The translations under genes were made by a program, and so were the position numbers. A stretch of 64,000 nucleotides of DNA from a virus: positions 23,335 to 87,334 of IMG/VR virus record IMGVR_UViG_3300021138_001972, one strand, 5' to 3'. The notes below the pieces were generated by a model that saw only the letters and a list, made by a program, of their open reading frames with translations, was not told the DNA's origin and did not search any database. Numbering within the stretch: the stretch's first letter is position 1; every line of letters starts with the position of its first letter. Shown one piece after another: positions 1 through 64,000 of this stretch.

Positions 1-2
1 GT

Positions 3-71
3 GACATCTATAATGATCGCAGTCCTTACCCGCGCCACATAGACGTTGATTTTGAAACGTCTGCAGTCTGA
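3..71 (+). CDS. C-terminal tail of an upstream gene (partial)
   Basis: The frame beginning at base 3 is open from the window edge to a TGA at 69-71 and gives 22 residues rich in D, Y, R and P that look like a protein end. The start lies outside the window. No family can be assigned from so little sequence, and a second frame (1-42, TAG) is also open, so this is only a likely reading. Confidence 0.3.
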   Translation, partial: DIYNDRSPYPRHIDVDFETSAV

Positions 72-103
72 GTGCGCCTTGGTAATTTTGTTATGATTTT
101 GTC

Positions 104-241
104 ATGGTTGAGCAATTAAATAGTCACATGAACGACAGTAATGCCAACGTAGCCGTGTCAAGTGTATCTGTGGACGTGGAACAGATGACAGCCGCTGACC
201 AAACCAGGTTGATGTTGCTGTTGCTTGATGACCTGCTGTGA
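104..241 (+). CDS. small hypothetical protein, 45 aa
   Basis: A 45-codon ORF with an acidic, leucine-rich C-terminus (ends LLLLDDLL). A second in-frame ATG at 128 is possible. There is no Shine-Dalgarno before 104, but a TATGAT hexamer at 92-97 would start transcription near the ATG, which fits the leaderless pattern seen elsewhere in the window. It ends 18 bases before the spanin gene and may be an extra lysis-block or late ORF. No recognised family; existence moderately likely. Confidence 0.4.
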   Translation: MVEQLNSHMNDSNANVAVSSVSVDVEQMTAADQTRLMLLLLDDLL

Positions 242-247
242 TGGAGA

Positions 248-256
248 ATAAATATC
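248..256 (+). promoter_or_regulatory. T4-like late promoter box
   Basis: ATAAATATC followed by GCC and then the ATG of the spanin gene at 260. In T4-type late promoters transcription starts about 6 bases after the box, so the mRNA would begin at or next to the start codon. Confidence 0.6.
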
Positions 257-259
257 GCC

Positions 260-751
260 ATGGGATTCGGATTTAGGATAGCACTGCTCAACCTCATACT
301 GCTGCTGTGTAGCCTTGGTGCCTTCTATTGGTATTACAACGATGTACAAGCCAGGGTACAGGGACTGATGGATGAGAAAGCCAGGCTTACCGTACAGGTA
401 GCCGAGCAGAAGCAGGCCATAGACACCCTGCAGGCACATGCAGCTGCACAAGCACAGCAGGTAACTGAACTACAGCAAGGTCTCAACGAAGCCACGCAGG
501 CACGCAGGGATCTGGAGAACAAGTTCAACAACCGCGACATTGCACAGTGGGGTAGACAGGATGCCCAGCAGCTGGAAGATCACATGAACACAGCCACTCA
601 GCGAGTGTTCCAAGATCTCGAGACTACCACTGGTGCCAAGCCTAGTAATAAACCGCTGCCTGCACCCAGCAAGGCGCAGGTCAAGAACGCACCAAAGAAA
701 CCGGGCACAGTAGAGCCCTTCAAGCAATTGGATGGAGTCAATGCTCAATAA
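260..751 (+). CDS. putative inner-membrane spanin (Rz-like)
   Basis: 163 aa. Residues about 5-25 form one hydrophobic N-terminal membrane segment; residues 30-110 are a heptad-like, Q/A/E-rich coiled coil; the C-terminus is Pro/Lys-rich. This N-in membrane anchor plus periplasmic coiled coil is the layout of Rz-type i-spanins, which with an outer-membrane lipoprotein fuse the two membranes at lysis. The next gene begins inside its 3' end (overlap 732-751) and encodes a lipoprotein, as in embedded or overlapping Rz/Rz1 pairs. A late box directly precedes the ATG, fitting a lysis gene. There is no sequence-specific signature, so the call rests on architecture and neighbours. Confidence 0.6.
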   Translation: MGFGFRIALLNLILLLCSLGAFYWYYNDVQARVQGLMDEKARLTVQVAEQKQAIDTLQAHAAAQAQQVTELQQGLNEATQARRDLENKFNNRDIAQWGRQDAQQLEDHMNTATQRVFQDLETTTGAKPSNKPLPAPSKAQVKNAPKKPGTVEPFKQLDGVNAQ

Positions 752-1094
752 GCTATCATTACTGATACTCGCAGCTCTGCCACTGGCTGCTTGCCAAACA
801 ACCACAGTGGAAACCAAACCCGTGCAGCTGACCATCATACAGCCTGTAGATCCTCAGCCAGTTGATCTGCTCAACGTGCATGTGAACGTGGTTACCAAGG
901 GCAATGTCAATGATTTCATTGCCAAGGCCGCCACGGATCAAGGCACAGATAATCCAGTGTTCGTGGTGTTGGGTACCAAGGATTATCAAGCGCTTAGCTT
1001 GAACATTGCTGAACTCAAACGTTACATAGAGCAGGAACAAAAAATCATAGCGTACTACCGCAAGGCTACTGCCCAGGCTGCACCTGCTAATTAA
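732..1094 (+). CDS. putative lipoprotein, o-spanin partner (Rz1-like)
   Basis: 120 aa. A lipoprotein signal peptide is clear: short basic N-terminus, hydrophobic stretch, lipobox L-A-A-C with the lipidated Cys at about residue 21. The mature part is Val/Pro-rich, then helical (KDYQALSLNIAELKRYIEQEQ). It overlaps the spanin-like gene by 20 bases in another frame and is followed by a holin gene, so an outer-membrane spanin role is the best guess. It is longer than classical Rz1 proteins and not very proline-rich, so another lysis or envelope lipoprotein remains possible. Confidence 0.55.
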   Translation: MESMLNKLSLLILAALPLAACQTTTVETKPVQLTIIQPVDPQPVDLLNVHVNVVTKGNVNDFIAKAATDQGTDNPVFVVLGTKDYQALSLNIAELKRYIEQEQKIIAYYRKATAQAAPAN

Positions 1095-1101
1095 ACGAAA
1101 A

Positions 1102-1109
1102 TATAAATA
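1102..1109 (+). promoter_or_regulatory. T4-like late promoter box
   Basis: Perfect TATAAATA, 23 bases before the ATG at 1133, with GGAG at about 1124 serving as ribosome site. Late promoter for the holin gene, of the type with a normal leader. Confidence 0.65.
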
Positions 1110-1132
1110 TCTCCGTAATAGCACGGAGCAAC

Positions 1133-2071
1133 TTGATGATCAAGAGACTGGGTCCAGATGATGAGGCCACGGCTGCCAAACAACCCAAGGCTATAGATGG
1201 CCTGCAGTTTGATAGCGATGACGATGGTAGCGATGATAACTTTGCTAACATCGGAGGCACAACTGCGCCGTCTGCTGCACCGTCTAGTAACACTGCAACC
1301 ACAACCAATACCAGCACTAACATAACCATCAACACTGCCCCAGCCACAGCAGCACCAGGTATGGTCCCAGGCATGTCTCAACCCGGAATGGTCGGCGGCA
1401 CTGCGCAACCAGGCATGGTAGGTGGCATGACCCCTGGTATCAGCGGAATGGCTCAGCCTGGCATGATGGGCAGTATGAGCATGACAGCTGCACCTCCTCC
1501 GCCCCTGGCGCCGGCGGCTGCTCCTGGTACGCAAGCATTCGGTGGTGCGACAGCAGCAGGTGGGTCAGTCACAGCCAGCACAGAGTACGAGATAGCAGGA
1601 CCGATCACCAATGCCATTGGCGCCAGTGATCTCGGTGCTATAGCAGATGTTGACAAGCAGATAGTGCATCGCAAGATGCTGCTGGAAGAAGCCCGCTTCC
1701 AGTTAGAAGAAGAACGTGAACGCCATCGCATGAAGATGGAGCTGCGCAAGGAACAGTTCCGCGAGGATGAATTGCGCAGGGATGAGGAAAAGGAAGACAA
1801 CAAGGAAGGTGAGCATTGGATGAAAGCCTATTGGCGTCCTGCCATGGGCTGGCTGTATATGGTCATCTGCATGTTTGATTTCATCATAGCACCCATGCTC
1901 AGCATGGCTATGCCATTGTTTCTCAAATATCTAGGTGCTGCTACCGTTGCCTACACGCAGTGGCAAAGCCTTACGCTCAGCAATGGTGGATTGATCCACT
2001 TGGCATTTGGTGCTATCCTTGGCGTGACTGCCTGGACCCGAGGTCAGGAAAAGATAGCCAAGATGGGTTAA
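1133..2071 (+). CDS. 3-TM holin family protein with low-complexity N-terminus
   Basis: 312 aa. Residues 1-150 are low complexity (T/N/A stretches, then repeated P-G-M motifs). Residues about 180-225 are a highly charged coiled coil (E/R/K). The last 90 residues, from WRPAMGWLY onward, contain hydrophobic segments in the pattern of the GTA-type 3-TM holins (R-P...W...F-I-I-A-P...). Holins open the inner membrane at lysis. Position directly after two spanin-like genes supports this. The long disordered N-terminal half is unusual for the family, so an additional virion or timing function is possible. Start may be 1133 or 1136 (ATGATG); GGAG upstream. Confidence 0.65.
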   Translation: MMIKRLGPDDEATAAKQPKAIDGLQFDSDDDGSDDNFANIGGTTAPSAAPSSNTATTTNTSTNITINTAPATAAPGMVPGMSQPGMVGGTAQPGMVGGMTPGISGMAQPGMMGSMSMTAAPPPPLAPAAAPGTQAFGGATAAGGSVTASTEYEIAGPITNAIGASDLGAIADVDKQIVHRKMLLEEARFQLEEERERHRMKMELRKEQFREDELRRDEEKEDNKEGEHWMKAYWRPAMGWLYMVICMFDFIIAPMLSMAMPLFLKYLGAATVAYTQWQSLTLSNGGLIHLAFGAILGVTAWTRGQEKIAKMG

Positions 2072-3543
2072 TCCCTGCAGAATACAGGGATACCGTACTC
2101 ACTGGTAAATGCTTCTGCATCTGACTCTGAGTTGACCAGGGGCTGACCTTTTATGTTCAAGCTGGTATTGACCAGCATGGGACATTCAGTCATGTTGTAC
2201 CAACGCACCAACAGCTCCCAGAGTTTGGGATGCTGATGCCGGCCCACTGTCTGCAGCCTGCTGGTACCATCCACATGCACGATGCCAGGAAACTGCTCAG
2301 GACTCTTGCAGCGCACGGTGTACTGCATGTAGCTATGATCCTGTCCCAGAATATCAAAGTAGCTGCCTGCCAGTTCTTCCAGTATCACTGGTGCGAACGG
2401 TCTGAAGCTCTCGCGCTTCTTGGCAGCATTCATCTTGTGCTTGATGTCTGGATCTCTGGGATCTCCCAGCAGGCTGCGGTTACCCAGCGCACGCGGGCCG
2501 AACTCTGCACGACCGTTGGCTATGCCGACCAGCTGTCCCATGCCCAGCACTGACAGCGCACGCTGCACAGGATAGTCACCCGTGATGTTGTGGCCAAGAT
2601 AGGGTCCGGTCCATTTGGTGTGCTCGCCATGGTAGGCCAGTGCTGCACCGAGGCTGTTGCCAGCATCGCCGGGATTTGGCATGATCCACACGCGGTCCCA
2701 GATATTGCTGTATACCAGCATGCTGTTGGTCACGCAGTTCAACGCACAGCCGCCGCTGAGCACCAAGTTGTTGCTGCCCACGAGGTCGCGAGCATAGGCA
2801 CAGATGCTGACCATGATGGTGGTGAATATCTGCTGTGCCGCAGCAGCGATGTCTGCTGCATTGGTCTCTTCAGGCAGCCACCATGCGCAGCCTCTGTGCA
2901 GGTTGTGCCGCAGCTTGAAGAAAGGCCAGCTGGCTGTGACTTCTATGAGGTCATCGCGCATCTGCTGCGCCAGCCGCTGCGGATCTCCCAGTGCTGCCAG
3001 GCCCATCATGATGTATTCTTCTTCGTTAGGTTTGAAACCGCAGCGCTGTGTCATAGCACTGTAGAACAGCCCGAGGCTGTTGGGATAGCTGATGCTGGCA
3101 CGCTTGTAGATCTCACTGTCACGACCTTCCCAGATGCTGAGCGTGTCCCATTCGCCTATGGCATCAACTACCACGATGGCAGCGTCCCCGAAGCCACTGG
3201 TATAGAAACCACCGGCTGCATGGCTGTGATGATGGCTCACGGTCTTGATAGGAATGTGCTCGAGAAAGTTACCCTTGAGCTGTTTGCGTATGCTGGGTCC
3301 AAATGCGTCATCCCACTGCCCAGTATAGGCAGCGCGAGTCCTCAGCAGCCATGGTTTCTCATGCCATATCAACAGATCTGGTTCGCCGTGTGTGAATGCT
3401 TCTCTGATCAGAGGCCAGCAGAGATTGGGATCGTTCTTGGATCTGCTGTAGCGCTCGGCATGTGCAGCAAACGCTATCTCGCCATTGCGTAACACGCTAA
3501 CTGCTGCATCGTGCCCGCCTGCTGATATGCCCCAGATTATCAT
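2068..3543 (-). CDS. NodU/CmcH-family carbamoyltransferase
   Basis: 491 aa, shorter than the usual 550-620 aa. These enzymes transfer carbamoyl from carbamoyl phosphate, through a carbamoyl-adenylate, to a hydroxyl of a sugar or small molecule. Visible motifs: N-terminal S-A-G-G-H-D-A-A (7-13), H-H-H-S-H at 104-108, D-A-I-G-E-W at 127-132 (acid near the metal/ATP site), L-S-G-G-C-A-L-N-C at 262-270, and the C-terminal G-P-R-A-L-G-N-R-S-L block around 350-358 followed by F-R-P-F-A-P. Its 3' end overlaps the holin gene by 4 bases tail to tail. It heads away from the sugar-dehydrogenase and glycosyltransferase-like genes, so a sugar acceptor is likely. The acceptor itself cannot be deduced. Confidence 0.9.
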   Translation of the reverse strand: MIIWGISAGGHDAAVSVLRNGEIAFAAHAERYSRSKNDPNLCWPLIREAFTHGEPDLLIWHEKPWLLRTRAAYTGQWDDAFGPSIRKQLKGNFLEHIPIKTVSHHHSHAAGGFYTSGFGDAAIVVVDAIGEWDTLSIWEGRDSEIYKRASISYPNSLGLFYSAMTQRCGFKPNEEEYIMMGLAALGDPQRLAQQMRDDLIEVTASWPFFKLRHNLHRGCAWWLPEETNAADIAAAAQQIFTTIMVSICAYARDLVGSNNLVLSGGCALNCVTNSMLVYSNIWDRVWIMPNPGDAGNSLGAALAYHGEHTKWTGPYLGHNITGDYPVQRALSVLGMGQLVGIANGRAEFGPRALGNRSLLGDPRDPDIKHKMNAAKKRESFRPFAPVILEELAGSYFDILGQDHSYMQYTVRCKSPEQFPGIVHVDGTSRLQTVGRHQHPKLWELLVRWYNMTECPMLVNTSLNIKGQPLVNSESDAEAFTSEYGIPVFCRD

Positions 3544-3582
3544 TTTTCTCTCACTGCGTTTTTTATTATGTAAGTATACTGC

Positions 3583-4785
3583 ATGAACAAGATATATCTA
3601 CTATACCATAGCCTATTTCAAGGCGTGCCAAGTTTAAACTGGCTACCCGCTCATATCGAGATGGATGGTACTGAATTACACGAGGGACTCTGTCACGATC
3701 CTCTGTTTGAGTTCAAGGACATATCTAAAGTCGCTTCGCAAGATAACTGGTTATATGAGCTAAACTATTTTTTCACACCTCAGGATTTTACAGATGACTG
3801 TACCATACTAGATAGAATAGTACATGATCAAAAATTAATGGAAGGTTTGCATCAAGGCAAGGGCAAAGTCTTGGTCAATCTCATGCATGAAGGATATTTT
3901 CCAGAACTCGTTGAACAGATGATTGGATTCTTACGCAGCAAAAACATACCGGATAATGCAGTGATATGCGCGTCTGGCGCTGCCAATGCGGCAGACATAT
4001 TCCCTGCACGAGGTATGATATACCAGACTATTTCAACTAGATATTTTGAAAGCAGAAGCACTAGATGGATAAAGTGGGGAAATTTCTCTAGACAGCTTCG
4101 ATCAAATGTTTCACGTAGATTTATCTGTTTCAATCGGCGTTTTCGATCACACAGATTACAGTTATTGGCATATCTACATGAAGCAGATGTGTTAGACCAA
4201 TTCTATATAAGTTTTGGTCGCAGCGTGGAGGGTCTGGATGCCAAGCAGAGCGCAAGAGATTTTTGTAGAGATTTACCAGATGTGGAAAAAGTGATTAAGA
4301 ACATTGATGCACTGTATGATAGATTGCCTTTCATCTTGGACAACAGTGTGTTAGATTACAATCTAGTAGATGAACACTTCAACAAAAACGTATTGCAGCT
4401 ATATGCAGATAGCGGTATCAGTGTCATTTCAGAGACTCTGTTCCACACAGATTCCATCTTCCACTCAGAAAAAACCTATCATCCCATGCGCTATTGCCAA
4501 CCTTTCATAATGGTCAATGCATCAGGCAGCTTAGCAACATTGCGCAGGGACGGTTATCGCACGTTTGGCGATTTCTGGGATGAAAGCTACGACGATATCA
4601 AGGATCACCATGCACGCATGCAGGCTATCATACAGCTGATTAAAGAAATAGCAGCTTGGTCAGATTCAAAATTTAAACAGTTTTTGATAGATAGCAGAGA
4701 GATCTGTTTGCACAATCTTCGCCTGCTTGAATCATGCCACGATCGCCTTGATTATATTGCTGATATTTCTAAGATATTTGATTAA
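3583..4785 (+). CDS. glycosyltransferase-like protein, paralogue A
   Basis: 400 aa, first of three paralogues in this island (others at 7912 and 11137). Shared C-terminal signature near residues 285-345: I-S-E-T, then S-E-K-T-Y-H-P, Q-P-F-I, G-Y-R-T-F and W-D-E-S-Y-D. An S/T-E-K-x(2)-K/H-P followed by PFxxxG is reminiscent of the nucleotide-sugar end of GT10/exostosin-type glycosyltransferases; this is inference by motif only. It is the only plus-strand gene of the island and overlaps the next gene tail to tail by 4 bases. Base composition is more AT-rich than its neighbours (many TTA, AGA, ATA codons), suggesting a more recent origin. A TATACT hexamer lies just before the ATG. Confidence 0.5.
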   Translation: MNKIYLLYHSLFQGVPSLNWLPAHIEMDGTELHEGLCHDPLFEFKDISKVASQDNWLYELNYFFTPQDFTDDCTILDRIVHDQKLMEGLHQGKGKVLVNLMHEGYFPELVEQMIGFLRSKNIPDNAVICASGAANAADIFPARGMIYQTISTRYFESRSTRWIKWGNFSRQLRSNVSRRFICFNRRFRSHRLQLLAYLHEADVLDQFYISFGRSVEGLDAKQSARDFCRDLPDVEKVIKNIDALYDRLPFILDNSVLDYNLVDEHFNKNVLQLYADSGISVISETLFHTDSIFHSEKTYHPMRYCQPFIMVNASGSLATLRRDGYRTFGDFWDESYDDIKDHHARMQAIIQLIKEIAAWSDSKFKQFLIDSREICLHNLRLLESCHDRLDYIADISKIFD

Positions 4786-6725
4786 ACTAATTTCAGCTGC
4801 GCTTTGCCAAAGTTTCGGCGCCTTGCGTAGTATATGTTCTGCAGAAACACCTGCAGAGACATGGTACGATCTTCTGGAAAATCCACCACGTATGCATCAT
4901 ATCTATTAGACAGCGGTTGATCTGATATGACATGATCCAAGAGATTGCTGTCAGTATGCAACTGCATAGGGTACAGTGTGATACGGTCATATCGCACCAC
5001 ATAGGCCTCGGTAATCTTTCTCAGATCCAGCAAGGGCCTGATCATGTTTCCAGTGGGCAGAGCAGGCTCAAGCAGGTGTCCATATGTTTCTTCAACGTAC
5101 ATCTCCACAGCTGAGCAATACCTATGGTAGCTGCGGTCAGCATGCATGCGTAGATTGCTAAGATGTATGAGATTCCATCCATGTATCCTAACCCCAGCTA
5201 TTGGATCAACTGAGATGCTGCCAGTGGTCATCCAGCTGCGATATGCGTCCATAACAAGATCTCGTTCACTGCGCCACCAGGCTGCATTCTGTTCAAGCCA
5301 TGTTTGGAATCCAATGTAGAATTCCTCGTAGCTTACAGCGCATGCCTTGCGCAAGAACCTACTATACCATTGGCTGATGCCATTGATGTGCCAGGTGTTG
5401 ATGAACCAGCTGAACTCTTGGCAAGACAGCATGTTGTCAAGAGGCAGGTCTCGAGTGCTGGTCACTACTTCCACACCTTCTAATATAGCATCGCCCTCAT
5501 CGTTGCCACTAAGATAATCATATACGGTAATGCTTGTGATGCTATTGGACTCACGCTGTGTGAGATTCATCTCAGCATTCTCCAACAGCTGTGCTTGGAA
5601 GAATTCTATGCCGCTGTGTTGATTGATCTCCAACAGGCCCCAGACATTTCTACGCCAACTGTCTACAGTCTCACCAGGTAAGCCCAGTATCAGTTCGGTG
5701 TTGACCGTGATGCCTTCGCGTTGGCACAGATCAAACACCTCGTTCAGCCGATTGATCTCTAGGTTCTTGCGCTTTATCTCACCGAGCACATGGTCGTCTA
5801 GGCTCTGCACGCTCAGAGTTAACCCATTGTTGAACCCGCGAGCAGTCAGCTTCTTGGCCAGCTTGACCACATCTGCCTTTTGGTTCTTGGCCCAACTGAG
5901 CCCCATGCGACGCGGATAGCCGAATCGATCCTGCGTCCCTATGACTTTCTCCACTATTAGATTATCGCGTTCGATGAACATGCCAAAGTTGGCATCTGTG
6001 ATGCTCATCCAATCGCACTCATGCTCGCCCATCCACTCTATCTCTGCAAACACCCGCTTGAGATCAAACTGCTTGACCTTGTTGTAGGTGAGGCTGCCCC
6101 AGTCACAGAAGGTGCACTGATAAGGGCAACCTCTGTTGGTCTCCAACGTGGCATTCCAAGTTACCGTGGGATTGTCAGCCATGATGCCATCAAACACGCC
6201 TGTGGTATAGGGGCTGGGGATCTGATCCAATCGGTCTATGCGCACTGCTGTGCCAGTGTCTACCACACGACCTTGGTCGTTCAGCAGCAGGCCTCTGACC
6301 GTGGGCAAAGCACCATGGTGCAGCAGATCAGCAAACGCTACCTCACCCTCCTTCTTGACCACTGCGTCAATGAAAGGATAGTGTTGGAATATGTCTGTGC
6401 TTTCCACGGGAGGTTCTGGTCCACCAAACACGATCTGGCAACGAGGATTATAGTCCTTGATCCTGCGAGCCAACTGGTAGTTGTAGCTTTTGTTCCAGAT
6501 GTAGGTGCTGAAACCTATTGTATCACAGTCTGCCAGCTGCTTGTACACAGATTCTATGGGATCGCGTCGCCACACCAGCTGGTCCAGATGCCAGCGTTCG
6601 GTGATCAGGCTCATCCGGCTGGCGTAGGCCCACAGCACGCCTGCGCTGTAAGGTAGGTAGTAGGCATTTAACTCGCGCGGACCCTGTGCGAAATTTGGCT
6701 GCACAAGGTTGAGCCTGCGTGTCAT
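4782..6725 (-). CDS. B12-binding-type radical SAM enzyme 1
   Basis: 647 aa. Residues 20-190 resemble the cobalamin-binding half of class B radical SAM enzymes (Y-S-A-G-V-L-W-A-Y near 26; I-V-F-G-G-P-E at 98-104; E-G-E-V-A-F at 126-131). The radical SAM core starts at C200-x3-C204-x2-C207, which would hold the 4Fe-4S cluster that cleaves S-adenosylmethionine. G-L-P-G-E-T-V-D-S-W is the usual later core strand. Such enzymes often methylate or rearrange unactivated carbons. No DxHxxG cobalamin-ligand motif is obvious, so binding of B12 is uncertain. Paralogue at 9224. The start overlaps the stop of the sugar dehydrogenase by 4 bases (translational coupling). Confidence 0.85.
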   Translation of the reverse strand: MTRRLNLVQPNFAQGPRELNAYYLPYSAGVLWAYASRMSLITERWHLDQLVWRRDPIESVYKQLADCDTIGFSTYIWNKSYNYQLARRIKDYNPRCQIVFGGPEPPVESTDIFQHYPFIDAVVKKEGEVAFADLLHHGALPTVRGLLLNDQGRVVDTGTAVRIDRLDQIPSPYTTGVFDGIMADNPTVTWNATLETNRGCPYQCTFCDWGSLTYNKVKQFDLKRVFAEIEWMGEHECDWMSITDANFGMFIERDNLIVEKVIGTQDRFGYPRRMGLSWAKNQKADVVKLAKKLTARGFNNGLTLSVQSLDDHVLGEIKRKNLEINRLNEVFDLCQREGITVNTELILGLPGETVDSWRRNVWGLLEINQHSGIEFFQAQLLENAEMNLTQRESNSITSITVYDYLSGNDEGDAILEGVEVVTSTRDLPLDNMLSCQEFSWFINTWHINGISQWYSRFLRKACAVSYEEFYIGFQTWLEQNAAWWRSERDLVMDAYRSWMTTGSISVDPIAGVRIHGWNLIHLSNLRMHADRSYHRYCSAVEMYVEETYGHLLEPALPTGNMIRPLLDLRKITEAYVVRYDRITLYPMQLHTDSNLLDHVISDQPLSNRYDAYVVDFPEDRTMSLQVFLQNIYYARRRNFGKAQLKLV

Positions 6726-7888
6726 GCGCTGGGAATTTCTCTGGTGTTGCCATATGGTATGTAGTCAATGCCCTCGGGCACCTTGGAGCTCCGCCACGGA
6801 TCTACTACCACGCTGCCCTGTGCCATCTGAGATAGCTGAGCTGTGTAATATCCCTGATGCGCCAGCAGATAGGCTGATGGTTCTGACGCTATCTCATCAT
6901 ACGCAACCGTTGCTCCCAGCTGTTCACAGTAGTATCCTACCAGCAGGCTGTAGCTGCCATCCGTATATGATACTCCGGGTTTGAAGCTCTTGCCCAGTAT
7001 GATCACTGGCAGCTTATGGCTGGCCAATTCTCGAGCCAGATTCTCTGCTTGCACTTCGCGGGCACGCATGATGCTGTCAAACAGATCATAACCTAACTTG
7101 AGCTTTTCAGCCATGTGGCGCAGTGCTATGTTGTCTCTGGGATGGCAGGGGCCGCCGTCTCCCATGCCTGGTTTCATGTAGGCAGGTCCTGTGATGCGAT
7201 AGCTGCTCTCGCTCAGTGCCCTGGCTACCACGTCCACATCCATGTTGCCGATGCGCTCTGCCACGTCCTGTATCATGTTGACCAAGCTCAGCTTGGCTGA
7301 GATGAAGGTGTTGTAGAATATCTTGGTGCTTTCCATCTCTTCCCAGGTACCCGTGACCATGCGAGGTGAGTTCTGCATCAGTGGTTTGTAGAACTGCATC
7401 AGCTGTTCCACTGCCATGTCGACACGCCCAGTAGCGTTGCCTATCATCACCATCTCGGGATTGACCATGTCGTGGGCCACAGTGCCCATGGCTATGAGAT
7501 AGGGATTATAGATCAAGCTGGCCTTGGTCAGATGCTTGGCCAGCTGTCGTCGAACCGTGCCGGGCAGCACCGTGCTGATCAGCACCACCGTCTTGCCATC
7601 AGCGTCCAGCTTATCCAGCTGATCCAACACACTAATAACCGTGCTGTAATCGAAATCCTTGTTGGGCAAGTGGCTGGTTGGTGCGCTGCCGTCGTACTGT
7701 GGATCATGCGGTGTCTGCACTGCTATGAATATTATGTCACCGTGTGCGACTATCTGTTCCAGCGTGCCCTGCCTTACCATCTGCGTGCTCACTGGTCGCA
7801 CATCCATGCCCATGACATCATGTACCCGTGCCATGGCCTCTGCCACCGGCAAGCCCAGCTTGCCTAAACCTATAACGCTTGCTTTCAT
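6722..7888 (-). CDS. UDP-glucose/GDP-mannose dehydrogenase family
   Basis: 388 aa, near the family's usual length. It would oxidise a nucleotide sugar (UDP-glucose, UDP-ManNAc or GDP-mannose) to the uronic acid using two NAD+. NAD-binding Rossmann motif G-L-G-K-L-G at 7-12; nucleophile Cys248 inside G-G-P-C-H-P-R-D, matching the GGPCFPKD active site; helix with K189 and N193 typical of the middle domain. It lies in an overlapping minus-strand run with two radical SAM genes and two glycosyltransferase-like genes, which points to a sugar pathway. Substrate not predictable. Confidence 0.88.
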   Translation of the reverse strand: MKASVIGLGKLGLPVAEAMARVHDVMGMDVRPVSTQMVRQGTLEQIVAHGDIIFIAVQTPHDPQYDGSAPTSHLPNKDFDYSTVISVLDQLDKLDADGKTVVLISTVLPGTVRRQLAKHLTKASLIYNPYLIAMGTVAHDMVNPEMVMIGNATGRVDMAVEQLMQFYKPLMQNSPRMVTGTWEEMESTKIFYNTFISAKLSLVNMIQDVAERIGNMDVDVVARALSESSYRITGPAYMKPGMGDGGPCHPRDNIALRHMAEKLKLGYDLFDSIMRAREVQAENLARELASHKLPVIILGKSFKPGVSYTDGSYSLLVGYYCEQLGATVAYDEIASEPSAYLLAHQGYYTAQLSQMAQGSVVVDPWRSSKVPEGIDYIPYGNTREIPSA

Positions 7889-7911
7889 ATGATGGTCCTC
7901 TTGATTTTATA

Positions 7912-9123
7912 TTATGCCACGAATTCTTGCCAGATCGCAAGTAGTCGTTGATAGTCCTTGCTGTTTTCCCAGTGCTGCCATGCTAATCTATGGTTGTGTC
8001 GCAGCGCAGGTTCTGCGCGGGCAAACCATGCAGGCAGGTCCTGTATCTCATTGAGCTTGGCTATCTGCTCTACGATGGCATCGATTCTCGCCACAGTGTC
8101 CAAATGGTCATAGCTCTCATCCCAGAGCATGGGAAAAGTCTGGAAGCCCAGCTCGCGCAATCTGTGCAGAGTGCCAGGGTTGCCCAGGACCATGAATGGG
8201 CTGCTGCACAGCATGGGTTTGAACACCTTCTCGCCTATCAGCAGCTGATCATTGCCCACATAGGTCTCGGTTATCACGCTAAACCAGCTGCGCAGATAGA
8301 TATCTTCGTTGAGATCATTGAAATGGTTAACGGTGAAATCAGTCTTGTCTACTGTCATGGGCAGCACACTCTGCACGCGGCGCACTAGGCTATCGTCCAA
8401 CAGCGTGCCATCTGGCAGCGCAGGCACGTCAGTGAAGCTGTCCATGCTGATCAAGCCCTGCGGCACCAAACCCTGCTCAAACAGCTTGAGGAACAGCCAA
8501 CGGCGATGCGGATGCAGCACCCTGTTAAGACAGTTGTAGAGCTTGGTATCGCTGTGTTTGGCCTGCAGCCATTGATCATAGCTCAGGGGTACCGTGCCAC
8601 GGCGTCCAAGCATGTCAGTGATAGCATGCAGATTGAACAGGGTACTGAGCACCTGCATCTGTGGTTCTACGCCATTGAAATCACACCAAGAAATATGAGA
8701 TTTTTCCGCTAAATGATCGCTGGTCATGTATATGATATTCTTGGCTGCTACGGCCCAGCGTGACGCTGTAGCATAGAACCAACTCCACAGATCAGGATCA
8801 GCGTTGCCTTCCTGGCTCTGATCAAATATCAGCAGCACCCTGCCGCGCTGTGCATCCCGCAGCACTGCCTCGGGCAGATAGCTCAGCGGGTCTTGGGCCC
8901 ACTGAGCAGGTCTATGGAAGCAGCCAATGGGAAACACATAGTGCCTTGGCCGATTGGCCACGCTGTAAGCGGGCCAGTCTGTGGTAAGCTGTGCATGCAC
9001 CCAAGAATCATGCAAGGGCCTAATGCCTTCGGTGGCCCACTGGTTACAGGCCAGCAGATTGCGACGATTGTCAAGGTCTTCATAGACCATGCTGGGTGCT
9101 CTCATCTGCAGCAGCTGTGGCAT
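7912..9123 (-). CDS. glycosyltransferase-like protein, paralogue B
   Basis: 403 aa. Same C-terminal signature as paralogues at 3583 and 11137: T-E-T-Y, then G-E-K-V-F-K-P, S-P-F-M-V-L-G, G-F-Q-T-F and W-D-E-S-Y-D around residues 280-330. N-terminal half differs between copies. The R-x2-L/F-L-x-L-F region near residue 195 with N-C-L-N-R is also shared with paralogue C. Start at 9123 or a little later. It lies between the sugar dehydrogenase and the second B12-type radical SAM gene. Transfer of a sugar is inferred from motif resemblance and context only. Confidence 0.5.
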   Translation of the reverse strand: MPQLLQMRAPSMVYEDLDNRRNLLACNQWATEGIRPLHDSWVHAQLTTDWPAYSVANRPRHYVFPIGCFHRPAQWAQDPLSYLPEAVLRDAQRGRVLLIFDQSQEGNADPDLWSWFYATASRWAVAAKNIIYMTSDHLAEKSHISWCDFNGVEPQMQVLSTLFNLHAITDMLGRRGTVPLSYDQWLQAKHSDTKLYNCLNRVLHPHRRWLFLKLFEQGLVPQGLISMDSFTDVPALPDGTLLDDSLVRRVQSVLPMTVDKTDFTVNHFNDLNEDIYLRSWFSVITETYVGNDQLLIGEKVFKPMLCSSPFMVLGNPGTLHRLRELGFQTFPMLWDESYDHLDTVARIDAIVEQIAKLNEIQDLPAWFARAEPALRHNHRLAWQHWENSKDYQRLLAIWQEFVA

Positions 9124-9126
9124 GTA

Positions 9127-9237
9127 TTACCTATAGATGAACGGATCGCGCGATCGCAATGCTGCCAAACGCTTCTTATAGGCACGGCGTTGCTTAAAAC
9201 GATGCCAAGGTGTTAACAGCCAATTAATCAACCACAT
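9127..9237 (-). CDS. 36-aa basic peptide ORF within the radical SAM operon
   Basis: ATG at 9237, stop TAA at 9127-9129. The peptide has a Trp/Leu-rich N-terminus (MWLINWLLTPWH), a strongly basic middle (KQRRAYKKRLAALRSR) and the end D-P-F-I-Y-R. Its first 14 bases overlap the end of the radical SAM gene at 9224, so translation can couple. It fills the only real gap between 7888 and 18417. An amphipathic membrane-binding peptide, a small adaptor, or a substrate of the neighbouring radical SAM enzymes are all possible. No family recognised; coding supported by overlap and good gap filling, not by homology. Confidence 0.5.
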   Translation of the reverse strand: MWLINWLLTPWHRFKQRRAYKKRLAALRSRDPFIYR

Positions 9238-11139
9238 GTGTAATCTTCCTCTTGTGTAATACCTGTTTCCTACCATACCAAACTATCTGCCGCGCCCAGG
9301 TTTCAGCGCTGCCGGGATACTCTGCCGCTGTAAATGCCACGGTTACCGGCCTGTGGATCACTGGACCTGATCTGCACTGCAGCGCAGCAGCTATCATGCT
9401 GGGTATGTCGTGGCTGTAGCTGCTGCTATCATCTGCAGCATGCGCGGGCCCTAGTATCCACTGCTGTTGGAAATCAATGGCATCTGCGATGTGAGCATCT
9501 GTCATCCAATCTCGCAGGAACGGGACCAGCTCAGCGTAGAACTGCTCTGCCTGGGCTCTGAGTTGCAGGAACGTGAGCTCTTCCACTGGCCAATTGATGT
9601 CGCCAAACTGTGGATCGCTCTGCCCCAGATCCTCAGCGCCAGTCAGCATGAGATCCAGCGTTTGATCAATCCTTGCGATCTGTGCGCCCAGCAGCGTAGG
9701 CTGTCCCTGATGAGCTCGCAGCAAGCGCAGATAGAATTCCACGTAGCTGTGATTAACCCGCCAGTAGTCCATGGCCAGATACTGGGTGAGGCCCAGGCAG
9801 TGCAGGCTCTGCACAATCCAGCTGATCATGTAGGCCTGTCGCCAATCTGCATGAGGCATGGACTCAGTGGCTATGACTATGTCGTTGTACTCGGCAATCT
9901 CATCAGGACGTGTGCTGCTGTGATTGTCCATCAGAGGCACGCGCTGCTTGACGATGCCCTGCGCGGCCATGTGAGCAGCGTCAGCCATTTCTGAGTTGCG
10001 CAGTACCATGCAGGTGTAGATCACTAGATTGTCATGCTGCCCCCCCTGCAGCAGAGTCTCTATGCCTGCTGTGTAGCTGGCCAGTGTCTCGCCAGGCAGG
10101 CCTATGATCAGCTCTGTGTAGGTAGGTATACCCTGCTCGCGATAGCGTTCAACCAAGGGACGGAAGTCGTCGATGGCTATGTTCTTGCGCTTGATGGTTT
10201 CCAGCGTGTGCGGATCCATGCTCTGCATGCTCAGCGTCACACCCTTGCTCATGCCAGCGTCATTCAGCATGCGGCTGATCTCAAACACCTTGTGATCGCT
10301 CTTCTTGGCATAGCTCGCTCTAAACTTCTGAGGATAGCCCAGGCGCTGCTTGGTATCAACCATGGCTGTGGTGAGCTCTATGTCGCGAGCATAGATGCCA
10401 TAGTTGGCGTCGCAGTTGTAGAGCAGATCTATGTGATTGTGGCCAAACCAATCCAGCTCTTCTATCAATCGCGGCTGATCAAACTGCCGTATCTTGGTAT
10501 ACACAGCCGATCCCCAATCACAGAAGGTACAGCTGTAGGGACATCCTCTGTGGGTCTCCTGGCTGGCGTGCCAACTGATGCTGGGATTTGCTGCGATCAG
10601 CTGGTCAAACACCCCAGTCATGTAAGGGCTGGGTATCACTGATAGATCTGTTAGACGTGGCCGCGATTCTGTCTTGATGGTGCGGCCTTTGCGCCTATAG
10701 CTTATGCCTTGAACCTTGGCAGGGTCTGAGCGATCTCGGATGCAGCGCAGCAGTTCCGCGAAAGTGACTTCACCCTCGTCGTGTACCAAGAAATCTATGT
10801 CTGGGTTGTCTTCGAAAAACCCTGTGCTGTCACTGGGCACCTCGGGACCTCCACATATCACGCGGCAACCAGGATAGCGCATCTTGATCAGTGCTATGAG
10901 ATCCATGTTGTAGTTCCAGTTCCACAGATAGCAGCTGACTGCCAGCACGTCTGGATCTTGTATCCTGTTGAATGCCGTGCTCAGAGACTCTCGTAGAAAC
11001 AGTAGATCACACAGCTCGTAGGACTCTGCGATGTCGGCCTGGCTGTGGGCATAGCTCCACAGCATGCCTGCACTGTAAGGCAAGAACGCCTGACCACCGA
11101 AGCTGTTGTTGATCTGCGCTAGGTAAACACGTTTTATCA
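9224..11139 (-). CDS. B12-binding-type radical SAM enzyme 2
   Basis: About 638 aa if started at the TTG at 11139, which overlaps the TGA of the upstream gene (TTGA) and aligns with the start of the paralogue at 4782; an ATG further upstream (11197) would overlap that gene by 61 bases. N-terminal half again shows F-L-P-Y-S-A-G-M-L-W-S-Y, V-I-C-G-G-P-E and D-E-G-E-V-T-F. Core motif R-G-C-P-Y-S-C-T-F-C-D-W-G carries the three cluster cysteines; G-L-P-G-E-T follows. Clear paralogue of radical SAM 1, arising by duplication together with a glycosyltransferase-like gene. Substrate unknown. Confidence 0.85.
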
Positions 11140-12396
11140 ACTGTTTAGTCCATTGTACGCAGTCATGAACTGCTGATAGTAGTTGCTGTTGAACCAATCT
11201 CTGCTCATGAAATGCCGTTGGTTGTGTTCACAGATCTCACGTGCCTGCGCCAGCCATCCTGATTTGTCTTTGATCACTGACAGTCCCTGCAGGTTATCCA
11301 ACACTGAGTGCATGCGCTGGAGGTCAGGTAGGATATCATAGCTCTCGTCCCAGAGGCAATCAAAAGTCTGGTAGCCCCAGCTGCGCAGCTGTGCCATGGT
11401 TCCATGTTGTCCCCAGACTATGAATGGTTGCAGCGCAAACATGGGTTTCCACAGCTTTTCTGATATGAACAGATTGTGTGCTTCGTCAAATGCATGAGTC
11501 TCGGTGATCACGCTGCACCAGCTGTTGAGATATATCTCTGTGTTGATATGCATGGCCTTGTTGTTGCCAAAGTCACTGTCATCTACCACCAATGGCAGCA
11601 CAGTGCGGGCACGATCTATCACAGCCTGTGGTACACCGTGTTCTGTCCACGCATGATAGGCCAACTCATTGTGGCTGACCATGCCCTGTGTGTGTAGATC
11701 TCGGTCTATGAGATGCATCACCAAAAGTTCGCGATGGTTCCTGCTGATGCGATTGAGGCAGTTATAGTTAGCGATGCCGCGCGAGCGTGCCTTGGCTCGT
11801 TCGTGATCAGTCCAGGTCAGCAGCGGGCTGTTGCGCAGGTTCAGCTGCTGCATGTACATGAGATGTGGCATGCCTATCACCGTGATGCGATCCAGCACAC
11901 CATTGGTTGTGCACCACTCAGCATAGCCTCGGGGATCCAGCTCGTTGTTGGTCATGAAGCAGATGGCACGAGGCGGCAGATTAAACCGTGCGCAGCAGTG
12001 GTGCAGGAACTCATAGAGGCGGGAATCGTAGAAACCTTCGTTGAGATTGTCAATAACCAGCAGCACGCGACCATCTCTGGCATCAGCCATGACCTCAGTA
12101 GGCACGTAACTGAGAAAGTTTTCAAAACCATGGGCATTGCCCGGCCAGCCAGTCCAATAACCAGAATTGTTCCATGTGCCTATGTTGTAGGCATATCGCT
12201 GCGGCCTATCATGCAGTCCGCTGTGTTGCCAGCTGTGACCCGCACGGTTCCACCAATTGTTCTTGAAATAGTGAAACAGGTTGGCCATGGGAAAGCGGCC
12301 AGCAATCAGCTGAGTCTTGTCACCATATATGGTGTGTGGACAGGCTGTCATTGTCAGCAGCCGTTCAGCATCATCAAACACCCAGTGCACAGTCAT
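11137..12396 (-). CDS. glycosyltransferase-like protein, paralogue C
   Basis: 419 aa. Shares with paralogue B the N-C-L-N-R-I-S-R-N-H-R-E-L-L motif and with both copies the C-terminal block S-V-I-T-E-T, S-E-K-L-W-K-P, Q-P-F-I-V-W-G, G-Y-Q-T-F and W-D-E-S-Y-D. The gene sits between radical SAM genes with 4-base overlaps at its start (12396/12393) and a TTGA overlap at its end, so it is co-translated with them. The repeated pairing of this family with a radical SAM gene suggests that both act on one product. Enzyme activity is inferred. Confidence 0.5.
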   Translation of the reverse strand: MTVHWVFDDAERLLTMTACPHTIYGDKTQLIAGRFPMANLFHYFKNNWWNRAGHSWQHSGLHDRPQRYAYNIGTWNNSGYWTGWPGNAHGFENFLSYVPTEVMADARDGRVLLVIDNLNEGFYDSRLYEFLHHCCARFNLPPRAICFMTNNELDPRGYAEWCTTNGVLDRITVIGMPHLMYMQQLNLRNSPLLTWTDHERAKARSRGIANYNCLNRISRNHRELLVMHLIDRDLHTQGMVSHNELAYHAWTEHGVPQAVIDRARTVLPLVVDDSDFGNNKAMHINTEIYLNSWCSVITETHAFDEAHNLFISEKLWKPMFALQPFIVWGQHGTMAQLRSWGYQTFDCLWDESYDILPDLQRMHSVLDNLQGLSVIKDKSGWLAQAREICEHNQRHFMSRDWFNSNYYQQFMTAYNGLNS

Positions 12397-13556
12397 GGTC
12401 GATAGCTCGCGAGTTCTGGTAGGCTTTGTGCGATGCTAGTTTGCTTGTAAGCATCCAATTGATCAACCTCTGTCCAAAAATTAGTCCACTGATCTGGATC
12501 ACCCTGTTCATCTAGATGAGCACGCGCTGATATCCAACTGCTGTAATTGCTGTCTTGCTCTCTGTTGAGCATGACAGAGTCCATGTTATATTTTACAGCA
12601 GATTTGACATCATCTGGTAGATGTTTGACATCTTGATTGGCAGGATAGGTTATCACGTTTAACCACGGCAGCCGGTCTCCAAACACTGCCGACGATGCCA
12701 GTGTGCTTGCCATGCTGCTCACCGTGAGGCAATTCAGTATTCCAAACGTAGCATGCACAGACATGCGCACGTTATCGCACCCTGCATGTATGAGATCAAT
12801 GTTGCGCATGATCACATCCCAGCTGCTGTTTTGCCGTATGTAATCATTGACAATGCCTGTGCCTTCCAAGCTAACACTGAGATCAACTTGCTTGAATTCT
12901 CGCCACAGGTCCAGCTGACCTGGCAGCAGTGTGGTCATGTTGGTATTATAACTGAGATTGATGCTGTCTGCCGTGCCTAGATCTATGCAGCGTTGCAATA
13001 TATCCAGTTGTTCTCTGACTATCAGTGGCTCTCCGCCTAGGAAATTAATGTGGGTGACCGTGTGCAGGCTCTGGTTTATCAGCTCTCTGGCAGCAGGTGC
13101 AGTGAACCAATCAGTGTTGCTGAGGTCAGCGTCGCTGGTACGTCCTAATCTGACATTGTCTATCTGCCACAGATGGCTGTTCCATTCATTGCACATCCTG
13201 CAGGTGAGATTGCACTTGTTGCCAAGAGTGATGTCCAGATAGCGCACTTCTGTGTGCAGAGGTTGTGCATCATGTTGCAGTATATCATTCCATATCTGCC
13301 TGAAGCTACGCCCACCAGAATCCTCTATGTCCCAGCATTTCTTGCAGCTGGGATGGCGTTGTTCTCGCATTTGTGCTTGCCGCACTTCGTTGTGATATGG
13401 GGTTCCCATGGCCTCTGACAGGCTGCTCATGTCATTGATCTGCTCGCGATAAGGTCCTCGGTAATGTGCATCATTGTTGCAGCAGATCCTCGATCGTCCT
13501 TGATTATCGACGCTGAGGCTTGACCATGGTAAAACACAAAAGCTATCTTTATGCAC
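12393..13556 (-). CDS. twitch/SPASM-type radical SAM protein
   Basis: 387 aa from a GTG at 13556 that overlaps the previous stop by 8 bases; the longer frame to 13655 would run far into that gene. N-terminal twitch-like block: F-C7-V-L-P-W, then C25-C26 and C71-x2-C74, able to hold an auxiliary iron-sulfur cluster. Radical SAM core cysteines C115-x3-C119-x2-C122 (C-N-L-T-C-R-M-C), then F-L-G-G-E-P-L. This order (auxiliary cysteines before the core) is shared with the genes at 14516, 17044, 38352 and 40196. Such proteins are frequent in marine phages with unknown substrates. Confidence 0.82.
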   Translation of the reverse strand: MHKDSFCVLPWSSLSVDNQGRSRICCNNDAHYRGPYREQINDMSSLSEAMGTPYHNEVRQAQMREQRHPSCKKCWDIEDSGGRSFRQIWNDILQHDAQPLHTEVRYLDITLGNKCNLTCRMCNEWNSHLWQIDNVRLGRTSDADLSNTDWFTAPAARELINQSLHTVTHINFLGGEPLIVREQLDILQRCIDLGTADSINLSYNTNMTTLLPGQLDLWREFKQVDLSVSLEGTGIVNDYIRQNSSWDVIMRNIDLIHAGCDNVRMSVHATFGILNCLTVSSMASTLASSAVFGDRLPWLNVITYPANQDVKHLPDDVKSAVKYNMDSVMLNREQDSNYSSWISARAHLDEQGDPDQWTNFWTEVDQLDAYKQTSIAQSLPELASYRP

Positions 13557-14523
13557 TGATCGTTCTCTTGGGTATGCAGATGTCTGTGCCACAATGGCAG
13601 TGATGCTTGTTGCATGTGATGGATAATGGTAGATCGTCAAGCACCAGTTGGTCATTGATGTTGCCTATCACGCCGCTTACGCCACAGCTGGCCAGCGTTA
13701 TACTGCCATCTATGCCTATGTTGATGCTGCTGCCAATGTCACACTGCCAACCCTCAAAGAAGTTGCGATGCTCTGCTGCCAGTCTATTGCTGTTCACAGG
13801 TTGTACCATGCCGTCGCTGTAGCGTTCCATAGTATGTGTACCGCCAACCCTGTTGTGTGGTTTGTCTGCAGTCTGCTTGATCTTTAGATTGTTGCGTTCT
13901 AACCAAGCCACCTTGCGCGGATCACTGTAGCTGTAGGGTTCAGCAGCCCTGCTCATCTCAGTCAGTATGGGCACATATTCCAGATGCACATTGGGCAGAG
14001 CTGCATATATCTGATCTGCTGCGGCCAGCTGACTGTCCCAGTGCTGCTCTGTCATCATCATGCGCACTGCCAAGTAGTTCACGTTGGTGCTGAGCAGCTG
14101 TGCATTAGCCATGAACAGATCGTGCTTGACCCACTCAGGATGATAGCTGGCTACCACGTCGTCAAAGTGATGACAGAAGCGTTCCCACCATACGGTAGGC
14201 TTGCTGAGATTGGTATTGACTGCTGTAGTAACCTTCCAGCCTGGCCTACCAGTGAACCATCGCAGCATGGGTATCAAACCCTGCCAGTGCGTGGGTTCAC
14301 CGCCGCTGAGAAACAGCTTGATCTTGCGATAGCCCTGCTGCCACATCTTATCCAGCGTCAATCCCAGATTGCGCTGATAGGTTTCCACGTCCTCGTTGGG
14401 TTGATCGCCGCCCCAGTTGCCTTCGTTGCAATAACTGCAACGGAAATTGCAGACGTCACTGGTCTGCCAGGTTATAAACAACACTGGATCTTCGCTCCAT
14501 GCGATTTCCACTAGATCATCCAT
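13549..14523 (-). CDS. radical SAM protein with C-terminal SPASM-like cysteines
   Basis: 324 aa. Core cysteines C25-x3-C29-x2-C32 (C-N-F-R-C-S-Y-C), G-G-E-P-T for SAM binding near residue 72. The C-terminus has a SPASM-like cluster site: C-D-I-G, L-A-S-C-G, then C-x4-C-x-C-x4-C before the end. Unlike its neighbours the auxiliary cysteines lie after the core, as in ordinary radical SAM/SPASM peptide-modifying or alcohol-oxidising enzymes. Overlaps both neighbouring genes by 8 bases, so it belongs to the same translational unit. Substrate unknown. Confidence 0.85.
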   Translation of the reverse strand: MDDLVEIAWSEDPVLFITWQTSDVCNFRCSYCNEGNWGGDQPNEDVETYQRNLGLTLDKMWQQGYRKIKLFLSGGEPTHWQGLIPMLRWFTGRPGWKVTTAVNTNLSKPTVWWERFCHHFDDVVASYHPEWVKHDLFMANAQLLSTNVNYLAVRMMMTEQHWDSQLAAADQIYAALPNVHLEYVPILTEMSRAAEPYSYSDPRKVAWLERNNLKIKQTADKPHNRVGGTHTMERYSDGMVQPVNSNRLAAEHRNFFEGWQCDIGSSINIGIDGSITLASCGVSGVIGNINDQLVLDDLPLSITCNKHHCHCGTDICIPKRTISA

Positions 14524-17047
14524 GGTTTTTCCAATCTTCTTCGGTCCATTCGAGTACGTTTGCTAGTGTAGGCAACACGCTGTTCCAATATTGGCTTGGT
14601 TTAACATGATCACGCTGCCGCCGCAGATGCCAATCGTAAAACAGCCATTCGCGAAGCTTGTAGATGCCTTCTTCTTTGGGCAACACATCACTATCGCGCA
14701 ATGCACGCAAGCAATGGGCTAAACCATCTCGATAGTCGCAGGTGTGCTGCGGCCAATCATGCTCGTTGAAACGCTGGTCTAAGACATCAGCTGCTGCTAA
14801 TCTCGCTGCTAGTGGCAATGTAGTGAGCCTCTGATAGCTAGGACTCTCTAATATGATTGGAAACCATATGACTTTACGACCATGCAGATTGACCGTATTG
14901 ATCACCCATTCGATGAATGGTTCTAACTCCAAGCAATTAAAGGCGCTGATCACGGTATATATTTTGATGTTGCTTGCAGCTGACATAGTAAGATATCTCT
15001 GCACATTAGCAGTGATCTCATGCCAGTGGCTGCCTTGCCGTATGAAATCATTGGCAGCACCATGTGCATCTATGCTTAGCTGTATCTCTGTGTTAGAGAA
15101 TTGGCCTAGCTTATCTATCAGCTTTTGATTCCATAGCGTGCAGTTAGTAGTGAAGCTCACATGGCAATCATGGTTACCTGCTGTTAGCAGAGCATCCAGA
15201 TATCGCGGTATGTTGGCATCCATGGTAGGTTCGCCGCCTGTGATGTACAAGCGTTTCAATCCAGCAGCAAGCTTTCCAAAGCTTTCAAAGCTATGTTGTT
15301 CTTGAGCATATCCGTTCGATTCCGTGCCAACATGATCTAGCTCCTCATTCCAACTTTCTGCTAACCAACCAGGTAGTGCCAGGTGCTGTGGATCATTCTC
15401 AGGCAGATTGGCCCATCCAAGGCTCAGCTTTCGCTGTTCTGCAATGAGATTGCTGCTGCCACTCCAGCAGGTCTTGCACTGCAGATTGCACCTAGTGCTG
15501 GTACGCAGTTCGAAGCTAACGGGCAAGCTGGCTACAGTATCTAACCTGCTGCTGTCCTGTGCGAATGCAACATTAGCAGTCAATCTGGGACTGCTGTTGT
15601 TGAGCTGTTCTTGCCTGTAGCATACCTGGCAATCTCGCACTGGTTTGCCCTGCAACATCTGCGATCTGACCTGCTGCAGGTATTCGCCGTTCCATATCTG
15701 TTCTAGATCGTCTCGCGACCAGTCGGCAGGCCTTTCTCCGATGGTCACATGTTGATTATCAGAGATATTGCAGCAAAGCTTGACGCGACCCTGAGGTGTG
15801 GTGTTGATGTTTACCCAGGGCAATCGGCACATTGTAGCTGTGTCATTTGCAGTATTCATCAGGGTTAGTTCAGGGAATGTGTCCCAGAAGGATTCTTTCC
15901 TCAGCTGATCAAGTTTGGAGGTATCATTGTAGAAATCCTTGAGATGATGGCTGTCGTCACTGCTGTCCATGACGTTCACTATGCTCTGCCAGGCCGCCAA
16001 GCTGTCCTGCTTGGCCTGTAGCGATCGCAGCCAGTCCGTGTGCTGATGCAACCGCGATCTCGCTGCGTCCTTGAGCACTGCAGGCAGTGCCTTGACGCTG
16101 CTGTGTTCTGGATGATCGAGGATGTTTATGCGCACGTTGTCTGGTTCCAGCAGCCCTAGCTCTACCCATTCGCGGTGGAAGTCTGGCAGATGCAGCACGT
16201 TCATCAGGCTCACTGTTGGCGTGATATGGAACTGTACCTGCGGGATCTCCCTGATCATGCGCTCTCGATTGGCTACCACGTCTGCCCACACCATGTTCTT
16301 GCGCAGATACTCGCCGCGAGCATGGCTAGCATCCAAGCTGGCAGCAACGTGTATGTTGGGAAAATGCCGCCACAGCTCAAAGAGGTCTCGCTGCTTGTAG
16401 TCTAACACTGTGAAGTTAGTGGTATAGCGTATCCTCACCTGGGTATGGCCTGTGGCTATCCAGTGATCCAATATGTGATAGTGTTCTTCAGTGAGCAGGC
16501 TCTCGCCACCCGCGAAGTAGACTTCTTCGGTCTGGTCTAGATAGGGTAACAGCTGCGCCCAAAACTCTCCGCTGCGGTTGATGTTTATGATGCGCGGCTG
16601 ATCGTATGTGGGTTGCTGCGCCACAGCATCATCATACCATCCGCTGCTCAGCTCAGGGCCACAGGTCCTGCAGCGCAGGTTGCAGATGTTGCTGAACCGC
16701 ACGTCAAGGTATGCCATGTTTACCTCAGGCACCGTACCATCTGCCAGCGTGGATGACACGCTGCGGTGATGATGCGAATAGTCAGCTAAGCTCTGCTGTC
16801 TCAGAGTTTGGACACCTGCTGTTTCCAGCTCATAGCAGCGAGCACAGGCAGTGCTGGGTTGATCTGCAAGCATGTTGCGCCTTAGCTCTCGCATGGGCGC
16901 AGCGTTCCAGATCTCTGAGATGCTGGTTTGATTGGTGTTACCCAGTGCGTATCTGCTGTCGCTGACACAGCAGGGATAGGCGTTGCCGTTTGGCCAGAAA
17001 TGCATGTGTACCCAGGGCAACATGCAGAACACGCCATTGTTGCTCAT
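14516..17047 (-). CDS. double-module twitch radical SAM protein
   Basis: 843 aa, twice the usual size, made of two complete modules. Module 1 (1-400): F-C8-M-L-P-W, C26-C27, C68/C71, core C122-x3-C126-x2-C129, F-A-G-G-E-S. Module 2 (405-843): M-C407-R-L-P-W, C425-C426, C473/C476, core C520-x3-C524-x2-C527, I-T-G-G-E-P. Each therefore has its own SAM-cleaving cluster and auxiliary cysteines. The halves are clearly related but diverged, so the fusion is not recent. Start and stop both overlap neighbours (17047/17044 and 14523/14516). Two successive radical steps on one substrate, or a pseudo-dimer, are possible. Confidence 0.85.
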   Translation of the reverse strand: MSNNGVFCMLPWVHMHFWPNGNAYPCCVSDSRYALGNTNQTSISEIWNAAPMRELRRNMLADQPSTACARCYELETAGVQTLRQQSLADYSHHHRSVSSTLADGTVPEVNMAYLDVRFSNICNLRCRTCGPELSSGWYDDAVAQQPTYDQPRIININRSGEFWAQLLPYLDQTEEVYFAGGESLLTEEHYHILDHWIATGHTQVRIRYTTNFTVLDYKQRDLFELWRHFPNIHVAASLDASHARGEYLRKNMVWADVVANRERMIREIPQVQFHITPTVSLMNVLHLPDFHREWVELGLLEPDNVRINILDHPEHSSVKALPAVLKDAARSRLHQHTDWLRSLQAKQDSLAAWQSIVNVMDSSDDSHHLKDFYNDTSKLDQLRKESFWDTFPELTLMNTANDTATMCRLPWVNINTTPQGRVKLCCNISDNQHVTIGERPADWSRDDLEQIWNGEYLQQVRSQMLQGKPVRDCQVCYRQEQLNNSSPRLTANVAFAQDSSRLDTVASLPVSFELRTSTRCNLQCKTCWSGSSNLIAEQRKLSLGWANLPENDPQHLALPGWLAESWNEELDHVGTESNGYAQEQHSFESFGKLAAGLKRLYITGGEPTMDANIPRYLDALLTAGNHDCHVSFTTNCTLWNQKLIDKLGQFSNTEIQLSIDAHGAANDFIRQGSHWHEITANVQRYLTMSAASNIKIYTVISAFNCLELEPFIEWVINTVNLHGRKVIWFPIILESPSYQRLTTLPLAARLAAADVLDQRFNEHDWPQHTCDYRDGLAHCLRALRDSDVLPKEEGIYKLREWLFYDWHLRRQRDHVKPSQYWNSVLPTLANVLEWTEEDWKNHG

Positions 17048-18417
17048 AACAGCGCACAGGCCTCATAGAACGCAACTAATTCTGGGAAGGTTGCACGGAA
17101 ATCAGTGCTGCGCCTGCGATCATACTCGGTGAACCAAGCGTGGAAATCCCGCCGTCCTTCCAGCAGCTTTTCAGCACTGTATTCAGTGGTTTCCATGTAC
17201 TTGACCACTCGCCGGAACTTGTCCACTTCCAAGCTGCCAAATGCCTGCTTGTCCTCGTCTGCTTCGTGTGCTTCCATGAATGACAGCGCTACTCGCATTG
17301 CGGGCATGAATTCTGCCTTGGGCAATATGTTGATGTCATACTGCAGAGGTTCTCTGAGATAGGGCGTGTCAAACCTGACATTGCGTATCTTGGGCCGGGG
17401 ATCATCTGTGGGAGCATAACGCGCACGCCATTCCAGCAGCTTGGCCAACAGTGACTGGAAGCGGGGCACGCTCAGCGCATTGAAGGTTATCATGAAGCTG
17501 ACGATCTGCCCGCTTAATCTCATGTAGGTGTCTAGGTTCTGCTCCCAGATCGTGAGATCTAATCCAGTACGTATGTATTCTGCCTGTGGGCCCCAGGTGT
17601 CTAAACTGGTAAACAAGCTGAAACTCTTGATACACTTGCGATCAATCAGCTCGCGCACCTTGCGGCTCATGCGCTCCACTAGTATGGGTTTTACACCAAG
17701 GTTGCTGTTGATGTTGAGCTCCAAGTTGGGCATGGGATTCTCTAATAGATCGTCTAGCAGTTTCCATGTGCTCTTGTGCAGCAGAGGTTCGCCGCCTGTG
17801 ACACGCATGATGTTAACTGTGTCGCGGATCTGCGGCCACCACTGCCACCAGGCATCCACGAACGGATTGGCATCTTCCTCGTAGATGGTCATCCAATCTA
17901 TGTCGCAGCGATGGTTCTTGACTTTTAGATAAGGACCATGATCTCTGATCTCGTTGTAGAACTTGCTGCTGCTCTTGGGATGGCAATAACCACATTTGAA
18001 GTTGCACTCATTGCCAAAGCTGATCTCGATGTATTCTGGCTTGACGTCAAAGCTAGCACCGCGCTGCTTGATCTCTTCCAAGCGTTCTGGACGATAGATG
18101 GTGCTGTTGCGTATGTGCCTATCGCTGACATAATCCTTGCCCATGTCCTCGATCTTCCAGCAGTAGTTGCAACCGTCTGGCTTACCACCTGCCATCATCT
18201 GCCTGCGCTCGCTCTTCTTCTGCGCAGTGTTGTGCAGTGCAGATGGGTTCATGCCTATACGCTTGATATCTATAGCATGCGGCGCCGGATGATAACAGCT
18301 GTGTGTCTCACCAGTATGTAGATATATTGTGGTATGATGCCACTTGGCCATGCAGAAAGTTGGACTGATTGCGTCCATTAATGGTGCTAGCTCATCTATG
18401 CGCTGTCTGTCTGCCAT
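17044..18417 (-). CDS. twitch-type radical SAM protein, first gene of the island operon
   Basis: 457 aa. N-terminal F-C22-M-A-K-W, C41 and C83-x2-C86 form the auxiliary site; core C138-x3-C142-x2-C145 (C-N-F-K-C-G-Y-C), then R-V-T-G-G-E-P-L for SAM. The last 90 residues are helical and charged. It is the promoter-proximal gene of the minus-strand run, with TATAAT (18423-18428) five bases before its ATG and no Shine-Dalgarno, suggesting a leaderless transcript. Its stop overlaps the start of the double-module gene by 4 bases. Substrate unknown. Confidence 0.82.
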   Translation of the reverse strand: MADRQRIDELAPLMDAISPTFCMAKWHHTTIYLHTGETHSCYHPAPHAIDIKRIGMNPSALHNTAQKKSERRQMMAGGKPDGCNYCWKIEDMGKDYVSDRHIRNSTIYRPERLEEIKQRGASFDVKPEYIEISFGNECNFKCGYCHPKSSSKFYNEIRDHGPYLKVKNHRCDIDWMTIYEEDANPFVDAWWQWWPQIRDTVNIMRVTGGEPLLHKSTWKLLDDLLENPMPNLELNINSNLGVKPILVERMSRKVRELIDRKCIKSFSLFTSLDTWGPQAEYIRTGLDLTIWEQNLDTYMRLSGQIVSFMITFNALSVPRFQSLLAKLLEWRARYAPTDDPRPKIRNVRFDTPYLREPLQYDINILPKAEFMPAMRVALSFMEAHEADEDKQAFGSLEVDKFRRVVKYMETTEYSAEKLLEGRRDFHAWFTEYDRRRSTDFRATFPELVAFYEACALL

Positions 18418-18422
18418 GCTAT

Positions 18423-18428
18423 ATTATA
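18423..18428 (-). promoter_or_regulatory. -10 element of the island operon
   Basis: TATAAT on the minus strand, five bases before the ATG at 18417; transcription would start at or beside the start codon. No good -35 hexamer is visible at the expected distance. Confidence 0.4.
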
Positions 18429-18535
18429 TAACGTCGATCACAGATATCGCTACCTAAGATTATTTCTCGGATACACTTGAAAGTCGCGACCTGCGCACAC
18501 ATATATATTAATGAAAACCAGCGTGGGAGCATTCA

Positions 18536-18694
18536 ATGACGGACGGTGTAAAACCCAAGACCACCATCATATTACCCAAGATAACCAAGCCAGATCCCAA
18601 GAATTTACGTAACGATTTCAAAAACTCGCCCAAGCAAAATCGCTATAAAGCACCCAAGAACACCATCCGCAAAGCAGGACCCAGAGGGGGCTGA
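18536..18694 (+). CDS. small basic hypothetical protein, 52 aa
   Basis: ATG at 18536 after a GGGAG ribosome site; stop TGA at 18692. The peptide is rich in Lys, Pro and Asn (many K-P, P-K pairs, ends R-K-A-G-P-R-G-G) and strongly basic, so it may bind nucleic acid. It lies alone between the divergent island operon and the sigma factor gene. No family recognised. Confidence 0.6.
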   Translation: MTDGVKPKTTIILPKITKPDPKNLRNDFKNSPKQNRYKAPKNTIRKAGPRGG

Positions 18695-18797
18695 ACCAAA
18701 ATTCCACTTGACAGCACTAGATCCACGTGCTAGTTTACCGCTAGCTGAGGTATATCACATCAGGTTTGGTATGAGTATGACAAGGGACAACACACAT

Positions 18798-20279
18798 ATG
18801 GCAAAAGCAACAACCAAAGCAAAAGCTCCAAAAGACACCAAGGTCAAGGTCACTGCAGACAGTGGATCGCAGGATCCTGTACGCTTGTATCTCAGGGAAG
18901 TGGGCAAGACTCCACTGCTGAACCATGCCAAAGAGATTGAGATCAGCAAAAGCATCGAGAGCAGCAAGCAGACCATCATGGACACGCTGTTTGCAGTGCC
19001 CATGACTGTGCAGACCATCGATGCTTGGATTGGAGAGATCCAACGGGGCGATAAAGCAGTTGACACTGTGTTTGATCTGGAAGGCGACGAGGATGGCAAT
19101 CTCAGCAGCGAGCTGGATGCACAGCTATCACATGTGCGAGAATTGTGTGCACAGTATCTGTCAGACACCAGCAAGAAAGCAGCCAAGGACGAACTGATTG
19201 CTGCTTTTAATGAACTGCATCTGCTGCCCGCCAGCATTGGTACCATCATGGAACGGCTACAAGAGACCAACAGGCGATTGTTGGAAGGCGACGGCGCTCT
19301 CATGCGCTTGGCCATGGACGCAGGAGTTGACCGCAGCGAGTTCCTGGACAAGTATGTGGGACATGAGCATATGTCGTGGCTGCAAGGTACCAAAGGCAAG
19401 GGCTGGGACAAGCTTAAACACAAAGCCAACGAGATTGGCAACTGGGTTGGCATGATGCAGGAACAGGCTGATTCAGCTGGACTGCCGGTGGGCGAGCTGC
19501 GCACAGCTGTGCGTGTGTTGCGCCATCAGAGCAAGGTCAAGGATGAAGCCATAGCTGCTATGACCAAGGCCAATCTGCGCTTGGTGATCTCAGTGGCCAA
19601 GAAGTATAACCAAAACAGCAATAACGGCGGGCAGCTGCTGGATCTGATCCAAGAGGGCAACATTGGCCTGCTCAAAGCAGTGGAGAAGTTCAAGTGGCAG
19701 CTGGGCTATCGTTTCTCTACCTATGCCACCTGGTGGATCAGACAGGCCATCATCAAGGCAGCCACAGAATCCAACAGAACAATCAGAATCCCGTCGCATG
19801 TGTTGGACACGCTCAAGAAGATACAGAAGGCCACCAAGGAGCATGTGTTCGTCACTGGGCATGAGCCCAGCGTGGAAGAGCTAGCCAAGATGCTGAGCTG
19901 TGATGTGGACAAGATCAATCGCACGCTGCGAGTGGCCAAGGATCCCATCTCCCTGGAGACGCCCGTGGGTGACGAGGAAGAAGGCAAGCTAGGCAATCTC
20001 ATCGAAGACACTGAAAGCGAGAATGCCTTTGAACAGATTGCCAAGGCAGAGATCACTGAGGTCATAGGTGATGTGCTGGAAGGGCTGAGCAGCAGAGAAG
20101 AGCGTGTGCTGCGCATGCGCTTTGGCATTGGCACCATGCGAGAGTACACCCTGGAAGAGATCGGCAATCGCTTCAATGTCACTCGCGAGCGCGTGCGGCA
20201 GATCGAAAACAAGGCATTGGAGAGATTGAAGAATCCTCAGCGGGCTCGCGACCTGCTCAGTGCTATCACCGACCAATGA
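18798..20279 (+). CDS. full-length primary-type sigma-70 factor
   Basis: 493 aa from the ATG at 18798 (AAGGGA 10 bases upstream); the frame stays open to 18708. It directs RNA polymerase to promoters. Region 1.2 is visible (Q-D-P-V-R-L-Y-L-R-E-V-G), then a non-conserved insert, region 2.1-2.4 (L-R-L-V-I-S-V-A-K-K-Y, D-L-I-Q-E-G-N-I-G-L, F-S-T-Y-A-T-W-W-I-R-Q-A-I), region 3 (T-I-R-I-P-S-H) and region 4.2 (Y-T-L-E-E-I-G, V-T-R-E-R-V-R-Q-I-E). The residues that read TATAAT and TTGACA in RpoD are kept. It lacks the long acidic region 1.1. A complete group 1/2 sigma is rare in phages. It overlaps the next gene as ATGA. Confidence 0.93.
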   Translation: MAKATTKAKAPKDTKVKVTADSGSQDPVRLYLREVGKTPLLNHAKEIEISKSIESSKQTIMDTLFAVPMTVQTIDAWIGEIQRGDKAVDTVFDLEGDEDGNLSSELDAQLSHVRELCAQYLSDTSKKAAKDELIAAFNELHLLPASIGTIMERLQETNRRLLEGDGALMRLAMDAGVDRSEFLDKYVGHEHMSWLQGTKGKGWDKLKHKANEIGNWVGMMQEQADSAGLPVGELRTAVRVLRHQSKVKDEAIAAMTKANLRLVISVAKKYNQNSNNGGQLLDLIQEGNIGLLKAVEKFKWQLGYRFSTYATWWIRQAIIKAATESNRTIRIPSHVLDTLKKIQKATKEHVFVTGHEPSVEELAKMLSCDVDKINRTLRVAKDPISLETPVGDEEEGKLGNLIEDTESENAFEQIAKAEITEVIGDVLEGLSSREERVLRMRFGIGTMREYTLEEIGNRFNVTRERVRQIENKALERLKNPQRARDLLSAITDQ

Positions 20280-20791
20280 CGGGAGCAAGTGACATGGAAC
20301 ATGCGGCAGCTGAACGCTATCTCATTGAGTGGATAGTCAAGGATCTCAGCCTGCCGCATGAGCAGTTGGCTGGGCTCAGCAAGTGTCCATTCGCACGCAA
20401 GGCACATCTTGATGGCAAGGTTGAGTTCATCACAGTTCTTGGCGATGCGCTATCGGTGATCATGGCAGCTGCTGATGCCTGGGATGACAGCAGAGATGTC
20501 GTGGTGTTCATCATGCCAGACAGCATGCCATCCAGCGCATTATGGGCTTTGATGGATGCGCTGAACCAGGAATACATGCCGCGCGATCTAGTGGTCTTAG
20601 ATGATCACAAGGCAGAGCCAGAACAGCAGCTGGGTCTCAGTTTCAACAATGGCAGGTACAATCTGTTGATGATGCAGAGATTGAGCAAATTGGATCTAGC
20701 CAGCAGGAAGCTGAAGATGCTGGGCTACTACAAAAACTGGACCAAAGAGTACCTTGACCAGGTGGTAACTTGGAGATCAAGCAGGGCCTAG
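20276..20791 (+). CDS. hypothetical protein coupled to the sigma gene
   Basis: 171 aa. Start ATG overlaps the sigma stop (ATGA); an in-frame ATG at 20294 is an alternative. N-terminal helix with E-R-Y-L-I-E-W-I-V and C-P-F-A-R-K; a central strand-rich part (V-V-V-F-I-M-P-D, P-R-D-L-V-V-L-D-D); C-terminal M-L-G-Y-Y-K-N-W. The C-P-F-A motif recalls DUF1415-like proteins but the rest does not match well enough to assign. Coupling suggests a role with the sigma factor or simply shared expression. Ends with TAG, showing that TAG is used as a normal stop here. Confidence 0.7.
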   Translation: MTGASDMEHAAAERYLIEWIVKDLSLPHEQLAGLSKCPFARKAHLDGKVEFITVLGDALSVIMAAADAWDDSRDVVVFIMPDSMPSSALWALMDALNQEYMPRDLVVLDDHKAEPEQQLGLSFNNGRYNLLMMQRLSKLDLASRKLKMLGYYKNWTKEYLDQVVTWRSSRA

Positions 20792-21199
20792 CAGCTCAAA
20801 CCCTGCTATCTTGCTCTTGTACTCATCCGCATCGCCTAGATAGAGATAGCTGTAGCCCAGTGATTTATAATAGGCACATTCATGCTCTAGGCTGCGTATG
20901 CCCAAGCGTAGTTTTGGTTCTGCATAGTCCCAGGCAAACTGTATGGCTTCCACGTTGCGATCATCATATCTGCGCAGCAAGCTGAATGCTATCACAGATT
21001 GCTGATTGTAATACACTATCACGTCGTTACGGGCATCTGTGTATTCGCTATCAAAGATGGGCATCACGCTGCGAAACTTCTTGTGTTTGCAGTATTGAAC
21101 ATAGATCTGCTGCAGCTGATCTATGTTTGGATCATTGACGAGCTTGGCATTGGGTCTCAGCTGGTAATCTGTGTGACACAGGTTTATTCGAGCGTACAT
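20777..21199 (-). CDS. GNAT-fold / arginyl-transferase-like protein
   Basis: 140 aa. The C-terminal half, with F-A-W-D-Y, L-R-L-G, L-E-H-E-C-A-Y-Y-K-S-L-G-Y-S-Y-L-Y-L-G, resembles the GNAT-like C-terminal fold of leucyl/arginyl-tRNA-protein transferases (ATE), where such motifs hold the donor. No full ATE is present, so donor and acceptor are unknown. Tail-to-tail overlap of 15 bases with the previous gene. Its start shares one base with the stop of the amidinotransferase gene, forming one unit with it. Confidence 0.5.
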   Translation of the reverse strand: MYARINLCHTDYQLRPNAKLVNDPNIDQLQQIYVQYCKHKKFRSVMPIFDSEYTDARNDVIVYYNQQSVIAFSLLRRYDDRNVEAIQFAWDYAEPKLRLGIRSLEHECAYYKSLGYSYLYLGDADEYKSKIAGFELLGPA

Positions 21200-22440
21200 C
21201 AGTAGCCGTTGTCAAATACCGGTCCTTGCCTGTCAGGAAAATAATCTTCCTGCGTGCCCTCCCGATTGAGATCCAGCGTGATGCAGTGCAGCCCACCGTC
21301 CCAGAACCATCGGTGGCGCCAAGGCACTATGATGGGCTCTATGTTATGCTTCTTGAAGAACTGAAATGCAGTCTCGTTGTAGTTGCTCACGCACACATGT
21401 CTTTCGTCCAACATCAACACATTAACGTCAAACACAGATTCCTCTGCATAGCCAACCCAGTCCTGAAGCCAAGTTTCCACGAATTCTGTGAATTCGTCAT
21501 TGTCTTCTTCTCCTGGTACCCACCATTTGCCCTGCACCTTGCGCTTCATCTTGAGGAATCCGCGCATCTTGTTCCAGCTTTGGTTTTCCAAATAGCAAAC
21601 GTCCCAGCCAGGGAAGGTCTCTGCGTAGTTCTGTATTTCTCTGAGGCTGATGATGGCGCCAGGTTTGAGAGTGTGAAATACGCCATCGTTATGCCCACCA
21701 ATGGTCAGACCATTTATGCGCACATCGCTGTGTGAGTTTATCAGATCGGTTTGCAGCGTATCCAACGGCGGCCTGGTATAATCTAGCATGTAATCTATGT
21801 AAAGGTCCCTACCAACCAGAGTCATGCTGGCAGCATCTATGGATGGCCTAAGCGTGTTGTGGTGTCTGAGGATGTCAGCTGCGATCTGTGCATCAACGGT
21901 GTTAAAATAATCTGGTTTGACATAATCTTCATAGTTACCCCAGCCCTGACCTGCTATCTCATGCCATAGCCATCTAGGAATGCTACGGGTTCTGCGTTTG
22001 ATATCTTCGCTGCTATTTGCTATGCCTATCACCAGATTCACATACGAATCTATGTGGCTCTCATATCTGTAGAGTTCCTGCATGATTGAACCATGATCGG
22101 TGTTGGTCATGTAAAGCTTATCTCCGATCACCAGCTGAGTATCTCTGGGTTGCAACGGTGCGCGAGGTACACCCTGACCTCCGTTTATCTGGCCGCGGGC
22201 GTTAATATTATCCATTATGCTGATGTGCGGGTTCAATCTGGGACGCAGAACCGTAGCACCATAATCTTTGAGCACTTTTTGGAAACCTTCTAGGTCTTCT
22301 TGTGTGTCGTCGGCTATGCGTTGCAAGGCTGACCGTATCCGTGTATTCTTGATATCTTTGAAAAAGCTGCTGCTGTAACATTCACCTAATAGCACCACTT
22401 TCAACGGATGCCACTTGCACCAAACATTGTATCCAGACAT
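21199..22440 (-). CDS. amidinotransferase / arginine deiminase superfamily enzyme
   Basis: 413 aa. Family members move the amidino group of arginine to an amine or hydrolyse guanidines through a cysteine adduct. Catalytic His250 lies in I-G-G-H-N-D-G and nucleophile Cys386 in D-G-G-L-H-C-I-T-L-D; acidic D-N-I at 77-79 fits the N-terminal substrate region. The length and W-D-G-G-L-H-C motif are closest to glycine-amidinotransferase-like proteins rather than ADI. Preceded by GTGGAGTG as ribosome site. With the GNAT-like gene it may supply a guanidino compound; acceptor unknown. Confidence 0.82.
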   Translation of the reverse strand: MSGYNVWCKWHPLKVVLLGECYSSSFFKDIKNTRIRSALQRIADDTQEDLEGFQKVLKDYGATVLRPRLNPHISIMDNINARGQINGGQGVPRAPLQPRDTQLVIGDKLYMTNTDHGSIMQELYRYESHIDSYVNLVIGIANSSEDIKRRTRSIPRWLWHEIAGQGWGNYEDYVKPDYFNTVDAQIAADILRHHNTLRPSIDAASMTLVGRDLYIDYMLDYTRPPLDTLQTDLINSHSDVRINGLTIGGHNDGVFHTLKPGAIISLREIQNYAETFPGWDVCYLENQSWNKMRGFLKMKRKVQGKWWVPGEEDNDEFTEFVETWLQDWVGYAEESVFDVNVLMLDERHVCVSNYNETAFQFFKKHNIEPIIVPWRHRWFWDGGLHCITLDLNREGTQEDYFPDRQGPVFDNGY

Positions 22441-22520
22441 TGTCGCACTCCACAGTTGATTGAGTAATTATGTGTCGCGGAACTGGCAGAATCTATCTAT
22501 GACTATCTGCGAGAGTGTCT

Positions 22521-23060
22521 TTATGCACCACTCAAACGGTGATTTATCACATCCCAGTCCACGCAGCGCCAGATCTTGCTGAGGAATGCATCCTTATCCC
22601 ATTCATAATCCAACGCATAGGTATGTTCCCAGAAGTCTATAGCAATCAGGATGTCGCGCCGTATCTTGTGGTTTGGTATGGTCTTGATCTCGCCGCGCTT
22701 GCTGAGGTATACCCAACCAGATCCCTGTATGCTTTTGGCAGCCTTGGCTATCTCCAGCTTGAAGTTATCGTAGCTGCGGAAGTTATCTTCTATCAGCTTG
22801 AGCGCAGCACCCACGGGACGGTTAGGTACCTTGGGTGTTCGGAACTGAGCCCAAAATATGGCATGCAGGAAAGCACCAGCTTCGTTGAAATCCGGATCGC
22901 CCTCGCCAGAATTAAACCTATCCACATAGCCTTTGGTGAGGTGATCATAGTGATATATCACGGTGGCTTTGCTCATCACTGGTTCCAGCGCATCGCGAGC
23001 ATATGGCAAGGGTTCAAGGGTTAGTTTTTCTTTGGTTTCGTTGAGCTGGGTGAGTTTCAT
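22521..23060 (-). CDS. Fe/Mn superoxide dismutase-fold protein
   Basis: 179 aa from the ATG at 23060; a longer frame to 23156 would pass through the promoter. The metal ligands of Fe/Mn-SOD are present: H37 (Y-H-Y), H66 (F-L-H), D142 and H146 (D-F-W-E-H-T-Y). However the second-shell His of the YHYGKHH motif is Leu, the N/Q-rich W-N-H region reads A-G-A-F-L-H, and I see no catalytic Gln. It may be a low-activity SOD or a repurposed metal-binding fold. A late box ends three bases before the ATG, so it would be made late, like virion parts. N-terminal 17 residues are an extension compared with ordinary SODs. Confidence 0.7.
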   Translation of the reverse strand: MKLTQLNETKEKLTLEPLPYARDALEPVMSKATVIYHYDHLTKGYVDRFNSGEGDPDFNEAGAFLHAIFWAQFRTPKVPNRPVGAALKLIEDNFRSYDNFKLEIAKAAKSIQGSGWVYLSKRGEIKTIPNHKIRRDILIAIDFWEHTYALDYEWDKDAFLSKIWRCVDWDVINHRLSGA

Positions 23061-23063
23061 GCG

Positions 23064-23072
23064 GATATTTAT
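23064..23072 (-). promoter_or_regulatory. T4-like late promoter box
   Basis: ATAAATATC on the minus strand, then CGC and the ATG of the SOD-fold gene. Predicts a leaderless late transcript. Confidence 0.6.
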
Positions 23073-23136
23073 CGCAGAGATTTCGCTTGTGCTCTGCGAA
23101 ATCTGTGCTAATATAACAGGGTAATCGGAGAGAAAC

Positions 23137-25182
23137 ATGCGTAATTTCATTGCCATTATGTTGCTTTTGCTAGCTGGTCCGGCCGCTGCACAGACATTTA
23201 CACAGGGCTATTACGTGCCCATCGGTCAATATTATGTGAGTTGGGCGTTGCCCACTATAAATCTCAGCGCAGCGCAGTCTCGAGGATTGACTGGAAAGGG
23301 TATCACGGTTGCTGTATTTGATACTGGGCTTACCAACAGTTACAAGTTCCTGGGCAACACAGCGGGTCCCAGTTACAACATCTACACGGGCGGCGCTGTA
23401 AACAGCGACGGCAACGGGCACGGTACTTTCGTTAGCAGCATCATCGCTGCTAACACGCAGACACAGCCTGGACAGATGACCATGTACGGCGTGGCATCAA
23501 GTGCTAAGATCATGCCCATCCAGGTCATGGATAGCACAGGGTCTGGCACATGGACTGATCAACAGTTGGCCAACGGTATCACCTTTGCTACCAACAATGG
23601 TGCCAAGGTTTTTAACAATAGCTGGGGCAGCAACCTCATGCAGAGCCAGGTCAACACTGCCACGGTATTGAGCCAGAACGCTCGGACTATCGCAGCCTAT
23701 GAGAACGCTGCTGCACACGGTGCGGTCACGGTGTTCGCTGCAGGCAATTACAGCACGACCAGTCCCGATTATTATGCAACCTTGCCCAGCATTGACAGCA
23801 AGCTAGCTGGCACGTGGTTGGTGGCTGTGGCAACTGATACCAATGGTGCTATCGCCAGCTACAGCAACCAATGCGGCATAGCCAAGGCCTATTGTCTGGC
23901 AGCACCCGGCAGCAACATACTGGGAATATACGGCACACAGCTGGCTATCGGTAGTGGCACCAGCTTTGCTGCACCAATGGTAGCAGGCGGCGTGGCACTG
24001 CTGGAACAGGAATGGCCCTATCTCACAGGCAGCCAGATCACCAGCATCCTCTTGCGCACAGCTACCAAGACAGGTATCTATGCCAACTCCAACATCTACG
24101 GCCAAGGCATGATGAACTTGGCCGCGGCAACTGCACCACAGGGCACTGTCGTGGTCCCAACCGGAGCAACTGTGGCAAGCGGTGCAGTGCCTCTGAACCA
24201 GAGTGGCCTCAGCCTTCCTGCGGGATTTGGCAAGATAGCCGCAGCTGGCAACAGCATGATGGTGCTGGATGATTACGGTCGTGCCTACAGCGTGAGCATG
24301 AGCAGCATGGTCGGTGGCACACAAAGCTGGGTCAACATGGACACACAGATGGCACGCTTTGGTGCTGATCAAACTATCACTGAGCTACCGGGTGGGTGGA
24401 AGCTTGGATTAGTAGATGATGCTAATCTCGCCGAGCACGCAACTGTGCCAACGGCTATAGCAGGACTGGGTAACCCATATCTCAGCATGGGCATGGATCA
24501 GAAGATGGTGGCGAGCACACCTAGTATGACCACTTGGTTCAGCACACATACCTATGCAGCAGGAGATGATCAATCACTGATGGGCACTGCTACCCAACCC
24601 AGCATTGCAGGCGCACTCTATCGCTGGGGCGATCTACAGCTAGGCTTGGTACACGAATCTAATAGCATCTACGGGCAGCAGGTTGCAGCAGGATCAAGCA
24701 TGGCGACCAGTGCAGACACTGCATTCGTTGCACTAGATCGTGGACTATCTCTGGGCAGTGGTTTCAGCCTGGATCTCAGTGCCAGCATCGGTTACAGCAA
24801 ACTGGGTGGTACTAACCAACTGGTAGATAACATGAGCCAGATCGTGTTGGCCAGTGCAGCTGTGGGATTCAGCAAGAGCGCAGTGTTCAGTGACAGCGAT
24901 CGCCTAGGCGTGGTTGCGAGCATGCCAAACCATACAGTCAGTGGTAGCGCAGTGCTAAATGTGCCCGCGAGTCGCGACATGGACGGTAACATCACTTATC
25001 AGTCACAGACACTGGATTTGGTTGGTACTGGTACCGAAACTGACCTGCAAGCATACTGGACCAATAGCTTCCGCCAAGGCAACAAGCTCAGCCTAGCAGC
25101 TGGCGTGCGCTTGCAACCAGACGGCAATGCTGATGCTGCACCAGATGGCATTGCTATGCTGCGTTGGAATTTACAGTTTTGA
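23137..25182 (+). CDS. S8 subtilase with C-terminal outer-membrane barrel (autotransporter-like)
   Basis: 681 aa. Signal peptide 1-19 (cut after A-A-A/Q). Peptidase S8 domain 40-335 with Asp62 (V-F-D-T-G), His95 (G-H-G-T-F-V), oxyanion Asn204 (A-A-G-N) and Ser276 (G-T-S-F-A-A-P). Then a linker and a C-terminal half of alternating strands ending in R-W-N-L-Q-F; a terminal Phe is the usual outer-membrane barrel signal. This is the plan of serine-protease autotransporters: the protease would be exported and displayed on the host surface. GGAGAG ribosome site; gene is in the same GC range as neighbours. Such a gene is unusual in a phage and could remove receptors or competitors, or be host-derived cargo. 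Confidence 0.85.
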   Translation: MRNFIAIMLLLLAGPAAAQTFTQGYYVPIGQYYVSWALPTINLSAAQSRGLTGKGITVAVFDTGLTNSYKFLGNTAGPSYNIYTGGAVNSDGNGHGTFVSSIIAANTQTQPGQMTMYGVASSAKIMPIQVMDSTGSGTWTDQQLANGITFATNNGAKVFNNSWGSNLMQSQVNTATVLSQNARTIAAYENAAAHGAVTVFAAGNYSTTSPDYYATLPSIDSKLAGTWLVAVATDTNGAIASYSNQCGIAKAYCLAAPGSNILGIYGTQLAIGSGTSFAAPMVAGGVALLEQEWPYLTGSQITSILLRTATKTGIYANSNIYGQGMMNLAAATAPQGTVVVPTGATVASGAVPLNQSGLSLPAGFGKIAAAGNSMMVLDDYGRAYSVSMSSMVGGTQSWVNMDTQMARFGADQTITELPGGWKLGLVDDANLAEHATVPTAIAGLGNPYLSMGMDQKMVASTPSMTTWFSTHTYAAGDDQSLMGTATQPSIAGALYRWGDLQLGLVHESNSIYGQQVAAGSSMATSADTAFVALDRGLSLGSGFSLDLSASIGYSKLGGTNQLVDNMSQIVLASAAVGFSKSAVFSDSDRLGVVASMPNHTVSGSAVLNVPASRDMDGNITYQSQTLDLVGTGTETDLQAYWTNSFRQGNKLSLAAGVRLQPDGNADAAPDGIAMLRWNLQF

Positions 25183-25221
25183 ATCAAGCTGATCGTACAC
25201 TGCGATCAAGGAGATCCAGTG

Positions 25222-25440
25222 ATGATCAATGAAAAGGCACCAAAGAACCGCGTTTACATAGAATGCAGTGACACTGCACGGCGAGTCAAAGGTACCATAA
25301 TACGCAAGGAACTGGCAGAGCTGGAGGTAGAGATGCCCACTGGATTTGTGATGAAAATGAAGCGCAAGAACAAGCGTAGCCCATTCATCATGCGTTTAGG
25401 CTTATTAGAATTCTACAGTGATGGCAAGGAAATCAGTTAA
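25222..25440 (+). CDS. small basic hypothetical protein, 72 aa
   Basis: ATG at 25222 preceded by AAGGAG (a GTG directly before it is also possible). The peptide is basic (K-M-K-R-K-N-K-R in the middle) with strand-like segments (R-V-Y-I-E-C-S, E-L-E-V-E-M-P), giving a small beta-rich, possibly nucleic-acid-binding protein. It ends 4 bases into the convergent gene at 25437. No family recognised. Confidence 0.65.
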   Translation: MINEKAPKNRVYIECSDTARRVKGTIIRKELAELEVEMPTGFVMKMKRKNKRSPFIMRLGLLEFYSDGKEIS

Positions 25441-25802
25441 ACGGTTACTGTAGAACCAGTGAACACGAAACTGGTATAACCTTTCTGGCTATAGATGAAC
25501 AGGCTCTCACCGCTAGCTAGATTTATATCCTGTAGCTGTGCTACTTGATTAGGCGGTACCTGCGTGTCATACATCACGTATCCAGTCTGATACAGTATTA
25601 GATTTGAACTCAGTCCTACTCTGATATAATCAGTGTCCCGTCCTAGATCAATAGGTATGCTACCATTGTCAACCTGAGGATTGCCTTGGTTGACTATCAG
25701 CAGCTGGCCTTGCACACCTAGATTGCTGCCATAAGGGGCAGTGTACATCCTTACGGTGTCGTATTGCGATGGCTTTAGCTCTTGGAATATCTGGAACGTC
25801 AT
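25437..25802 (-). CDS. putative virion / tail-fibre-associated small protein
   Basis: 121 aa, strand-rich with Thr, Gln, Tyr and Asn, no charged helices (for example V-R-M-Y-T-A-P, L-L-I-V-N-Q-G, F-V-F-T-G-S-T-V). This composition is typical of phage head or tail decoration proteins. Ribosome site GAGGTATCA directly before the ATG is identical to that of the gene at 27273. A TTAAATAC motif lies 12 bases further upstream and may be a weak late box. No family assigned. Confidence 0.6.
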   Translation of the reverse strand: MTFQIFQELKPSQYDTVRMYTAPYGSNLGVQGQLLIVNQGNPQVDNGSIPIDLGRDTDYIRVGLSSNLILYQTGYVMYDTQVPPNQVAQLQDINLASGESLFIYSQKGYTSFVFTGSTVTV

Positions 25803-25827
25803 TGATACCTCTGGCAGTATTTAACTG

Positions 25828-26490
25828 CTATACCAGTCCGGCTTTGACCATACCGTGGTTGAAACTTACCGTACCCAGATGCTGCAGCTCACGGCTGAGC
25901 GCATCGTCGATCAGTATCTCGTAGCCTAGCTTGATTGCCTGCTGGCAGAAATAGAAATCTTCGCCCATGTGATCCTGTGTCTCGGGTATCCATGTGGTTT
26001 GGAAACGAGGTCTGGCCATCTGCTGTATCACGTCTGTCTTGACTAACATGCAGCCCATGCCCACTGCTGCTACGCTGATGAGGTCTTGCTTGCCGTCATT
26101 GATCACATAGCTGCGCCAGTCATGCATCTCACGGTATGCCACTGTCTTGTGCGGATATTGCCGTGTGACATAGTTTCCTGCTACCACGGCTGCATCATGC
26201 GCTAGCAATCTCTGTATAGTATCAGGCGGGAACATCATATCACTGTCTAACCACATGATGTGAGTGCTGCCTGCTTCAATAGCCATCTCAGCAAGCTGAT
26301 CGCGCTGGTTTACGATCAGAGTTCCTATGCAGAAATGTGGTGTAACTTCTGTGCCAATCATCTGGCAATGCTGCATGAGCTTGGCTAGATCAAAAGCAAA
26401 TGCTGCGTGCACTGTATCGCGGCAGGGCACACAGATGCTGATCTTGGCAGGTTGGATGCGTCCTAGCGCACGCTTCATCATGCCTGACAT
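25828..26490 (-). CDS. family 2-like glycosyltransferase
   Basis: 220 aa. N-terminal I-S-I-C-V-P-C-R-D is the first strand of a GT-A fold; M-W-L-D82-S-D84-M-M-F-P-P is the DxD-type metal and nucleotide-sugar site; later G-E-D-F-Y-F-C fits the acceptor-side E-D motif. It should transfer a sugar from a nucleotide sugar, perhaps to virion proteins or host glycans. It sits among tail-fibre genes, which in other phages can be glycosylated; that link is inferred. Shorter than most GT2 enzymes. Confidence 0.7.
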   Translation of the reverse strand: MSGMMKRALGRIQPAKISICVPCRDTVHAAFAFDLAKLMQHCQMIGTEVTPHFCIGTLIVNQRDQLAEMAIEAGSTHIMWLDSDMMFPPDTIQRLLAHDAAVVAGNYVTRQYPHKTVAYREMHDWRSYVINDGKQDLISVAAVGMGCMLVKTDVIQQMARPRFQTTWIPETQDHMGEDFYFCQQAIKLGYEILIDDALSRELQHLGTVSFNHGMVKAGLV

Positions 26491-26493
26491 GTG

Positions 26494-27213
26494 TTACTTT
26501 TTCTTCTTTTTCTTCTTTTTCTCTTTGCTGTCAGCGTCCGATGCAGCTTCCACCGCTTCAAACATCTTATCGCGTAGCTCGGCCATCTCAGCTACTGCAT
26601 CTGGCAACACTTCCGGAGCCTGGGTCGGCATGCTAGGAGGTCTATTCACAGCAACGCTGTTCTCAGCCTGTTCTGCAGTCTTCTTGAGGAATCCAGCGAA
26701 TTGATTGGTGATGATCACGCTCTTCTTGTAGTCAGCCAATGGCAGCATACTGGCCTGCATGAGGCTGGACTTACTGGCTTGCTTGTCCGTGAGCACTTCT
26801 ACACCTATTTCGCGTCCCAGCGTCTCGCTCCAGCTATCACCTTCGTTGAGCTCCAGCCCGCGTATGACATCTTCAAATTCACTGTCGTCGTAGACATCTA
26901 ACCATGCATCGACCTGCGCCATCTGCTGCACCAGATCGCTGCGGTCGCGATTTAGCTGATTGTTATTGGCTGCTACTATACGAGCCTGTATGGCCTGTTC
27001 GTTGGTATCGACTATTCGGGACACTGCATATTCTGCCAGCTCTATCTCTGCGGCGATCTTGTCAATAGCGTCTGCTAGGCTTTCCTTCTGCCTCAGCGCA
27101 TAGCGCATCTGTCGATGCCAGCTACCCTGTGATTCTATCTCGAAATTGCGGAATTCATAATCAGTCCTGCTGGGAATCTTATCCAACAGCTCTCGAGTCT
27201 TTGCGATATCCAT
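26494..27213 (-). CDS. hypothetical protein with poly-lysine tail
   Basis: 239 aa from ATG 27213 (GGAGACTGAC upstream). Long charged helices throughout (residues 5-110), a Pro-rich segment (R-P-P-S-M-P-T-Q-A-P-E-V-L-P) and a C-terminus that ends D-S-K-E followed by nine lysines, coded by a CTT/TTC-rich repeat (26494-26520 on the plus strand). A head-associated, DNA- or scaffold-binding role would fit, but nothing is recognised. Ends 3 bases before the glycosyltransferase gene. Confidence 0.65.
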   Translation of the reverse strand: MDIAKTRELLDKIPSRTDYEFRNFEIESQGSWHRQMRYALRQKESLADAIDKIAAEIELAEYAVSRIVDTNEQAIQARIVAANNNQLNRDRSDLVQQMAQVDAWLDVYDDSEFEDVIRGLELNEGDSWSETLGREIGVEVLTDKQASKSSLMQASMLPLADYKKSVIITNQFAGFLKKTAEQAENSVAVNRPPSMPTQAPEVLPDAVAEMAELRDKMFEAVEAASDADSKEKKKKKKKK

Positions 27214-27272
27214 GTCAGTCTCCGGTGTGAACTCACTAGAGTTTAGGCACCGTTGCACATAAGGTCAAGTTA

Positions 27273-27482
27273 TCAAACGTAATTGAAAGGTCCAACCCTG
27301 CCGCCAAAGGTAGCGCTCAATGGCGTTATCTGGCCTGCAGTACGCAGGCCTGATTTGGTAACACCTAGCACAGCATTGAGGCTTACATTGGTGCTGGCTG
27401 CCGGTAATGCACCAGCTGTGTAAGCCGCCCATACGCCACCCATCCTGATTGCAGTGCCTGTAGCTGGGATTGCGGTTACCAT
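27273..27482 (-). CDS. small structural-type protein, 69 aa
   Basis: Short protein rich in Ala, Gly, Thr and Val (T-A-I-P-A-T-G-T-A-I-R-M-G-G, S-L-N-A-V-L-G, F-G-G-R-V-G-P) as seen in small phage fibre-tip or baseplate attachment proteins. Ribosome site GAGGTATCA as in 25437. It lies just downstream of the S74 fibre gene, so a tip or assembly role is reasonable. No family assigned. Confidence 0.55.
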   Translation of the reverse strand: MVTAIPATGTAIRMGGVWAAYTAGALPAASTNVSLNAVLGVTKSGLRTAGQITPLSATFGGRVGPFNYV

Positions 27483-27567
27483 TGATACCTCATGCCGTGA
27501 TCACAGATTATATCAGTTATGTAGCCTGAAAGTCTATCTACCTGCTGCTTTTTCATCGCTCGAGTTC

Positions 27568-29022
27568 TCACGGATGTGTATCTTTGTAAGCAGAAAAATC
27601 AGCTGCGAGCGCATCGTGCTTGGCATTCAGCTCCTGTAGAGCCTTGACCAACAGAGGTATCAGTGCTGTTTCACCAAGACCCAAGAATGGTTCTGCTGTG
27701 CCATCTAACAGCGTAGTACTGTTCTCATACACGATGCTATCAATGTAAGCGGTGTCTTTCAACACTGTCTGTACATCTTGTGCTATAAAACCAACCTTGG
27801 TACCTTGGGTGAAGTTGTGCACCGGATGCGGCTTCCAATCAAAGGTCACAGGATTGAGGCTCATCACCATGTCCAGAGTCGATCCCAGAGGCGTGATGTT
27901 ATCTTTATACTGTTGGTCAGATGTAGCTATAGTTGCACTTGTAGCAAAGATTTGGCTGTTAACCTGCAATCGATAATTGCCGTTGGATGCAGTGTATCCT
28001 ATCAATAGGTTACCAGCATTGCCAGTGGCAGGGAATGCTTGTACCAATCGCATCTGTTCAGTGTAGACTTCTGCACCAACAGTGCCACTGTAAGTACTGA
28101 ACACTAATGCATTGCCGAATCCAATACCAATGTTGCTGCCGCCCGATGCGCTGTTAGCAAATTGTATGCCGCCTGCATTGGTTCCAGCACCATCTACAAC
28201 TATAGTAGCTGTGCTGCCAGATGGCAGTGTTGTTGGTCCAACTAGTAGATTGCCTTGCCCACTGAGCTGCATGATATTAGTGGTTCCGGCGTACCATTTG
28301 AACTGACGTGTGGTAACAGTGCTTGGTATGCTGTACCATAGCGTGCCGCTTTCTATGCCCAGGGCAAAGTCAGTGGCTGCTGGGCCAATAGCTGGATATA
28401 ACAGCAGTTTGGTTCCCGCTGACCGTGTGGTAAACGTTGGAGCAGCTATACCGTTGACGTTCCATGCAATGCTGTTCTGCACAGCATTGGTCAGTGATAT
28501 GTTGCTACCGGCCACTATTACGTTGCTGCCAACGAATAAGTTGCCTGCTATGCCGGCACCGCCTGTGGTCTGTATCGCACCACTCACAGTCGATGTAGCT
28601 GCTGCAGTGTTGAATACTATGACAGCATTGGTTACGGTGCCGCCGTTCCAAGTAGGACCTGTTTCACCGATAGGACCAGTAGGACCTATGTAACCTGTTG
28701 GACCAGTGATACTTGGACCAGTTGGACCTGTGTATCCGATTGGTCCGGGTACCGTGCTGGTAGCACCAGTTGGGCCAGTTGCACCTGTGTTAGCTGCTGT
28801 ACCTGCTGCACCAGTAGCACCTCTGAGGCCAGTAGGACCAGTTGCACCAGTGTTCACTGCCGTACCAGCGATGCCTTGCGGGCCCTGCACGCCTGTGGGG
28901 CCAGTTGCACCAGTGTTTACTGCTGTACCTGGGGTGCCGCTTGGACCCGTAGGCCCTCCTAGCGGGCCGGTTGGGCCAGTAGGTCCTTGTATGTCTACCA
29001 CGGGATAAGAATAAACGCTCAT
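27568..29022 (-). CDS. collagen-like tail fibre with S74 intramolecular chaperone
   Basis: 484 aa from ATG 29022 (the frame is open to 29097 but that would include the promoter). Residues 10-110 are G-P-T/G-x-x collagen repeats; 110-350 a beta-rich shaft; the last 120 residues are a Peptidase_S74 chaperone: [10 protein letters not shown] with the self-cleaving Ser-Asp and Lys, then V-G-F-I-A-Q-D-V and a C-terminal helix [10 protein letters not shown]. Such chaperones trimerise fibres and are then cut off. Likely a receptor-binding fibre or spike. Confidence 0.85.
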
Positions 29023-29044
29023 GAGCACTCGCAGGATTGATCTT

Positions 29045-29053
29045 GGATATTTA
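29045..29053 (-). promoter_or_regulatory. T4-like late promoter box
   Basis: TAAATATCC on the minus strand, 22 bases before ATG 29022. Divergent partner of the box at 29058. Confidence 0.5.
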
Positions 29054-29057
29054 GCCC

Positions 29058-29066
29058 ATAAATATC
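29058..29066 (+). promoter_or_regulatory. T4-like late promoter box
   Basis: ATAAATATC, TGC, then ATG 29070; leaderless arrangement. Four bases separate it from the divergent box at 29045-29053. Confidence 0.6.
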
Positions 29067-29069
29067 TGC

Positions 29070-29546
29070 ATGGTCTACTATCCTTTACCTCTGACACCGC
29101 CGGGCGTGAACATCCGACAGGACTACAGTCCTACCAATCAATACACCATACCGCAATCTCAGACGGATTGCTGGCCCATGCGCTTGGCGCCAGACTGGCA
29201 GCAGTGTGTGATAGCTGCAAATCAAAGCACATTTTGGAGCCAGCAACAGGGTACCATGCTGCTGTGGCTCAGCATAGACCCCAATGGCATCAACGTGATC
29301 CCGCCAGGATTTGCTGGCAATCGCATCAATCTCAACGGTCTGGGCAACACTGTGTGCTACTATGCTGACACTCTCAGCGCCGATCAGATAAAACCTGCGC
29401 AGGCTGCATGGCCTCTGAACGTGAACCAGCTGGGCACTGGATCAATTCCCGCATACTGGTTGAATATACAGAACATCGACAACACTCAGAACGCCTACTA
29501 TCTGCAGTTCCACTACTACAACCAGTACACCTTCTTCATACAATAA
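29070..29546 (+). CDS. putative virion protein
   Basis: 158 aa, beta-rich, with many Gln, Asn, Tyr, Trp and Pro ([19 protein letters not shown]) and aromatic-rich C-terminus ([10 protein letters not shown]), the style of phage structural proteins. It starts right after a late box and is transcribed away from the S74 fibre gene, so it is probably a late structural or fibre-associated protein. No family recognised. Confidence 0.6.
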
Positions 29547-29549
29547 CGG

Positions 29550-29578
29550 TAGACAGTGTGTCATAATCATGCTATATT
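29550..29578 (+). promoter_or_regulatory. sigma-70-type promoter
   Basis: TAGACA (29550-29555), 17 bases, TATATT (29573-29578). The ATG of the exonuclease gene follows 6 bases later, so the transcript would be leaderless. Confidence 0.55.
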
Positions 29579-29584
29579 TCTAGC

Positions 29585-30403
29585 ATGAGCACACGCAAAT
29601 TCCTCCGAGAAGTCACGGTACTTGACACCGAAACCACTAACTTAATCGCCGATCAAGCTGAGATCGTGGAGCTGGCTGCTGCTCGCTTCAACGATCGAGA
29701 CGGTTGGGTGATCAGAGATAGGTTGTTCAACGCCCGCAATGGCATACCACCAGCTGCCAGCGCCAAGAACAACATTGGCCCAAGGATGATCCGAGATCAG
29801 CCCTATTGGGATCAATGTGTCAGTGAAATCAAACACATGCTGAACTGGGATAGTGCTAGATACTTCGTAGCACACAACTGCAGTTATGATCAATCTGTGC
29901 TGGCTGTGGCCTGGGATCGCTGTGGTAGCGCAGCAGACGTTGCTAGCTCGCGCAACCAGTCAGAATGGATCTGTACCTGGCGGCTAAGCAAGCACATACT
30001 AGCGCATGATTTTGGAGATATCGAGTATGGACTCAATTACCTCAGATATCTGCTTGATCTACCTGTACCTGATGATCACGTTAGCCATAGGGCGGGTGCT
30101 GACACTCTAATCTGTGCGCTGCTGTTGGAACGGCTGATTGGCATCGCTGTGGAGAAAGACCTGATCAGCCTTGGCACAGATGTGGGCGCACAGCTGCATG
30201 CACTGTGCTGGAGCACAATTCCCATCGTGTCATGGCCTTTTGGCAAGTATCGAGGCGTGGCACTCTCAGAGATACCGGATGACTATTGGGTCTGGGCACT
30301 CAAGAATCTGCCAGCACTGAATGACACAGACGCAGGCTACGACCGCGATCTAGCAGAAAATATTAGGCTGCTACTGGAAGCACGGCTGGCCGACGCAGTC
30401 TGA
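29585..30403 (+). CDS. DnaQ-like 3'-5' exonuclease (ExoX type)
   Basis: 272 aa. DEDD-family exonuclease that removes nucleotides from DNA 3' ends. Exo I: D14-T-E16; Exo II: H-N-C-S-Y-D; Exo III: H-R-A-G-A-D with the HxxxxD of the DEDDh subtype. The C-terminal part has F-G-K-Y-R-G-V-x2-S-E-I-P-D-D-Y, the small extra domain seen at the end of many ExoX proteins. No Shine-Dalgarno; leaderless promoter directly upstream. Its 3' end overlaps the convergent GNAT gene by 41 bases. Confidence 0.88.
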   Translation: MSTRKFLREVTVLDTETTNLIADQAEIVELAAARFNDRDGWVIRDRLFNARNGIPPAASAKNNIGPRMIRDQPYWDQCVSEIKHMLNWDSARYFVAHNCSYDQSVLAVAWDRCGSAADVASSRNQSEWICTWRLSKHILAHDFGDIEYGLNYLRYLLDLPVPDDHVSHRAGADTLICALLLERLIGIAVEKDLISLGTDVGAQLHALCWSTIPIVSWPFGKYRGVALSEIPDDYWVWALKNLPALNDTDAGYDRDLAENIRLLLEARLADAV

Positions 30404-30893
30404 TCAGCTTCGCAGCCTTGAGCAGCTTGCGCATGTGCACACGCTTGCCCCAATCATAGCTTTCGCGATGAGTCTCGCGGAAGCCCCACTGCCTATAAAT
30501 CTTGAGGTTGCGCGACATCTTGCTGTTGGTGTATAACCTAACTTCGTCATAGCCCAGCTCACGTGCCTTGCTCTCAGCAAAAGCCAGTGCTTGCTGTCCC
30601 AGTCCCTGACCTTGATGATCAGGATTCACACACAGCGCTTGTATCATCAGGTGATCATCGGCAGGAGTTAGCACTACCATGGCATTCACACCTGCTGTGC
30701 TGTCCAGCAACCAGAGGTTCTTGGCTGCTATGTGGTGATCAAAGTTTTCAAGGAAAGTAGGCGGTGTGCGTCCTAGCAGCGGTATGTAGGCTGCGTAGGC
30801 ATGGTACACGATGTGCCAAACATGGTGCATGTCAACGAAGGTGGCACGTCGGAATGGAGCTGGCTCTGTGCCAGACTGAGGTAGGTTGTACAC
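30363..30893 (-). CDS. GNAT N-acetyltransferase
   Basis: 176 aa from a GTG at 30893 with GGAGG nine bases upstream. Acyl-CoA binding motif A is clear: I-Q-A-L-C-V-N-P-D-H-Q-G-Q-G-L-G-Q-Q-A-L, followed by L-Y-T-N and Y-R-Q-W-G-F near the end (motif B). It acetylates an amine of unknown identity (small molecule or protein). The basic tail (K-L-I-R-L-R-R-P) overlaps the exonuclease gene. Confidence 0.82.
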   Translation of the reverse strand: MYNLPQSGTEPAPFRRATFVDMHHVWHIVYHAYAAYIPLLGRTPPTFLENFDHHIAAKNLWLLDSTAGVNAMVVLTPADDHLMIQALCVNPDHQGQGLGQQALAFAESKARELGYDEVRLYTNSKMSRNLKIYRQWGFRETHRESYDWGKRVHMRKLLKAAKLIRLRRPAVLPVAA

Positions 30894-31009
30894 TGCATGT
30901 AACCTCCTGCTCCTGGATCACTTGTATACCCAGGTCCTAAAGTGAATCTATTTAGTGATCTCGGTGTATCACTGGCAATATAATTGCGATTATCGGAGAT
31001 AACATTCAC

Positions 31010-31708
31010 ATGGACGACAAGGTCAAGATAGCAGTACTTTTCAGAGGACCTGTGCGTCCAACAGTGCAGAGCACCGTGGCTCGCTGTAGTGAATTCATGG
31101 CCCAGATGTCTAACATACAAAATGCCACAGTAACTACCTATCTAGCCACATGGCGAGGATGGAAGAACAACACCGCAGCCGAGCTGCTGGCCACAGATAT
31201 GTTCGACAATGTTATCATGCAGACTGAGCCAACAGATGCACAGATTGAACGTGCAACCAAGATCAAGAACCTTCCTAACGGTGCTGAGATACGTCCTGTT
31301 TTCAACATGTACTATCAGAGCAAGACTGCGTTGGACATGATAGCACAAGCAGACGATTACCATTACATCGTGCACACTCGCACTGATATTGCCATGCAAC
31401 TTGGGCAGTTCCTGCCACAATGGTTCGATAATAATGCTTATACTGCCCCGCACGTACCAGGTGTGTTAGCACCGCACGCACCTCATGTGCCAGCAGAAGA
31501 ACAATGGATGTGCGATCAGTTCGGAGTTGCTACAACACCGATGATGCATGCCGCGTGGAATTACGGCAGCATCGCAGAGCTTGGACAGAGGATAGAAGCA
31601 GCAGATAAACCAGAAGCAGTGCTGCAAAACATGATCACCGAGCGTAACATACCAACAAAAGCGCCACAGTATCTGGTTTGGCAGCTTGACCCGCAGCGCA
31701 ATAGCTGA
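31010..31708 (+). CDS. WavE-like / glycan-synthesis-type protein
   Basis: 232 aa. N-terminal V-K-I-A-V-L-F-R-G-P-V-R, then Y-L-A-T-W, Y-Y-Q-S-K-T-A-L-D and H-Y-I-V-H-T-R-T-D, the R-x-D pattern found in WavE-type lipopolysaccharide-synthesis proteins and related glycosyltransferases. Preceded by GGAG and a TATAAT at about 30979. Sugar-transfer activity is inferred from these motifs; it could also be a capsular-type transferase. It lies beside the ferredoxin remnant. Confidence 0.5.
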   Translation: MDDKVKIAVLFRGPVRPTVQSTVARCSEFMAQMSNIQNATVTTYLATWRGWKNNTAAELLATDMFDNVIMQTEPTDAQIERATKIKNLPNGAEIRPVFNMYYQSKTALDMIAQADDYHYIVHTRTDIAMQLGQFLPQWFDNNAYTAPHVPGVLAPHAPHVPAEEQWMCDQFGVATTPMMHAAWNYGSIAELGQRIEAADKPEAVLQNMITERNIPTKAPQYLVWQLDPQRNS

Positions 31709-31821
31709 TATAATTAGATACATAACGGATGGGGACAGTGCTTGCGAGATCCCGTCAGCATCCGAGACAGCAAGAGCCACAGGCCTTTGGATAAAGGTAT
31801 CAAGGAGGAAAAGTGCGGACA

Positions 31822-32172
31822 ATGACATACGTAGTTACAGATAATTGCATCAAGTGCAAATACATGGATTGTGTCTCTGTCTGCCCTTAGCTAGTAGATT
31901 GTTTCTACGAGGGCGACAACATGCTGGTGATCAATCCCAGCGAGTGCATAGATTGCGGTGTTTGCGAACCAGAATGCCCTGCTGATGCCATATTTCCTGA
32001 CACCAACAAGAAGCAGGATCTCACGTCATGGTTGAAGTTAAATGATGACTACAGCAAGGCTTGGCCGCGAGTTACCAGGGCACGCCCACACGATCCGCTA
32101 GCCAAGGAATATGACGGCGAACCAGACAAGTTTTGGAAATACTTTTCCAAGGCCCCTGGACAGGGTGGTTGA
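31822..32172 (+). pseudogene. fdxA: FdxA-type 7Fe ferredoxin interrupted by an in-frame amber codon
   Basis: The frame from ATG 31822 reads [22 protein letters not shown], then TAG (31888-31890), CTA, and goes on in the same frame with V-D-C-F-Y-E-G ... [12 protein letters not shown] and the usual long C-terminus to 32172. In FdxA the CP and VDCF motifs are directly joined, so six bases (TAG CTA) look inserted. All cluster cysteines are kept. No amber-suppressor tRNA is seen in the window and TAG ends other genes. An ATG at 31921 could start a C-terminal 4Fe fragment. Ferredoxin would reduce the many radical SAM enzymes; this copy is recently broken, read through, or mis-assembled. Confidence 0.8.
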
Positions 32173-32176
32173 TACC

Positions 32177-37585
<5,409 letters not shown>

Positions 37586-37621
37586 TTAGGCTGTCAACCT
37601 TAAACCAACATCCGAGATGTG

Positions 37622-38002
37622 TCAGGTATTCAATACTGTCCAGGCCATCGCAGCATACCACAGCGTGTGAGCTATTTGATCCATGCCCTGTAAGTGCCAG
37701 AATGCCCTGTCCTTGAGAGTCCATTCCATGCCAAAACGTATGCGGCTTTTGATATGATCTATGGCATAATGGCACGCAAATTCTGCCAGTGCCAACAGTG
37801 CAGCTAGCTCTAACCCAGCAAATAGCACAGTGACCACAAAGCCTAGACCCGCATGATCGCAGCTGTGTATGAAGTTCTTGTAGCTGAACACGGGCAGCTT
37901 AGCAGTATCTCCGCCTGGTATGCGGCCCTGCAGCATGAGATCAGCGATGCTGTGTTTGATCAATAGCAGCGTTAGGTAAAGCAGTGCTGTGTTAGTGGTC
38001 AT
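37622..38002 (-). CDS. DUF3307 membrane protein
   Basis: 126 aa from ATG 38002. Hydrophobic segments alternate with conserved polar motifs: I-K-H-S-I-A-D-L-M-L-Q, H-S-C-D-H-A-G-L-G, F-A-C-H-Y-A-I-D-H-I-K-S, and L-Q-G-M-D-Q-I-A-H near the end, as in DUF3307 proteins (several His/Asp in or near the membrane, function unknown). The start overlaps the upstream gene by 11 bases. Confidence 0.75.
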   Translation of the reverse strand: MTTNTALLYLTLLLIKHSIADLMLQGRIPGGDTAKLPVFSYKNFIHSCDHAGLGFVVTVLFAGLELAALLALAEFACHYAIDHIKSRIRFGMEWTLKDRAFWHLQGMDQIAHTLWYAAMAWTVLNT

Positions 38003-38231
38003 GTGAGTCAGTGGCCAGTGCCACAGCCATCTTGTAACTATCATAAGCCAGCTTGACGTTGGGGTCTGATTCGCGCAGCTGTTTCTCCAGCTTGGCATCA
38101 GCCAAGTGTGCTCGAAGGTCTTCTAACATCTGCGTGAGCATGTAGCCAGCACTTACTGAGATGTCTACACCACCGTAGCTGTCCATCTTTTGGATTTGTA
38201 TCCAACCATCACCACTCACGTTCTTGATCAT
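37992..38231 (-). CDS. small hypothetical protein, 79 aa
   Basis: ATG at 38231 (GGGAGACGAATC upstream). N-terminal strands (D-G-W-I-Q-I-Q-K), then a Leu/Glu/Lys helix (Q-M-L-E-D-L-R-A-H-L-A-D-A-K) and an end rich in His/Asp. Overlaps DUF3307 by 11 bases, so the two are co-translated. No family recognised. Confidence 0.65.
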   Translation of the reverse strand: MIKNVSGDGWIQIQKMDSYGGVDISVSAGYMLTQMLEDLRAHLADAKLEKQLRESDPNVKLAYDSYKMAVALATDSHDH

Positions 38232-38351
38232 GATTCGTCTCCCACAGCTGATTATGCCACAACAGCGGTATTATCGCAACTAGCTTATCATTATTTGCAC
38301 ATGCACAGATCTCATCTTAAATATAAACTAGGGTAAACAGCAGGAAACACT

Positions 38352-39590
38352 ATGAAAAGCATGGCATGCGATAAGATGTGGACTATGATGAACGTTAAAT
38401 CTAACAAACGTCAGATAACCACATGCTGCCTCAGATATTCAGATGCGATACCATTGGAAACGCTGCAGGATCTTGGACCCAAAATTTTCACTGACGCATT
38501 ACCTACTGTGCGACAGGACAGAGACCAGTTCATAGATGATAATATCATACCAGATGCCTGCAAAGTGTGCAAGGACACGTGGCCCAATTCGCTGTGGCAC
38601 AGCTGGAACGAATGGAAAGAACGAGATTGGACTGACAACGAGCTAGAACATCTGAGATCAGCAGAAATGTTGAATCTCATCGAGATAAGTCTTTCCAACG
38701 TTTGCAACCAAACCTGCATGTACTGTGGTCCGGAAAACAGCAGCGATTGGGCCAAGATACTGGGTATCCAACAAGAAGATACGTCTGACTGGGAGCTTAC
38801 CATGCTGCAATCTCTGTATGCGTTCATAGAGCAGACTGTGAATCTGCGGCCAGGTAGGATGACCTACAATTTCCTAGGTGGCGAACCTCTGCTTAACCTC
38901 AACATGTATGATGTCATAGACGGCATAATATCAAGCCATGCCAATGATCATTATCCAAACCGCAAGAAGGAGATAATGATCACGTCCAATCTCAACGTCA
39001 AACCCATATTGATTGACAGGTTGCTGGCCGTGATAGACGCTAATGAAGGCTGGCGCTGGATGATCAAGGGCAGCATAGACGCTGTTGGTACCACTGGCGA
39101 AACTGTGCGAGACGGGCTTAGCGTGGATCTCTTCCAAGAAAACCTAGAGAAGCTGCTGAAAAATCCAAAGGTCAGCATCGAGATCCTACCCAGTGTCAGC
39201 GTGCTTAGCTTGCCAGAGTTCTCAGATTTGATCAAGTGGGTCAAGGACATTATGAAGCGCAATAATCTCATGGACCAGTATGGTACCAGATGGCGCATGG
39301 GCATCAACGTGGTGCACTATCCCGAGGCCCTGCATCCGGGCAATCTCTCAGAAGATTTCCGTGACTGCATAACTCGATGTTTGGAGGAAGCTGCTGAAAT
39401 TCCTGACACTGGCAACAGGAATTCGTTCCTGCTGCACATCAACAACATGGGTGGGATCATAGGCACCAAGCGTTCTGAATCAGACCGCGCAGAGATGCGA
39501 CGTTGGTTCAAGCAGCAGGGACAGATCAAGAGCAAGGACTATTGGTCCCTGTTTCCCCTGCTAAATCAGCTCTGCGGTCCTGCTGATTGA
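38352..39590 (+). CDS. twitch-type radical SAM protein
   Basis: 412 aa. N-terminal auxiliary cysteines C6, C25-C26 and C70-x2-C73; core C118-x3-C122-x2-C125 (C-N-Q-T-C-M-Y-C), N-F-L-G-G-E-P-L for SAM binding. Same architecture as the island genes but placed 20 kb away and on the plus strand, with an AT-rich TAAATATAAAC motif and AGGAAA before the ATG. A pair with the gene at 40196; substrates unknown. Confidence 0.82.
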   Translation: MKSMACDKMWTMMNVKSNKRQITTCCLRYSDAIPLETLQDLGPKIFTDALPTVRQDRDQFIDDNIIPDACKVCKDTWPNSLWHSWNEWKERDWTDNELEHLRSAEMLNLIEISLSNVCNQTCMYCGPENSSDWAKILGIQQEDTSDWELTMLQSLYAFIEQTVNLRPGRMTYNFLGGEPLLNLNMYDVIDGIISSHANDHYPNRKKEIMITSNLNVKPILIDRLLAVIDANEGWRWMIKGSIDAVGTTGETVRDGLSVDLFQENLEKLLKNPKVSIEILPSVSVLSLPEFSDLIKWVKDIMKRNNLMDQYGTRWRMGINVVHYPEALHPGNLSEDFRDCITRCLEEAAEIPDTGNRNSFLLHINNMGGIIGTKRSESDRAEMRRWFKQQGQIKSKDYWSLFPLLNQLCGPAD

Positions 39591-39595
39591 CGTGT

Positions 39596-40144
39596 TTAGA
39601 TAAACCAACCCCAGATAGCGTCGCTGAGCAGCAGAGCTCCGATCAGACCGCAGGCAATGCTGGCCCACAGCATTTCCATGCTCACTGCAAGTATCGCAGT
39701 TGAGCTGAGCACTATGGCAATCTGTAGCGCAGCACTGCTGAAGCTGAAGTAAGGTCCGTGTGCCTTGGCAGCATCGCGCTCTTCTTCTAGCACTTTGGCC
39801 TTGGCCAGCAGTTCGCGCTTGCCCTCACCAGTCTTGGGATCGCTCTCATAGCTAGATATCTTAGCCCTGATCTCAGCAGCCTTGGCATCGTCCTTGCGTG
39901 CCAGCGCGTCATCTAGGGCATATTCAGCTAGATTCTGTTTGATGCTCTTGGCCTGATAGAAGTTGTAGACATCGTTGATCTTCAGCGTGTTGGTCAGCAC
40001 CCGGCTGCTGACACCGTTGGCGATCAGAGTTCCAATAGCCAATAGTGCCGCCAGTATGCTGATGGTTATGGCCCCACGGCCCTTCATCACTGCTTCGCCT
40101 TCGCTGCGACTTAATACCTTACCAGTCTTGTCCTTTAGTGCCAT
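39596..40144 (-). CDS. DUF4337-like membrane protein
   Basis: 182 aa from ATG 40144 (GGAG seven bases upstream). One membrane segment near residues 27-45, a charged helical middle (Y-N-F-Y-Q-A-K-S-I-K-Q-N, then K/E/A helices) and two C-terminal membrane segments with P-Y-F-S-F-S-S-A-A-L-Q-I-A-I-V-L, the DUF4337 pattern. Inner-membrane protein of unknown role; sits between two radical SAM genes. Confidence 0.7.
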   Translation of the reverse strand: MALKDKTGKVLSRSEGEAVMKGRGAITISILAALLAIGTLIANGVSSRVLTNTLKINDVYNFYQAKSIKQNLAEYALDDALARKDDAKAAEIRAKISSYESDPKTGEGKRELLAKAKVLEEERDAAKAHGPYFSFSSAALQIAIVLSSTAILAVSMEMLWASIACGLIGALLLSDAIWGWFI

Positions 40145-40195
40145 GTGAGATCTCCATAAATGCACACATGCTAATTTATCTGATCAGGGACAAAT

Positions 40196-41380
40196 TTACT
40201 CTTGCACCATAGCTGCTATAGCTGCTGTCTTTGGATAGATCGCGCGCCAATCTCCTCCGCCCCAGCGGGCCTGGCTGTCATCTAAGAACCCAGTCAACAA
40301 TCTGGTTTGTTTGATGCTAGGCTGATCTGATGGTAGCGCAAGCCATGTGGATATCTGCTCACTGATCACGTTAGCATGCGAGAGGTCTGACGTTGCAAAC
40401 GCAGACAACAGAGATTGAAAGTGCTGTAGCTCATCTCGGAACGATCCAAACCATTCTGCAGGATCCAACGCTGGAGGATCAACTACCGGATTGATCTCGT
40501 CCCAGATCGGAGCATTACAGAGGCTGGATCTGCTATCAAAAACAAACTGTGCCAGTGCAGGCATGGATTCTAACGTCAGTGGTGTTAGTGTTAATGCTGG
40601 ACGCATGATCACGGGTTTTGATCCCAGTCGTAACCAATTGTCTCGCCACCGTTCCCAGTTACAGTTCTGCCTCTGCCAATCATTTTGATTACCTACACCA
40701 TCGACACTGACACGGAAATATATGGTATTACCCTGGTCTACCAACTTATCTAACAGCGATTCTATGCGTGAGAGATAGCGATCTGGCGTGTTGAGATTGG
40801 TGTTGAACACTATTTCAACATCGTGCCATGATATCTTCTCCAGGATATCATAGGTATCCTGTATCAAGAAAGGTTCGCCTCCGGTTAGATTTATGCGGTG
40901 TATCTTCTGCTGGTTTGCTAACAACCAATTGTAGAATTGTGCATGCAGATCCTTGAATACAGCACGTTGTTTGCTCGCAGCTGCAGGCTCTTTGTTGTAC
41001 TGGGTATCATCATGTCTGAGAGCCCATATGCTGCTGCTGCGAGGCCCACAGTATCTGCAGGCCATGTCGCAGGTATTACCAAGGTTTATCTCTACGACTA
41101 TGTCGTCGTAGCTATCTAGAGACTGAGGTATGAGAGTCGGACGCGCTGTTCCCTGCCTAGGGCTCCATTGGCTGTTGGCTTCGAGATCCCAGCAGTGCCT
41201 GCAATCCGCAGGTTTACGCCCCTGTAATTGGTCCTGCCTTCGTGATTTAATAGCAGGACCATTGAACCAGTCCTCACCTGCTACCATTGGTTTCCACGGA
41301 GTCTTGCAGCATACTCGCTGTTCCATGTTAGCTAGATCAAAAAGGAAATAATTCCAGCTGCGTGCACAGTAAGTGTCCAT
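40196..41380 (-). CDS. twitch-type radical SAM protein
   Basis: 394 aa. Auxiliary cysteines C24-C25 (with the P-W motif nearby) and C60-x2-C63; core C104-x3-C108-x2-C111 (C-D-M-A-C-R-Y-C); L-T-G-G-E-P for SAM. The Asn usually after the first core Cys is Asp. A late box (41398-41407) lies 17 bases before the ATG, so unlike the big island this copy is probably a late gene. Confidence 0.82.
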   Translation of the reverse strand: MDTYCARSWNYFLFDLANMEQRVCCKTPWKPMVAGEDWFNGPAIKSRRQDQLQGRKPADCRHCWDLEANSQWSPRQGTARPTLIPQSLDSYDDIVVEINLGNTCDMACRYCGPRSSSIWALRHDDTQYNKEPAAASKQRAVFKDLHAQFYNWLLANQQKIHRINLTGGEPFLIQDTYDILEKISWHDVEIVFNTNLNTPDRYLSRIESLLDKLVDQGNTIYFRVSVDGVGNQNDWQRQNCNWERWRDNWLRLGSKPVIMRPALTLTPLTLESMPALAQFVFDSRSSLCNAPIWDEINPVVDPPALDPAEWFGSFRDELQHFQSLLSAFATSDLSHANVISEQISTWLALPSDQPSIKQTRLLTGFLDDSQARWGGGDWRAIYPKTAAIAAMVQE

Positions 41381-41397
41381 GTATGCCCTTTATACCA

Positions 41398-41407
41398 GAT
41401 ATTTATT
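41398..41407 (-). promoter_or_regulatory. T4-like late promoter box
   Basis: AATAAATATC on the minus strand; ATG 41380 follows after 17 bases. Confidence 0.6.
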
Positions 41408-41439
41408 GGTTAGTAGCACACATGGACCTGCGAGTTATC

Positions 41440-41553
41440 TCACTTCTTGCTGCTTTTGGCTGGCTGTGCTGAGACAGCTGTGCGCGGTGGATTGGCCACG
41501 CTTTCCTTGAGTTTGGGCTTCTTGGGCTTCTTCTTGCTCATGGGATCTGCCAT
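41440..41553 (-). CDS. 37-aa lysine-rich peptide
   Basis: ATG at 41553 with AAGGAGA upstream, stop TGA at 41440-41442. Composition M-S-K-K-K-P-K-K-P-K-L-K-E and ending K-S-S-K-K: strongly basic, Pro- and Lys-rich, like the 52-aa ORF at 18536. Possibly a DNA-condensing internal peptide. No family; coding supported by a good ribosome site. Confidence 0.5.
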   Translation of the reverse strand: MADPMSKKKPKKPKLKESVANPPRTAVSAQPAKSSKK

Positions 41554-41618
41554 GTGATTCTCCTTGTTTGGCTATCGCATTCAGCGACAGTTAATGTTAA
41601 GGATTTGACAGTATGAGA

Positions 41619-43484
41619 TCAACTTAGGTTGATGGTCTTCCATCCAGTGCTGGTCTTGAAATACAGCACATCACCGTTGCGTGTTAGGTCGCCTATGCTG
41701 CCTTCTGTGGTCGGTACAGTGCCAAGATCAGGTAGGCTAAGCAAAGCTTGGCTGCTGAAAGTCCAAGTCTTTGACGTAGCCAGTATGCTGATGTTGCCAA
41801 CGGTTTGTAACAATCCATTACCCGTGTTTGATATGGGCAGGTTTAGCTCACCGTTTGGCCCAAAGATCCAGTTATAGCTGCCGTTGCTACGCAGGGTGTA
41901 ACCGCTGCCGTTGGTGTAGAATCCACGACCTGACGAGTCGCGCAGATCCAAGCTGGTGGTAACTGTGTTGTCTGTGGCAAACTGGCCCGTGATGCTGCCG
42001 TTGATCTTGGCGCCATTGGGGAAGATGGTGTTACCATCTGAGCCAAACAGCCAACCGTAGGTACCACTGTCAGTGGCGGCATTGCTGTTGATGCGCACAG
42101 TACCTTGGCTGCCCACTGTTAAGTTTGTGTCAATGGTCTGCAAATAATTGTTGCGTGGCAGCGTGAGTATGCCATTATAGCCAAAGGTCCATCCCTGTGT
42201 TTGGTCAACATTGGGTATTATGGTAATGTTGGTGTTGTCGGACTGCAACGAGAAGCTGTCCCAGTTCTGAGTCCTGATGATGCCCTTGTCTGGTATTTCT
42301 AGCGTCCCACCATAGCCAAAGGTCCACACGTTGCCAGTCTCTGTGGCAAGGTTTCCTGCGAACACTCGCACACCATCCTCATTGCCTGCTATCACGCCCT
42401 GACTTGGCATGATAAACCTACCCACGCTATCAGCATCAAAGGTGAAAGTGTGGGGGCCGCTGGTGATGTTTACCCAACCAGTGGTGCTGGTGATGTTGAG
42501 ATTGCCACTGGCAGTGACGATGTTGCCTGAGGCGGGCAACGTGAGGGTGCCATCTTGGCTAAATGTCCACGTGTAGGGCAATGCCAACCCAGTACCAATG
42601 GTCACCGGACCATAATAATTGTATAACAGTGCAGGATCGCCACTGCCATATGTGGGAATAACCAGTGCAGTTGTGGATCCATGACTGAGGTCTGAATTGT
42701 TGACGGTTACGCCATTTAGGCTATACATGGTTGTATTCACAAACGAAATATTACCTATGTTACCACCACCGCCTGCTGGACCTGTGGCACCAGTAGGACC
42801 TGGTACTGTGCTAGCTGTACCTGTAGGACCAGTGCGTCCTACGGGTCCAGTGATGCTGACACCTGTCGGACCTGTGCTACCTGTTGGTCCACCCAGGGGA
42901 CCTGTGGGTCCCGTGCTGCCCCTGATGCCTTGTTCACCGCGCGGGCCAGTTATGTTACCTGTTGGGCCAGTTGCCCCAGTTGGACCACCCAGTGGACCAG
43001 TAGGACCTGTACGACCTATGTCACCCATGGGTCCTGTGATGCCCTGCGTGCCCTGATAGCCTCTGGGACCCTGTGGTCCAGTTGGTCCTCCCAGAGGTCC
43101 AGTTGGTCCAGTCTCGCCTCTGAGTCCCGTTGGACCTGTAACACCATCGTAGCCTGCACTGCCTGTGGGACCTGTGGCACCAGTTTCGCCCACGCCTGGA
43201 CCAGTGGGACCAATATAACCACGCTCTCCAGTAGGACCGGTAGCACCCGGCGCACCCACACCGCCCTGTGCTCCAGTTGGTCCACCAAGAGGACCAGTTG
43301 GACCTGTCTCACCTCTGAGCCCGGTTGGACCAGTAGCGCCGTAGCCAGTGGGACCGGTTGATCCTGTGGGACCAGTGTCGCCCATATCTCCAGTTGGTCC
43401 TGTGACTTGGCTGTCCAATCCATAGGGACCAGTGGGGCCCTGCGAACCTGTGGGACCTGTGATATAATTGACCGTGGTAACCAT
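41619..43484 (-). CDS. collagen-like fibre protein with beta-solenoid tail
   Basis: 621 aa from ATG 43484 (TTG directly before it is possible). Residues 8-235 are G-P-T/G-x-x collagen repeats with very regular P-T-G-P-T-G-x-L-G-G units; from 236 on a beta-rich region with repeated [21 protein letters not shown] units, ending K-T-I-N-L. The W-x-F-x-x-D/N-G-x-L-x-L/F-P unit occurs many times and suggests a beta-solenoid or propeller-like stack. Third collagen-like fibre in the window. Confidence 0.82.
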
Positions 43485-43506
43485 CAATGTTTCCTGTGTG
43501 ATGCAG

Positions 43507-43515
43507 GATATTTAT
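43507..43515 (-). promoter_or_regulatory. T4-like late promoter box
   Basis: ATAAATATC on the minus strand, 22 bases before ATG 43484, with AGGAAA as ribosome site. Divergent to the box at 43530. Confidence 0.6.
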
Positions 43516-43529
43516 GGAGGGTGCGCACC

Positions 43530-43538
43530 ATAAATATC
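43530..43538 (+). promoter_or_regulatory. T4-like late promoter box
   Basis: ATAAATATC, TGACC, ATG 43544; leaderless arrangement and divergent to 43507-43515. Confidence 0.6.
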
Positions 43539-43543
43539 TGACC

Positions 43544-44416
43544 ATGCGCATGCTTGAGCTACTTGAACACACTGATGACCTAGACGAAGCCAGCTTGCGA
43601 GACCTTGCCAAGGCTGGTGTCATAGGCGCTGGCCTCATAGGTGCAGGATTAGGTGCCAACAGCATGCTAAGCAAGGCACCTGATCCCACGGCGATCACAC
43701 AACCAGCTCAGGCTGTGAAAACTGCCCCTTCGTCTGATGCAGTGGACAAAGCACAGCACCAGGCAGAGCCTCAAAAGGCACAGAATAATCCAAATTTTCC
43801 AGCTGAGCTCAAGGGGTTAGATAGCAAGGATGCCAAGACACGCGTCAGCACCTTTGCCCGGGTGGTGCTGCCTTTGATAGACGCTGAGAACGCGGAGATA
43901 CGCAAGCAACGCCAAGCATTGACACAGCTGAGCAAGCAGAAATCACTGACCAAGGCACAGGCAGATTGGCTGGAAGGCATGCGTGAATACTACAAGGCAG
44001 ACAGCCTGCAGGATCTGCTGGCCAAAGTAGACATTGTGCCACGCAGCATGGCACTAGCACAAGCAGCAGTGGAAAGCAGTTGGGGGCAGCAGCCTCTGGC
44101 ACAGCAGGCCAACGTGTTCTATGGCCAAAAGACTTTTGATCCAGAGGCACCCAGTGCCACAGGTCAGTACGGTGAGAAGTATCGTGCGTTTGATAGTCCC
44201 CAAGACAGCGTGCGTGCCTACATGCGCAATCTCAACACGCATCCTGCTTATGAACCATTCAGGTCAGCCCGAGCAGAGCTGAGATCCAAGAACCGGCCAC
44301 TGCAGGGTGCACAGTTGGTCAAGAGCCTGGGCAGCTACAGCACCAAGGGTGGTTATGGTCAGCAGCTGCACAGCATCATACAAGGTCGTGGTCTGAATAA
44401 ACTTGACACCAATTGA
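43544..44416 (+). CDS. glucosaminidase / Bax-like peptidoglycan hydrolase
   Basis: 290 aa. N-terminus M-R-M-L-E-L-L-E-H-T-D, then a Gly/Ala-rich hydrophobic stretch (V-I-G-A-G-L-I-G-A-G-L-G) and a Q/A/K linker. Residues about 150-285 match the glucosaminidase (Bax/FlgJ-like) domain: P-R-S-M-A-L-A-Q-A-A-V-E-S-S-W-G with the catalytic Glu, N-V-F-Y-G-Q-K, Y-R-A-F-D-S-P-Q-D-S-V, Y-S-T-K-G-G-Y-G. It cleaves the glycan strands of peptidoglycan. Far from the holin/spanin block and with a late box and a peptide-like leader, it may be a virion-associated hydrolase rather than the lysis enzyme. Confidence 0.8.
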   Translation: MRMLELLEHTDDLDEASLRDLAKAGVIGAGLIGAGLGANSMLSKAPDPTAITQPAQAVKTAPSSDAVDKAQHQAEPQKAQNNPNFPAELKGLDSKDAKTRVSTFARVVLPLIDAENAEIRKQRQALTQLSKQKSLTKAQADWLEGMREYYKADSLQDLLAKVDIVPRSMALAQAAVESSWGQQPLAQQANVFYGQKTFDPEAPSATGQYGEKYRAFDSPQDSVRAYMRNLNTHPAYEPFRSARAELRSKNRPLQGAQLVKSLGSYSTKGGYGQQLHSIIQGRGLNKLDTN

Positions 44417-44437
44417 TCACCTGCCTATCATTGGTGC

Positions 44438-44746
44438 ATGACAGACAAACTCAGTGAACTGGAACGTTGGGAAAAGCTGCGCAATCGAGCCATGGATCGC
44501 GGCTTCATAATGAACGTGGACCGACACAAGATTACCATGGCCCCCAGCGTGCTCAAGGTGCTTGATCACAGCAAGCGTGGCGCAGTGTCCTTCCTCAGCT
44601 TGGAAGAAGTAGAAAGCTGGTTGGACGGCTATGATTGGATGCTGGCACATGCCACCGGCATGGGATTCAATATCAAAGTAGCTGAAAAAGATGCGTATGA
44701 CCAGTGGGATCAGCATCGTATTCTCAGGGTTCTCAGCAGCGATTAA
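44438..44746 (+). CDS. hypothetical protein, 102 aa
   Basis: Charged, helical protein (L-S-E-L-E-R-W-E-K-L-R-N-R-A, L-E-E-V-E-S-W-L-D-G-Y-D-W-M). Starts 22 bases after the glucosaminidase stop and is probably co-transcribed with it. No family recognised. Confidence 0.65.
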   Translation: MTDKLSELERWEKLRNRAMDRGFIMNVDRHKITMAPSVLKVLDHSKRGAVSFLSLEEVESWLDGYDWMLAHATGMGFNIKVAEKDAYDQWDQHRILRVLSSD

Positions 44747-44776
44747 ACAAAAAACTTTGATTTTTCATCTTTTCGG

Positions 44777-44804
44777 TTGACGTTTATCACACAGGCTGTA
44801 TAAA
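44777..44804 (+). promoter_or_regulatory. sigma-70-type promoter overlapping a late box
   Basis: TTGACG (44777-44782), 16 bases, TATAAA (44799-44804). The -10 is also the perfect late box TATAAATA (44799-44806), so this site could serve both phases. Confidence 0.55.
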
Positions 44805-44810
44805 TAACTC

Positions 44811-44963
44811 ATGATGACAACATTCGCGCCTAAATCAACCAGCTTTACACAGCAGCACAGCTATCAAGCCATGCCCAATACCATTTGGCTGGCAATAGCT
44901 GGAGTCCAGCTCTGTGGCTTAGATCGCGGCGTGGAATTGCCAGCAGAGGGGTGTAGAGGATAG
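44811..44963 (+). CDS. doubtful 50-aa ORF at the start of the tRNA island
   Basis: ATGATG four bases after the TATAAATA box, open to TAG 44961. The sequence is Thr/Gln-rich and then unremarkable. The same DNA folds into hairpins (44889-44943), so the transcript may instead be a non-coding leader of the tRNA island. Kept at low confidence. Confidence 0.25.
   Translation: MMTTFAPKSTSFTQQHSYQAMPNTIWLAIAGVQLCGLDRGVELPAEGCRG
44889..44943 (+). ncRNA. structured RNA element
   Basis: Outer stem CTGGCAAT (44889-44896) with ATTGCCAG (44936-44943), enclosing a 6-bp hairpin AGCTGG-AGT-CCAGCT. Resembles a small branched RNA; function unknown. Confidence 0.35.
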
Positions 44964-44999
44964 TGTAGCAGCCAAAAGCAGCACAATTATTCCAAAACA

Positions 45000-45030
45000 C
45001 CCCCAGAATCGAAAGATTCGGGGGTTTTTT
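45000..45030 (+). terminator. Rho-independent terminator
   Basis: CCCCC-A-GAATC, loop GAAA, GATTC-GGGGG, then TTTTTT. Strong stem with one bulged A and a six-T tail; separates the leader transcript from the tRNA genes. Confidence 0.85.
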
Positions 45031-45251
45031 ATTGGTGTGAAGCGGGACTGATAATCCAGCTGTTGATCGCCGAGTGTGGTACATGGGGAAACGTGGTCCT
45101 CGCCGGGCACTATAAACTTCTGGCAAACGGGCGGCCCTGGTGATGGAATCCCTTGTGTGGGACTAAAAACCCAGGTTGATAGACAAGCGCATTGGCCACG
45201 ACGTGGTGATCGATGATGCGCTTCTCTATCCGTTGCGGCAACACAACGTAT
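45031..45251 (+). other. gene-free, hairpin-rich interval
   Basis: No convincing ORF or tRNA. Visible stems: CCTGG/CCAGG near 45136-45175, and GATAG with AAGCGCAT (45178-45192) pairing to ATGCGCTT and CTATC (45216-45230), then CGTTG/CAACG. Probably processed spacer RNA of the tRNA transcript. Confidence 0.4.
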
Positions 45252-45327
45252 GCTCCCATCATCTAGCGGCCTAGGATATCCGCCTTTCACGTGGAACACA
45301 CCGGTTCGAATCCGGTTGGGAGCACCA
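45252..45327 (+). tRNA. tRNA-Glu(UUC)
   Basis: Complete cloverleaf; acceptor GCTCCCA/TGGGAGC, anticodon loop CTTTCAC, T-arm ACCGG-TTCGAAT-CCGGT, encoded ACCA end. Confidence 0.93.
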
Positions 45328-45342
45328 TTCTTGGAGACACAC

Positions 45343-45546
45343 ATGCAGGGATATCTGATCATAAACACCAATGAGCAAGGCACGGTGACCACATACACAC
45401 AATTTAACATGGCTGTGTGGACACATGTGATCAACGAGATATTAGAGCAGCGTCCAGATATCTGTTTTGAGCAAAGCGAATCACCAGATCCCAGCGGACG
45501 CTATTGTGGGATAATAGAAACTTTTTGGCGCATAACTCAGTGGTAG
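45343..45546 (+). CDS. small hypothetical protein, 67 aa
   Basis: ATG 45343 with TTGGAG upstream (a longer frame would run through the tRNA). Starts M-Q-G-Y-L-I-I-N-T-N and ends E-T-F-W-R-I-T-Q-W; its last 21 bases overlap the 5' end of tRNA-Ile. Mixed strands and one helix (M-A-V-W-T-H-V-I-N-E-I-L). No family recognised. Confidence 0.55.
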   Translation: MQGYLIINTNEQGTVTTYTQFNMAVWTHVINEILEQRPDICFEQSESPDPSGRYCGIIETFWRITQW

Positions 45547-45600
45547 AGTACTGTCCTGATAAGACAGAAGTCGTTGGTTCAAATCCAACTGTGCCAACCA
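45526..45600 (+). tRNA. tRNA-Ile(GAU)
   Basis: Acceptor TGGCGCA/TGTGCCA, D-loop AGTGGTA, anticodon loop CTGATAA, T-loop TTCAAAT, encoded ACCA. Overlaps the end of the preceding ORF. Confidence 0.93.
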
Positions 45601-45653
45601 AGTAAATAGGTTAATTAGTAAACAATACCTATCACGTGCGGGAGGGCACACAC

Positions 45654-45968
45654 ATGAAATACCTAGTACCATTGCTGCTGATCAGCAGCACTGCCGTGGC
45701 AGAAGACAGTGTTTCACGCTGTGCCGGCGCTGACAAGATATTTCCCTATCTGAACCAGCAGTACGGCGAGATAGCATTCGCAGAGTTTCTTGATCCGCAG
45801 AATCACCACATGGTCATGTTGGTGAGCCCCAAGACCAGCACATGGACAGTGCTGATGGAGGAGACCACAGACCACTTCTGCGCAGTGGCAGCTGGCACCA
45901 AATTTGAGCCTGCTGACCAGAAAAAGTTTGAGAAATACCAAGACAAGAAGCCAGAAATACCAGGTTGA
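45654..45968 (+). CDS. secreted small protein
   Basis: 104 aa from ATG 45654 (GGGAGG upstream). Signal peptide 1-17 or so: M-K-Y-L-V-P-L-L-L-I-S-S-T-A-V-A/E. The mature part has two Cys (C-A-G-A-D, F-C-A-V), strands and a charged C-terminal tail, so it is probably periplasmic. No family recognised. It sits between tRNA genes. Confidence 0.65.
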   Translation: MKYLVPLLLISSTAVAEDSVSRCAGADKIFPYLNQQYGEIAFAEFLDPQNHHMVMLVSPKTSTWTVLMEETTDHFCAVAAGTKFEPADQKKFEKYQDKKPEIPG

Positions 45969-45975
45969 TCATCAA

Positions 45976-46034
45976 CGGGAGAGCTGGACGGAAACTCCAG
46001 CTGTGACTCAACGTCGCTGTTGAGCTCCCGCCCA
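45976..46034 (+). ncRNA. D-armless tRNA-like RNA (Phe-like anticodon loop)
   Basis: Stem CGGGAG/CTCCCG, two bases, arm CTGGA-(CGGAAAC)-TCCAG, spacer CTGTGA, arm CTCAAC-(GTCGCT)-GTTGAG, then C-CCA. The first arm has a 7-base loop that would present GAA (Phe), but position 33 is G and the second arm lacks a T-loop consensus. Whether it is charged is unknown. Confidence 0.4.
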
Positions 46035-46112
46035 GTTTGAGCTAGCGGTAGAAGGATCACAGCCCGGCCATGACCCGGACATCTGTGTGAACCACGGCGA
46101 TGCTCATCAATC

Positions 46113-46182
46113 TTGGACCAGCGGTAGAGGCAGCGCAGCGCATGGCTCTGAACCACAGCGGGTGCGCACACGGCTGGTCCAA
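46113..46182 (+). ncRNA. tRNA-sized inverted-repeat element
   Basis: Perfect 9-bp stem TTGGACCAG (46113-46121) with CTGGTCCAA (46174-46182); inside, a D-loop-like GCGGTAGAGG and a Gln-like loop CTCTGAA, but no regular cloverleaf and no T-arm. Possibly a decayed tRNA-Gln(CUG). A related-looking stretch (46036-46100) precedes it. Confidence 0.3.
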
Positions 46183-46190
46183 ACCCAGAT

Positions 46191-46264
46191 GCCGCCTTGG
46201 TTCAATGGTAGAACGCGAGTTTGTGGAACTCGACACAGTGGTTCAATTCCACTAGGCGGTACCA
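46191..46264 (+). tRNA. tRNA-His(GUG)
   Basis: Acceptor GCCGCCT/AGGCGGT, anticodon loop TTGTGGA, T-arm AGTGG-TTCAATT-CCACT, encoded ACCA. The base before it is T rather than the usual encoded G-1. Confidence 0.9.
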
Positions 46265-46349
46265 ACAAGGCAAGATCCCAGAGGCCCCATAGGCAGCTGT
46301 AGGGGATCGCTGCGCAGGCGGGACGGGGGCCGTGCGTGGGTGAGCACCA

Positions 46350-46377
46350 TTGACGCAGCTCACATAGGCATTATCAT
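46350..46377 (+). promoter_or_regulatory. sigma-70-type promoter for clpP
   Basis: TTGACG (46350-46355), 16 bases, TATCAT (46372-46377). AGAGGT ribosome site and ATG 46411 follow. Confidence 0.6.
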
Positions 46378-46410
46378 GTAAGACATTTTGATAATCAGCA
46401 CAGAGGTAAC

Positions 46411-47019
46411 ATGCCAAATCTAGTTCCAGTGGTAGTAGAAAAGGAAGCCGGCGGCGAACGCAGCTATGACATCTTCAGCAGATTGCTCAAAGATCGCATC
46501 ATCATGTTAGACACAGACGTGAGCGAGCACAGCGCCAGCTTGATCGTGGCCCAGCTGCTGTTCTTGGAGAGCCAAAGCCCCAAGAAAGACATCTACATGT
46601 ACATCAACAGCCCAGGTGGCGTGGTCACAGCTGGCATGGCCATCTATGACACAATGAATTTCATCAAACCAGACGTGTGCACCATAGTCATGGGACAGGC
46701 CTGCAGCATGGGCAGCTTATTAGCCACAGCAGGCGCAGCAGGCAAGCGTTACATGCTGCCCTACGCACGCCACATGATACATCAACCTAGTGGTGGTGCT
46801 CGTGGTCAGGCCACTGACATCCAGATCCAGGCCCGTGAGATACAGAAGATGAAGACTTATCTCACTGAGATCTACGCCAAGCACAACACAGCTGGCAAGA
46901 CCTTTGCAGATCTCAGCGCTGACATGGAACGCGACTTCTTCATGAGCGCAGAAGAAGCGCTGGCCTACGGCTTGATCGACAAGATCATTGCCAACAGAGA
47001 CAGCATCACAGGCGAGTAA
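46411..47019 (+). CDS. clpP: ATP-dependent Clp protease proteolytic subunit
   Basis: 202 aa, normal ClpP length. Serine peptidase (S14) forming a 14-mer chamber that works with ClpX/ClpA-type unfoldases. Catalytic triad visible: Ser99 (Q-A-C-S-M-G), His124 (M-I-H-Q-P), Asp175 (M-E-R-D). Oxyanion loop G-G-V-V and the N-terminal domain are intact; no propeptide is obvious. No ClpX/ClpA partner is in the window, so it would use a host or distant phage unfoldase. Own promoter upstream; lies within the tRNA island. Confidence 0.93.
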
Positions 47020-47490
47020 AATAGTGGTTGACAGCAGCTGTAACCGTGCTATTGTACGGTATAGCTGCTGTTTGACATGAAAATCTGAGGTAACGCAAGT
47101 TATCTCTTCACAGATACACTGCCCAGACGTGGGGTATGATACATGGATCAGTTGACTCTGATGCCATTATGGTTTGAGTCCATGACAGTGTGTCTTTGAA
47201 GGGATAATTGGGCTCGGCAGAGCCAACGAGGCAAACATGTGGAGCTTCGGCTGACGTAGACGTTGTTGATAATTCTGAAAGTGGATTGACCTATCCTAGG
47301 CCGGTTCTTTCTAACTCAGACGGACTCGACTCTGGAACCAAGCGGAAGGCCACATCAATGGTTGTAGGTGACGATTGGTGATATAGGAACCTTCGGAAAT
47401 TGTGGCAGTATGGCACTGCCGGTGAAGCACCCAGGGAGATGCTGGGACAGCAGATGAGCAATCATCTAACAGAACAAATGCCAAAAGTTT
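47020..47490 (+). ncRNA. hairpin-rich non-coding interval between clpP and tRNA-Tyr
   Basis: 470 bases with no supported ORF. It begins with a promoter at 47028 and contains a T-arm-like TATGG-TTTGAGT-CCATG inside ACACTG/CAGTGT ends (about 47112-47190), GGCTC-GGCA-GAGCC, AGC-TTCG-GCT, GGTTC/GGAACC, GGCAGT/ACTGCC, CCCAG/CTGGG and AGATGA-GCAA-TCATCT. Motifs at 47360-47372 and 47386-47395 recur at 49075-49109. Likely a structured transcript. Confidence 0.45.
47028..47055 (+). promoter_or_regulatory. sigma-70-type promoter
   Basis: TTGACA (47028-47033), 16 bases, TATTGT (47050-47055), directly after clpP; would drive the non-coding interval and tRNA-Tyr. Confidence 0.65.
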
Positions 47491-47579
47491 GGGACGGCTG
47501 CTCAGACGGCGGATGGGCACGGGGCTGTAAACCTCGCACATAAGAAACGGAGTAGGTTCGAATCCTACCCGTCCCACCA
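47491..47579 (+). tRNA. tRNA-Tyr(GUA)
   Basis: Class II tRNA with long variable arm; acceptor GGGACGG/CCGTCCC, anticodon loop CTGTAAA, T-arm GTAGG-TTCGAAT-CCTAC, encoded ACCA. Confidence 0.92.
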
Positions 47580-47605
47580 AATACCAGACTATCAGTCCGG
47601 CAATT

Positions 47606-47624
47606 CTGTATAAATAATATACAG
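47606..47624 (+). promoter_or_regulatory. late box inside a hairpin before the nuclease gene
   Basis: CTGTAT-AAATAAT-ATACAG inverted repeat that contains a perfect TATAAATA (47609-47616); its 3' arm runs into the ribosome site CAGGAG. A longer read-through RNA could fold and hide the ribosome site, while the late transcript would lack the 5' arm. Confidence 0.55.
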
Positions 47625-47633
47625 GAGATTGAT

Positions 47634-48032
47634 ATGTTTAAGAACAGCAAGAAACAAGGCGATGCTGCATTAGGCCAAGCTATTGCGTATTTCACAATGC
47701 TTGGCTATGATGTTGCGTTGCCGTTAACAGATAGCGCAGATTGGGATCTAATTGTTGAAATGGAAGATGGGCTAAAGAGGATACAAGTAAAGTCATCCTT
47801 CCAACTTAACAAATCGGGTGTGATGATGTTTAATTGTGATGTGAAGGGCGGTAATCAAAGCTTTAACAAGCCCGCCAAGACTATACAGTCACAATGTTGG
47901 GATTTAATCTTTTTACATCATATGGTTACCGGAAAACAAGCATTGATACCTAAAGAAGTCCTCATAACAAAAGGTCAAATCAACTTAGGTAGCACTCAAT
48001 GTAAGTACAAGCAATATTACATAGGTGGTTGA
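47634..48032 (+). CDS. PD-(D/E)XK homing-type endonuclease
   Basis: 132 aa. K-Q-G-D-A-A-L-G-Q-A-I-A-Y-F near the start, then D-W-D-L-I-V-E and K-R-I-Q-V-K-S-S make the D-x(n)-E-x-K catalytic core of the PDDEXK_5 family (I-Ssp6803I-like). It cuts DNA and probably acts as a free-standing mobile nuclease in the tRNA island. More AT-rich than most neighbours, consistent with mobility. TATAAATA box and AGGAG upstream. Confidence 0.75.
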   Translation: MFKNSKKQGDAALGQAIAYFTMLGYDVALPLTDSADWDLIVEMEDGLKRIQVKSSFQLNKSGVMMFNCDVKGGNQSFNKPAKTIQSQCWDLIFLHHMVTGKQALIPKEVLITKGQINLGSTQCKYKQYYIGG

Positions 48033-48056
48033 TATCGTACCACTCACCAACTACAT

Positions 48057-48134
48057 CGGGGTATAGCGAAGTCTGGCCATCGCGCCTGGTTTGGGACCAG
48101 GAGACCCTCAGTTCGAATCTGAGTACCCCGACCA
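48057..48134 (+). tRNA. tRNA-Pro(UGG)
   Basis: Acceptor CGGGGTA/TACCCCG, anticodon arm CCTGG-TTTGGGA-CCAGG, T-arm CTCAG-TTCGAAT-CTGAG, encoded ACCA. Confidence 0.93.
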
Positions 48135-48138
48135 TGAT

Positions 48139-48319
48139 TCTAGGAGGCAGAGTAGCCATACACGGTCATGCCAAACGGTCACTGCTTACCACCCATCAGG
48201 GTAGAACTAGCACACCCTGGCATGGCGAGGTCGGGTTGCGGGGTGCCGATATGTAGGTCCCGCTTAGAACCTTGGGAACCCGTGCGCTGAAAAGAGGGTC
48301 GACACTCGTCCCTCCTAGA
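48139..48319 (+). ncRNA. structured non-coding RNA candidate, about 180 nt
   Basis: Closed by TCTAGGAGG (48139-48147) with CCTCCTAGA (48311-48319). Inside are ACCC-ATCA-GGGT, CACCC/GGGTG, TCCC/GGGA and a final GAGGG-T-CGA/TCG-T-CCCTC hairpin. No ORF with a ribosome site. Lies directly after tRNA-Pro and before a late gene. No known RNA family recognised. Confidence 0.45.
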
Positions 48320-48327
48320 TACCTCTC

Positions 48328-48335
48328 TATAAATA
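48328..48335 (+). promoter_or_regulatory. T4-like late promoter box
   Basis: TATAAATA, 18 bases before ATG 48354, with GAGGA between. Confidence 0.6.
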
Positions 48336-48353
48336 TCTATATGAGGATTAGAT

Positions 48354-48578
48354 ATGAATAAAGAACTTGATGAATATCGTCAGTCAAATTATGATGACAC
48401 ATCATCAAATCCTCACAAGCTGAAAACAGTGATTTCTCCAACTAAACCAGGATCTGGTTGGGTGGAAGTGACACCAGACATTGTAGCAAAATTAGAAATT
48501 TCTACAGTTAATATCAGAAATGCAGTCAAGAAACTCAAAGATATAATGACAAATACCGTTACGTATCCTGCTCATTAG
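48354..48578 (+). CDS. small hypothetical late protein, 74 aa
   Basis: Acidic N-terminus (N-K-E-L-D-E-Y-R-Q-S-N-Y-D-D), Pro/Gly loop, then a helix (I-R-N-A-V-K-K-L-K-D-I-M). Clear late box and ribosome site. Its TAG stop shares its last base with the next tRNA. No family recognised. Confidence 0.6.
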   Translation: MNKELDEYRQSNYDDTSSNPHKLKTVISPTKPGSGWVEVTPDIVAKLEISTVNIRNAVKKLKDIMTNTVTYPAH

Positions 48579-48655
48579 CACCCGTATGCCGCCTGGCTTC
48601 GAACCAGGAGAAAGCTAATGGAATCATGGGGGTTCGAGTCCCTCCGGGTGCGCCA
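48578..48655 (+). tRNA. tRNA-Arg(UCG), lacking a D-arm
   Basis: Acceptor GCACCCG/CGGGTGC, anticodon arm CCTGG-CTTCGAA-CCAGG, T-arm with TTCGAGT loop, encoded GCCA. Only TATGCCG stands between acceptor and anticodon stem, so no D-arm can form; instead about 19 bases lie between anticodon and T-arms. Confidence 0.65.
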
Positions 48656-48662
48656 ATGCTCA

Positions 48663-48799
48663 GTTTGTTTCCGCAACGCAACATCGCAGCATACCCTGGG
48701 TAGTAGCTGTGGATTGGTCCAACGGAGAGGACGCTACCCTAACGGGCAGAAGTGCGGGTTCGAATCCCAGCATCACGATGTTGCGCTGCGGAAACAAAC
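48663..48799 (+). repeat. 24-bp inverted repeat enclosing a tRNA remnant
   Basis: Left arm 48663-48686 (GTTTGTTTCCGC then AACGCAACATCG), right arm 48776-48799; complementary over 24 bp with one 2-base mismatch. The 89-base interior has a D-like GGTCC-AACGGAGA-GGAC and a T-arm-like GGG-TTCGAAT-CCC. A long processed hairpin or a mobile tRNA-derived element. Confidence 0.6.
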
Positions 48800-48801
48800 G
48801 G

Positions 48802-48829
48802 TTGACAGCATGTGAAAACGTGCTAATGT
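48802..48829 (+). promoter_or_regulatory. sigma-70-type promoter for tRNA-Met
   Basis: TTGACA (48802-48807), 16 bases, TAATGT (48824-48829); start would fall just before the tRNA at 48836. Confidence 0.7.
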
Positions 48830-48835
48830 GAGACA

Positions 48836-48911
48836 TGGACTGGTAGCCAAGCGGTAAGGCCCGCCTCTCATAAAGGTGTCAGCGTAGGTTCGAATCCTAC
48901 CCGGTCCACCA
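48836..48911 (+). tRNA. tRNA-Met(CAU)
   Basis: Acceptor TGGACTG/CGGTCCA, anticodon arm CGCCT-CTCATAA-AGGTG, T-loop TTCGAAT, encoded ACCA. Could be Ile2 if C34 is modified. Confidence 0.9.
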
Positions 48912-48920
48912 AAGTTTTAT

Positions 48921-48996
48921 TCTGGTGTAGTCAAATAGTAAGGACAGCACGCTGTTAACGTGTCTCATGTTGGGGCGGAACCAACCACCAGAGCCA
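48921..48996 (+). tRNA. tRNA-Asn(GUU), non-canonical D- and T-loops
   Basis: 76-nt cloverleaf: acceptor TCTGGTG/CACCAGA, G discriminator and CCA; D-stem GTC/GAC with loop AAATAGTAAG; anticodon arm GCACG-CTGTTAA-CGTGT; T-stem GTTGG/CCAAC with loop GGCGGAA. The D-loop GG and the TTC of the T-loop, which normally dock, are both missing while all stems are intact. Confidence 0.6.
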
Positions 48997-49121
48997 ATTG
49001 GCAAGGGGAACATCCGGGAAGTGCGGCGTGAGTCACGTGTCATGCAACGCGGCCCCTTGCTGTTGATGTTAGAGGGTTGTAGGTGACCTGTATGGACTGG
49101 GAACCTTCGCACAGATATCAC
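48997..49121 (+). ncRNA. structured spacer RNA
   Basis: Contains GCAAGGGG/CCCCTTGC enclosing CGTG-AGT-CACG, then the motif pair GGTTGTAGGTGAC (49075-49087) and GGAACCTTCG (49100-49109) shared with 47360-47395. No ORF supported. Confidence 0.4.
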
Positions 49122-49197
49122 GGACCCATAGCTCAATAGGTCGAGCAAGCGGCTTTTAACCGAGAGGTTCCCAGTTCGAGTCTGGGTGGGTCTACCA
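49122..49197 (+). tRNA. tRNA-Lys(UUU)
   Basis: Acceptor GGACCCA/TGGGTCT, anticodon loop CTTTTAA, T-arm CCCAG-TTCGAGT-CTGGG, encoded ACCA. Confidence 0.93.
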
Positions 49198-49205
49198 AAC
49201 TTTAT

Positions 49206-49284
49206 GGACCGGTGTCCCGAGCGGCGAAGGGGGCTGACTCTTAATCAGCTAATACCGTGGGTTCGAGTCCCACCCGGTTCACCA
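49206..49284 (+). tRNA. tRNA-Lys(CUU)
   Basis: Acceptor GGACCGG/CCGGTTC, anticodon arm GCTGA-CTCTTAA-TCAGC, T-arm GTGGG-TTCGAGT-CCCAC, encoded ACCA. Confidence 0.92.
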
Positions 49285-49293
49285 AACTCGCAG

Positions 49294-49321
49294 TAGACAA
49301 TCACACAGTCTGCTGTATAAT
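49294..49321 (+). promoter_or_regulatory. sigma-70-type promoter for a tRNA
   Basis: TAGACA (49294-49299), 16 bases, TATAAT (49316-49321), nine bases before the tRNA at 49330. Confidence 0.7.
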
Positions 49322-49329
49322 ATGAACAT

Positions 49330-49407
49330 GCCCCATTAGCCCAACTGGTTAGAGGTGCTAGACTTAGAATCTAGAGGTTCTCAGTTCGAATCTGAGATGG
49401 GGCACCA
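49330..49407 (+). tRNA. tRNA with UAG anticodon (Leu), short variable loop
   Basis: Acceptor GCCCCAT/ATGGGGC with A73, anticodon arm CTAGA-CTTAGAA-TCTAG, variable loop only AGGTT, T-arm CTCAG-TTCGAAT-CTGAG, encoded CCA. UAG reads CUA (Leu), yet bacterial Leu tRNAs carry a long variable arm. Confidence 0.85.
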
Positions 49408-49414
49408 AATTTAT

Positions 49415-49489
49415 GCGAGCGTAGTGTAACGGCGAGCACCACGGCCTCCAACTCCGTTAGTCAGGGTTCGAATCCTTGCGCTCGTGCCA
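49415..49489 (+). tRNA. tRNA-Trp(CCA)
   Basis: Acceptor GCGAGCG/CGCTCGT, anticodon loop CTCCAAC, T-arm CAGGG-TTCGAAT-CCTTG, encoded GCCA. One C-T mismatch closes the anticodon stem. Confidence 0.85.
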
Positions 49490-49510
49490 TTATTGAGAAA
49501 GGACGCTATC

Positions 49511-49774
49511 ATGACCGACGACGCAAATACCAAACCAGAGTTCAAGATAGTGTTCGCACCAGGCAGCTTTGACGACTTTGAAGGCACTCAGGCTGAGCTT
49601 GACGAGTTGGTAGCTGCTATCACCGAAGAGCTGAGCAGCGGCAATGTTCTGTCAGCTAGCACAGAGATCACTGCTGAAGACTGGGCAGCACTGCCTGATC
49701 ATGTCAGAGATAGCTTGATTGCAGAATTCGAAGCCATCGAGGCTGAGGCTACGACCACCAGGACTCTGCACTAA
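49511..49774 (+). CDS. acidic hypothetical protein, 87 aa
   Basis: ATG 49511 with AAAGGA upstream. Very acidic (D-D-F-E-G-T-Q-A-E-L-D-E-L, I-A-E-F-E-A-I-E-A-E) with N-terminal M-T-D-D-A-N-T-K and a strand F-K-I-V-F. Its last bases contain the late box of the next gene. No family recognised; may be an internal or DNA-mimic type protein. Confidence 0.65.
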   Translation: MTDDANTKPEFKIVFAPGSFDDFEGTQAELDELVAAITEELSSGNVLSASTEITAEDWAALPDHVRDSLIAEFEAIEAEATTTRTLH

Positions 49775-49779
49775 ATATC
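49772..49779 (+). promoter_or_regulatory. T4-like late promoter box
   Basis: TAAATATC, two bases TG, ATG 49782; overlaps the stop of the previous gene. Leaderless arrangement. Confidence 0.6.
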
Positions 49780-49781
49780 TG

Positions 49782-49937
49782 ATGAAGATAGCAGATTTAT
49801 TGACTGAAAAAAAAGTACAAACCATCAAGAGTGCCACTGGCAAGCACGGTGAGATCAATCGCCGCAAGGCCAAGGCTGCGGTGGATCCGCATAACTATTT
49901 CAAGAACGAGAAAAGCGCTTACCAAAACACAAAGTGA
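49782..49937 (+). CDS. small basic late protein with CTS-like N-terminus
   Basis: 51 aa. Starts M-K-I-A-D-L-L-T-E followed by a Lys-rich part (K-K-V-Q-T-I-K-S, R-R-K-A-K-A). The first nine residues resemble T4 capsid-targeting leaders, where cleavage follows L/I-x-E. Stop TGA is followed immediately by tRNA-Met. Candidate internal head protein; inferred. Confidence 0.6.
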   Translation: MKIADLLTEKKVQTIKSATGKHGEINRRKAKAAVDPHNYFKNEKSAYQNTK

Positions 49938-50013
49938 GCCTGCAGGGAGGTGTTGGCCATCTCACCGCTTTCATACGGCGGTCAATCGGGTTCGATGCCT
50001 GATGCAGGCACCA
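49938..50013 (+). tRNA. tRNA-Met(CAU)
   Basis: Acceptor GCCTGCA/TGCAGGC, anticodon stem CCGCT/GGCGG with loop TTCATAC, T-arm TCGGG-TTCGATG-CCTGA, encoded ACCA. Loop lacks the usual 37-38 AA; may be Ile2 or Met. Confidence 0.8.
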
Positions 50014-50112
50014 TGCCATCAAGGTTGCAAAGCCAGTCATGCGGCTGTAAATATGTGTAGCATGCGACAGTGCATGCTCAACCCAGGGAGTGCATGAACA
50101 TGGCATGGACCA
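50011..50112 (+). ncRNA. CCA-ended structured element
   Basis: CCATGCC (50011-50017) pairs with GGCATGG (50102-50108), followed by A-CCA. The 84-base interior forms AGCATGC-GACAGT-GCATGCT but no cloverleaf. Shares its first three bases with the CCA of tRNA-Met. Function unknown. Confidence 0.35.
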
Positions 50113-50182
50113 CACCCACGATCTCCGAAGTAACCTGCGGCATGGAAGTAACCAGCTACAGCTCAGCTGAGATCTGACACAG

Positions 50183-50211
50183 TTGGGATGGCTGAAGCCA
50201 TCCCAATTATT
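50183..50211 (+). terminator. Rho-independent-like terminator
   Basis: TTGGGATGGC-TGAA-GCCATCCCAA, 10-bp perfect stem, then TTATT. T tail is short. Confidence 0.65.
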
Positions 50212-50248
50212 CCCTAATAGATTGCTTCATTACTAATCTGGTGAAAGC

Positions 50249-50298
50249 GCCTACCTGAATAGCAGCAGAGTCTGGATCGAAACCAGGAGGTAGCACCA
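50249..50298 (+). ncRNA. T-arm/acceptor mini-element with CCA
   Basis: GC-(C)-TACCT pairs with AGGTAGC with one bulge; hairpin CTGG-ATCGAAA-CCAG sits where a T-arm would; ACCA end. No anticodon or D-arm. A further T-arm-like GGCGG-TTCGACT-CCGTC at about 50330-50346 has no 5' half. Both look like tRNA 3' halves. Confidence 0.35.
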
Positions 50299-50358
50299 TA
50301 CAATGACTAACCTAAATAACAGGGGCATGGGCGGTTCGACTCCGTCCCCAAGCACTAT

Positions 50359-51339
50359 CTATCTGCTGGCTTGCTCTAGCTCTAGCTCAAGTTCTCTGAC
50401 CTTATGCCATAAATCTTCTCGCTGAACAGCGGGCATGATGTGTATGGCTCTGTATAATATCTCTATGTTCTTGCGAGAATATGCTGACACCTTGTCAGCA
50501 TCTATGCTAGATAGGGTTCCGCGATCTGGCAGTGCCATTCCAAAGAAAAGCGCTCGGTAATCCAATACAGTGTAAAGTTCGGTCCTAGCCCCACACCAAG
50601 CTCTGGTGTAGGTGAGATATTCGCTGTTAAAATAACGATTATAATCGCTGAAGTTTATCTCCTTGAGCACATAACTTTCGAAGCTATCAGGGTCAGACGG
50701 ATCACGGTCATGTGCCTTGCAGTCGCAGAAGTAGGATATGCTGAATGGGGTACCATTTAGATCCACTCCGCAGGTATTGTTCTGCGTGAGACCGTTTATG
50801 GCATTTAGATATTCTATGTTATCCAAGACACCATCATAGCGATTGCTGTTGAGCAACTGTAGGAGGTATGCGGTCTTGTATTTGTAATCAGTGGTGAACT
50901 TGTTCTTGTAGACTTCCAACAGCTTGGGTATCCAACAATCCTGTTCTGCTACCGTTATGGATATCAGCTCATCTGTGCTGAAATCAAAAACATGGCTGGT
51001 TATGTAGGGTGGTTCGTGCCCCAGTGCTGAACGCCTCGTTCCCCAGTGTCTTGGGCTCTTGAGCATGCCTACTGCTCTAGCATAAAGTTGGTCAGGATCA
51101 GCTTGGTAATGCACAACACCAGATCGGACAGCGAGACTGTTCTCATCCATCTGTAACCATGGTATGTCAGCAGTCCAGTCATTGCTGGCACTGGGTTCGC
51201 GCCGCCATCCGTCGCCCATCATGCCGCCTATGAAATGGCAACCTGCGCCAGTTGGGCATATCATCGTCGTGCCTACGTGCATCTGCTGATGCTTGAAGTC
51301 TTGCCACAGCCTGTGGTCAGTCATATCTATGATCATCAT
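50359..51339 (-). CDS. hypothetical protein, paralogue of 53937 (sulfotransferase-like loop)
   Basis: 326 aa. Alignable with the 53937 product throughout: I-C-P-T-G-A-G-C-H-F-I-G-G-M versus I-Y-P-S-G-A-S-G-N-F-L-G-G-L near residue 28, then E-P/S-P-Y-I/L-T-S, N-K-F-T-T, F-C-D-C-K-A, R-D-P, R-G-T/K-L-S. The P-S-G-x-S-x-N-F type loop is reminiscent of the PAPS 5'-phosphosulfate loop of sulfotransferases, but no 3'-phosphate motif is clear. ATAAATTAT lies right before the ATG pair. Function unknown. Confidence 0.6.
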   Translation of the reverse strand: MMIIDMTDHRLWQDFKHQQMHVGTTMICPTGAGCHFIGGMMGDGWRREPSASNDWTADIPWLQMDENSLAVRSGVVHYQADPDQLYARAVGMLKSPRHWGTRRSALGHEPPYITSHVFDFSTDELISITVAEQDCWIPKLLEVYKNKFTTDYKYKTAYLLQLLNSNRYDGVLDNIEYLNAINGLTQNNTCGVDLNGTPFSISYFCDCKAHDRDPSDPDSFESYVLKEINFSDYNRYFNSEYLTYTRAWCGARTELYTVLDYRALFFGMALPDRGTLSSIDADKVSAYSRKNIEILYRAIHIMPAVQREDLWHKVRELELELEQASR

Positions 51340-51359
51340 ATAATTTATGGTACAAAACT

Positions 51360-51435
51360 GCGCATGTCGATCTCTGGTGAGATCACCTGTCTGTCTAACA
51401 GGTCAAGGTGGGTTCGATTCCCATCATGCGCGCCA
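51360..51435 (+). tRNA. tRNA-Asp(GUC), copy 1
   Basis: Acceptor GCGCATG/CATGCGC, anticodon arm CCTGT-CTGTCTA-ACAGG, T-arm GTGGG-TTCGATT-CCCAT, encoded GCCA. Nearly identical to copy 2 at 53753. Confidence 0.93.
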
Positions 51436-51464
51436 TTTACAATCTCTAGTAGAAGCTATATAAT
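51436..51464 (+). promoter_or_regulatory. sigma-70-type promoter for tRNA-Cys
   Basis: TTTACA (51436-51441), 17 bases, TATAAT (51459-51464); tRNA-Cys starts at 51474. Confidence 0.65.
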
Positions 51465-51473
51465 GCTACAGAC

Positions 51474-51547
51474 GGTCTGGTGTCAGAGTGGCTATGTAGA
51501 GGACTGCAAATCCTCCTACGGGGGTTCGATTCCCTCCTAGACCTCCA
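51474..51547 (+). tRNA. tRNA-Cys(GCA), copy 1
   Basis: Acceptor GGTCTGG/CTAGACC, anticodon arm GAGGA-CTGCAAA-TCCTC, T-loop TTCGATT, U73 and CCA as expected for Cys. Confidence 0.93.
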
Positions 51548-51548
51548 A

Positions 51549-52316
51549 CTAAATCTTGATGGCTTTGACCAATAGGTGCCATCCGAGATATTCCTTGACA
51601 GCAGCACGCATGTCCTCAGGCATGGCGGCAAACCATGGTTCAAGCTCATAACGTCCTGCCTTGTAAGCATCCACGTTGTACATGAAACAGTGGTCCTGCC
51701 GTATGCGCCCGATGGTGAACAGGCCATCCACTAGATCATAGATGTCATCGTGAGTATAGGTCTTGGCATACGGGCATGCAGCTTGCGCTTCGTACTGATC
51801 TAATCCCTTGCGTATCATGGCATATTTCCAGCTGTTTGCCGCATATACCATGAATCGCAGTTCACCTTGGTCAGCCAATACCGCATGTGCATTGGCAATG
51901 ATACCGCGGTCATTGGGGTGATGATGTATGACGCCGCAGCTGTAGACCAGATCAAACTGTCCAAGGTCGCTGAGATCACTGCTGGCATCACGTTGATGGA
52001 ATTCGCCAGGTAGATCAAATACCGCAAAACGATCGCGTGCGACTGCTAGGCTCTGTGCGCTGAGATCGATGCCAACATATTCAGCACCGTGTCGTGCAAA
52101 TTCTTCAGCATCTGCACCTATGCCGCAGCCTATCTCCAGCACGCGCCGTCCCTGCCAATGATGGAAGGCTGCGAAGTCTCTGATGTGAGGTTCCACGAGA
52201 TATCTGCGTGCATTGGCTTCGCGATAGTATTCAGCGGTGCCAATGGGTTTGGTGCTGTGTTTGATGTTGCAGGGCTGTGTGTCCCAGTAACGCTGTATCT
52301 TTTCTATCAAATCCAT
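51549..52316 (-). CDS. class I SAM-dependent methyltransferase
   Basis: 255 aa from ATG 52316. Motif I V-L-E-I-G-C-G-I-G-A-D-A, acidic loop V-G-I-D-L-S, motif near F-D-L-V-Y-S-C-G-V-I-H-H-H, all typical of UbiE/UbiG-like methyltransferases. N-terminal R-Y-W-D-T-Q-P-C-N is seen in small-molecule or glycan methylases. Substrate unknown. Convergent with tRNA-Cys, one base apart. Confidence 0.85.
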   Translation of the reverse strand: MDLIEKIQRYWDTQPCNIKHSTKPIGTAEYYREANARRYLVEPHIRDFAAFHHWQGRRVLEIGCGIGADAEEFARHGAEYVGIDLSAQSLAVARDRFAVFDLPGEFHQRDASSDLSDLGQFDLVYSCGVIHHHPNDRGIIANAHAVLADQGELRFMVYAANSWKYAMIRKGLDQYEAQAACPYAKTYTHDDIYDLVDGLFTIGRIRQDHCFMYNVDAYKAGRYELEPWFAAMPEDMRAAVKEYLGWHLLVKAIKI

Positions 52317-52337
52317 GTGATACTTACCATGCAAATA

Positions 52338-52412
52338 GGGTGTATAGTTCAGCGGTAGAACACTTGGTCGACATCCAAGTGGTCGTTGGTTCAAGCCCAG
52401 CTACACTACCCA
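52338..52412 (+). tRNA. tRNA-Val(GAC)-like
   Basis: D-arm GTTC-AGCGGTA-GAAC, anticodon arm CTTGG-TCGACAT-CCAAG, T-arm GTTGG-TTCAAGC-CCAGC, CCA end. Position 33 is C instead of U, and the first acceptor pair (G with A) is a mismatch. Confidence 0.75.
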
Positions 52413-52415
52413 ACA

Positions 52416-52760
52416 TCACAGCTGTATGGCTATGCTCTGTTCGTTCACAGGGAGGTCGTGATCTGCATTGTCAGCTTTGCGACGATTTGCTGGACAGTGC
52501 CACACACATACCGCAAAGCTGCCATGTTCCCAGCTGTTTTCTATGCGCTGCATGGCTTGGCTGTGCATGATGCTGTGCGGATCATGCGCCTTGGCATCCA
52601 GCTGATCAAACAGATCGCCCAGGAACTCCCTGGTCTGCGGCAACACCAAGTTGCTAGCACACCAGCAGCAGGGCATGAGATATCCGTCGGATGCCAGATA
52701 GGCTTCCTGCTCAGGTTCGGCACCATCCCTGGATCTGCAGGCAGGATCAACTTGCGGCAT
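52416..52760 (-). CDS. SPASM-like cluster protein, split partner of 52747
   Basis: 114 aa. Contains A-Y-L-A-S-D-G-Y-L-M-P-C-C-W-C and later F-A-V-C-V-W-H-C-P-A, the cysteine pattern of the C-terminal SPASM half of radical SAM enzymes. It starts at an ATG 14 bases inside the end of the radical SAM gene but in another frame. Either two coupled subunits, or one gene split by a frameshift. An auxiliary Fe-S cluster role is inferred. Confidence 0.6.
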   Translation of the reverse strand: MPQVDPACRSRDGAEPEQEAYLASDGYLMPCCWCASNLVLPQTREFLGDLFDQLDAKAHDPHSIMHSQAMQRIENSWEHGSFAVCVWHCPANRRKADNADHDLPVNEQSIAIQL

Positions 52761-53367
52761 TCACACTGTCCCTGATCTGTTCAAAGGTTTTGGTTGGTAT
52801 CAACGACTGATGCTGCTGCTCGTATCGTGTGCTCCATATGCACAACAATTCGTTGAACCCCAGAGATCGTGCCATGTCAATGCCCGCGGGTATGTCATCT
52901 TGATTGTGACTGAATATTATCCATTTCCAGCACATGCGCACCTCGGGATTTGCTGCACGCAGCGTGCGTATGCCAGCTTCCACGGTAGGCCATCTGCTGT
53001 TCACGCGATAGAGATGATTGTTATAAGGCAGTCCGTCAATGCTGAACGTGATGCTGTCTCTTTTGGTCAGCAGAGGTGCCAACTGCATCCACCATCGTTC
53101 ACTTCTAAACGAGCCGTTGGTCACTATCTCAAATGTGATGCTGGGCTGTCGAGCTCGTATGGCAGCAACCAGCTCAGGTAACTGAGGATGATATATGGGA
53201 TCGCCGTGGTTACCGCTCATCATGACCAAATCATAGTTGGAGCAGATGCTGGCAGCTATGTCGATATCTATGTCCATCATTTGCAGATCTCTCCATCCTG
53301 TGCGTGCACACTGATGGCACGCTAGTGTGCATCTCGAGGTAGGTTCTAGGTGTAAACGTCTAATCAT
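52747..53367 (-). CDS. radical SAM core protein (short)
   Basis: 206 aa. C13-x3-C17-x2-C20 near the N-terminus (R-C-T-L-A-C-H-Q-C), S-G-N-H-G-D-P in place of GGEP, N-G-S-F, S-I-D-G-L-P. This matches the core of radical SAM/SPASM enzymes of the peptide-maturation or MoaA-like type, but ends where the SPASM part should begin; that part is in the next frame (52416). TTAAATAGGTC precedes the ATG, so it could also be a late leaderless gene. Confidence 0.75.
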   Translation of the reverse strand: MIRRLHLEPTSRCTLACHQCARTGWRDLQMMDIDIDIAASICSNYDLVMMSGNHGDPIYHPQLPELVAAIRARQPSITFEIVTNGSFRSERWWMQLAPLLTKRDSITFSIDGLPYNNHLYRVNSRWPTVEAGIRTLRAANPEVRMCWKWIIFSHNQDDIPAGIDMARSLGFNELLCIWSTRYEQQHQSLIPTKTFEQIRDSVNAAS

Positions 53368-53395
53368 GACCTATTTAATGTTAAACACTCTGCCA

Positions 53396-53470
53396 GCTCC
53401 AATCATCTAGCAGCCTAGGATACCCGACTCTTTGCGGATCACAAGGGTTCAAATCCCTTTGGGAGCACCA
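53396..53470 (+). tRNA. tRNA-Glu-like gene with aberrant anticodon arm
   Basis: Acceptor, D-arm and T-arm match the tRNA-Glu at 45252 (GCTCC..., ATCT-AGCAGCCT-AGGA, AAGGG-TTCAAAT-CCCTT, ACCA). The anticodon stem pairs only as ACCCG/CGGAT (one mismatch) around an 8-base loop ACTCTTTG. Reading after U gives CUU (Lys), but the identity is uncertain; it may be a decaying copy or carry an enlarged loop. Confidence 0.55.
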
Positions 53471-53478
53471 AATCATTG

Positions 53479-53486
53479 TTAAATAA
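53479..53486 (+). promoter_or_regulatory. late promoter box (variant)
   Basis: TTAAATAA, then CTG and ATG 53490. Confidence 0.5.
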
Positions 53487-53489
53487 CTG

Positions 53490-53693
53490 ATGCGCTTGAT
53501 AGATCTATTTCTCACCGAAGACGAGCTGGCAGAACTGGAGTTCATGGGCAGCACCTGCACCAAAGATTGCAGCGGTCATCGCGCTGGCTACAAGTGGAGC
53601 ATGGACAGAGGCGGGCGACAACCCAGCTCAACCAGCCCAAGCTTCAACAAGGGTGCTGCTATAGCAGCCAAGGTCCGGGTAGCTCAGTGGTAG
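53490..53693 (+). CDS. truncated copy of the late CTS-like protein
   Basis: 67 aa, almost identical over 60 residues to the product of 55011 (M-R-L-I-D-L-F-L-T-E-D..., C-T-K-D-C-S-G-H-R-A-G-Y). After the shared A-A-I-A-A-K-V-R-V the sequence runs into the 5' end of tRNA-Leu and stops at TAG, so the C-terminal 40 residues are lost. Probably a duplicate cut by recombination at the tRNA. Confidence 0.65.
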   Translation: MRLIDLFLTEDELAELEFMGSTCTKDCSGHRAGYKWSMDRGGRQPSSTSPSFNKGAAIAAKVRVAQW

Positions 53694-53747
53694 AGCCTGA
53701 GCCTCAAGAGCTCCGCGTCGGTGGTTCAATCCCATCCTCGGGCACCA
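53673..53747 (+). tRNA. tRNA-Leu(CAA), short variable loop, copy 1
   Basis: Acceptor GTCCGGG/CTCGGGC with A73, anticodon loop CTCAAGA, variable region only CGCGTC, T-arm GGTGG-TTCAATC-CCATC, encoded CCA. Lacks the long arm of normal Leu tRNAs. Overlaps the end of the previous ORF. Confidence 0.8.
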
Positions 53748-53752
53748 TATCT

Positions 53753-53828
53753 GCGCATGTGGATCTCTGGTGAGATCACCTGTCTGTCTAACAGGTCGAG
53801 GTGGGTTCAATTCCCATCATGCGCGCCA
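53753..53828 (+). tRNA. tRNA-Asp(GUC), copy 2
   Basis: Differs from copy 1 at only a few bases (TCG to TGG in the D region, AAGG to GAGG, TTCGATT to TTCAATT). Encoded GCCA. Confidence 0.93.
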
Positions 53829-53842
53829 AAAACTAGTGTCAT

Positions 53843-53916
53843 GGTCTGGTGGCGGAGTGGCCACGCTGTGGACTGCAAATCCACCCACGGGGGTTCGATT
53901 CCCTCCCAGACCTCCA
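53843..53916 (+). tRNA. tRNA-Cys(GCA), copy 2
   Basis: Acceptor GGTCTGG/CCAGACC, anticodon arm GTGGA-CTGCAAA-TCCAC, T-loop TTCGATT, U73-CCA. Confidence 0.93.
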
Positions 53917-53936
53917 ACTGAGTATCTATCGCTAGG

Positions 53937-54941
53937 CTACAAATCTCTGCATACCACAGCTTCGGCTAATTGCTGCCGCAGCTTGGCTAATGTTTGCTGC
54001 ATCAGCGCACGTTCTGGATCTGGTATGACATACACAAACTCATCAAGTAGATCAAGATTCTTGAAACTATAAGCTTTGATCTGCGCTGTATCTATACGAC
54101 TAAGTTTACCTCGCTCGGGTAATTTTAGATCAAAGAACAGATCACAATAATCAACCGGCGTGTAGATATCTGAGCTCTGGGCACACCAAAGCCTGGTCTG
54201 TTGATAATAATCACATTCAAATCTCTGATATGCGGTGCTATAATAGATGTTTTCTCTGATATAGGCATCAAAGTTATCCGGATCAGCCGGATCGCGGCCA
54301 AGTGCTTTGCAGTCACAGAAATACAGCATGCTGAATTGACTACCCAACAACCTAAATCCATTTACCCTATCTCGCAGTTTTTCCGTAGCATTGAAATATT
54401 CCAGATAGTCTATGGTACCGTGAAAGCCATCTTTGGTGAGTATATCATTGAGTATTTCTATCAAGGACCAAGGCTTATAGGTGAATACCGTGGTAAACTT
54501 ATTCTTGCGCACACGCAACAGTTCAGCTATCCAGGCATGTTCTTCACGCATGGTAATAGCTATCAGTTCGTTGGTGTGAAAATTTACTATATTGCTGGTT
54601 AGATATGGTGATTCATGAGCAGTTGCAATCTTCGTGGTATCCCGTATCTGCGGATTTCTCACAAAATCTTTGGCTCTTGAATATAAACTATCCAAATTCA
54701 CTGCGCATCTCATATGGCTGTCTTTCCATCTTACACTGCAGTCGTCTAGCTCGAGATAGTTCATAGTCGCGCCCCAGTCGTTGGTGGCAGCATCTTGATA
54801 CCACCATTTGCCTTGCATCAATCCACCGAGAAAATTGCCACTGGCGCCAGAAGGATAGATCAACGAGCTGTGAGTTTTGACTTCAAAGTACTTGAAATCT
54901 TTGAACACTGGATGATCAATATCTAAGGGCAATAACATCAA
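53937..54941 (-). CDS. hypothetical protein, paralogue of 50359
   Basis: 334 aa. Y-P-S-G-A-S-G-N-F-L-G-G-L near residue 30, then H-E-S-P-Y-L-T-S-N, E-L-I-A-I-T-M, K-N-K-F-T-T, F-C-D-C-K-A, R-D-P-A-D-P-D-N-F, C-terminal coiled helix. See the paralogue for the weak sulfotransferase resemblance. More AT-rich than the 50359 copy. Both copies adjoin an Asp-Cys tRNA pair, which marks a duplicated segment. Confidence 0.6.
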   Translation of the reverse strand: MMLLPLDIDHPVFKDFKYFEVKTHSSLIYPSGASGNFLGGLMQGKWWYQDAATNDWGATMNYLELDDCSVRWKDSHMRCAVNLDSLYSRAKDFVRNPQIRDTTKIATAHESPYLTSNIVNFHTNELIAITMREEHAWIAELLRVRKNKFTTVFTYKPWSLIEILNDILTKDGFHGTIDYLEYFNATEKLRDRVNGFRLLGSQFSMLYFCDCKALGRDPADPDNFDAYIRENIYYSTAYQRFECDYYQQTRLWCAQSSDIYTPVDYCDLFFDLKLPERGKLSRIDTAQIKAYSFKNLDLLDEFVYVIPDPERALMQQTLAKLRQQLAEAVVCRDL

Positions 54942-54999
54942 ACTATATATGCTGCTGGTCAGCTGGATTGTTCACTAAGATTTGACTGTGGAAATATGT

Positions 55000-55007
55000 G
55001 TAAATAA
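55000..55007 (+). promoter_or_regulatory. late promoter box (variant)
   Basis: GTAAATAA, then ACC and ATG 55011. Confidence 0.5.
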
Positions 55008-55010
55008 ACC

Positions 55011-55334
55011 ATGCGCTTGATAGATCTATTCCTCACCGAAGACAAGCTGGCAGAACTGGAGTTCATGGGCAGCACTTGCACCAAGGACTGCAGCGGCCAT
55101 CGAGCTGGTTATTATTGGAGCCTAGATCGCGGCGGCAAGCAACCTAGCCCGCTGAGTCCCAGCCCTAGCTTCAACAAGGGTGCTGCTATAGCAGCCAAGG
55201 TTCGAGTAGCAAGACCACAAGGTGGAGGTAAATTTGCTCAGTATCTCAGCCAAACACCCAGCGCTGTGCGAAAGAGACAGCAGCGTGCACAGGCCAAGAT
55301 TACACCACCTGCAGTTTCACCTAACAATCCTTGA
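55011..55334 (+). CDS. late protein with CTS-like N-terminus
   Basis: 107 aa. Starts M-R-L-I-D-L-F-L-T-E-D-K-L-A-E-L-E, then C-T-K-D-C-S-G-H-R-A-G-Y-Y-W-S, a Ser/Pro-rich linker and a basic C-terminus (R-K-R-Q-Q-R-A-Q-A-K). The conserved C-x3-C-x3-H region may bind metal or pack in the capsid. The N-terminus resembles the T4 Alt/IP capsid-targeting leader with an L-x-E cleavage site. A shorter copy is at 53490. Candidate internal head protein; inferred. Confidence 0.65.
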   Translation: MRLIDLFLTEDKLAELEFMGSTCTKDCSGHRAGYYWSLDRGGKQPSPLSPSPSFNKGAAIAAKVRVARPQGGGKFAQYLSQTPSAVRKRQQRAQAKITPPAVSPNNP

Positions 55335-55351
55335 ATCTGCATTGGCATTGC

Positions 55352-55372
55352 CCCTGTGACCAACACAGGGTT
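55352..55372. terminator. bidirectional terminator-like hairpin
   Basis: CCCTGTG-ACCAA-CACAGGG between the convergent genes at 55011 and 55394; short T/A flanks only. Confidence 0.4.
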
Positions 55373-55393
55373 AACATCCTGGTTGTTGGCAGC

Positions 55394-56050
55394 TTACCTG
55401 TTGAAATCTATGGAATGAGAGAATGGTTGTTTGTATTCCTGTGTGAAATCGTATGATTGATCAAATAGAGATGCTAGATCTCGCAACATCTCAGATTCGC
55501 TTTTGTTGTGCAAATGAAACCATGCGCTATGGATGACAGCTGCGTCTTCGTAGGCATCATCTAATCCAAAGAAATGCCTAATGCTGTGATAAAATTTTGG
55601 ATCAAGCTCTGGTTGATACAGCAACGACGAATCTAATACCAGAGAAGGTTTTCTCTCGCCAGCGTCTATCAGGTACTGGGCATTGGTGCGTTCTACCTGT
55701 TCTAAAAACCATCTTATGGTCCTATTATTCAGAGAGCTGTTCCATTTTACATAAGAACGTAAACATAACTGCGGGTCGCAGCTGAGAAACAACCAGGAAT
55801 CTCTGTGATCATTAATGTCTGTCGCATCATGGGCCACGGCAATTCTTGAATGCAACTGCGGTAGCTCCCTGAACTTCCATTCGTAAGCTAACCAATTGTG
55901 CCATGTCCTCTGAGCTGGGTATACCTCACTGAGCATGCGATCTCTGTCTATACCTAGGTCGGGATATGACAGCATCATCAACCATCGCACGTGGTTCTTG
56001 AAAGCTCCCATTGGTGCAATTATAGCGTGTTTCTTGGAATCTTCAGGCAT
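55394..56050 (-). CDS. hypothetical protein, sulfotransferase-family-like
   Basis: 218 aa. H-A-I-I-A-P-M-G-A-F-K-N-H-V-R-W-L near the start, W-H-N-W-L-A-Y-E-W-K-F-R-E, S-L-V-L-D-S-S-L-L-Y-Q-P, L-D-P-K-F-Y-H-S-I, ending F-D-Q-S-Y-D. The overall plan (N-terminal loop, S-x-L-x-D, late Y/H region) recalls the two larger paralogues nearby but similarity is weak. AT-rich. No reaction can be assigned. Confidence 0.5.
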   Translation of the reverse strand: MPEDSKKHAIIAPMGAFKNHVRWLMMLSYPDLGIDRDRMLSEVYPAQRTWHNWLAYEWKFRELPQLHSRIAVAHDATDINDHRDSWLFLSCDPQLCLRSYVKWNSSLNNRTIRWFLEQVERTNAQYLIDAGERKPSLVLDSSLLYQPELDPKFYHSIRHFFGLDDAYEDAAVIHSAWFHLHNKSESEMLRDLASLFDQSYDFTQEYKQPFSHSIDFNR

Positions 56051-56143
56051 GGGCCTTGGTCATCTGTGATATGCTCATACTTATGATGCACTATACGGCA
56101 TTTAAATCTCATGTATCTGTTTTTTTCATGGTTTGAACTCATC

Positions 56144-56216
56144 TGCATCCAGCCAGCAGATAGGATCGCACAGACTTCCAATCTGCATAGACGGGTTTGA
56201 CTCGTTGAGGGCACCA
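56144..56216 (+). tRNA. tRNA-Gly(UCC)-like fragment
   Basis: Anticodon arm CAGA-CTTCCAA-TCTG is good and an ACCA end follows a GAGGGC, but I find no matching 5' acceptor and the T-arm is irregular (GACG-GGTTTGACT-CGTT). Probably decayed. Confidence 0.35.
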
Positions 56217-56220
56217 CCAT

Positions 56221-56297
56221 GCGATCGTAGTCCAACTGGCAGAGTCATCAGCTTGAGGTGCTGCGTGTTGGCGGTTCCAATACGTGCAATCGCACCA
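56221..56297 (+). tRNA. tRNA-Leu(GAG)-like, weak T-arm
   Basis: Acceptor GCGATCG/CAATCGC (one mismatch), anticodon arm CAGC-TTGAGGT-GCTG, T-loop TTCCAAT but poor T-stem, encoded ACCA. Short variable loop. Confidence 0.5.
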
Positions 56298-56311
56298 TAT
56301 TATTGACATGG

Positions 56312-57019
56312 TCAATTATTTAATAATCGGCGTTTTCCAGGCCAAACATGATCTTTGTATTCTTGGATATGTTTACGCCATAAGATAGTCAAAGATATTG
56401 TTGAGTGAGGATAATTTGATTTATCCACAAAGGCGGCAACAGATTTACAATCTGACTTGAGATACATTTCCCATAATTCGCAAGCTTTTTGTCTGGCAGC
56501 TTCTCTGGCTATGGCACGCCTGTCTATTTTTGCACGTTTTGCTCTAGCGAAATCTATTATACGGCCCTTAATCCAACCAACCTCCAACCAATGAGGTAAT
56601 TCATGTTCTTCTATTTTTTGATTTTTTTCCAGGACAAGATTGGTGATCCACACCTTACCAAATTGACTGTTCTTAGTTCCCGATTGATTAAGACTCATAA
56701 CCAACGAGAAATTTTTCCTACAGGCTTCATATAATCTGGAATTCATATATCTCTTACCGTTGGCTGACGCTGCCATCATCATGAATGCGTGCTGCATCTT
56801 ATACCATTCGCATGTTCCAACAGGATACATTTTGGTAAGTAGGTAATGGCAAACAAAATGTTCTCTAGATGATAACGCGATTAAATTTTCTAAATCATTA
56901 CTACCGCCGATTGATCGAGGTAGAATGTGATGTATTTCTTGATACTCGTTGATATCTGCAGATTTTTTCTTTCTGTTATTGATTATTGCATGATACCAAT
57001 TGTAATATTTGTTTGACAT
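56312..57019 (-). CDS. HNH homing endonuclease
   Basis: 235 aa. HNH motif E-I-H-H-I-L-P-R-S-I-G-G-S-N-D-L-E-N-L-I-A-L-S-x2-E-H-F near residues 28-55 (metal-binding His and catalytic His). The rest is basic with C-terminal N-Y-P-H-S-T-I-S-L-T, perhaps a DNA-binding repeat. Clearly more AT-rich than its neighbours, as expected for a mobile gene. It lies between tRNA genes. A late-type box inside an inverted repeat precedes it. Confidence 0.85.
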   Translation of the reverse strand: MSNKYYNWYHAIINNRKKKSADINEYQEIHHILPRSIGGSNDLENLIALSSREHFVCHYLLTKMYPVGTCEWYKMQHAFMMMAASANGKRYMNSRLYEACRKNFSLVMSLNQSGTKNSQFGKVWITNLVLEKNQKIEEHELPHWLEVGWIKGRIIDFARAKRAKIDRRAIAREAARQKACELWEMYLKSDCKSVAAFVDKSNYPHSTISLTILWRKHIQEYKDHVWPGKRRLLNN

Positions 57020-57028
57020 AATACACCA

Positions 57029-57062
57029 CAGTTAATCAAATGTATTTATTATTGATTAACTG
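57029..57062 (-). promoter_or_regulatory. inverted repeat with late box before the HNH gene
   Basis: CAGTTAATCAA (57029-57039) and TTGATTAACTG (57052-57062) form a perfect 11-bp stem; the loop region carries AATAAATAC (57042-57050, minus strand). Late promoter and possible RNA hairpin. Confidence 0.55.
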
Positions 57063-57072
57063 TTATCAATGG

Positions 57073-57149
57073 TGCTGGACGGTCACAAGGTGGGACAGCA
57101 GACTGTTAATCTGTTCATCAGGTAGGTTCGATTCCTACTCCAGCAGCCA
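57073..57149 (+). tRNA. tRNA-Asn(GUU)
   Basis: Acceptor TGCTGGA/TCCAGCA, anticodon arm GCAGA-CTGTTAA-TCTGT, T-arm GTAGG-TTCGATT-CCTAC, encoded GCCA. Confidence 0.92.
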
Positions 57150-57183
57150 CTCTTTCAGATCCTCTGCTCATGAGACAATGGTC

Positions 57184-57273
57184 GAGCGTGTTCCTCGGGA
57201 CACCGAGTAGATGGATTTGGAGCTGCTCAAGGTGAGAGGTCCCAGTGTATAAAGGGACCTCTCGAGTACGCTC
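57184..57273 (+). ncRNA. branched structured RNA element
   Basis: Outer GAGCGT/ACGCTC; inside CTCGG-GACA-CCGAG and GAGAGGTCCC (57234-57243) with GGGACCTCTC (57254-57263), a 10-bp perfect hairpin. No poly-T, so not a simple terminator; it lies at the 3' end of the minus-strand gene at 57279. Confidence 0.4.
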
Positions 57274-57278
57274 AGCTA

Positions 57279-57614
57279 TTACTTGTGGCTTTTGCCGTTA
57301 CCGTTGATGAAAGCATTGAACTTCTCAGCTGCTTCTAGCACCTTGTCCACACCAGGTACCTCTGGCATGGTCACGCTGTGGACCACTTGGCCCCGCTTGT
57401 CATCGTGCTGAGCACTGAACTCTAACTGTCCGATCTTGGTCTTGTATTCAAACTGCACCACGTCCTTGGCCATGTCCAGCAACTGTGTGCGGATCTCATA
57501 TCCGTTCTTGTTGAACTTGACTTCTGGTAGTGCGCTGTAGGCTTTCATGTTCTCTGCAAACTCTTGTGCGAACTTGGTGTAATCAAACTTGAATAGGTCT
57601 TGCATGTTGCTCAT
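57279..57614 (-). CDS. conserved phage-type hypothetical protein
   Basis: 111 aa from ATG 57614 (GAGGAG upstream). N-terminus M-S-N-M-Q-D-L-F-K-F-D-Y-T-K-F-A, then N-G-Y-E-I-R-T-Q-L-L-D-M-A-K-D-V-V and V-L-E-A-A-E-K-F-N-A-F. Helical N- and C-termini around a strand part. It resembles small proteins seen in T4-like marine phages whose function I do not know. Ends with G-K-S-H-K. Confidence 0.6.
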   Translation of the reverse strand: MSNMQDLFKFDYTKFAQEFAENMKAYSALPEVKFNKNGYEIRTQLLDMAKDVVQFEYKTKIGQLEFSAQHDDKRGQVVHSVTMPEVPGVDKVLEAAEKFNAFINGNGKSHK

Positions 57615-57701
57615 TGTGTTAGCTCCTCTGTGTGTGTTGACGCAGCAGTGTTGCTGCTGTATATATTTAATGCATTCAGATGACAAGAGCAAGTGGTGAA
57701 T

Positions 57702-57778
57702 GGTCACGTAGTCTAACTGGACAAGGCAACGCTCTTCTAAAGCGTCTTATGTAGGTTCGAGTCCTACCGTGACCGCCA
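57702..57778 (+). tRNA. tRNA-Arg(UCU)
   Basis: Acceptor GGTCACG/CGTGACC, anticodon arm ACGCT-CTTCTAA-AGCGT, T-arm GTAGG-TTCGAGT-CCTAC, encoded GCCA. Confidence 0.93.
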
Positions 57779-57780
57779 AC

Positions 57781-57808
57781 TTGACTGTGGTGGCAAAATC
57801 TATATAAT
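57781..57808 (+). promoter_or_regulatory. sigma-70-type promoter
   Basis: TTGACT (57781-57786), 16 bases, TATAAT (57803-57808); reads into the GIY-YIG gene leader. Confidence 0.65.
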
Positions 57809-57850
57809 TACATTGCGCGGTGGTGGAAAAGTGCCACGACAGGTTCTGAA

Positions 57851-57868
57851 TGATAAATACATTTATCA
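57851..57868 (+). promoter_or_regulatory. palindrome containing a late box before GIY-YIG 1
   Basis: TGATAAATACATTTATCA, perfect 8-bp arms around AC, containing GATAAATAC; the ribosome site AAAGGAA starts right at its 3' end. The core ATAAATACATTT is identical in the HNH leader. Confidence 0.55.
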
Positions 57869-57880
57869 AAGGAATAGTAA

Positions 57881-58651
57881 ATGTATTACACGATTTATCA
57901 GATAACCAATCTCGTAAATGGCAAGATTTATATAGGCAAACATCAAACAAATGACTTAGCGGATGGTTATTTTGGATCTGGCACTGCATTGAAAAAGGCA
58001 ATAGCTAAACACGGGAAAGATGTATTTCGCAAGGACATCCTACATGTCTTTAACAATGAAGCAGAAATGAATGCTAAAGAAAAGGAACTTATAACCGAAG
58101 ATTTTGTTAGGAGGTTAGATACATATAACCTTGGAGTCGGAGGGGAGGGCGGCCCCCACTTCAAAGGCAGAAAACACTCTGATCAGACTAGGCAAAAACT
58201 AGCAGAAATACGGCAGATAAATCCGATAGTGTATACAGATGAACTAAGACGCAAGATGTCAGAAAAAAATAAAGGGCGTGTTGTCTCAGATTTGACTAAA
58301 CAAAAATTGAGTCAATTGGCCAACGAACGATATGCATCAGATAGCGAGGTTAGAAAAAAAATATCTGCTGCTATGAAACAATATTGCCATAGATATCCAA
58401 TGTCAGACGAAACTAAACAAAAATTGCATCTAGCGCATGTTGGAAAACGATTATCGGATGATCACAAAGATAAGATAAGAACTACTATGTTGTCAAAGTC
58501 AACTAAAGATTGGCCAGCAATACAGCAGGATTTTGACAACGGATTATCGCGAGAAAAGTTATTTTCTAAACATAACATTACCAGAAATATGCTGAGAGCA
58601 GGTAAAGCTGCTGGTTTATTTGTCGGTAGTTATAGAAGTAGACACAATTAA
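57881..58651 (+). CDS. GIY-YIG homing endonuclease 1 (Seg-like)
   Basis: 256 aa. GIY-YIG nuclease domain 1-95: M-Y-Y-T-I-Y-Q-I-T-N-L-V-N-G-K-I-Y-I-G-K-H-Q, with catalytic Glu in N-A-K-E-K-E-L. Then several NUMOD3-type repeats (K-G-R-K-H-S-D-Q-T-R-Q-K-L, M-S-D-E-T-K-Q-K-L, K-R-L-S-D-D-H-K-D-K-I) that bind DNA, and a C-terminal helix-turn-helix-like part. AT-rich and mobile. Related to the gene at 58942. Confidence 0.88.
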   Translation: MYYTIYQITNLVNGKIYIGKHQTNDLADGYFGSGTALKKAIAKHGKDVFRKDILHVFNNEAEMNAKEKELITEDFVRRLDTYNLGVGGEGGPHFKGRKHSDQTRQKLAEIRQINPIVYTDELRRKMSEKNKGRVVSDLTKQKLSQLANERYASDSEVRKKISAAMKQYCHRYPMSDETKQKLHLAHVGKRLSDDHKDKIRTTMLSKSTKDWPAIQQDFDNGLSREKLFSKHNITRNMLRAGKAAGLFVGSYRSRHN

Positions 58652-58666
58652 ATCTTAGTTTATAAT
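58639..58666 (+). promoter_or_regulatory. sigma-70-type promoter for tRNA
   Basis: TAGACA (58639-58644), 16 bases, TATAAT (58661-58666); expected start is just before the tRNA at 58675. Confidence 0.65.
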
Positions 58667-58674
58667 TATACTAT

Positions 58675-58750
58675 AGCGGATTAGGGAAAAAGTTATCCCG
58701 CCTGGCTCATAACCAGGAGACACCAGGAGCGTTACCTGGATCCGCAACCA
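58675..58750 (+). tRNA. tRNA(CAU) with non-canonical D- and T-loops
   Basis: 76 nt: acceptor AGCGGAT/ATCCGCA (A-A mismatch at 1-72, as initiators lack a 1-72 pair), D-stem GGGA/TCCC with loop AAAAGTTA, anticodon arm CCTGG-CTCATAA-CCAGG, T-stem CCAGG/CCTGG with loop AGCGTTA, ACCA. All stems perfect but the D-loop GG and T-loop TTC are missing. Confidence 0.6.
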
Positions 58751-58761
58751 AATTTTGAGAC

Positions 58762-58877
58762 GCGGATGTAGCTCAGTGGTAGAGCGCGACCTTGCCAGAA
58801 CACATTGTTGCACCCTAGTGCATGTTAAGGTGTGTTCCGGAAGGTTGATGTCGAGGGTTCGAATCCCTTCGTCCGCT
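58762..58877 (+). tRNA. tRNA-Gly(GCC) with a 44-nt hairpin insert at position 37/38
   Basis: Without the insert it is a standard Gly tRNA: GCGGATG/CGTCCGC, D-arm GCTC-AGTGGTA-GAGC, anticodon arm CGACC-TTGCCAA-GGTTG, T-arm GAGGG-TTCGAAT-CCCTT, U73. Bases 58798-58841 interrupt the loop directly after A37 and fold as GAACACA/TGTGTTC with an inner TGCAC-CCTA-GTGCA hairpin. CCA is not encoded. Functional only if spliced or tolerated. Confidence 0.8.
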
Positions 58878-58884
58878 CATTGGC

Positions 58885-58935
58885 TCCTCAGTAGCATAAG
58901 TAGCAGTGTCAATAAGACTGCTGTGCTACTGAGGA
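58885..58935 (+). promoter_or_regulatory. ribosome-site-sequestering hairpin before GIY-YIG 2
   Basis: TCCTCAGTAGCA (58885-58896) pairs perfectly with TGCTACTGAGGA (58924-58935), with an inner AGCAGT/ACTGCT. The 3' arm contains GAGGA, the ribosome site of ATG 58942, so read-through RNA cannot be translated. Confidence 0.7.
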
Positions 58936-58941
58936 CCATCA

Positions 58942-59604
58942 ATGTTTTATACCATCTATAAGATAACCAATCTTGTAAATCAAAAGACCTACATAGGCAA
59001 GCATCAGACTGCTGATCTTGACGATGGTTATATGGGCAGCGGTAAGCTCCTGAAACTTGCCATAAACAAATATGGTATTGAGAACTTCAGCAAGGAAATC
59101 CTGCATGTATTTGATAACGAAGCTGACATGAATGCCAAGGAAAAGGAATTGGTAGTCGTGGGCGAGTCAACCTACAATCTCAACGTTGGAGGTAATGGCG
59201 GTTTTGGTTACATCAACAGCAATCTGCACCTGTGGAAAGGCAAGAACCAACGGGCTAGGAAATTGGCAGACAAGAAGGTTGAAGAACGCTACGGACCAGA
59301 ATGGCGCACAGTGATAGGCAAGATGGGCGTCAAGGCTAGACAGGTAAAATATCCAGATCTTAGCAGCAAAACTGCCAAACGCGGGCATGAAGAGGGATGG
59401 CTGACTTTCAAAGGTATGAAGCACACAGACGAAACCAAGAGAAAGATAAGTGAAGCCAACAAGCGATTGGTAGGAGCAGCTAACAGCCAATATGGAACTT
59501 GTTGGGTCATGAACGAGGCTGGCAGCAAGAAGATTCCAAAAGAAGAACTCGACAAGTACCTAAGTTTAGGGTATATTAAGGGTAGAAGAATTATGCGAAC
59601 GTAA
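58942..59604 (+). CDS. GIY-YIG homing endonuclease 2
   Basis: 220 aa. GIY-YIG domain M-F-Y-T-I-Y-K-I-T-N-L-V-N-Q-K-T-Y-I-G-K-H-Q, catalytic E in N-A-K-E-K-E-L-V; then a NUMOD3-like K-G-M-K-H-T-D-E-T-K-R-K-I-S-E and a C-terminal W-V-x-N-x2-G-S-K-K-I end shared with phage endonucleases. Unlike copy 1 its base composition equals that of the phage, so it is an older resident. The stop lies inside tRNA-Gly(UCC). Confidence 0.87.
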   Translation: MFYTIYKITNLVNQKTYIGKHQTADLDDGYMGSGKLLKLAINKYGIENFSKEILHVFDNEADMNAKEKELVVVGESTYNLNVGGNGGFGYINSNLHLWKGKNQRARKLADKKVEERYGPEWRTVIGKMGVKARQVKYPDLSSKTAKRGHEEGWLTFKGMKHTDETKRKISEANKRLVGAANSQYGTCWVMNEAGSKKIPKEELDKYLSLGYIKGRRIMRT

Positions 59605-59669
59605 CTCAGTGGTAGAGTCTCAGCCTTCCAAGCTGTTGGTCGAGGGTTCGATTCCCTCCGTTCGCTCCA
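59595..59669 (+). tRNA. tRNA-Gly(UCC)
   Basis: Acceptor GCGAACG/CGTTCGC, anticodon loop CTTCCAA, T-arm GAGGG-TTCGATT-CCCTC, encoded TCCA. Confidence 0.93.
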
Positions 59670-59693
59670 AGAAACGTAGCACAGGGATGAACC

Positions 59694-60428
59694 ATGGGTG
59701 AGAGCAAGCGCAAGGCCAAGCAGACAAAACCACGGCAGTTCAACAAGATCGATCTCACAGAAAGGCCAGACATACCTGTGATGGCTGGCAAGCTGGAACT
59801 GGGCTTGCTCACAGCAGTGAGAGCCGAAGCACTGCGGCAGCGCACTGCTGACCCGGTGTCATACAATCATGGCCTTGCTGGCATGATCAAGGAAGAATAT
59901 CATTTCAACCCAGAGTCAGTGCCAGCACTGCTCAGCTACATCGAAGAGATGTATGAGACCTATAATCGGCACTTTGATCTCTACGGTGACAAGGTCAGCT
60001 GCCTGGGACACATATGGACCAACTTCCAAAAGAAGCACGAGTTCAACCCCATACACAATCACACCGGGGCTGTGAGTTTTACCATCTGGGTGCAGATACC
60101 CTATGACATAGCAGCTGAGCAAGCTGTGTTTCCACAGGGCACGGTGAACGTGACCAGCAACTTCCAGTTTGTGTACAGTGGCCAAACGGAAGACATCGTG
60201 ACCTACAACTTCCCAGTTCAAAAGGACTGGGAAGGCATGATACTGATGTGGCCCAGCTGGCTGTGTCACCTGGTCCATCCGTTCTACACTAGCGATGACT
60301 ATCGCATCAGCTTGGCTGGCAATATCTATGTGCTGGGTGAGAACTACAAATGCCAGGCAACAGATGATCCAGACGAGATCATACGCCAGACGCTGGCCAT
60401 GCAGGCAGCGCAGAGACAATCACAATAA
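59694..60428 (+). CDS. 2OG-Fe(II) oxygenase-like protein
   Basis: 244 aa. Double-stranded beta-helix motifs: N-P-I-H-N-H-T-G-A with the metal His, then W-P-S-W-L-C-H-L-V-H-P-F with the distal His and Y-R-I-S-L-A-G-N-I with the Arg that holds 2-oxoglutarate. The spacing is as in phage 2OG-FeII_Oxy families. It would hydroxylate an unknown target. N-terminus K-R-K-A-K-Q-T-K-P-R is basic. GGGATG ribosome site is weak. Confidence 0.75.
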   Translation: MGESKRKAKQTKPRQFNKIDLTERPDIPVMAGKLELGLLTAVRAEALRQRTADPVSYNHGLAGMIKEEYHFNPESVPALLSYIEEMYETYNRHFDLYGDKVSCLGHIWTNFQKKHEFNPIHNHTGAVSFTIWVQIPYDIAAEQAVFPQGTVNVTSNFQFVYSGQTEDIVTYNFPVQKDWEGMILMWPSWLCHLVHPFYTSDDYRISLAGNIYVLGENYKCQATDDPDEIIRQTLAMQAAQRQSQ

Positions 60429-60457
60429 CTATTAAATACCCATGAAAGGAGACAGCC

Positions 60458-60616
60458 ATGAAACAGAGCAAACTAATCCACAAACTCTATCAGGCTTGTC
60501 TCGACCACGACGAGAAGGCCATCGCTGAGCTCCGCAGGAAAGAGTTCAAGAAGATCTTCAAGCACCGAGCCGAGAACAAGACGTTCGGTAGCAATTGGTC
60601 AGTAGTTCGCATATAA
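60458..60616 (+). CDS. small basic protein, 52 aa
   Basis: ATG 60458 with AAAGGAG upstream, stop TAA 60614. Helical and basic (L-I-H-K-L-Y-Q-A-C-L-D-H-D-E-K-A-I-A-E-L-R-R-K, F-K-K-I-F-K-H-R). A TTAAATAC motif 18 bases upstream of the start may be a weak late box. No family recognised. Confidence 0.65.
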   Translation: MKQSKLIHKLYQACLDHDEKAIAELRRKEFKKIFKHRAENKTFGSNWSVVRI

Positions 60617-60626
60617 TAAACAACAA

Positions 60627-60702
60627 GGGCCCTTAGCTCATCTGGGAGAGCGATAGCTTTGCAAGCTATAGGTGATCGGTTCGAGTCCGATAGGGTCCAC
60701 CA
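60627..60702 (+). tRNA. tRNA-Ala(UGC)
   Basis: Acceptor GGGCCCT/AGGGTCC, anticodon arm ATAGC-TTTGCAA-GCTAT, T-arm ATCGG-TTCGAGT-CCGAT, ACCA. The G3-U70 pair that marks Ala tRNAs is present (G with T in the third pair). Confidence 0.94.
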
Positions 60703-60709
60703 AACTAAT

Positions 60710-60784
60710 GAGCGATTGGCGCAGCGGTAGCGCAGGGCTTTTACACAGCTAAGGTCGGGAGTTCGAATCTCTCATCGCCCACCA
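60710..60784 (+). tRNA. tRNA-Val(UAC)
   Basis: Acceptor GAGCGAT/ATCGCCC (one A-C mismatch), anticodon loop TTTACAC in a stem with one mismatch, T-arm GGGAG-TTCGAAT-CTCTC, encoded ACCA. Confidence 0.85.
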
Positions 60785-60950
60785 ACATTTGATTTGCATA
60801 ACTAGCAGGCGAGATGCTATTCTCGCACATCAACTTCACAGGAAGAAAGATGCCCTACGACGGCCACAGTAATGGGCCGCTGGCACGCAGCTGATGATCG
60901 CTAGCAAGCGTTGATCCTGCGGCCCAGCGGCTGACCAAGGAGATGCGCAG

Positions 60951-61307
60951 ATGAGCAGATACATTTCGGCTGGGTTTGATACTCTCAGCAACTGGATAGC
61001 AGCAGCGCTGGGACAACCTGCTGCGTTCATAATAGCCTGTGCCACCGTGTTGATATGGGCACTCACTGGACCTATATTCCAGTACAGCGACACGTGGCAG
61101 CTGGTGATCAATACCAGCACCACCATAATAACCTTCCTCATGGTTTTCTTGCTGCAGAACACAGGTAACAGGACCATACAAGAAATGCACGAGCGCTTGC
61201 GTAATCTGGAGCAATTGAACGTTCAGCTGCTGCAAGAGCTTAGAAACCAACAGAAACCGGTTGACAACAACAGGGATCTCGTAAATAATATGACATGCTC
61301 AAGTTGA
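60951..61307 (+). CDS. low-affinity iron permease family membrane protein
   Basis: 118 aa. Two membrane segments (about 22-42 and 55-75) with the family signature A-L-T-G-P-I-F-Q-Y-S-D-T-W-Q-L-V-I-N-T-S-T-T and F-L-M-V-F-L-L-Q-N-T-G-N-R, then a coiled C-terminal helix. The family name comes from yeast Fet4-like proteins; metal transport by these short bacterial forms is unproven. AAGGAG directly before the start. Confidence 0.82.
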   Translation: MSRYISAGFDTLSNWIAAALGQPAAFIIACATVLIWALTGPIFQYSDTWQLVINTSTTIITFLMVFLLQNTGNRTIQEMHERLRNLEQLNVQLLQELRNQQKPVDNNRDLVNNMTCSS

Positions 61308-61333
61308 GCCTGTGACACAGAGGAACATTCCAA

Positions 61334-61513
61334 ATGAACGTCAAGACATTGGTATTGGCCACGGTATTGGTGGCTTTCAGTGGTGCTGCTATGGCTGCTA
61401 CCAAACCAGCTGTGCCTGCCAAGGATCCCAAGGCAGTGTGCAAGATGGTGCATGGCAAGCAGAAGTGCAAGAAGCCACACAAGAGCCCATTCAAGCCTGC
61501 CAAGGCCAAGTGA
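61334..61513 (+). CDS. small secreted basic peptide
   Basis: 59 aa, ATG 61334. Signal peptide M-N-V-K-T-L-V-L-A-T-V-L-V-A-F-S-G-A-A-M-A/A, then a Lys/Pro-rich mature part of about 38 residues with two Cys (V-C-K-M-V-H-G-K-Q-K-C-K-K-P-H-K). A periplasmic cationic peptide, possibly with a disulfide. AGAGGA upstream. No family recognised. Confidence 0.7.
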   Translation: MNVKTLVLATVLVAFSGAAMAATKPAVPAKDPKAVCKMVHGKQKCKKPHKSPFKPAKAK

Positions 61514-61541
61514 TCAAACCATCACTAGTAGACAATCACAG

Positions 61542-61565
61542 AGGCAGCTTGTAGCTGCCTTTGTC
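61542..61565 (+). terminator. terminator-like hairpin
   Basis: AGGCAGCT-TGT-AGCTGCCT followed by TTGTC; stem is strong, T tail weak. Confidence 0.5.
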
Positions 61566-61574
61566 ATCTAATAA

Positions 61575-61657
61575 GCTGAGTTGGCACAGTGGCGACTGCA
61601 CCGCTTTTGTAAGGCGGAACTCAAACACCGGGGGTTCGAGTCCCTCACTCAGCACCA
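61575..61657 (+). tRNA. tRNA-Thr(UGU)
   Basis: Acceptor GCTGAGT/ACTCAGC, anticodon stem CCGCT/GGCGG with loop TTTGTAA, long variable region of about 12 bases, T-arm GGGGG-TTCGAGT-CCCTC, ACCA. The long variable region is odd for Thr. Confidence 0.87.
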
Positions 61658-61675
61658 TCCACACACGGACCACAC

Positions 61676-61915
61676 ATGCTAGATTATCTGATCACTTTCA
61701 TCGCACTGTTTGCCACAGACGTGAGCTACACATATTATCTGAGAGCTGTTCACAGGGACCAGGCTGTGAGTGCCAGCGCCTGGGCAGTAGTAGTGTTCTT
61801 TATCGCTAGCGTGGGCATCATCAACTATACCACAGACCATTGGCAGCTGATCCCAGCTTGCCTAGGCGCAGCCTGCGGTACCTTCGTTGGTATGAAGATT
61901 CGCAACAAGCACTGA
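61676..61915 (+). CDS. small membrane protein, 79 aa
   Basis: Three hydrophobic segments (M-L-D-Y-L-I-T-F-I-A-L-F-A-T-D, A-V-V-V-F-F-I-A-S-V-G-I, L-I-P-A-C-L-G-A-A-C-G-T-F-V-G) with Y-T-T-D-H-W between. Start directly after the tRNA; no clear ribosome site. Similar tiny membrane proteins occur in marine phages; role unknown. Confidence 0.65.
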   Translation: MLDYLITFIALFATDVSYTYYLRAVHRDQAVSASAWAVVVFFIASVGIINYTTDHWQLIPACLGAACGTFVGMKIRNKH

Positions 61916-61916
61916 A

Positions 61917-62579
61917 TCACCAACCCATGGCATGATAGAGATCGCCCACGTTGTTGGCGCGACGCACTGGCTGATCACAGCTGTCAAACGTCTTGCTGAA
62001 GACGCTGGTGCACCAGCCTGGATGGTTGGGCTGCCAGAAATCTCTGCGATTCCAACCTTGGTTGATTATGTGCTCCTGCACATCGTTGTACTGCCAGCGG
62101 CAGCTGTTGTCCAGTATTATGATGCCGTCTTGTTTCACGCACTGTGCTGCATAATACAAGCAGAGGCTGCGTGCCATACCGTCAACAACAACCACATCAA
62201 AGTAACCCTGTGGCCATTTGAATATGGTTCCTGCATATTTGCGCCATTCCCAGTTCTCCATGCCATGGTACTGAGACTCAACCTGGCTGGTTGGATGCAG
62301 CGGTAGATCAAAATCTTCAGCAAAGAACGCTGCTTCTGCTGCTTTAGCTTCCGCACAGCTTTCGCCGTCCCGTCCAACATATATTATGCTGTCAAGGCTG
62401 GTGTTGCTGCGTGCAGTGATCACCCAGGCTGCGTCATGCTCCATGGCACGCACTTCTGCGCAGCGTTTGTAGTAGTAGGTGGTGCTGCCACCTGCTCCAA
62501 ATTCAAACACTCGCCACGTGGGCTGTATGATGCTGTCCAGATAGTCTATCGCAGGTTGCGTGTACAATGGTTGGGTCAT
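61917..62579 (-). CDS. class I methyltransferase-like protein
   Basis: 220 aa. R-V-F-E-F-G-A-G-G-S-T-T-Y-Y (SAM-binding glycine loop), A-M-E-H-D-A-A-W (acidic end of strand 2), Y-F-D-V-V-V-V-D-G and I-I-I-L-D-N-S (strands 4-5). This is the pattern of FkbM-type or sugar-related methyltransferases. Substrate unknown. Convergent with the small membrane gene. Confidence 0.72.
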   Translation of the reverse strand: MTQPLYTQPAIDYLDSIIQPTWRVFEFGAGGSTTYYYKRCAEVRAMEHDAAWVITARSNTSLDSIIYVGRDGESCAEAKAAEAAFFAEDFDLPLHPTSQVESQYHGMENWEWRKYAGTIFKWPQGYFDVVVVDGMARSLCLYYAAQCVKQDGIIILDNSCRWQYNDVQEHIINQGWNRRDFWQPNHPGWCTSVFSKTFDSCDQPVRRANNVGDLYHAMGW

Positions 62580-62620
62580 CTTTAAATTATAATTCGCGGC
62601 AGTGCTAGATCAAAATAAAT

Positions 62621-62696
62621 GCCCAGATATCCCAACGGCAGAGGAACCAGTCTCAAAAGCTGTGTGTTGTGGGTTCGAGTCCCACTCTGGGCACCA
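62621..62696 (+). tRNA. tRNA-Leu(CAA), short variable loop, copy 2
   Basis: Acceptor GCCCAGA/TCTGGGC with A73, anticodon loop CTCAAAA, short variable loop, T-arm GTGGG-TTCGAGT-CCCAC, CCA. Again no long arm for a Leu anticodon. Confidence 0.85.
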
Positions 62697-62701
62697 TCGA
62701 T

Positions 62702-62777
62702 GCTCTCTTGGTGAAACCGGAGATCACAGGGGTCTACGAAACCCCAGTTCCAGATTCGAATTCTGGGGAGAGCGCCA
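62702..62777 (+). tRNA. tRNA-Arg(ACG)
   Basis: Acceptor GCTCTCT/GGAGAGC, anticodon arm GGGGT-CTACGAA-ACCCC, T-arm CCAGA-TTCGAAT-TCTGG, encoded GCCA. Confidence 0.92.
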
Positions 62778-62787
62778 ACTATACTCC

Positions 62788-62795
62788 ATAAATAT
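62788..62795 (+). promoter_or_regulatory. T4-like late promoter box
   Basis: ATAAATAT, 24 bases before ATG 62820; AGGAG between. Confidence 0.5.
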
Positions 62796-62819
62796 ATCAG
62801 CATTAATAGGAGACGTCAC

Positions 62820-63548
62820 ATGCCATTAGATCTATCACAGCTCGGCGAATGGCAGCACTGCCAACGCAACTGGGATCACAGCAAGCCTGTCACCGACGAA
62901 GACGTGACCAATCTCATCAACATAGCCACGCAGATGCCCATCAAGCAGAACAATGATTATTTCGATCTAGTGGTGATCAGAGACCGTGCGGTGATCGATC
63001 AACTGGTGCAGCTGACTTCGCGAGGTGCATATACGCCAGATGACAGCCACGAGTTGGACATGCTGACCAGAGCCTATCCTGATCCCAGCACCTATCCCGC
63101 AGGTGTTGAATCACCAGAGCAACTGGAGGAAGTGTGGCAGATAAATCCACAGGTGCTGGCCCCGCTGTTGATAGTGTTTGTCAAGAAACCAGTTAACGTA
63201 CCAGAAGTTGATCATCGCAGCGGCTATGCTGCTCTGTATGGTGAGAACAGCGACATCTTTGAAAAGATGGTGGCACAGGACATGTTCACAGCAATTGGCA
63301 TTGCTGCTGGTGCCATGATAGCTTACTGCAGAGACCGAGGCATGGCCACTGCCATGTGTACCTGCCACAATCACGAGGCCATCGCAGAGCTGCTGGGTTT
63401 CCAAGCCGACCAGAAAGGTCACGTGAGCCAGCTGATATTCTGCACAGGCTATGCCAATCCCAATCTCAAATACAACGTGCATCCAATCCTAGACAAGCTG
63501 GATTTTGGCACACTTGAGAGACCAAAGATCAACGTGACCTATCTATGA
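62820..63548 (+). CDS. nitroreductase-family flavoprotein
   Basis: 242 aa. N-terminal R-N-W-D-x(4)-T-D-E-D-V-T-N-L-I and P-I-K-Q-N-N-D-Y-F-D-L-V-V-I fit the FMN-binding start of nitroreductases; I-G-I-A-A-G-A-M-I-A-Y-C-R-D-R-G-M-A-T and F-C-T-G-Y-A-N-P are the later FMN and dimer motifs. It would reduce a nitro group, quinone or flavin with NAD(P)H. AGGAG ribosome site. Overlaps the next gene as ATGAG. Confidence 0.8.
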   Translation: MPLDLSQLGEWQHCQRNWDHSKPVTDEDVTNLINIATQMPIKQNNDYFDLVVIRDRAVIDQLVQLTSRGAYTPDDSHELDMLTRAYPDPSTYPAGVESPEQLEEVWQINPQVLAPLLIVFVKKPVNVPEVDHRSGYAALYGENSDIFEKMVAQDMFTAIGIAAGAMIAYCRDRGMATAMCTCHNHEAIAELLGFQADQKGHVSQLIFCTGYANPNLKYNVHPILDKLDFGTLERPKINVTYL

Positions 63549-63730
63549 GCAACTGGGTCAGCAATCCCTGCCAGGGCAAGCGTTGCCATCAGGTACAGGG
63601 ACGCTGTGCAGATTGTGGTCGCACCATGCCAGAGATCCTAGAGTGGACTCGCGCCACTGCTGAGAGAAAGCGTGAGATCAAAGCTGCGGCAGCTCAGAGA
63701 CTGGCTAGACAAACTGCAGAAAGACAGTGA
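63545..63730 (+). CDS. DUF1289-like small Cys protein
   Basis: 61 aa. N-P-C-Q-G-K-R-C-H-Q-V-Q-G-R-C-A-D-C-G-R-T-M-P-E-I-L-E-W matches DUF1289 (four Cys, then G-R-T and W), followed by a charged helix. Likely binds a metal or Fe-S cluster. Start overlaps the nitroreductase stop by 4 bases, so the two are co-translated and may act together. Confidence 0.8.
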   Translation: MSNWVSNPCQGKRCHQVQGRCADCGRTMPEILEWTRATAERKREIKAAAAQRLARQTAERQ

Positions 63731-63744
63731 CATTTAGATATTCG

Positions 63745-63792
63745 GAGGTATGCGAGCAAGGTTGATGGTTCCAAGCCTTGTACCTCCGCCAT
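63745..63792 (+). ncRNA. 48-nt tRNA minihelix-like element with CCA
   Basis: GGAGGTA pairs with TACCTCC, then GCCA; inside only TGCGAG and one hairpin CAAGGTTG-(ATGGTTC)-CAA-G-CCTTG. Acceptor plus one arm, without D- or anticodon arms. Confidence 0.45.
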
Positions 63793-63795
63793 ATT

Positions 63796-63869
63796 GGGGA
63801 GTAGTTCAGCGATAGAACGCAGGTCTCTGGAACCTGATGTCGGTGGTTTGAATCCATCCTCCCCAGCCA
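63796..63869 (+). tRNA. tRNA-Gln(CUG)
   Basis: Acceptor TGGGGAG/CTCCCCA, anticodon arm CAGGT-CTCTGGA-ACCTG, T-arm GGTGG-TTTGAAT-CCATC, encoded GCCA. Confidence 0.92.
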
Positions 63870-63884
63870 TTTTTCCACAACGAT

Positions 63885-63958
63885 TCGGGGATAGTTTAAT
63901 GGTAGAACGAGGGCCTTTGAAGCCCATAGTCTTGGTTCGAGACCAGGTCCCCGAACCA
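63885..63958 (+). tRNA. tRNA-Gln(UUG)
   Basis: Acceptor TCGGGGA/TCCCCGA, anticodon arm GGGC-CTTTGAA-GCCC, T-arm CTTGG-TTCGAGA-CCAGG, encoded ACCA. Confidence 0.92.
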
Positions 63959-64000
63959 GCATGCTCTGTTGTTATGAAGCTACCATAAATCTGCATATAT

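Follow-up and report, generated by a model that had tools for sequence, protein, structure and literature searches.

As far as its published description allows comparison, the closest precedent for the element reported here is a set of small tRNA introns in the Lak megaphages. In the available portion of the report on these phages, the introns are called 'enigmatic', are conserved and unclassified, and had not been described from phages before (Devoto et al. 2019, PMC6784885). Like the insert in a tRNA-Gly(GCC) gene that we describe, they are short and fall into no known class, their removal restores a tRNA, and they are strongly conserved between phages. The same portion gives one predicted excision point that is off by one nucleotide and leaves the mechanism unexplained. 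The Lak introns differ in that they sit in Tyr, Thr and other tRNAs of Prevotella phages, and the text available describes no counterpart of the hairpin family, the covariation or the RNase III-like geometry of the tRNA-Gly(GCC) insert (PMC6784885). In the open-access literature, we found no paper on the splicing mechanism of phage tRNA introns.

RNase III processing sites of phages are double-helical rods in which the cut falls at a small internal loop and has a 2-nt 3′ stagger. Cleavage by RNase III leaves a 3′-OH and a 5′-phosphate, and T4 RNA ligase 1 joins 3′-OH and 5′-phosphate ends in anticodon loops, as in the repair of tRNA-Lys cut by PrrC. To our knowledge, there is no case of RNase III excising a tRNA intron. 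The T4 ligase system resembles the present case in that a phage ligase reseals a break in an anticodon loop, and a homologue of the ligase is found on an insert-bearing contig; it serves damage repair (PMC7824862, PMC10264068), however, whereas intron removal is proposed for the tRNA-Gly insert. Archaeal and eukaryotic nuclear tRNA introns also resemble the insert: they are short, lie in the anticodon loop and pair with the anticodon, and their removal restores the tRNA (PMC4090602). They differ in lying between positions 37 and 38 and in having a bulge-helix-bulge and a splicing endonuclease, whereas the insert described here is best placed between 36 and 37, neither of the latter was found, and the carrier is a bacterial virus.

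The window, by which we mean the whole stretch of 64,000 nucleotides that was analysed, comes from an IMG/VR virus record of 87,334 bp, itself a fragment, and carries about 30 tRNA genes in its last 19 kb. One of them, at 58762-58877 on the plus strand (as are all parts of this gene given below), is a tRNA-Gly(GCC) with 44 extra bases inside the anticodon loop. Rfam RF00005 spans the gene end to end and bridges the insert, covering model positions 1-71 with 55.9 bits against a gathering score of 29. The default tRNA finder did not see the gene, and with an intron allowed it was called but labelled Arg(CCG). This call by ARAGORN was dropped in view of U73, the intact UUGCC and the homologues, all of which indicate Gly(GCC). 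The sequence-only reading had stated that removal of 44 bases restores a tRNA-Gly, which we confirm: a UUGCCAA loop then stands on a 5-bp stem below the GCGGAUG acceptor stem, with GCC in the loop and the glycine identity bases C35, C36 and U73 present. The 5′ exon, positions 1-36 (GCGGAUG...UUGCC), lies at 58762-58796 according to Rfam RF00005 and the alignment with insert-free homologues. The same alignment and the sequence place the 3′ exon, from A37 to U73 and then CA, at 58841-58877. A feature that had not been noted before is that CCA is not encoded; one C of the CCA end is lost, leaving TCA, whereas all the other tRNAs of the cluster end in CCA. A search for repeats found a single copy of the insert in the window record. 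This single copy and the lack of matches outside tRNA-Gly(GCC) rule out a genome-wide mobile repeat.

The whole RNA at 58762-58877 has a predicted folding energy of -49.4 kcal/mol (z = -4.2 against dinucleotide shuffles) and forms one long rod that extends the anticodon stem, in agreement with the initial description of a hairpin continuing the anticodon arm. At its base CGACCUU pairs with AAGGUUG, followed by a bulged G34 and by the pairs of C35 and C36 with GG; beyond an A.C mismatch, the rod continues with a 9-bp helix and, at its tip, a small inner hairpin. The anticodon bases are buried in this predicted rod; that C35 and C36 pair with a GG of the insert is a further addition to the earlier reading. 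Placed between positions 36 and 37, the 44-nt hairpin insert covers 58797-58840 (58798-58841 if placed between 37 and 38), as judged from the fold, the alignments with homologues and insert-free genes, and the geometry of the overhang. Its helix has a 5′ arm (AGAACACAT) at 58797-58805, identified by covariation and a gapless alignment with L279, L287, L326 and L455, and a 3′ arm (GUGUGUUCC) at 58830-58838, identified by alignment and covariation. Between the arms lie a second hairpin of 20 nt in the apical loop (UGUUGCACCCUAGUGCAUGU, 58806-58825; fold and alignment), which is missing from relatives with 24-nt inserts, and a conserved UAAG loop that is part of YAAGGU (58826-58829; insert-only pattern scan and alignment). 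The final two bases, GG at 58839-58840, face C35 and C36 and, by the fold and the geometry, would overhang by 2 nt at the 3′ end once the hairpin is excised.

Relatives were sought by scanning IMG/VR with patterns for tRNA-Gly(GCC) plus the insert. The first round gave two further contigs, one from nearly the same virus (L002) and a diverged one (L001). The insert is identical between the window and L001 at 44 of 44 positions and the tRNA body has three changes, while the neighbouring DNA at 59690-60785 is only 75.7% identical. By a simple count, 44 unchanged bases are unlikely without constraint, since 0.757^44 is about 5e-6 at the identity of the neighbouring DNA. On the other hand, the conserved block takes in 11 of 12 bases of the upstream spacer, so local recombination in the tRNA cluster, rather than selection, could have kept the two inserts alike. 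Evidence independent of this question comes from covarying relatives with 24-nt inserts. A general pattern, which asked for 20-50 additional bases around the anticodon of a tRNA and left the insert sequence unspecified, listed among its matches L279 and L287, both tRNA-Gly(GCC) genes whose 24-nt inserts lie between C36 and A37. Further 24-nt homologues came from later patterns, first in L326 and then in L455/L456, and a pattern of GCC plus the insert alone matched seven RNAs, all seven of them tRNA-Gly(GCC). The window insert corresponds to the 24-nt form with the 20-nt second hairpin placed in its apical loop: it reads AGAACACAT-[20 nt]-UAAGG-UGUGUUCCGG, compared with UAAGCAUAU-UAAGG-UAUGCUUAAU in L287 and UCAGGACAU-CAAGG-UGUCUUGAAU in L279. 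The core alignment is gapless, and YAAGGURU is common to the window insert and the 24-nt homologues. In total, at least five distinct phage contigs, with six distinct sequences, carry a homologous insert of conserved structure at this one site. At 24-44 nt and with no Rfam intron match, the insert is not a group I or group II intron or another known RNA, so the initial exclusion of these classes stands. By their sequences, the carriers are related but distant phages; G003 and G006 have a UvdE-type protein in common with the window contig at about 60% identity. No close isolate bearing the insert is present among the INPHARED phages, and, judged by one head protease, the nearest isolates are jumbo phages of rhizobia and of Agrobacterium.

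The sequence-only reading had placed the insert exactly between positions 37 and 38. This is compatible with the window gene, in which 58797-58840 and 58798-58841 leave the same restored loop. In L279, L287, L326 and L455, however, a T follows GCC, and only 36|37 fits. The comparison with insert-lacking relatives that had been suggested was informative on this point as well. Empty sites occur in Agrobacterium phage Atu_ph07 (MF403008, 303237-303309), Sinorhizobium phage Phosso (PV764938) and RcXuper, and these homologous tRNA-Gly(GCC) genes, together with a second copy in L001, align to UUGCC|AA (AU in Phosso). Atu_ph07 and Phosso are isolated jumbo phages whose matched exon pieces are 91% and 87% identical to the window gene, respectively. 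Since the 24-nt relatives and the insert-free genes fit 36|37, this is probably the true insertion point, and the 37|38 assignment is probably off by one base. Among the carrier contigs, which are mostly fragments, an insert-free tRNA-Gly(GCC) was not found except for the one copy in L001, a provisional result. The L001 copy (L001:1525-1598) has a good anticodon arm, and its 5′ acceptor strand is unpaired with the 3′ strand.

Absence of conservation had been named in advance as an argument against a functional insert; what we found are homologues with compensatory changes. Pairs were counted on the cores, with the extra 20 nt of the window and L001 removed. In the insert helix, 94% of cells are paired across the six distinct sequences, and four of the nine pairs have changed on both sides and still pair. 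When both helices are taken together, there are eight double-changed pairs in the true register compared to 0-1 in slid controls. RNAalifold, as an independent check, recovers the same rod, with compensatory changes in 12 of 33 pairs. The anticodon stem varies by lineage (CGACC, UCUGC, CUUGC) with pairing always kept, and the loop halves UUGCC...AA are invariant across carriers. In the unspliced folds, the anticodon region is a continuous rod with a 1-2 nt loop, and G34-C36 are bulged, paired or open depending on the sequence. Because this context differs, the unspliced fold leaves the conservation of GCC unexplained. Our reading is that GCC and the loop halves would be kept by selection on the joined tRNA.

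We therefore consider it somewhat probable, at roughly 0.55 and judging from sequence, that the insert in the only tRNA-Gly(GCC) detected is a small structured hairpin intron that would be removed by cutting and ligation. Of the alternatives raised by the sequence-only reading, a new small tRNA intron is the best supported, with one site, one isoacceptor, compensatory changes and invariant loop halves, and with removal itself being what we infer. For a decoding tRNA the insert must go, because the unspliced anticodon is buried in the rod. The enzymes that would excise it would form a pathway so far not known from bacteria.

A possible but tentative route for this removal uses RNase III and RNA ligase 1. 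An RNase III-type enzyme, probably the host's, would cut both strands midway along the rod, behind C36 on one and ahead of A37 on the other. The hairpin would come free with a 2-nt 3′ overhang, and a T4-type RNA ligase 1 of the phage could then join the remaining C36-OH and p-A37 ends. In mid-rod, the two exon junctions are offset by 2 nt across the helix, and with 36|37 boundaries every insert closes with 8-9 of 9 pairs and a 2-nt 3′ overhang in all sequences. In this model, the stagger at the junctions is the shape of an RNase III product, and the rod resembles phage RNase III sites in its small internal loop at the putative cut and its 2-nt 3′ stagger. Speaking against RNase III, the rod is short and mismatched for a substrate, and the window helix is imperfect at its base, where it has an A.C mismatch. 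The search for a ligase or splicing enzyme gave a divided result. The 87-kb window contig, a fragment, yielded no RNA ligase, RNase III or tRNA endonuclease gene in our searches, and Rnl1 was found neither there nor in G006 or G007, which may be fragments. A T4 Rnl1 homologue (PF09511 plus T4_Rnl1_C) is encoded by G005, the insert-bearing contig of L326, and Rnl1-type matches occur in Atu_ph07 and Phosso. The presence of Rnl1 is weak evidence, since Rnl1 is common in jumbo phages. RNase III was not found among the carrier contigs searched, so the host enzyme would be needed. That jumbo phages possess protein-spliced tRNA introns of their own, cut by host RNase III, sealed by phage RNA ligase 1 and unrelated to the archaeal and eukaryotic pathway, is accordingly a rather doubtful proposition at present.

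The hairpin-extended arm might instead be the final form of a non-decoding tRNA-like RNA that binds host anticodon nucleases, glycyl-tRNA synthetase or some other factor, or serves as a decoy for them. The stable unspliced fold, the conserved sequence and structure of the insert, the lack of an encoded CCA in the window and L001, where the CCA end is damaged, and the failure to find a splicing enzyme in the window contig are all consistent with such a role. We nevertheless regard it as unlikely. CCA is encoded in the tRNA-Gly(GCC) genes of L279, L287, L326 and L455, and GCC and the loop halves are invariant despite their differing unspliced pairing contexts. Moreover, the gene is the sole GCC tRNA detected in most carriers, and its counterparts in close relatives lack the insert. 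The commonest glycine codons of the window contig are GGC and GGU.

A neutral or decaying insertion in a pseudogene, which recombination near homing endonucleases would have carried along within the tRNA cluster, is improbable. Homing endonuclease genes of the GIY-YIG and HNH types do lie within the cluster, and the extension of the conserved block over the upstream spacer and the damaged CCA ends of the window and L001 would fit decay. Neutral drift is, however, at odds with compensatory changes and an invariant exon loop across phages whose common protein is about 60% identical, and all stems of the tRNA body are kept.

The insert could also shield the anticodon from host anticodon nucleases and be removed later, as a regulated intron. 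The anticodon bases are indeed buried in the predicted fold, and there is precedent: phage tRNAs have been reported to evade anticodon nucleases through changes in the anticodon loop (PMC10264068), and the supply of phage tRNAs has been reported as an escape from such nucleases (PMC11555353). We consider this quite improbable, as nothing points to an anticodon nuclease specific for tRNA-Gly(GCC) and, the unspliced form being unable to decode, protection alone would bring no benefit.

The analogy with archaeal and eukaryotic introns cut by EndA/Sen at a bulge-helix-bulge, suggested by the near-canonical position and the pairing of C35 and C36 with GG, is mostly refuted and very improbable, because homologues are inserted at 36|37, no fold contains a 3-nt bulge, 4-bp helix and 3-nt bulge, PF01974 was not found in seven phage contigs (fragments), Atu_ph07 or Phosso, and RtcB was not found in the carrier contigs or relatives searched.

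At least 85 (later at least 88) different phage RNAs that combine tRNA ends with additional bases also matched the general pattern. Taking out one stretch leaves a perfect anticodon arm in about 26 of the matches listed, compared to about 0.04-0.26 cases per position in shuffles; at the sequence level, small inserts in phage tRNAs are common. The matches listed for bacterial genomes, and most of those in viral contigs, were tandem tRNAs, tRNA fragments or other sequence, none of them insert-bearing tRNAs. A second class of inserts, 40-50 nt long, interrupts the 5′ strand of the anticodon stem at about position 28-30 and consists of a hairpin followed by UNACWGCAA, including a CAGCAA motif. It occurs in Asn, Lys, Thr, Gly(TCC), Ile and other tRNAs (L301:4649-4765, L301:4862-4977, L274:2435-2556, L306, L324, L280, L285, L297, L240, L223 and others), its removal restores a perfect anticodon arm, and it is possibly a further intron family. 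Oversized tRNAs resembling this class are present in the isolated phages Aeh1 (L329:1510-1631, 122 nt, annotated as tRNA-Val), PX29 (L330:1508-1624, annotated as a joined tRNA-Leu) and Vibrio phage 6E35.1a (L331:2994-3103, annotated as pseudo). The cultured phage Atu_ph07 carries an insert-bearing tRNA-Tyr (L454:1405-1524, corresponding to 323904-324023 of MF403008) and a second insert-bearing tRNA (L454:12606-12714, 335105-335213), both missing from the MF403008 annotation. A T-arm-like hairpin is part of the insert of this tRNA-Tyr and of inserts in L227 and L283; a Lak intron that may encode a tRNA offers a comparison. In the anticodon region of L207, L237, L261 and L312, another group of tRNA-ended RNAs, roughly UCAUGGUGAAGGACC is shared.

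Directly 3′ of the tRNA-Gly gene, a long hairpin at 58881-58938 (plus strand) may be an RNA processing site; comparison with L001 shows a hairpin there too, its stem partly different in sequence. Homing endonuclease-like genes lie between the tRNA genes, two GIY-YIG, one HNH and one PDDEXK_5-type (57881-58651, 58942-59604, 56312-57019 and 47634-48032), and both GIY-YIG genes are missing at the matching places of L001. At about 57808-57835, the window contains a fragment like the initiator tRNA of L001 type. Three tRNA-Leu genes (49330-49407, 53673-53747 and 62621-62696) lack the long variable arm that is typical of tRNA-Leu in bacteria. A nearly full-length phage-encoded sigma-70 factor with regions 1.2, 2, 3 and 4 is found at 18708-20279.

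Because standard finders miss or mislabel genes of this kind, phage tRNA inventories are incomplete. The tRNA-Gly(GCC) inserts now form a defined family with homologues, empty sites, a conserved structure and exact junctions, which makes the question of their removal directly testable. Splicing of the insert, if it occurs, would mean that the bacterial world has a tRNA intron that does not splice itself, and that phage RNA ligases have a housekeeping substrate as well as a repair function. Otherwise, the family would represent a conserved tRNA-like RNA with a new job.
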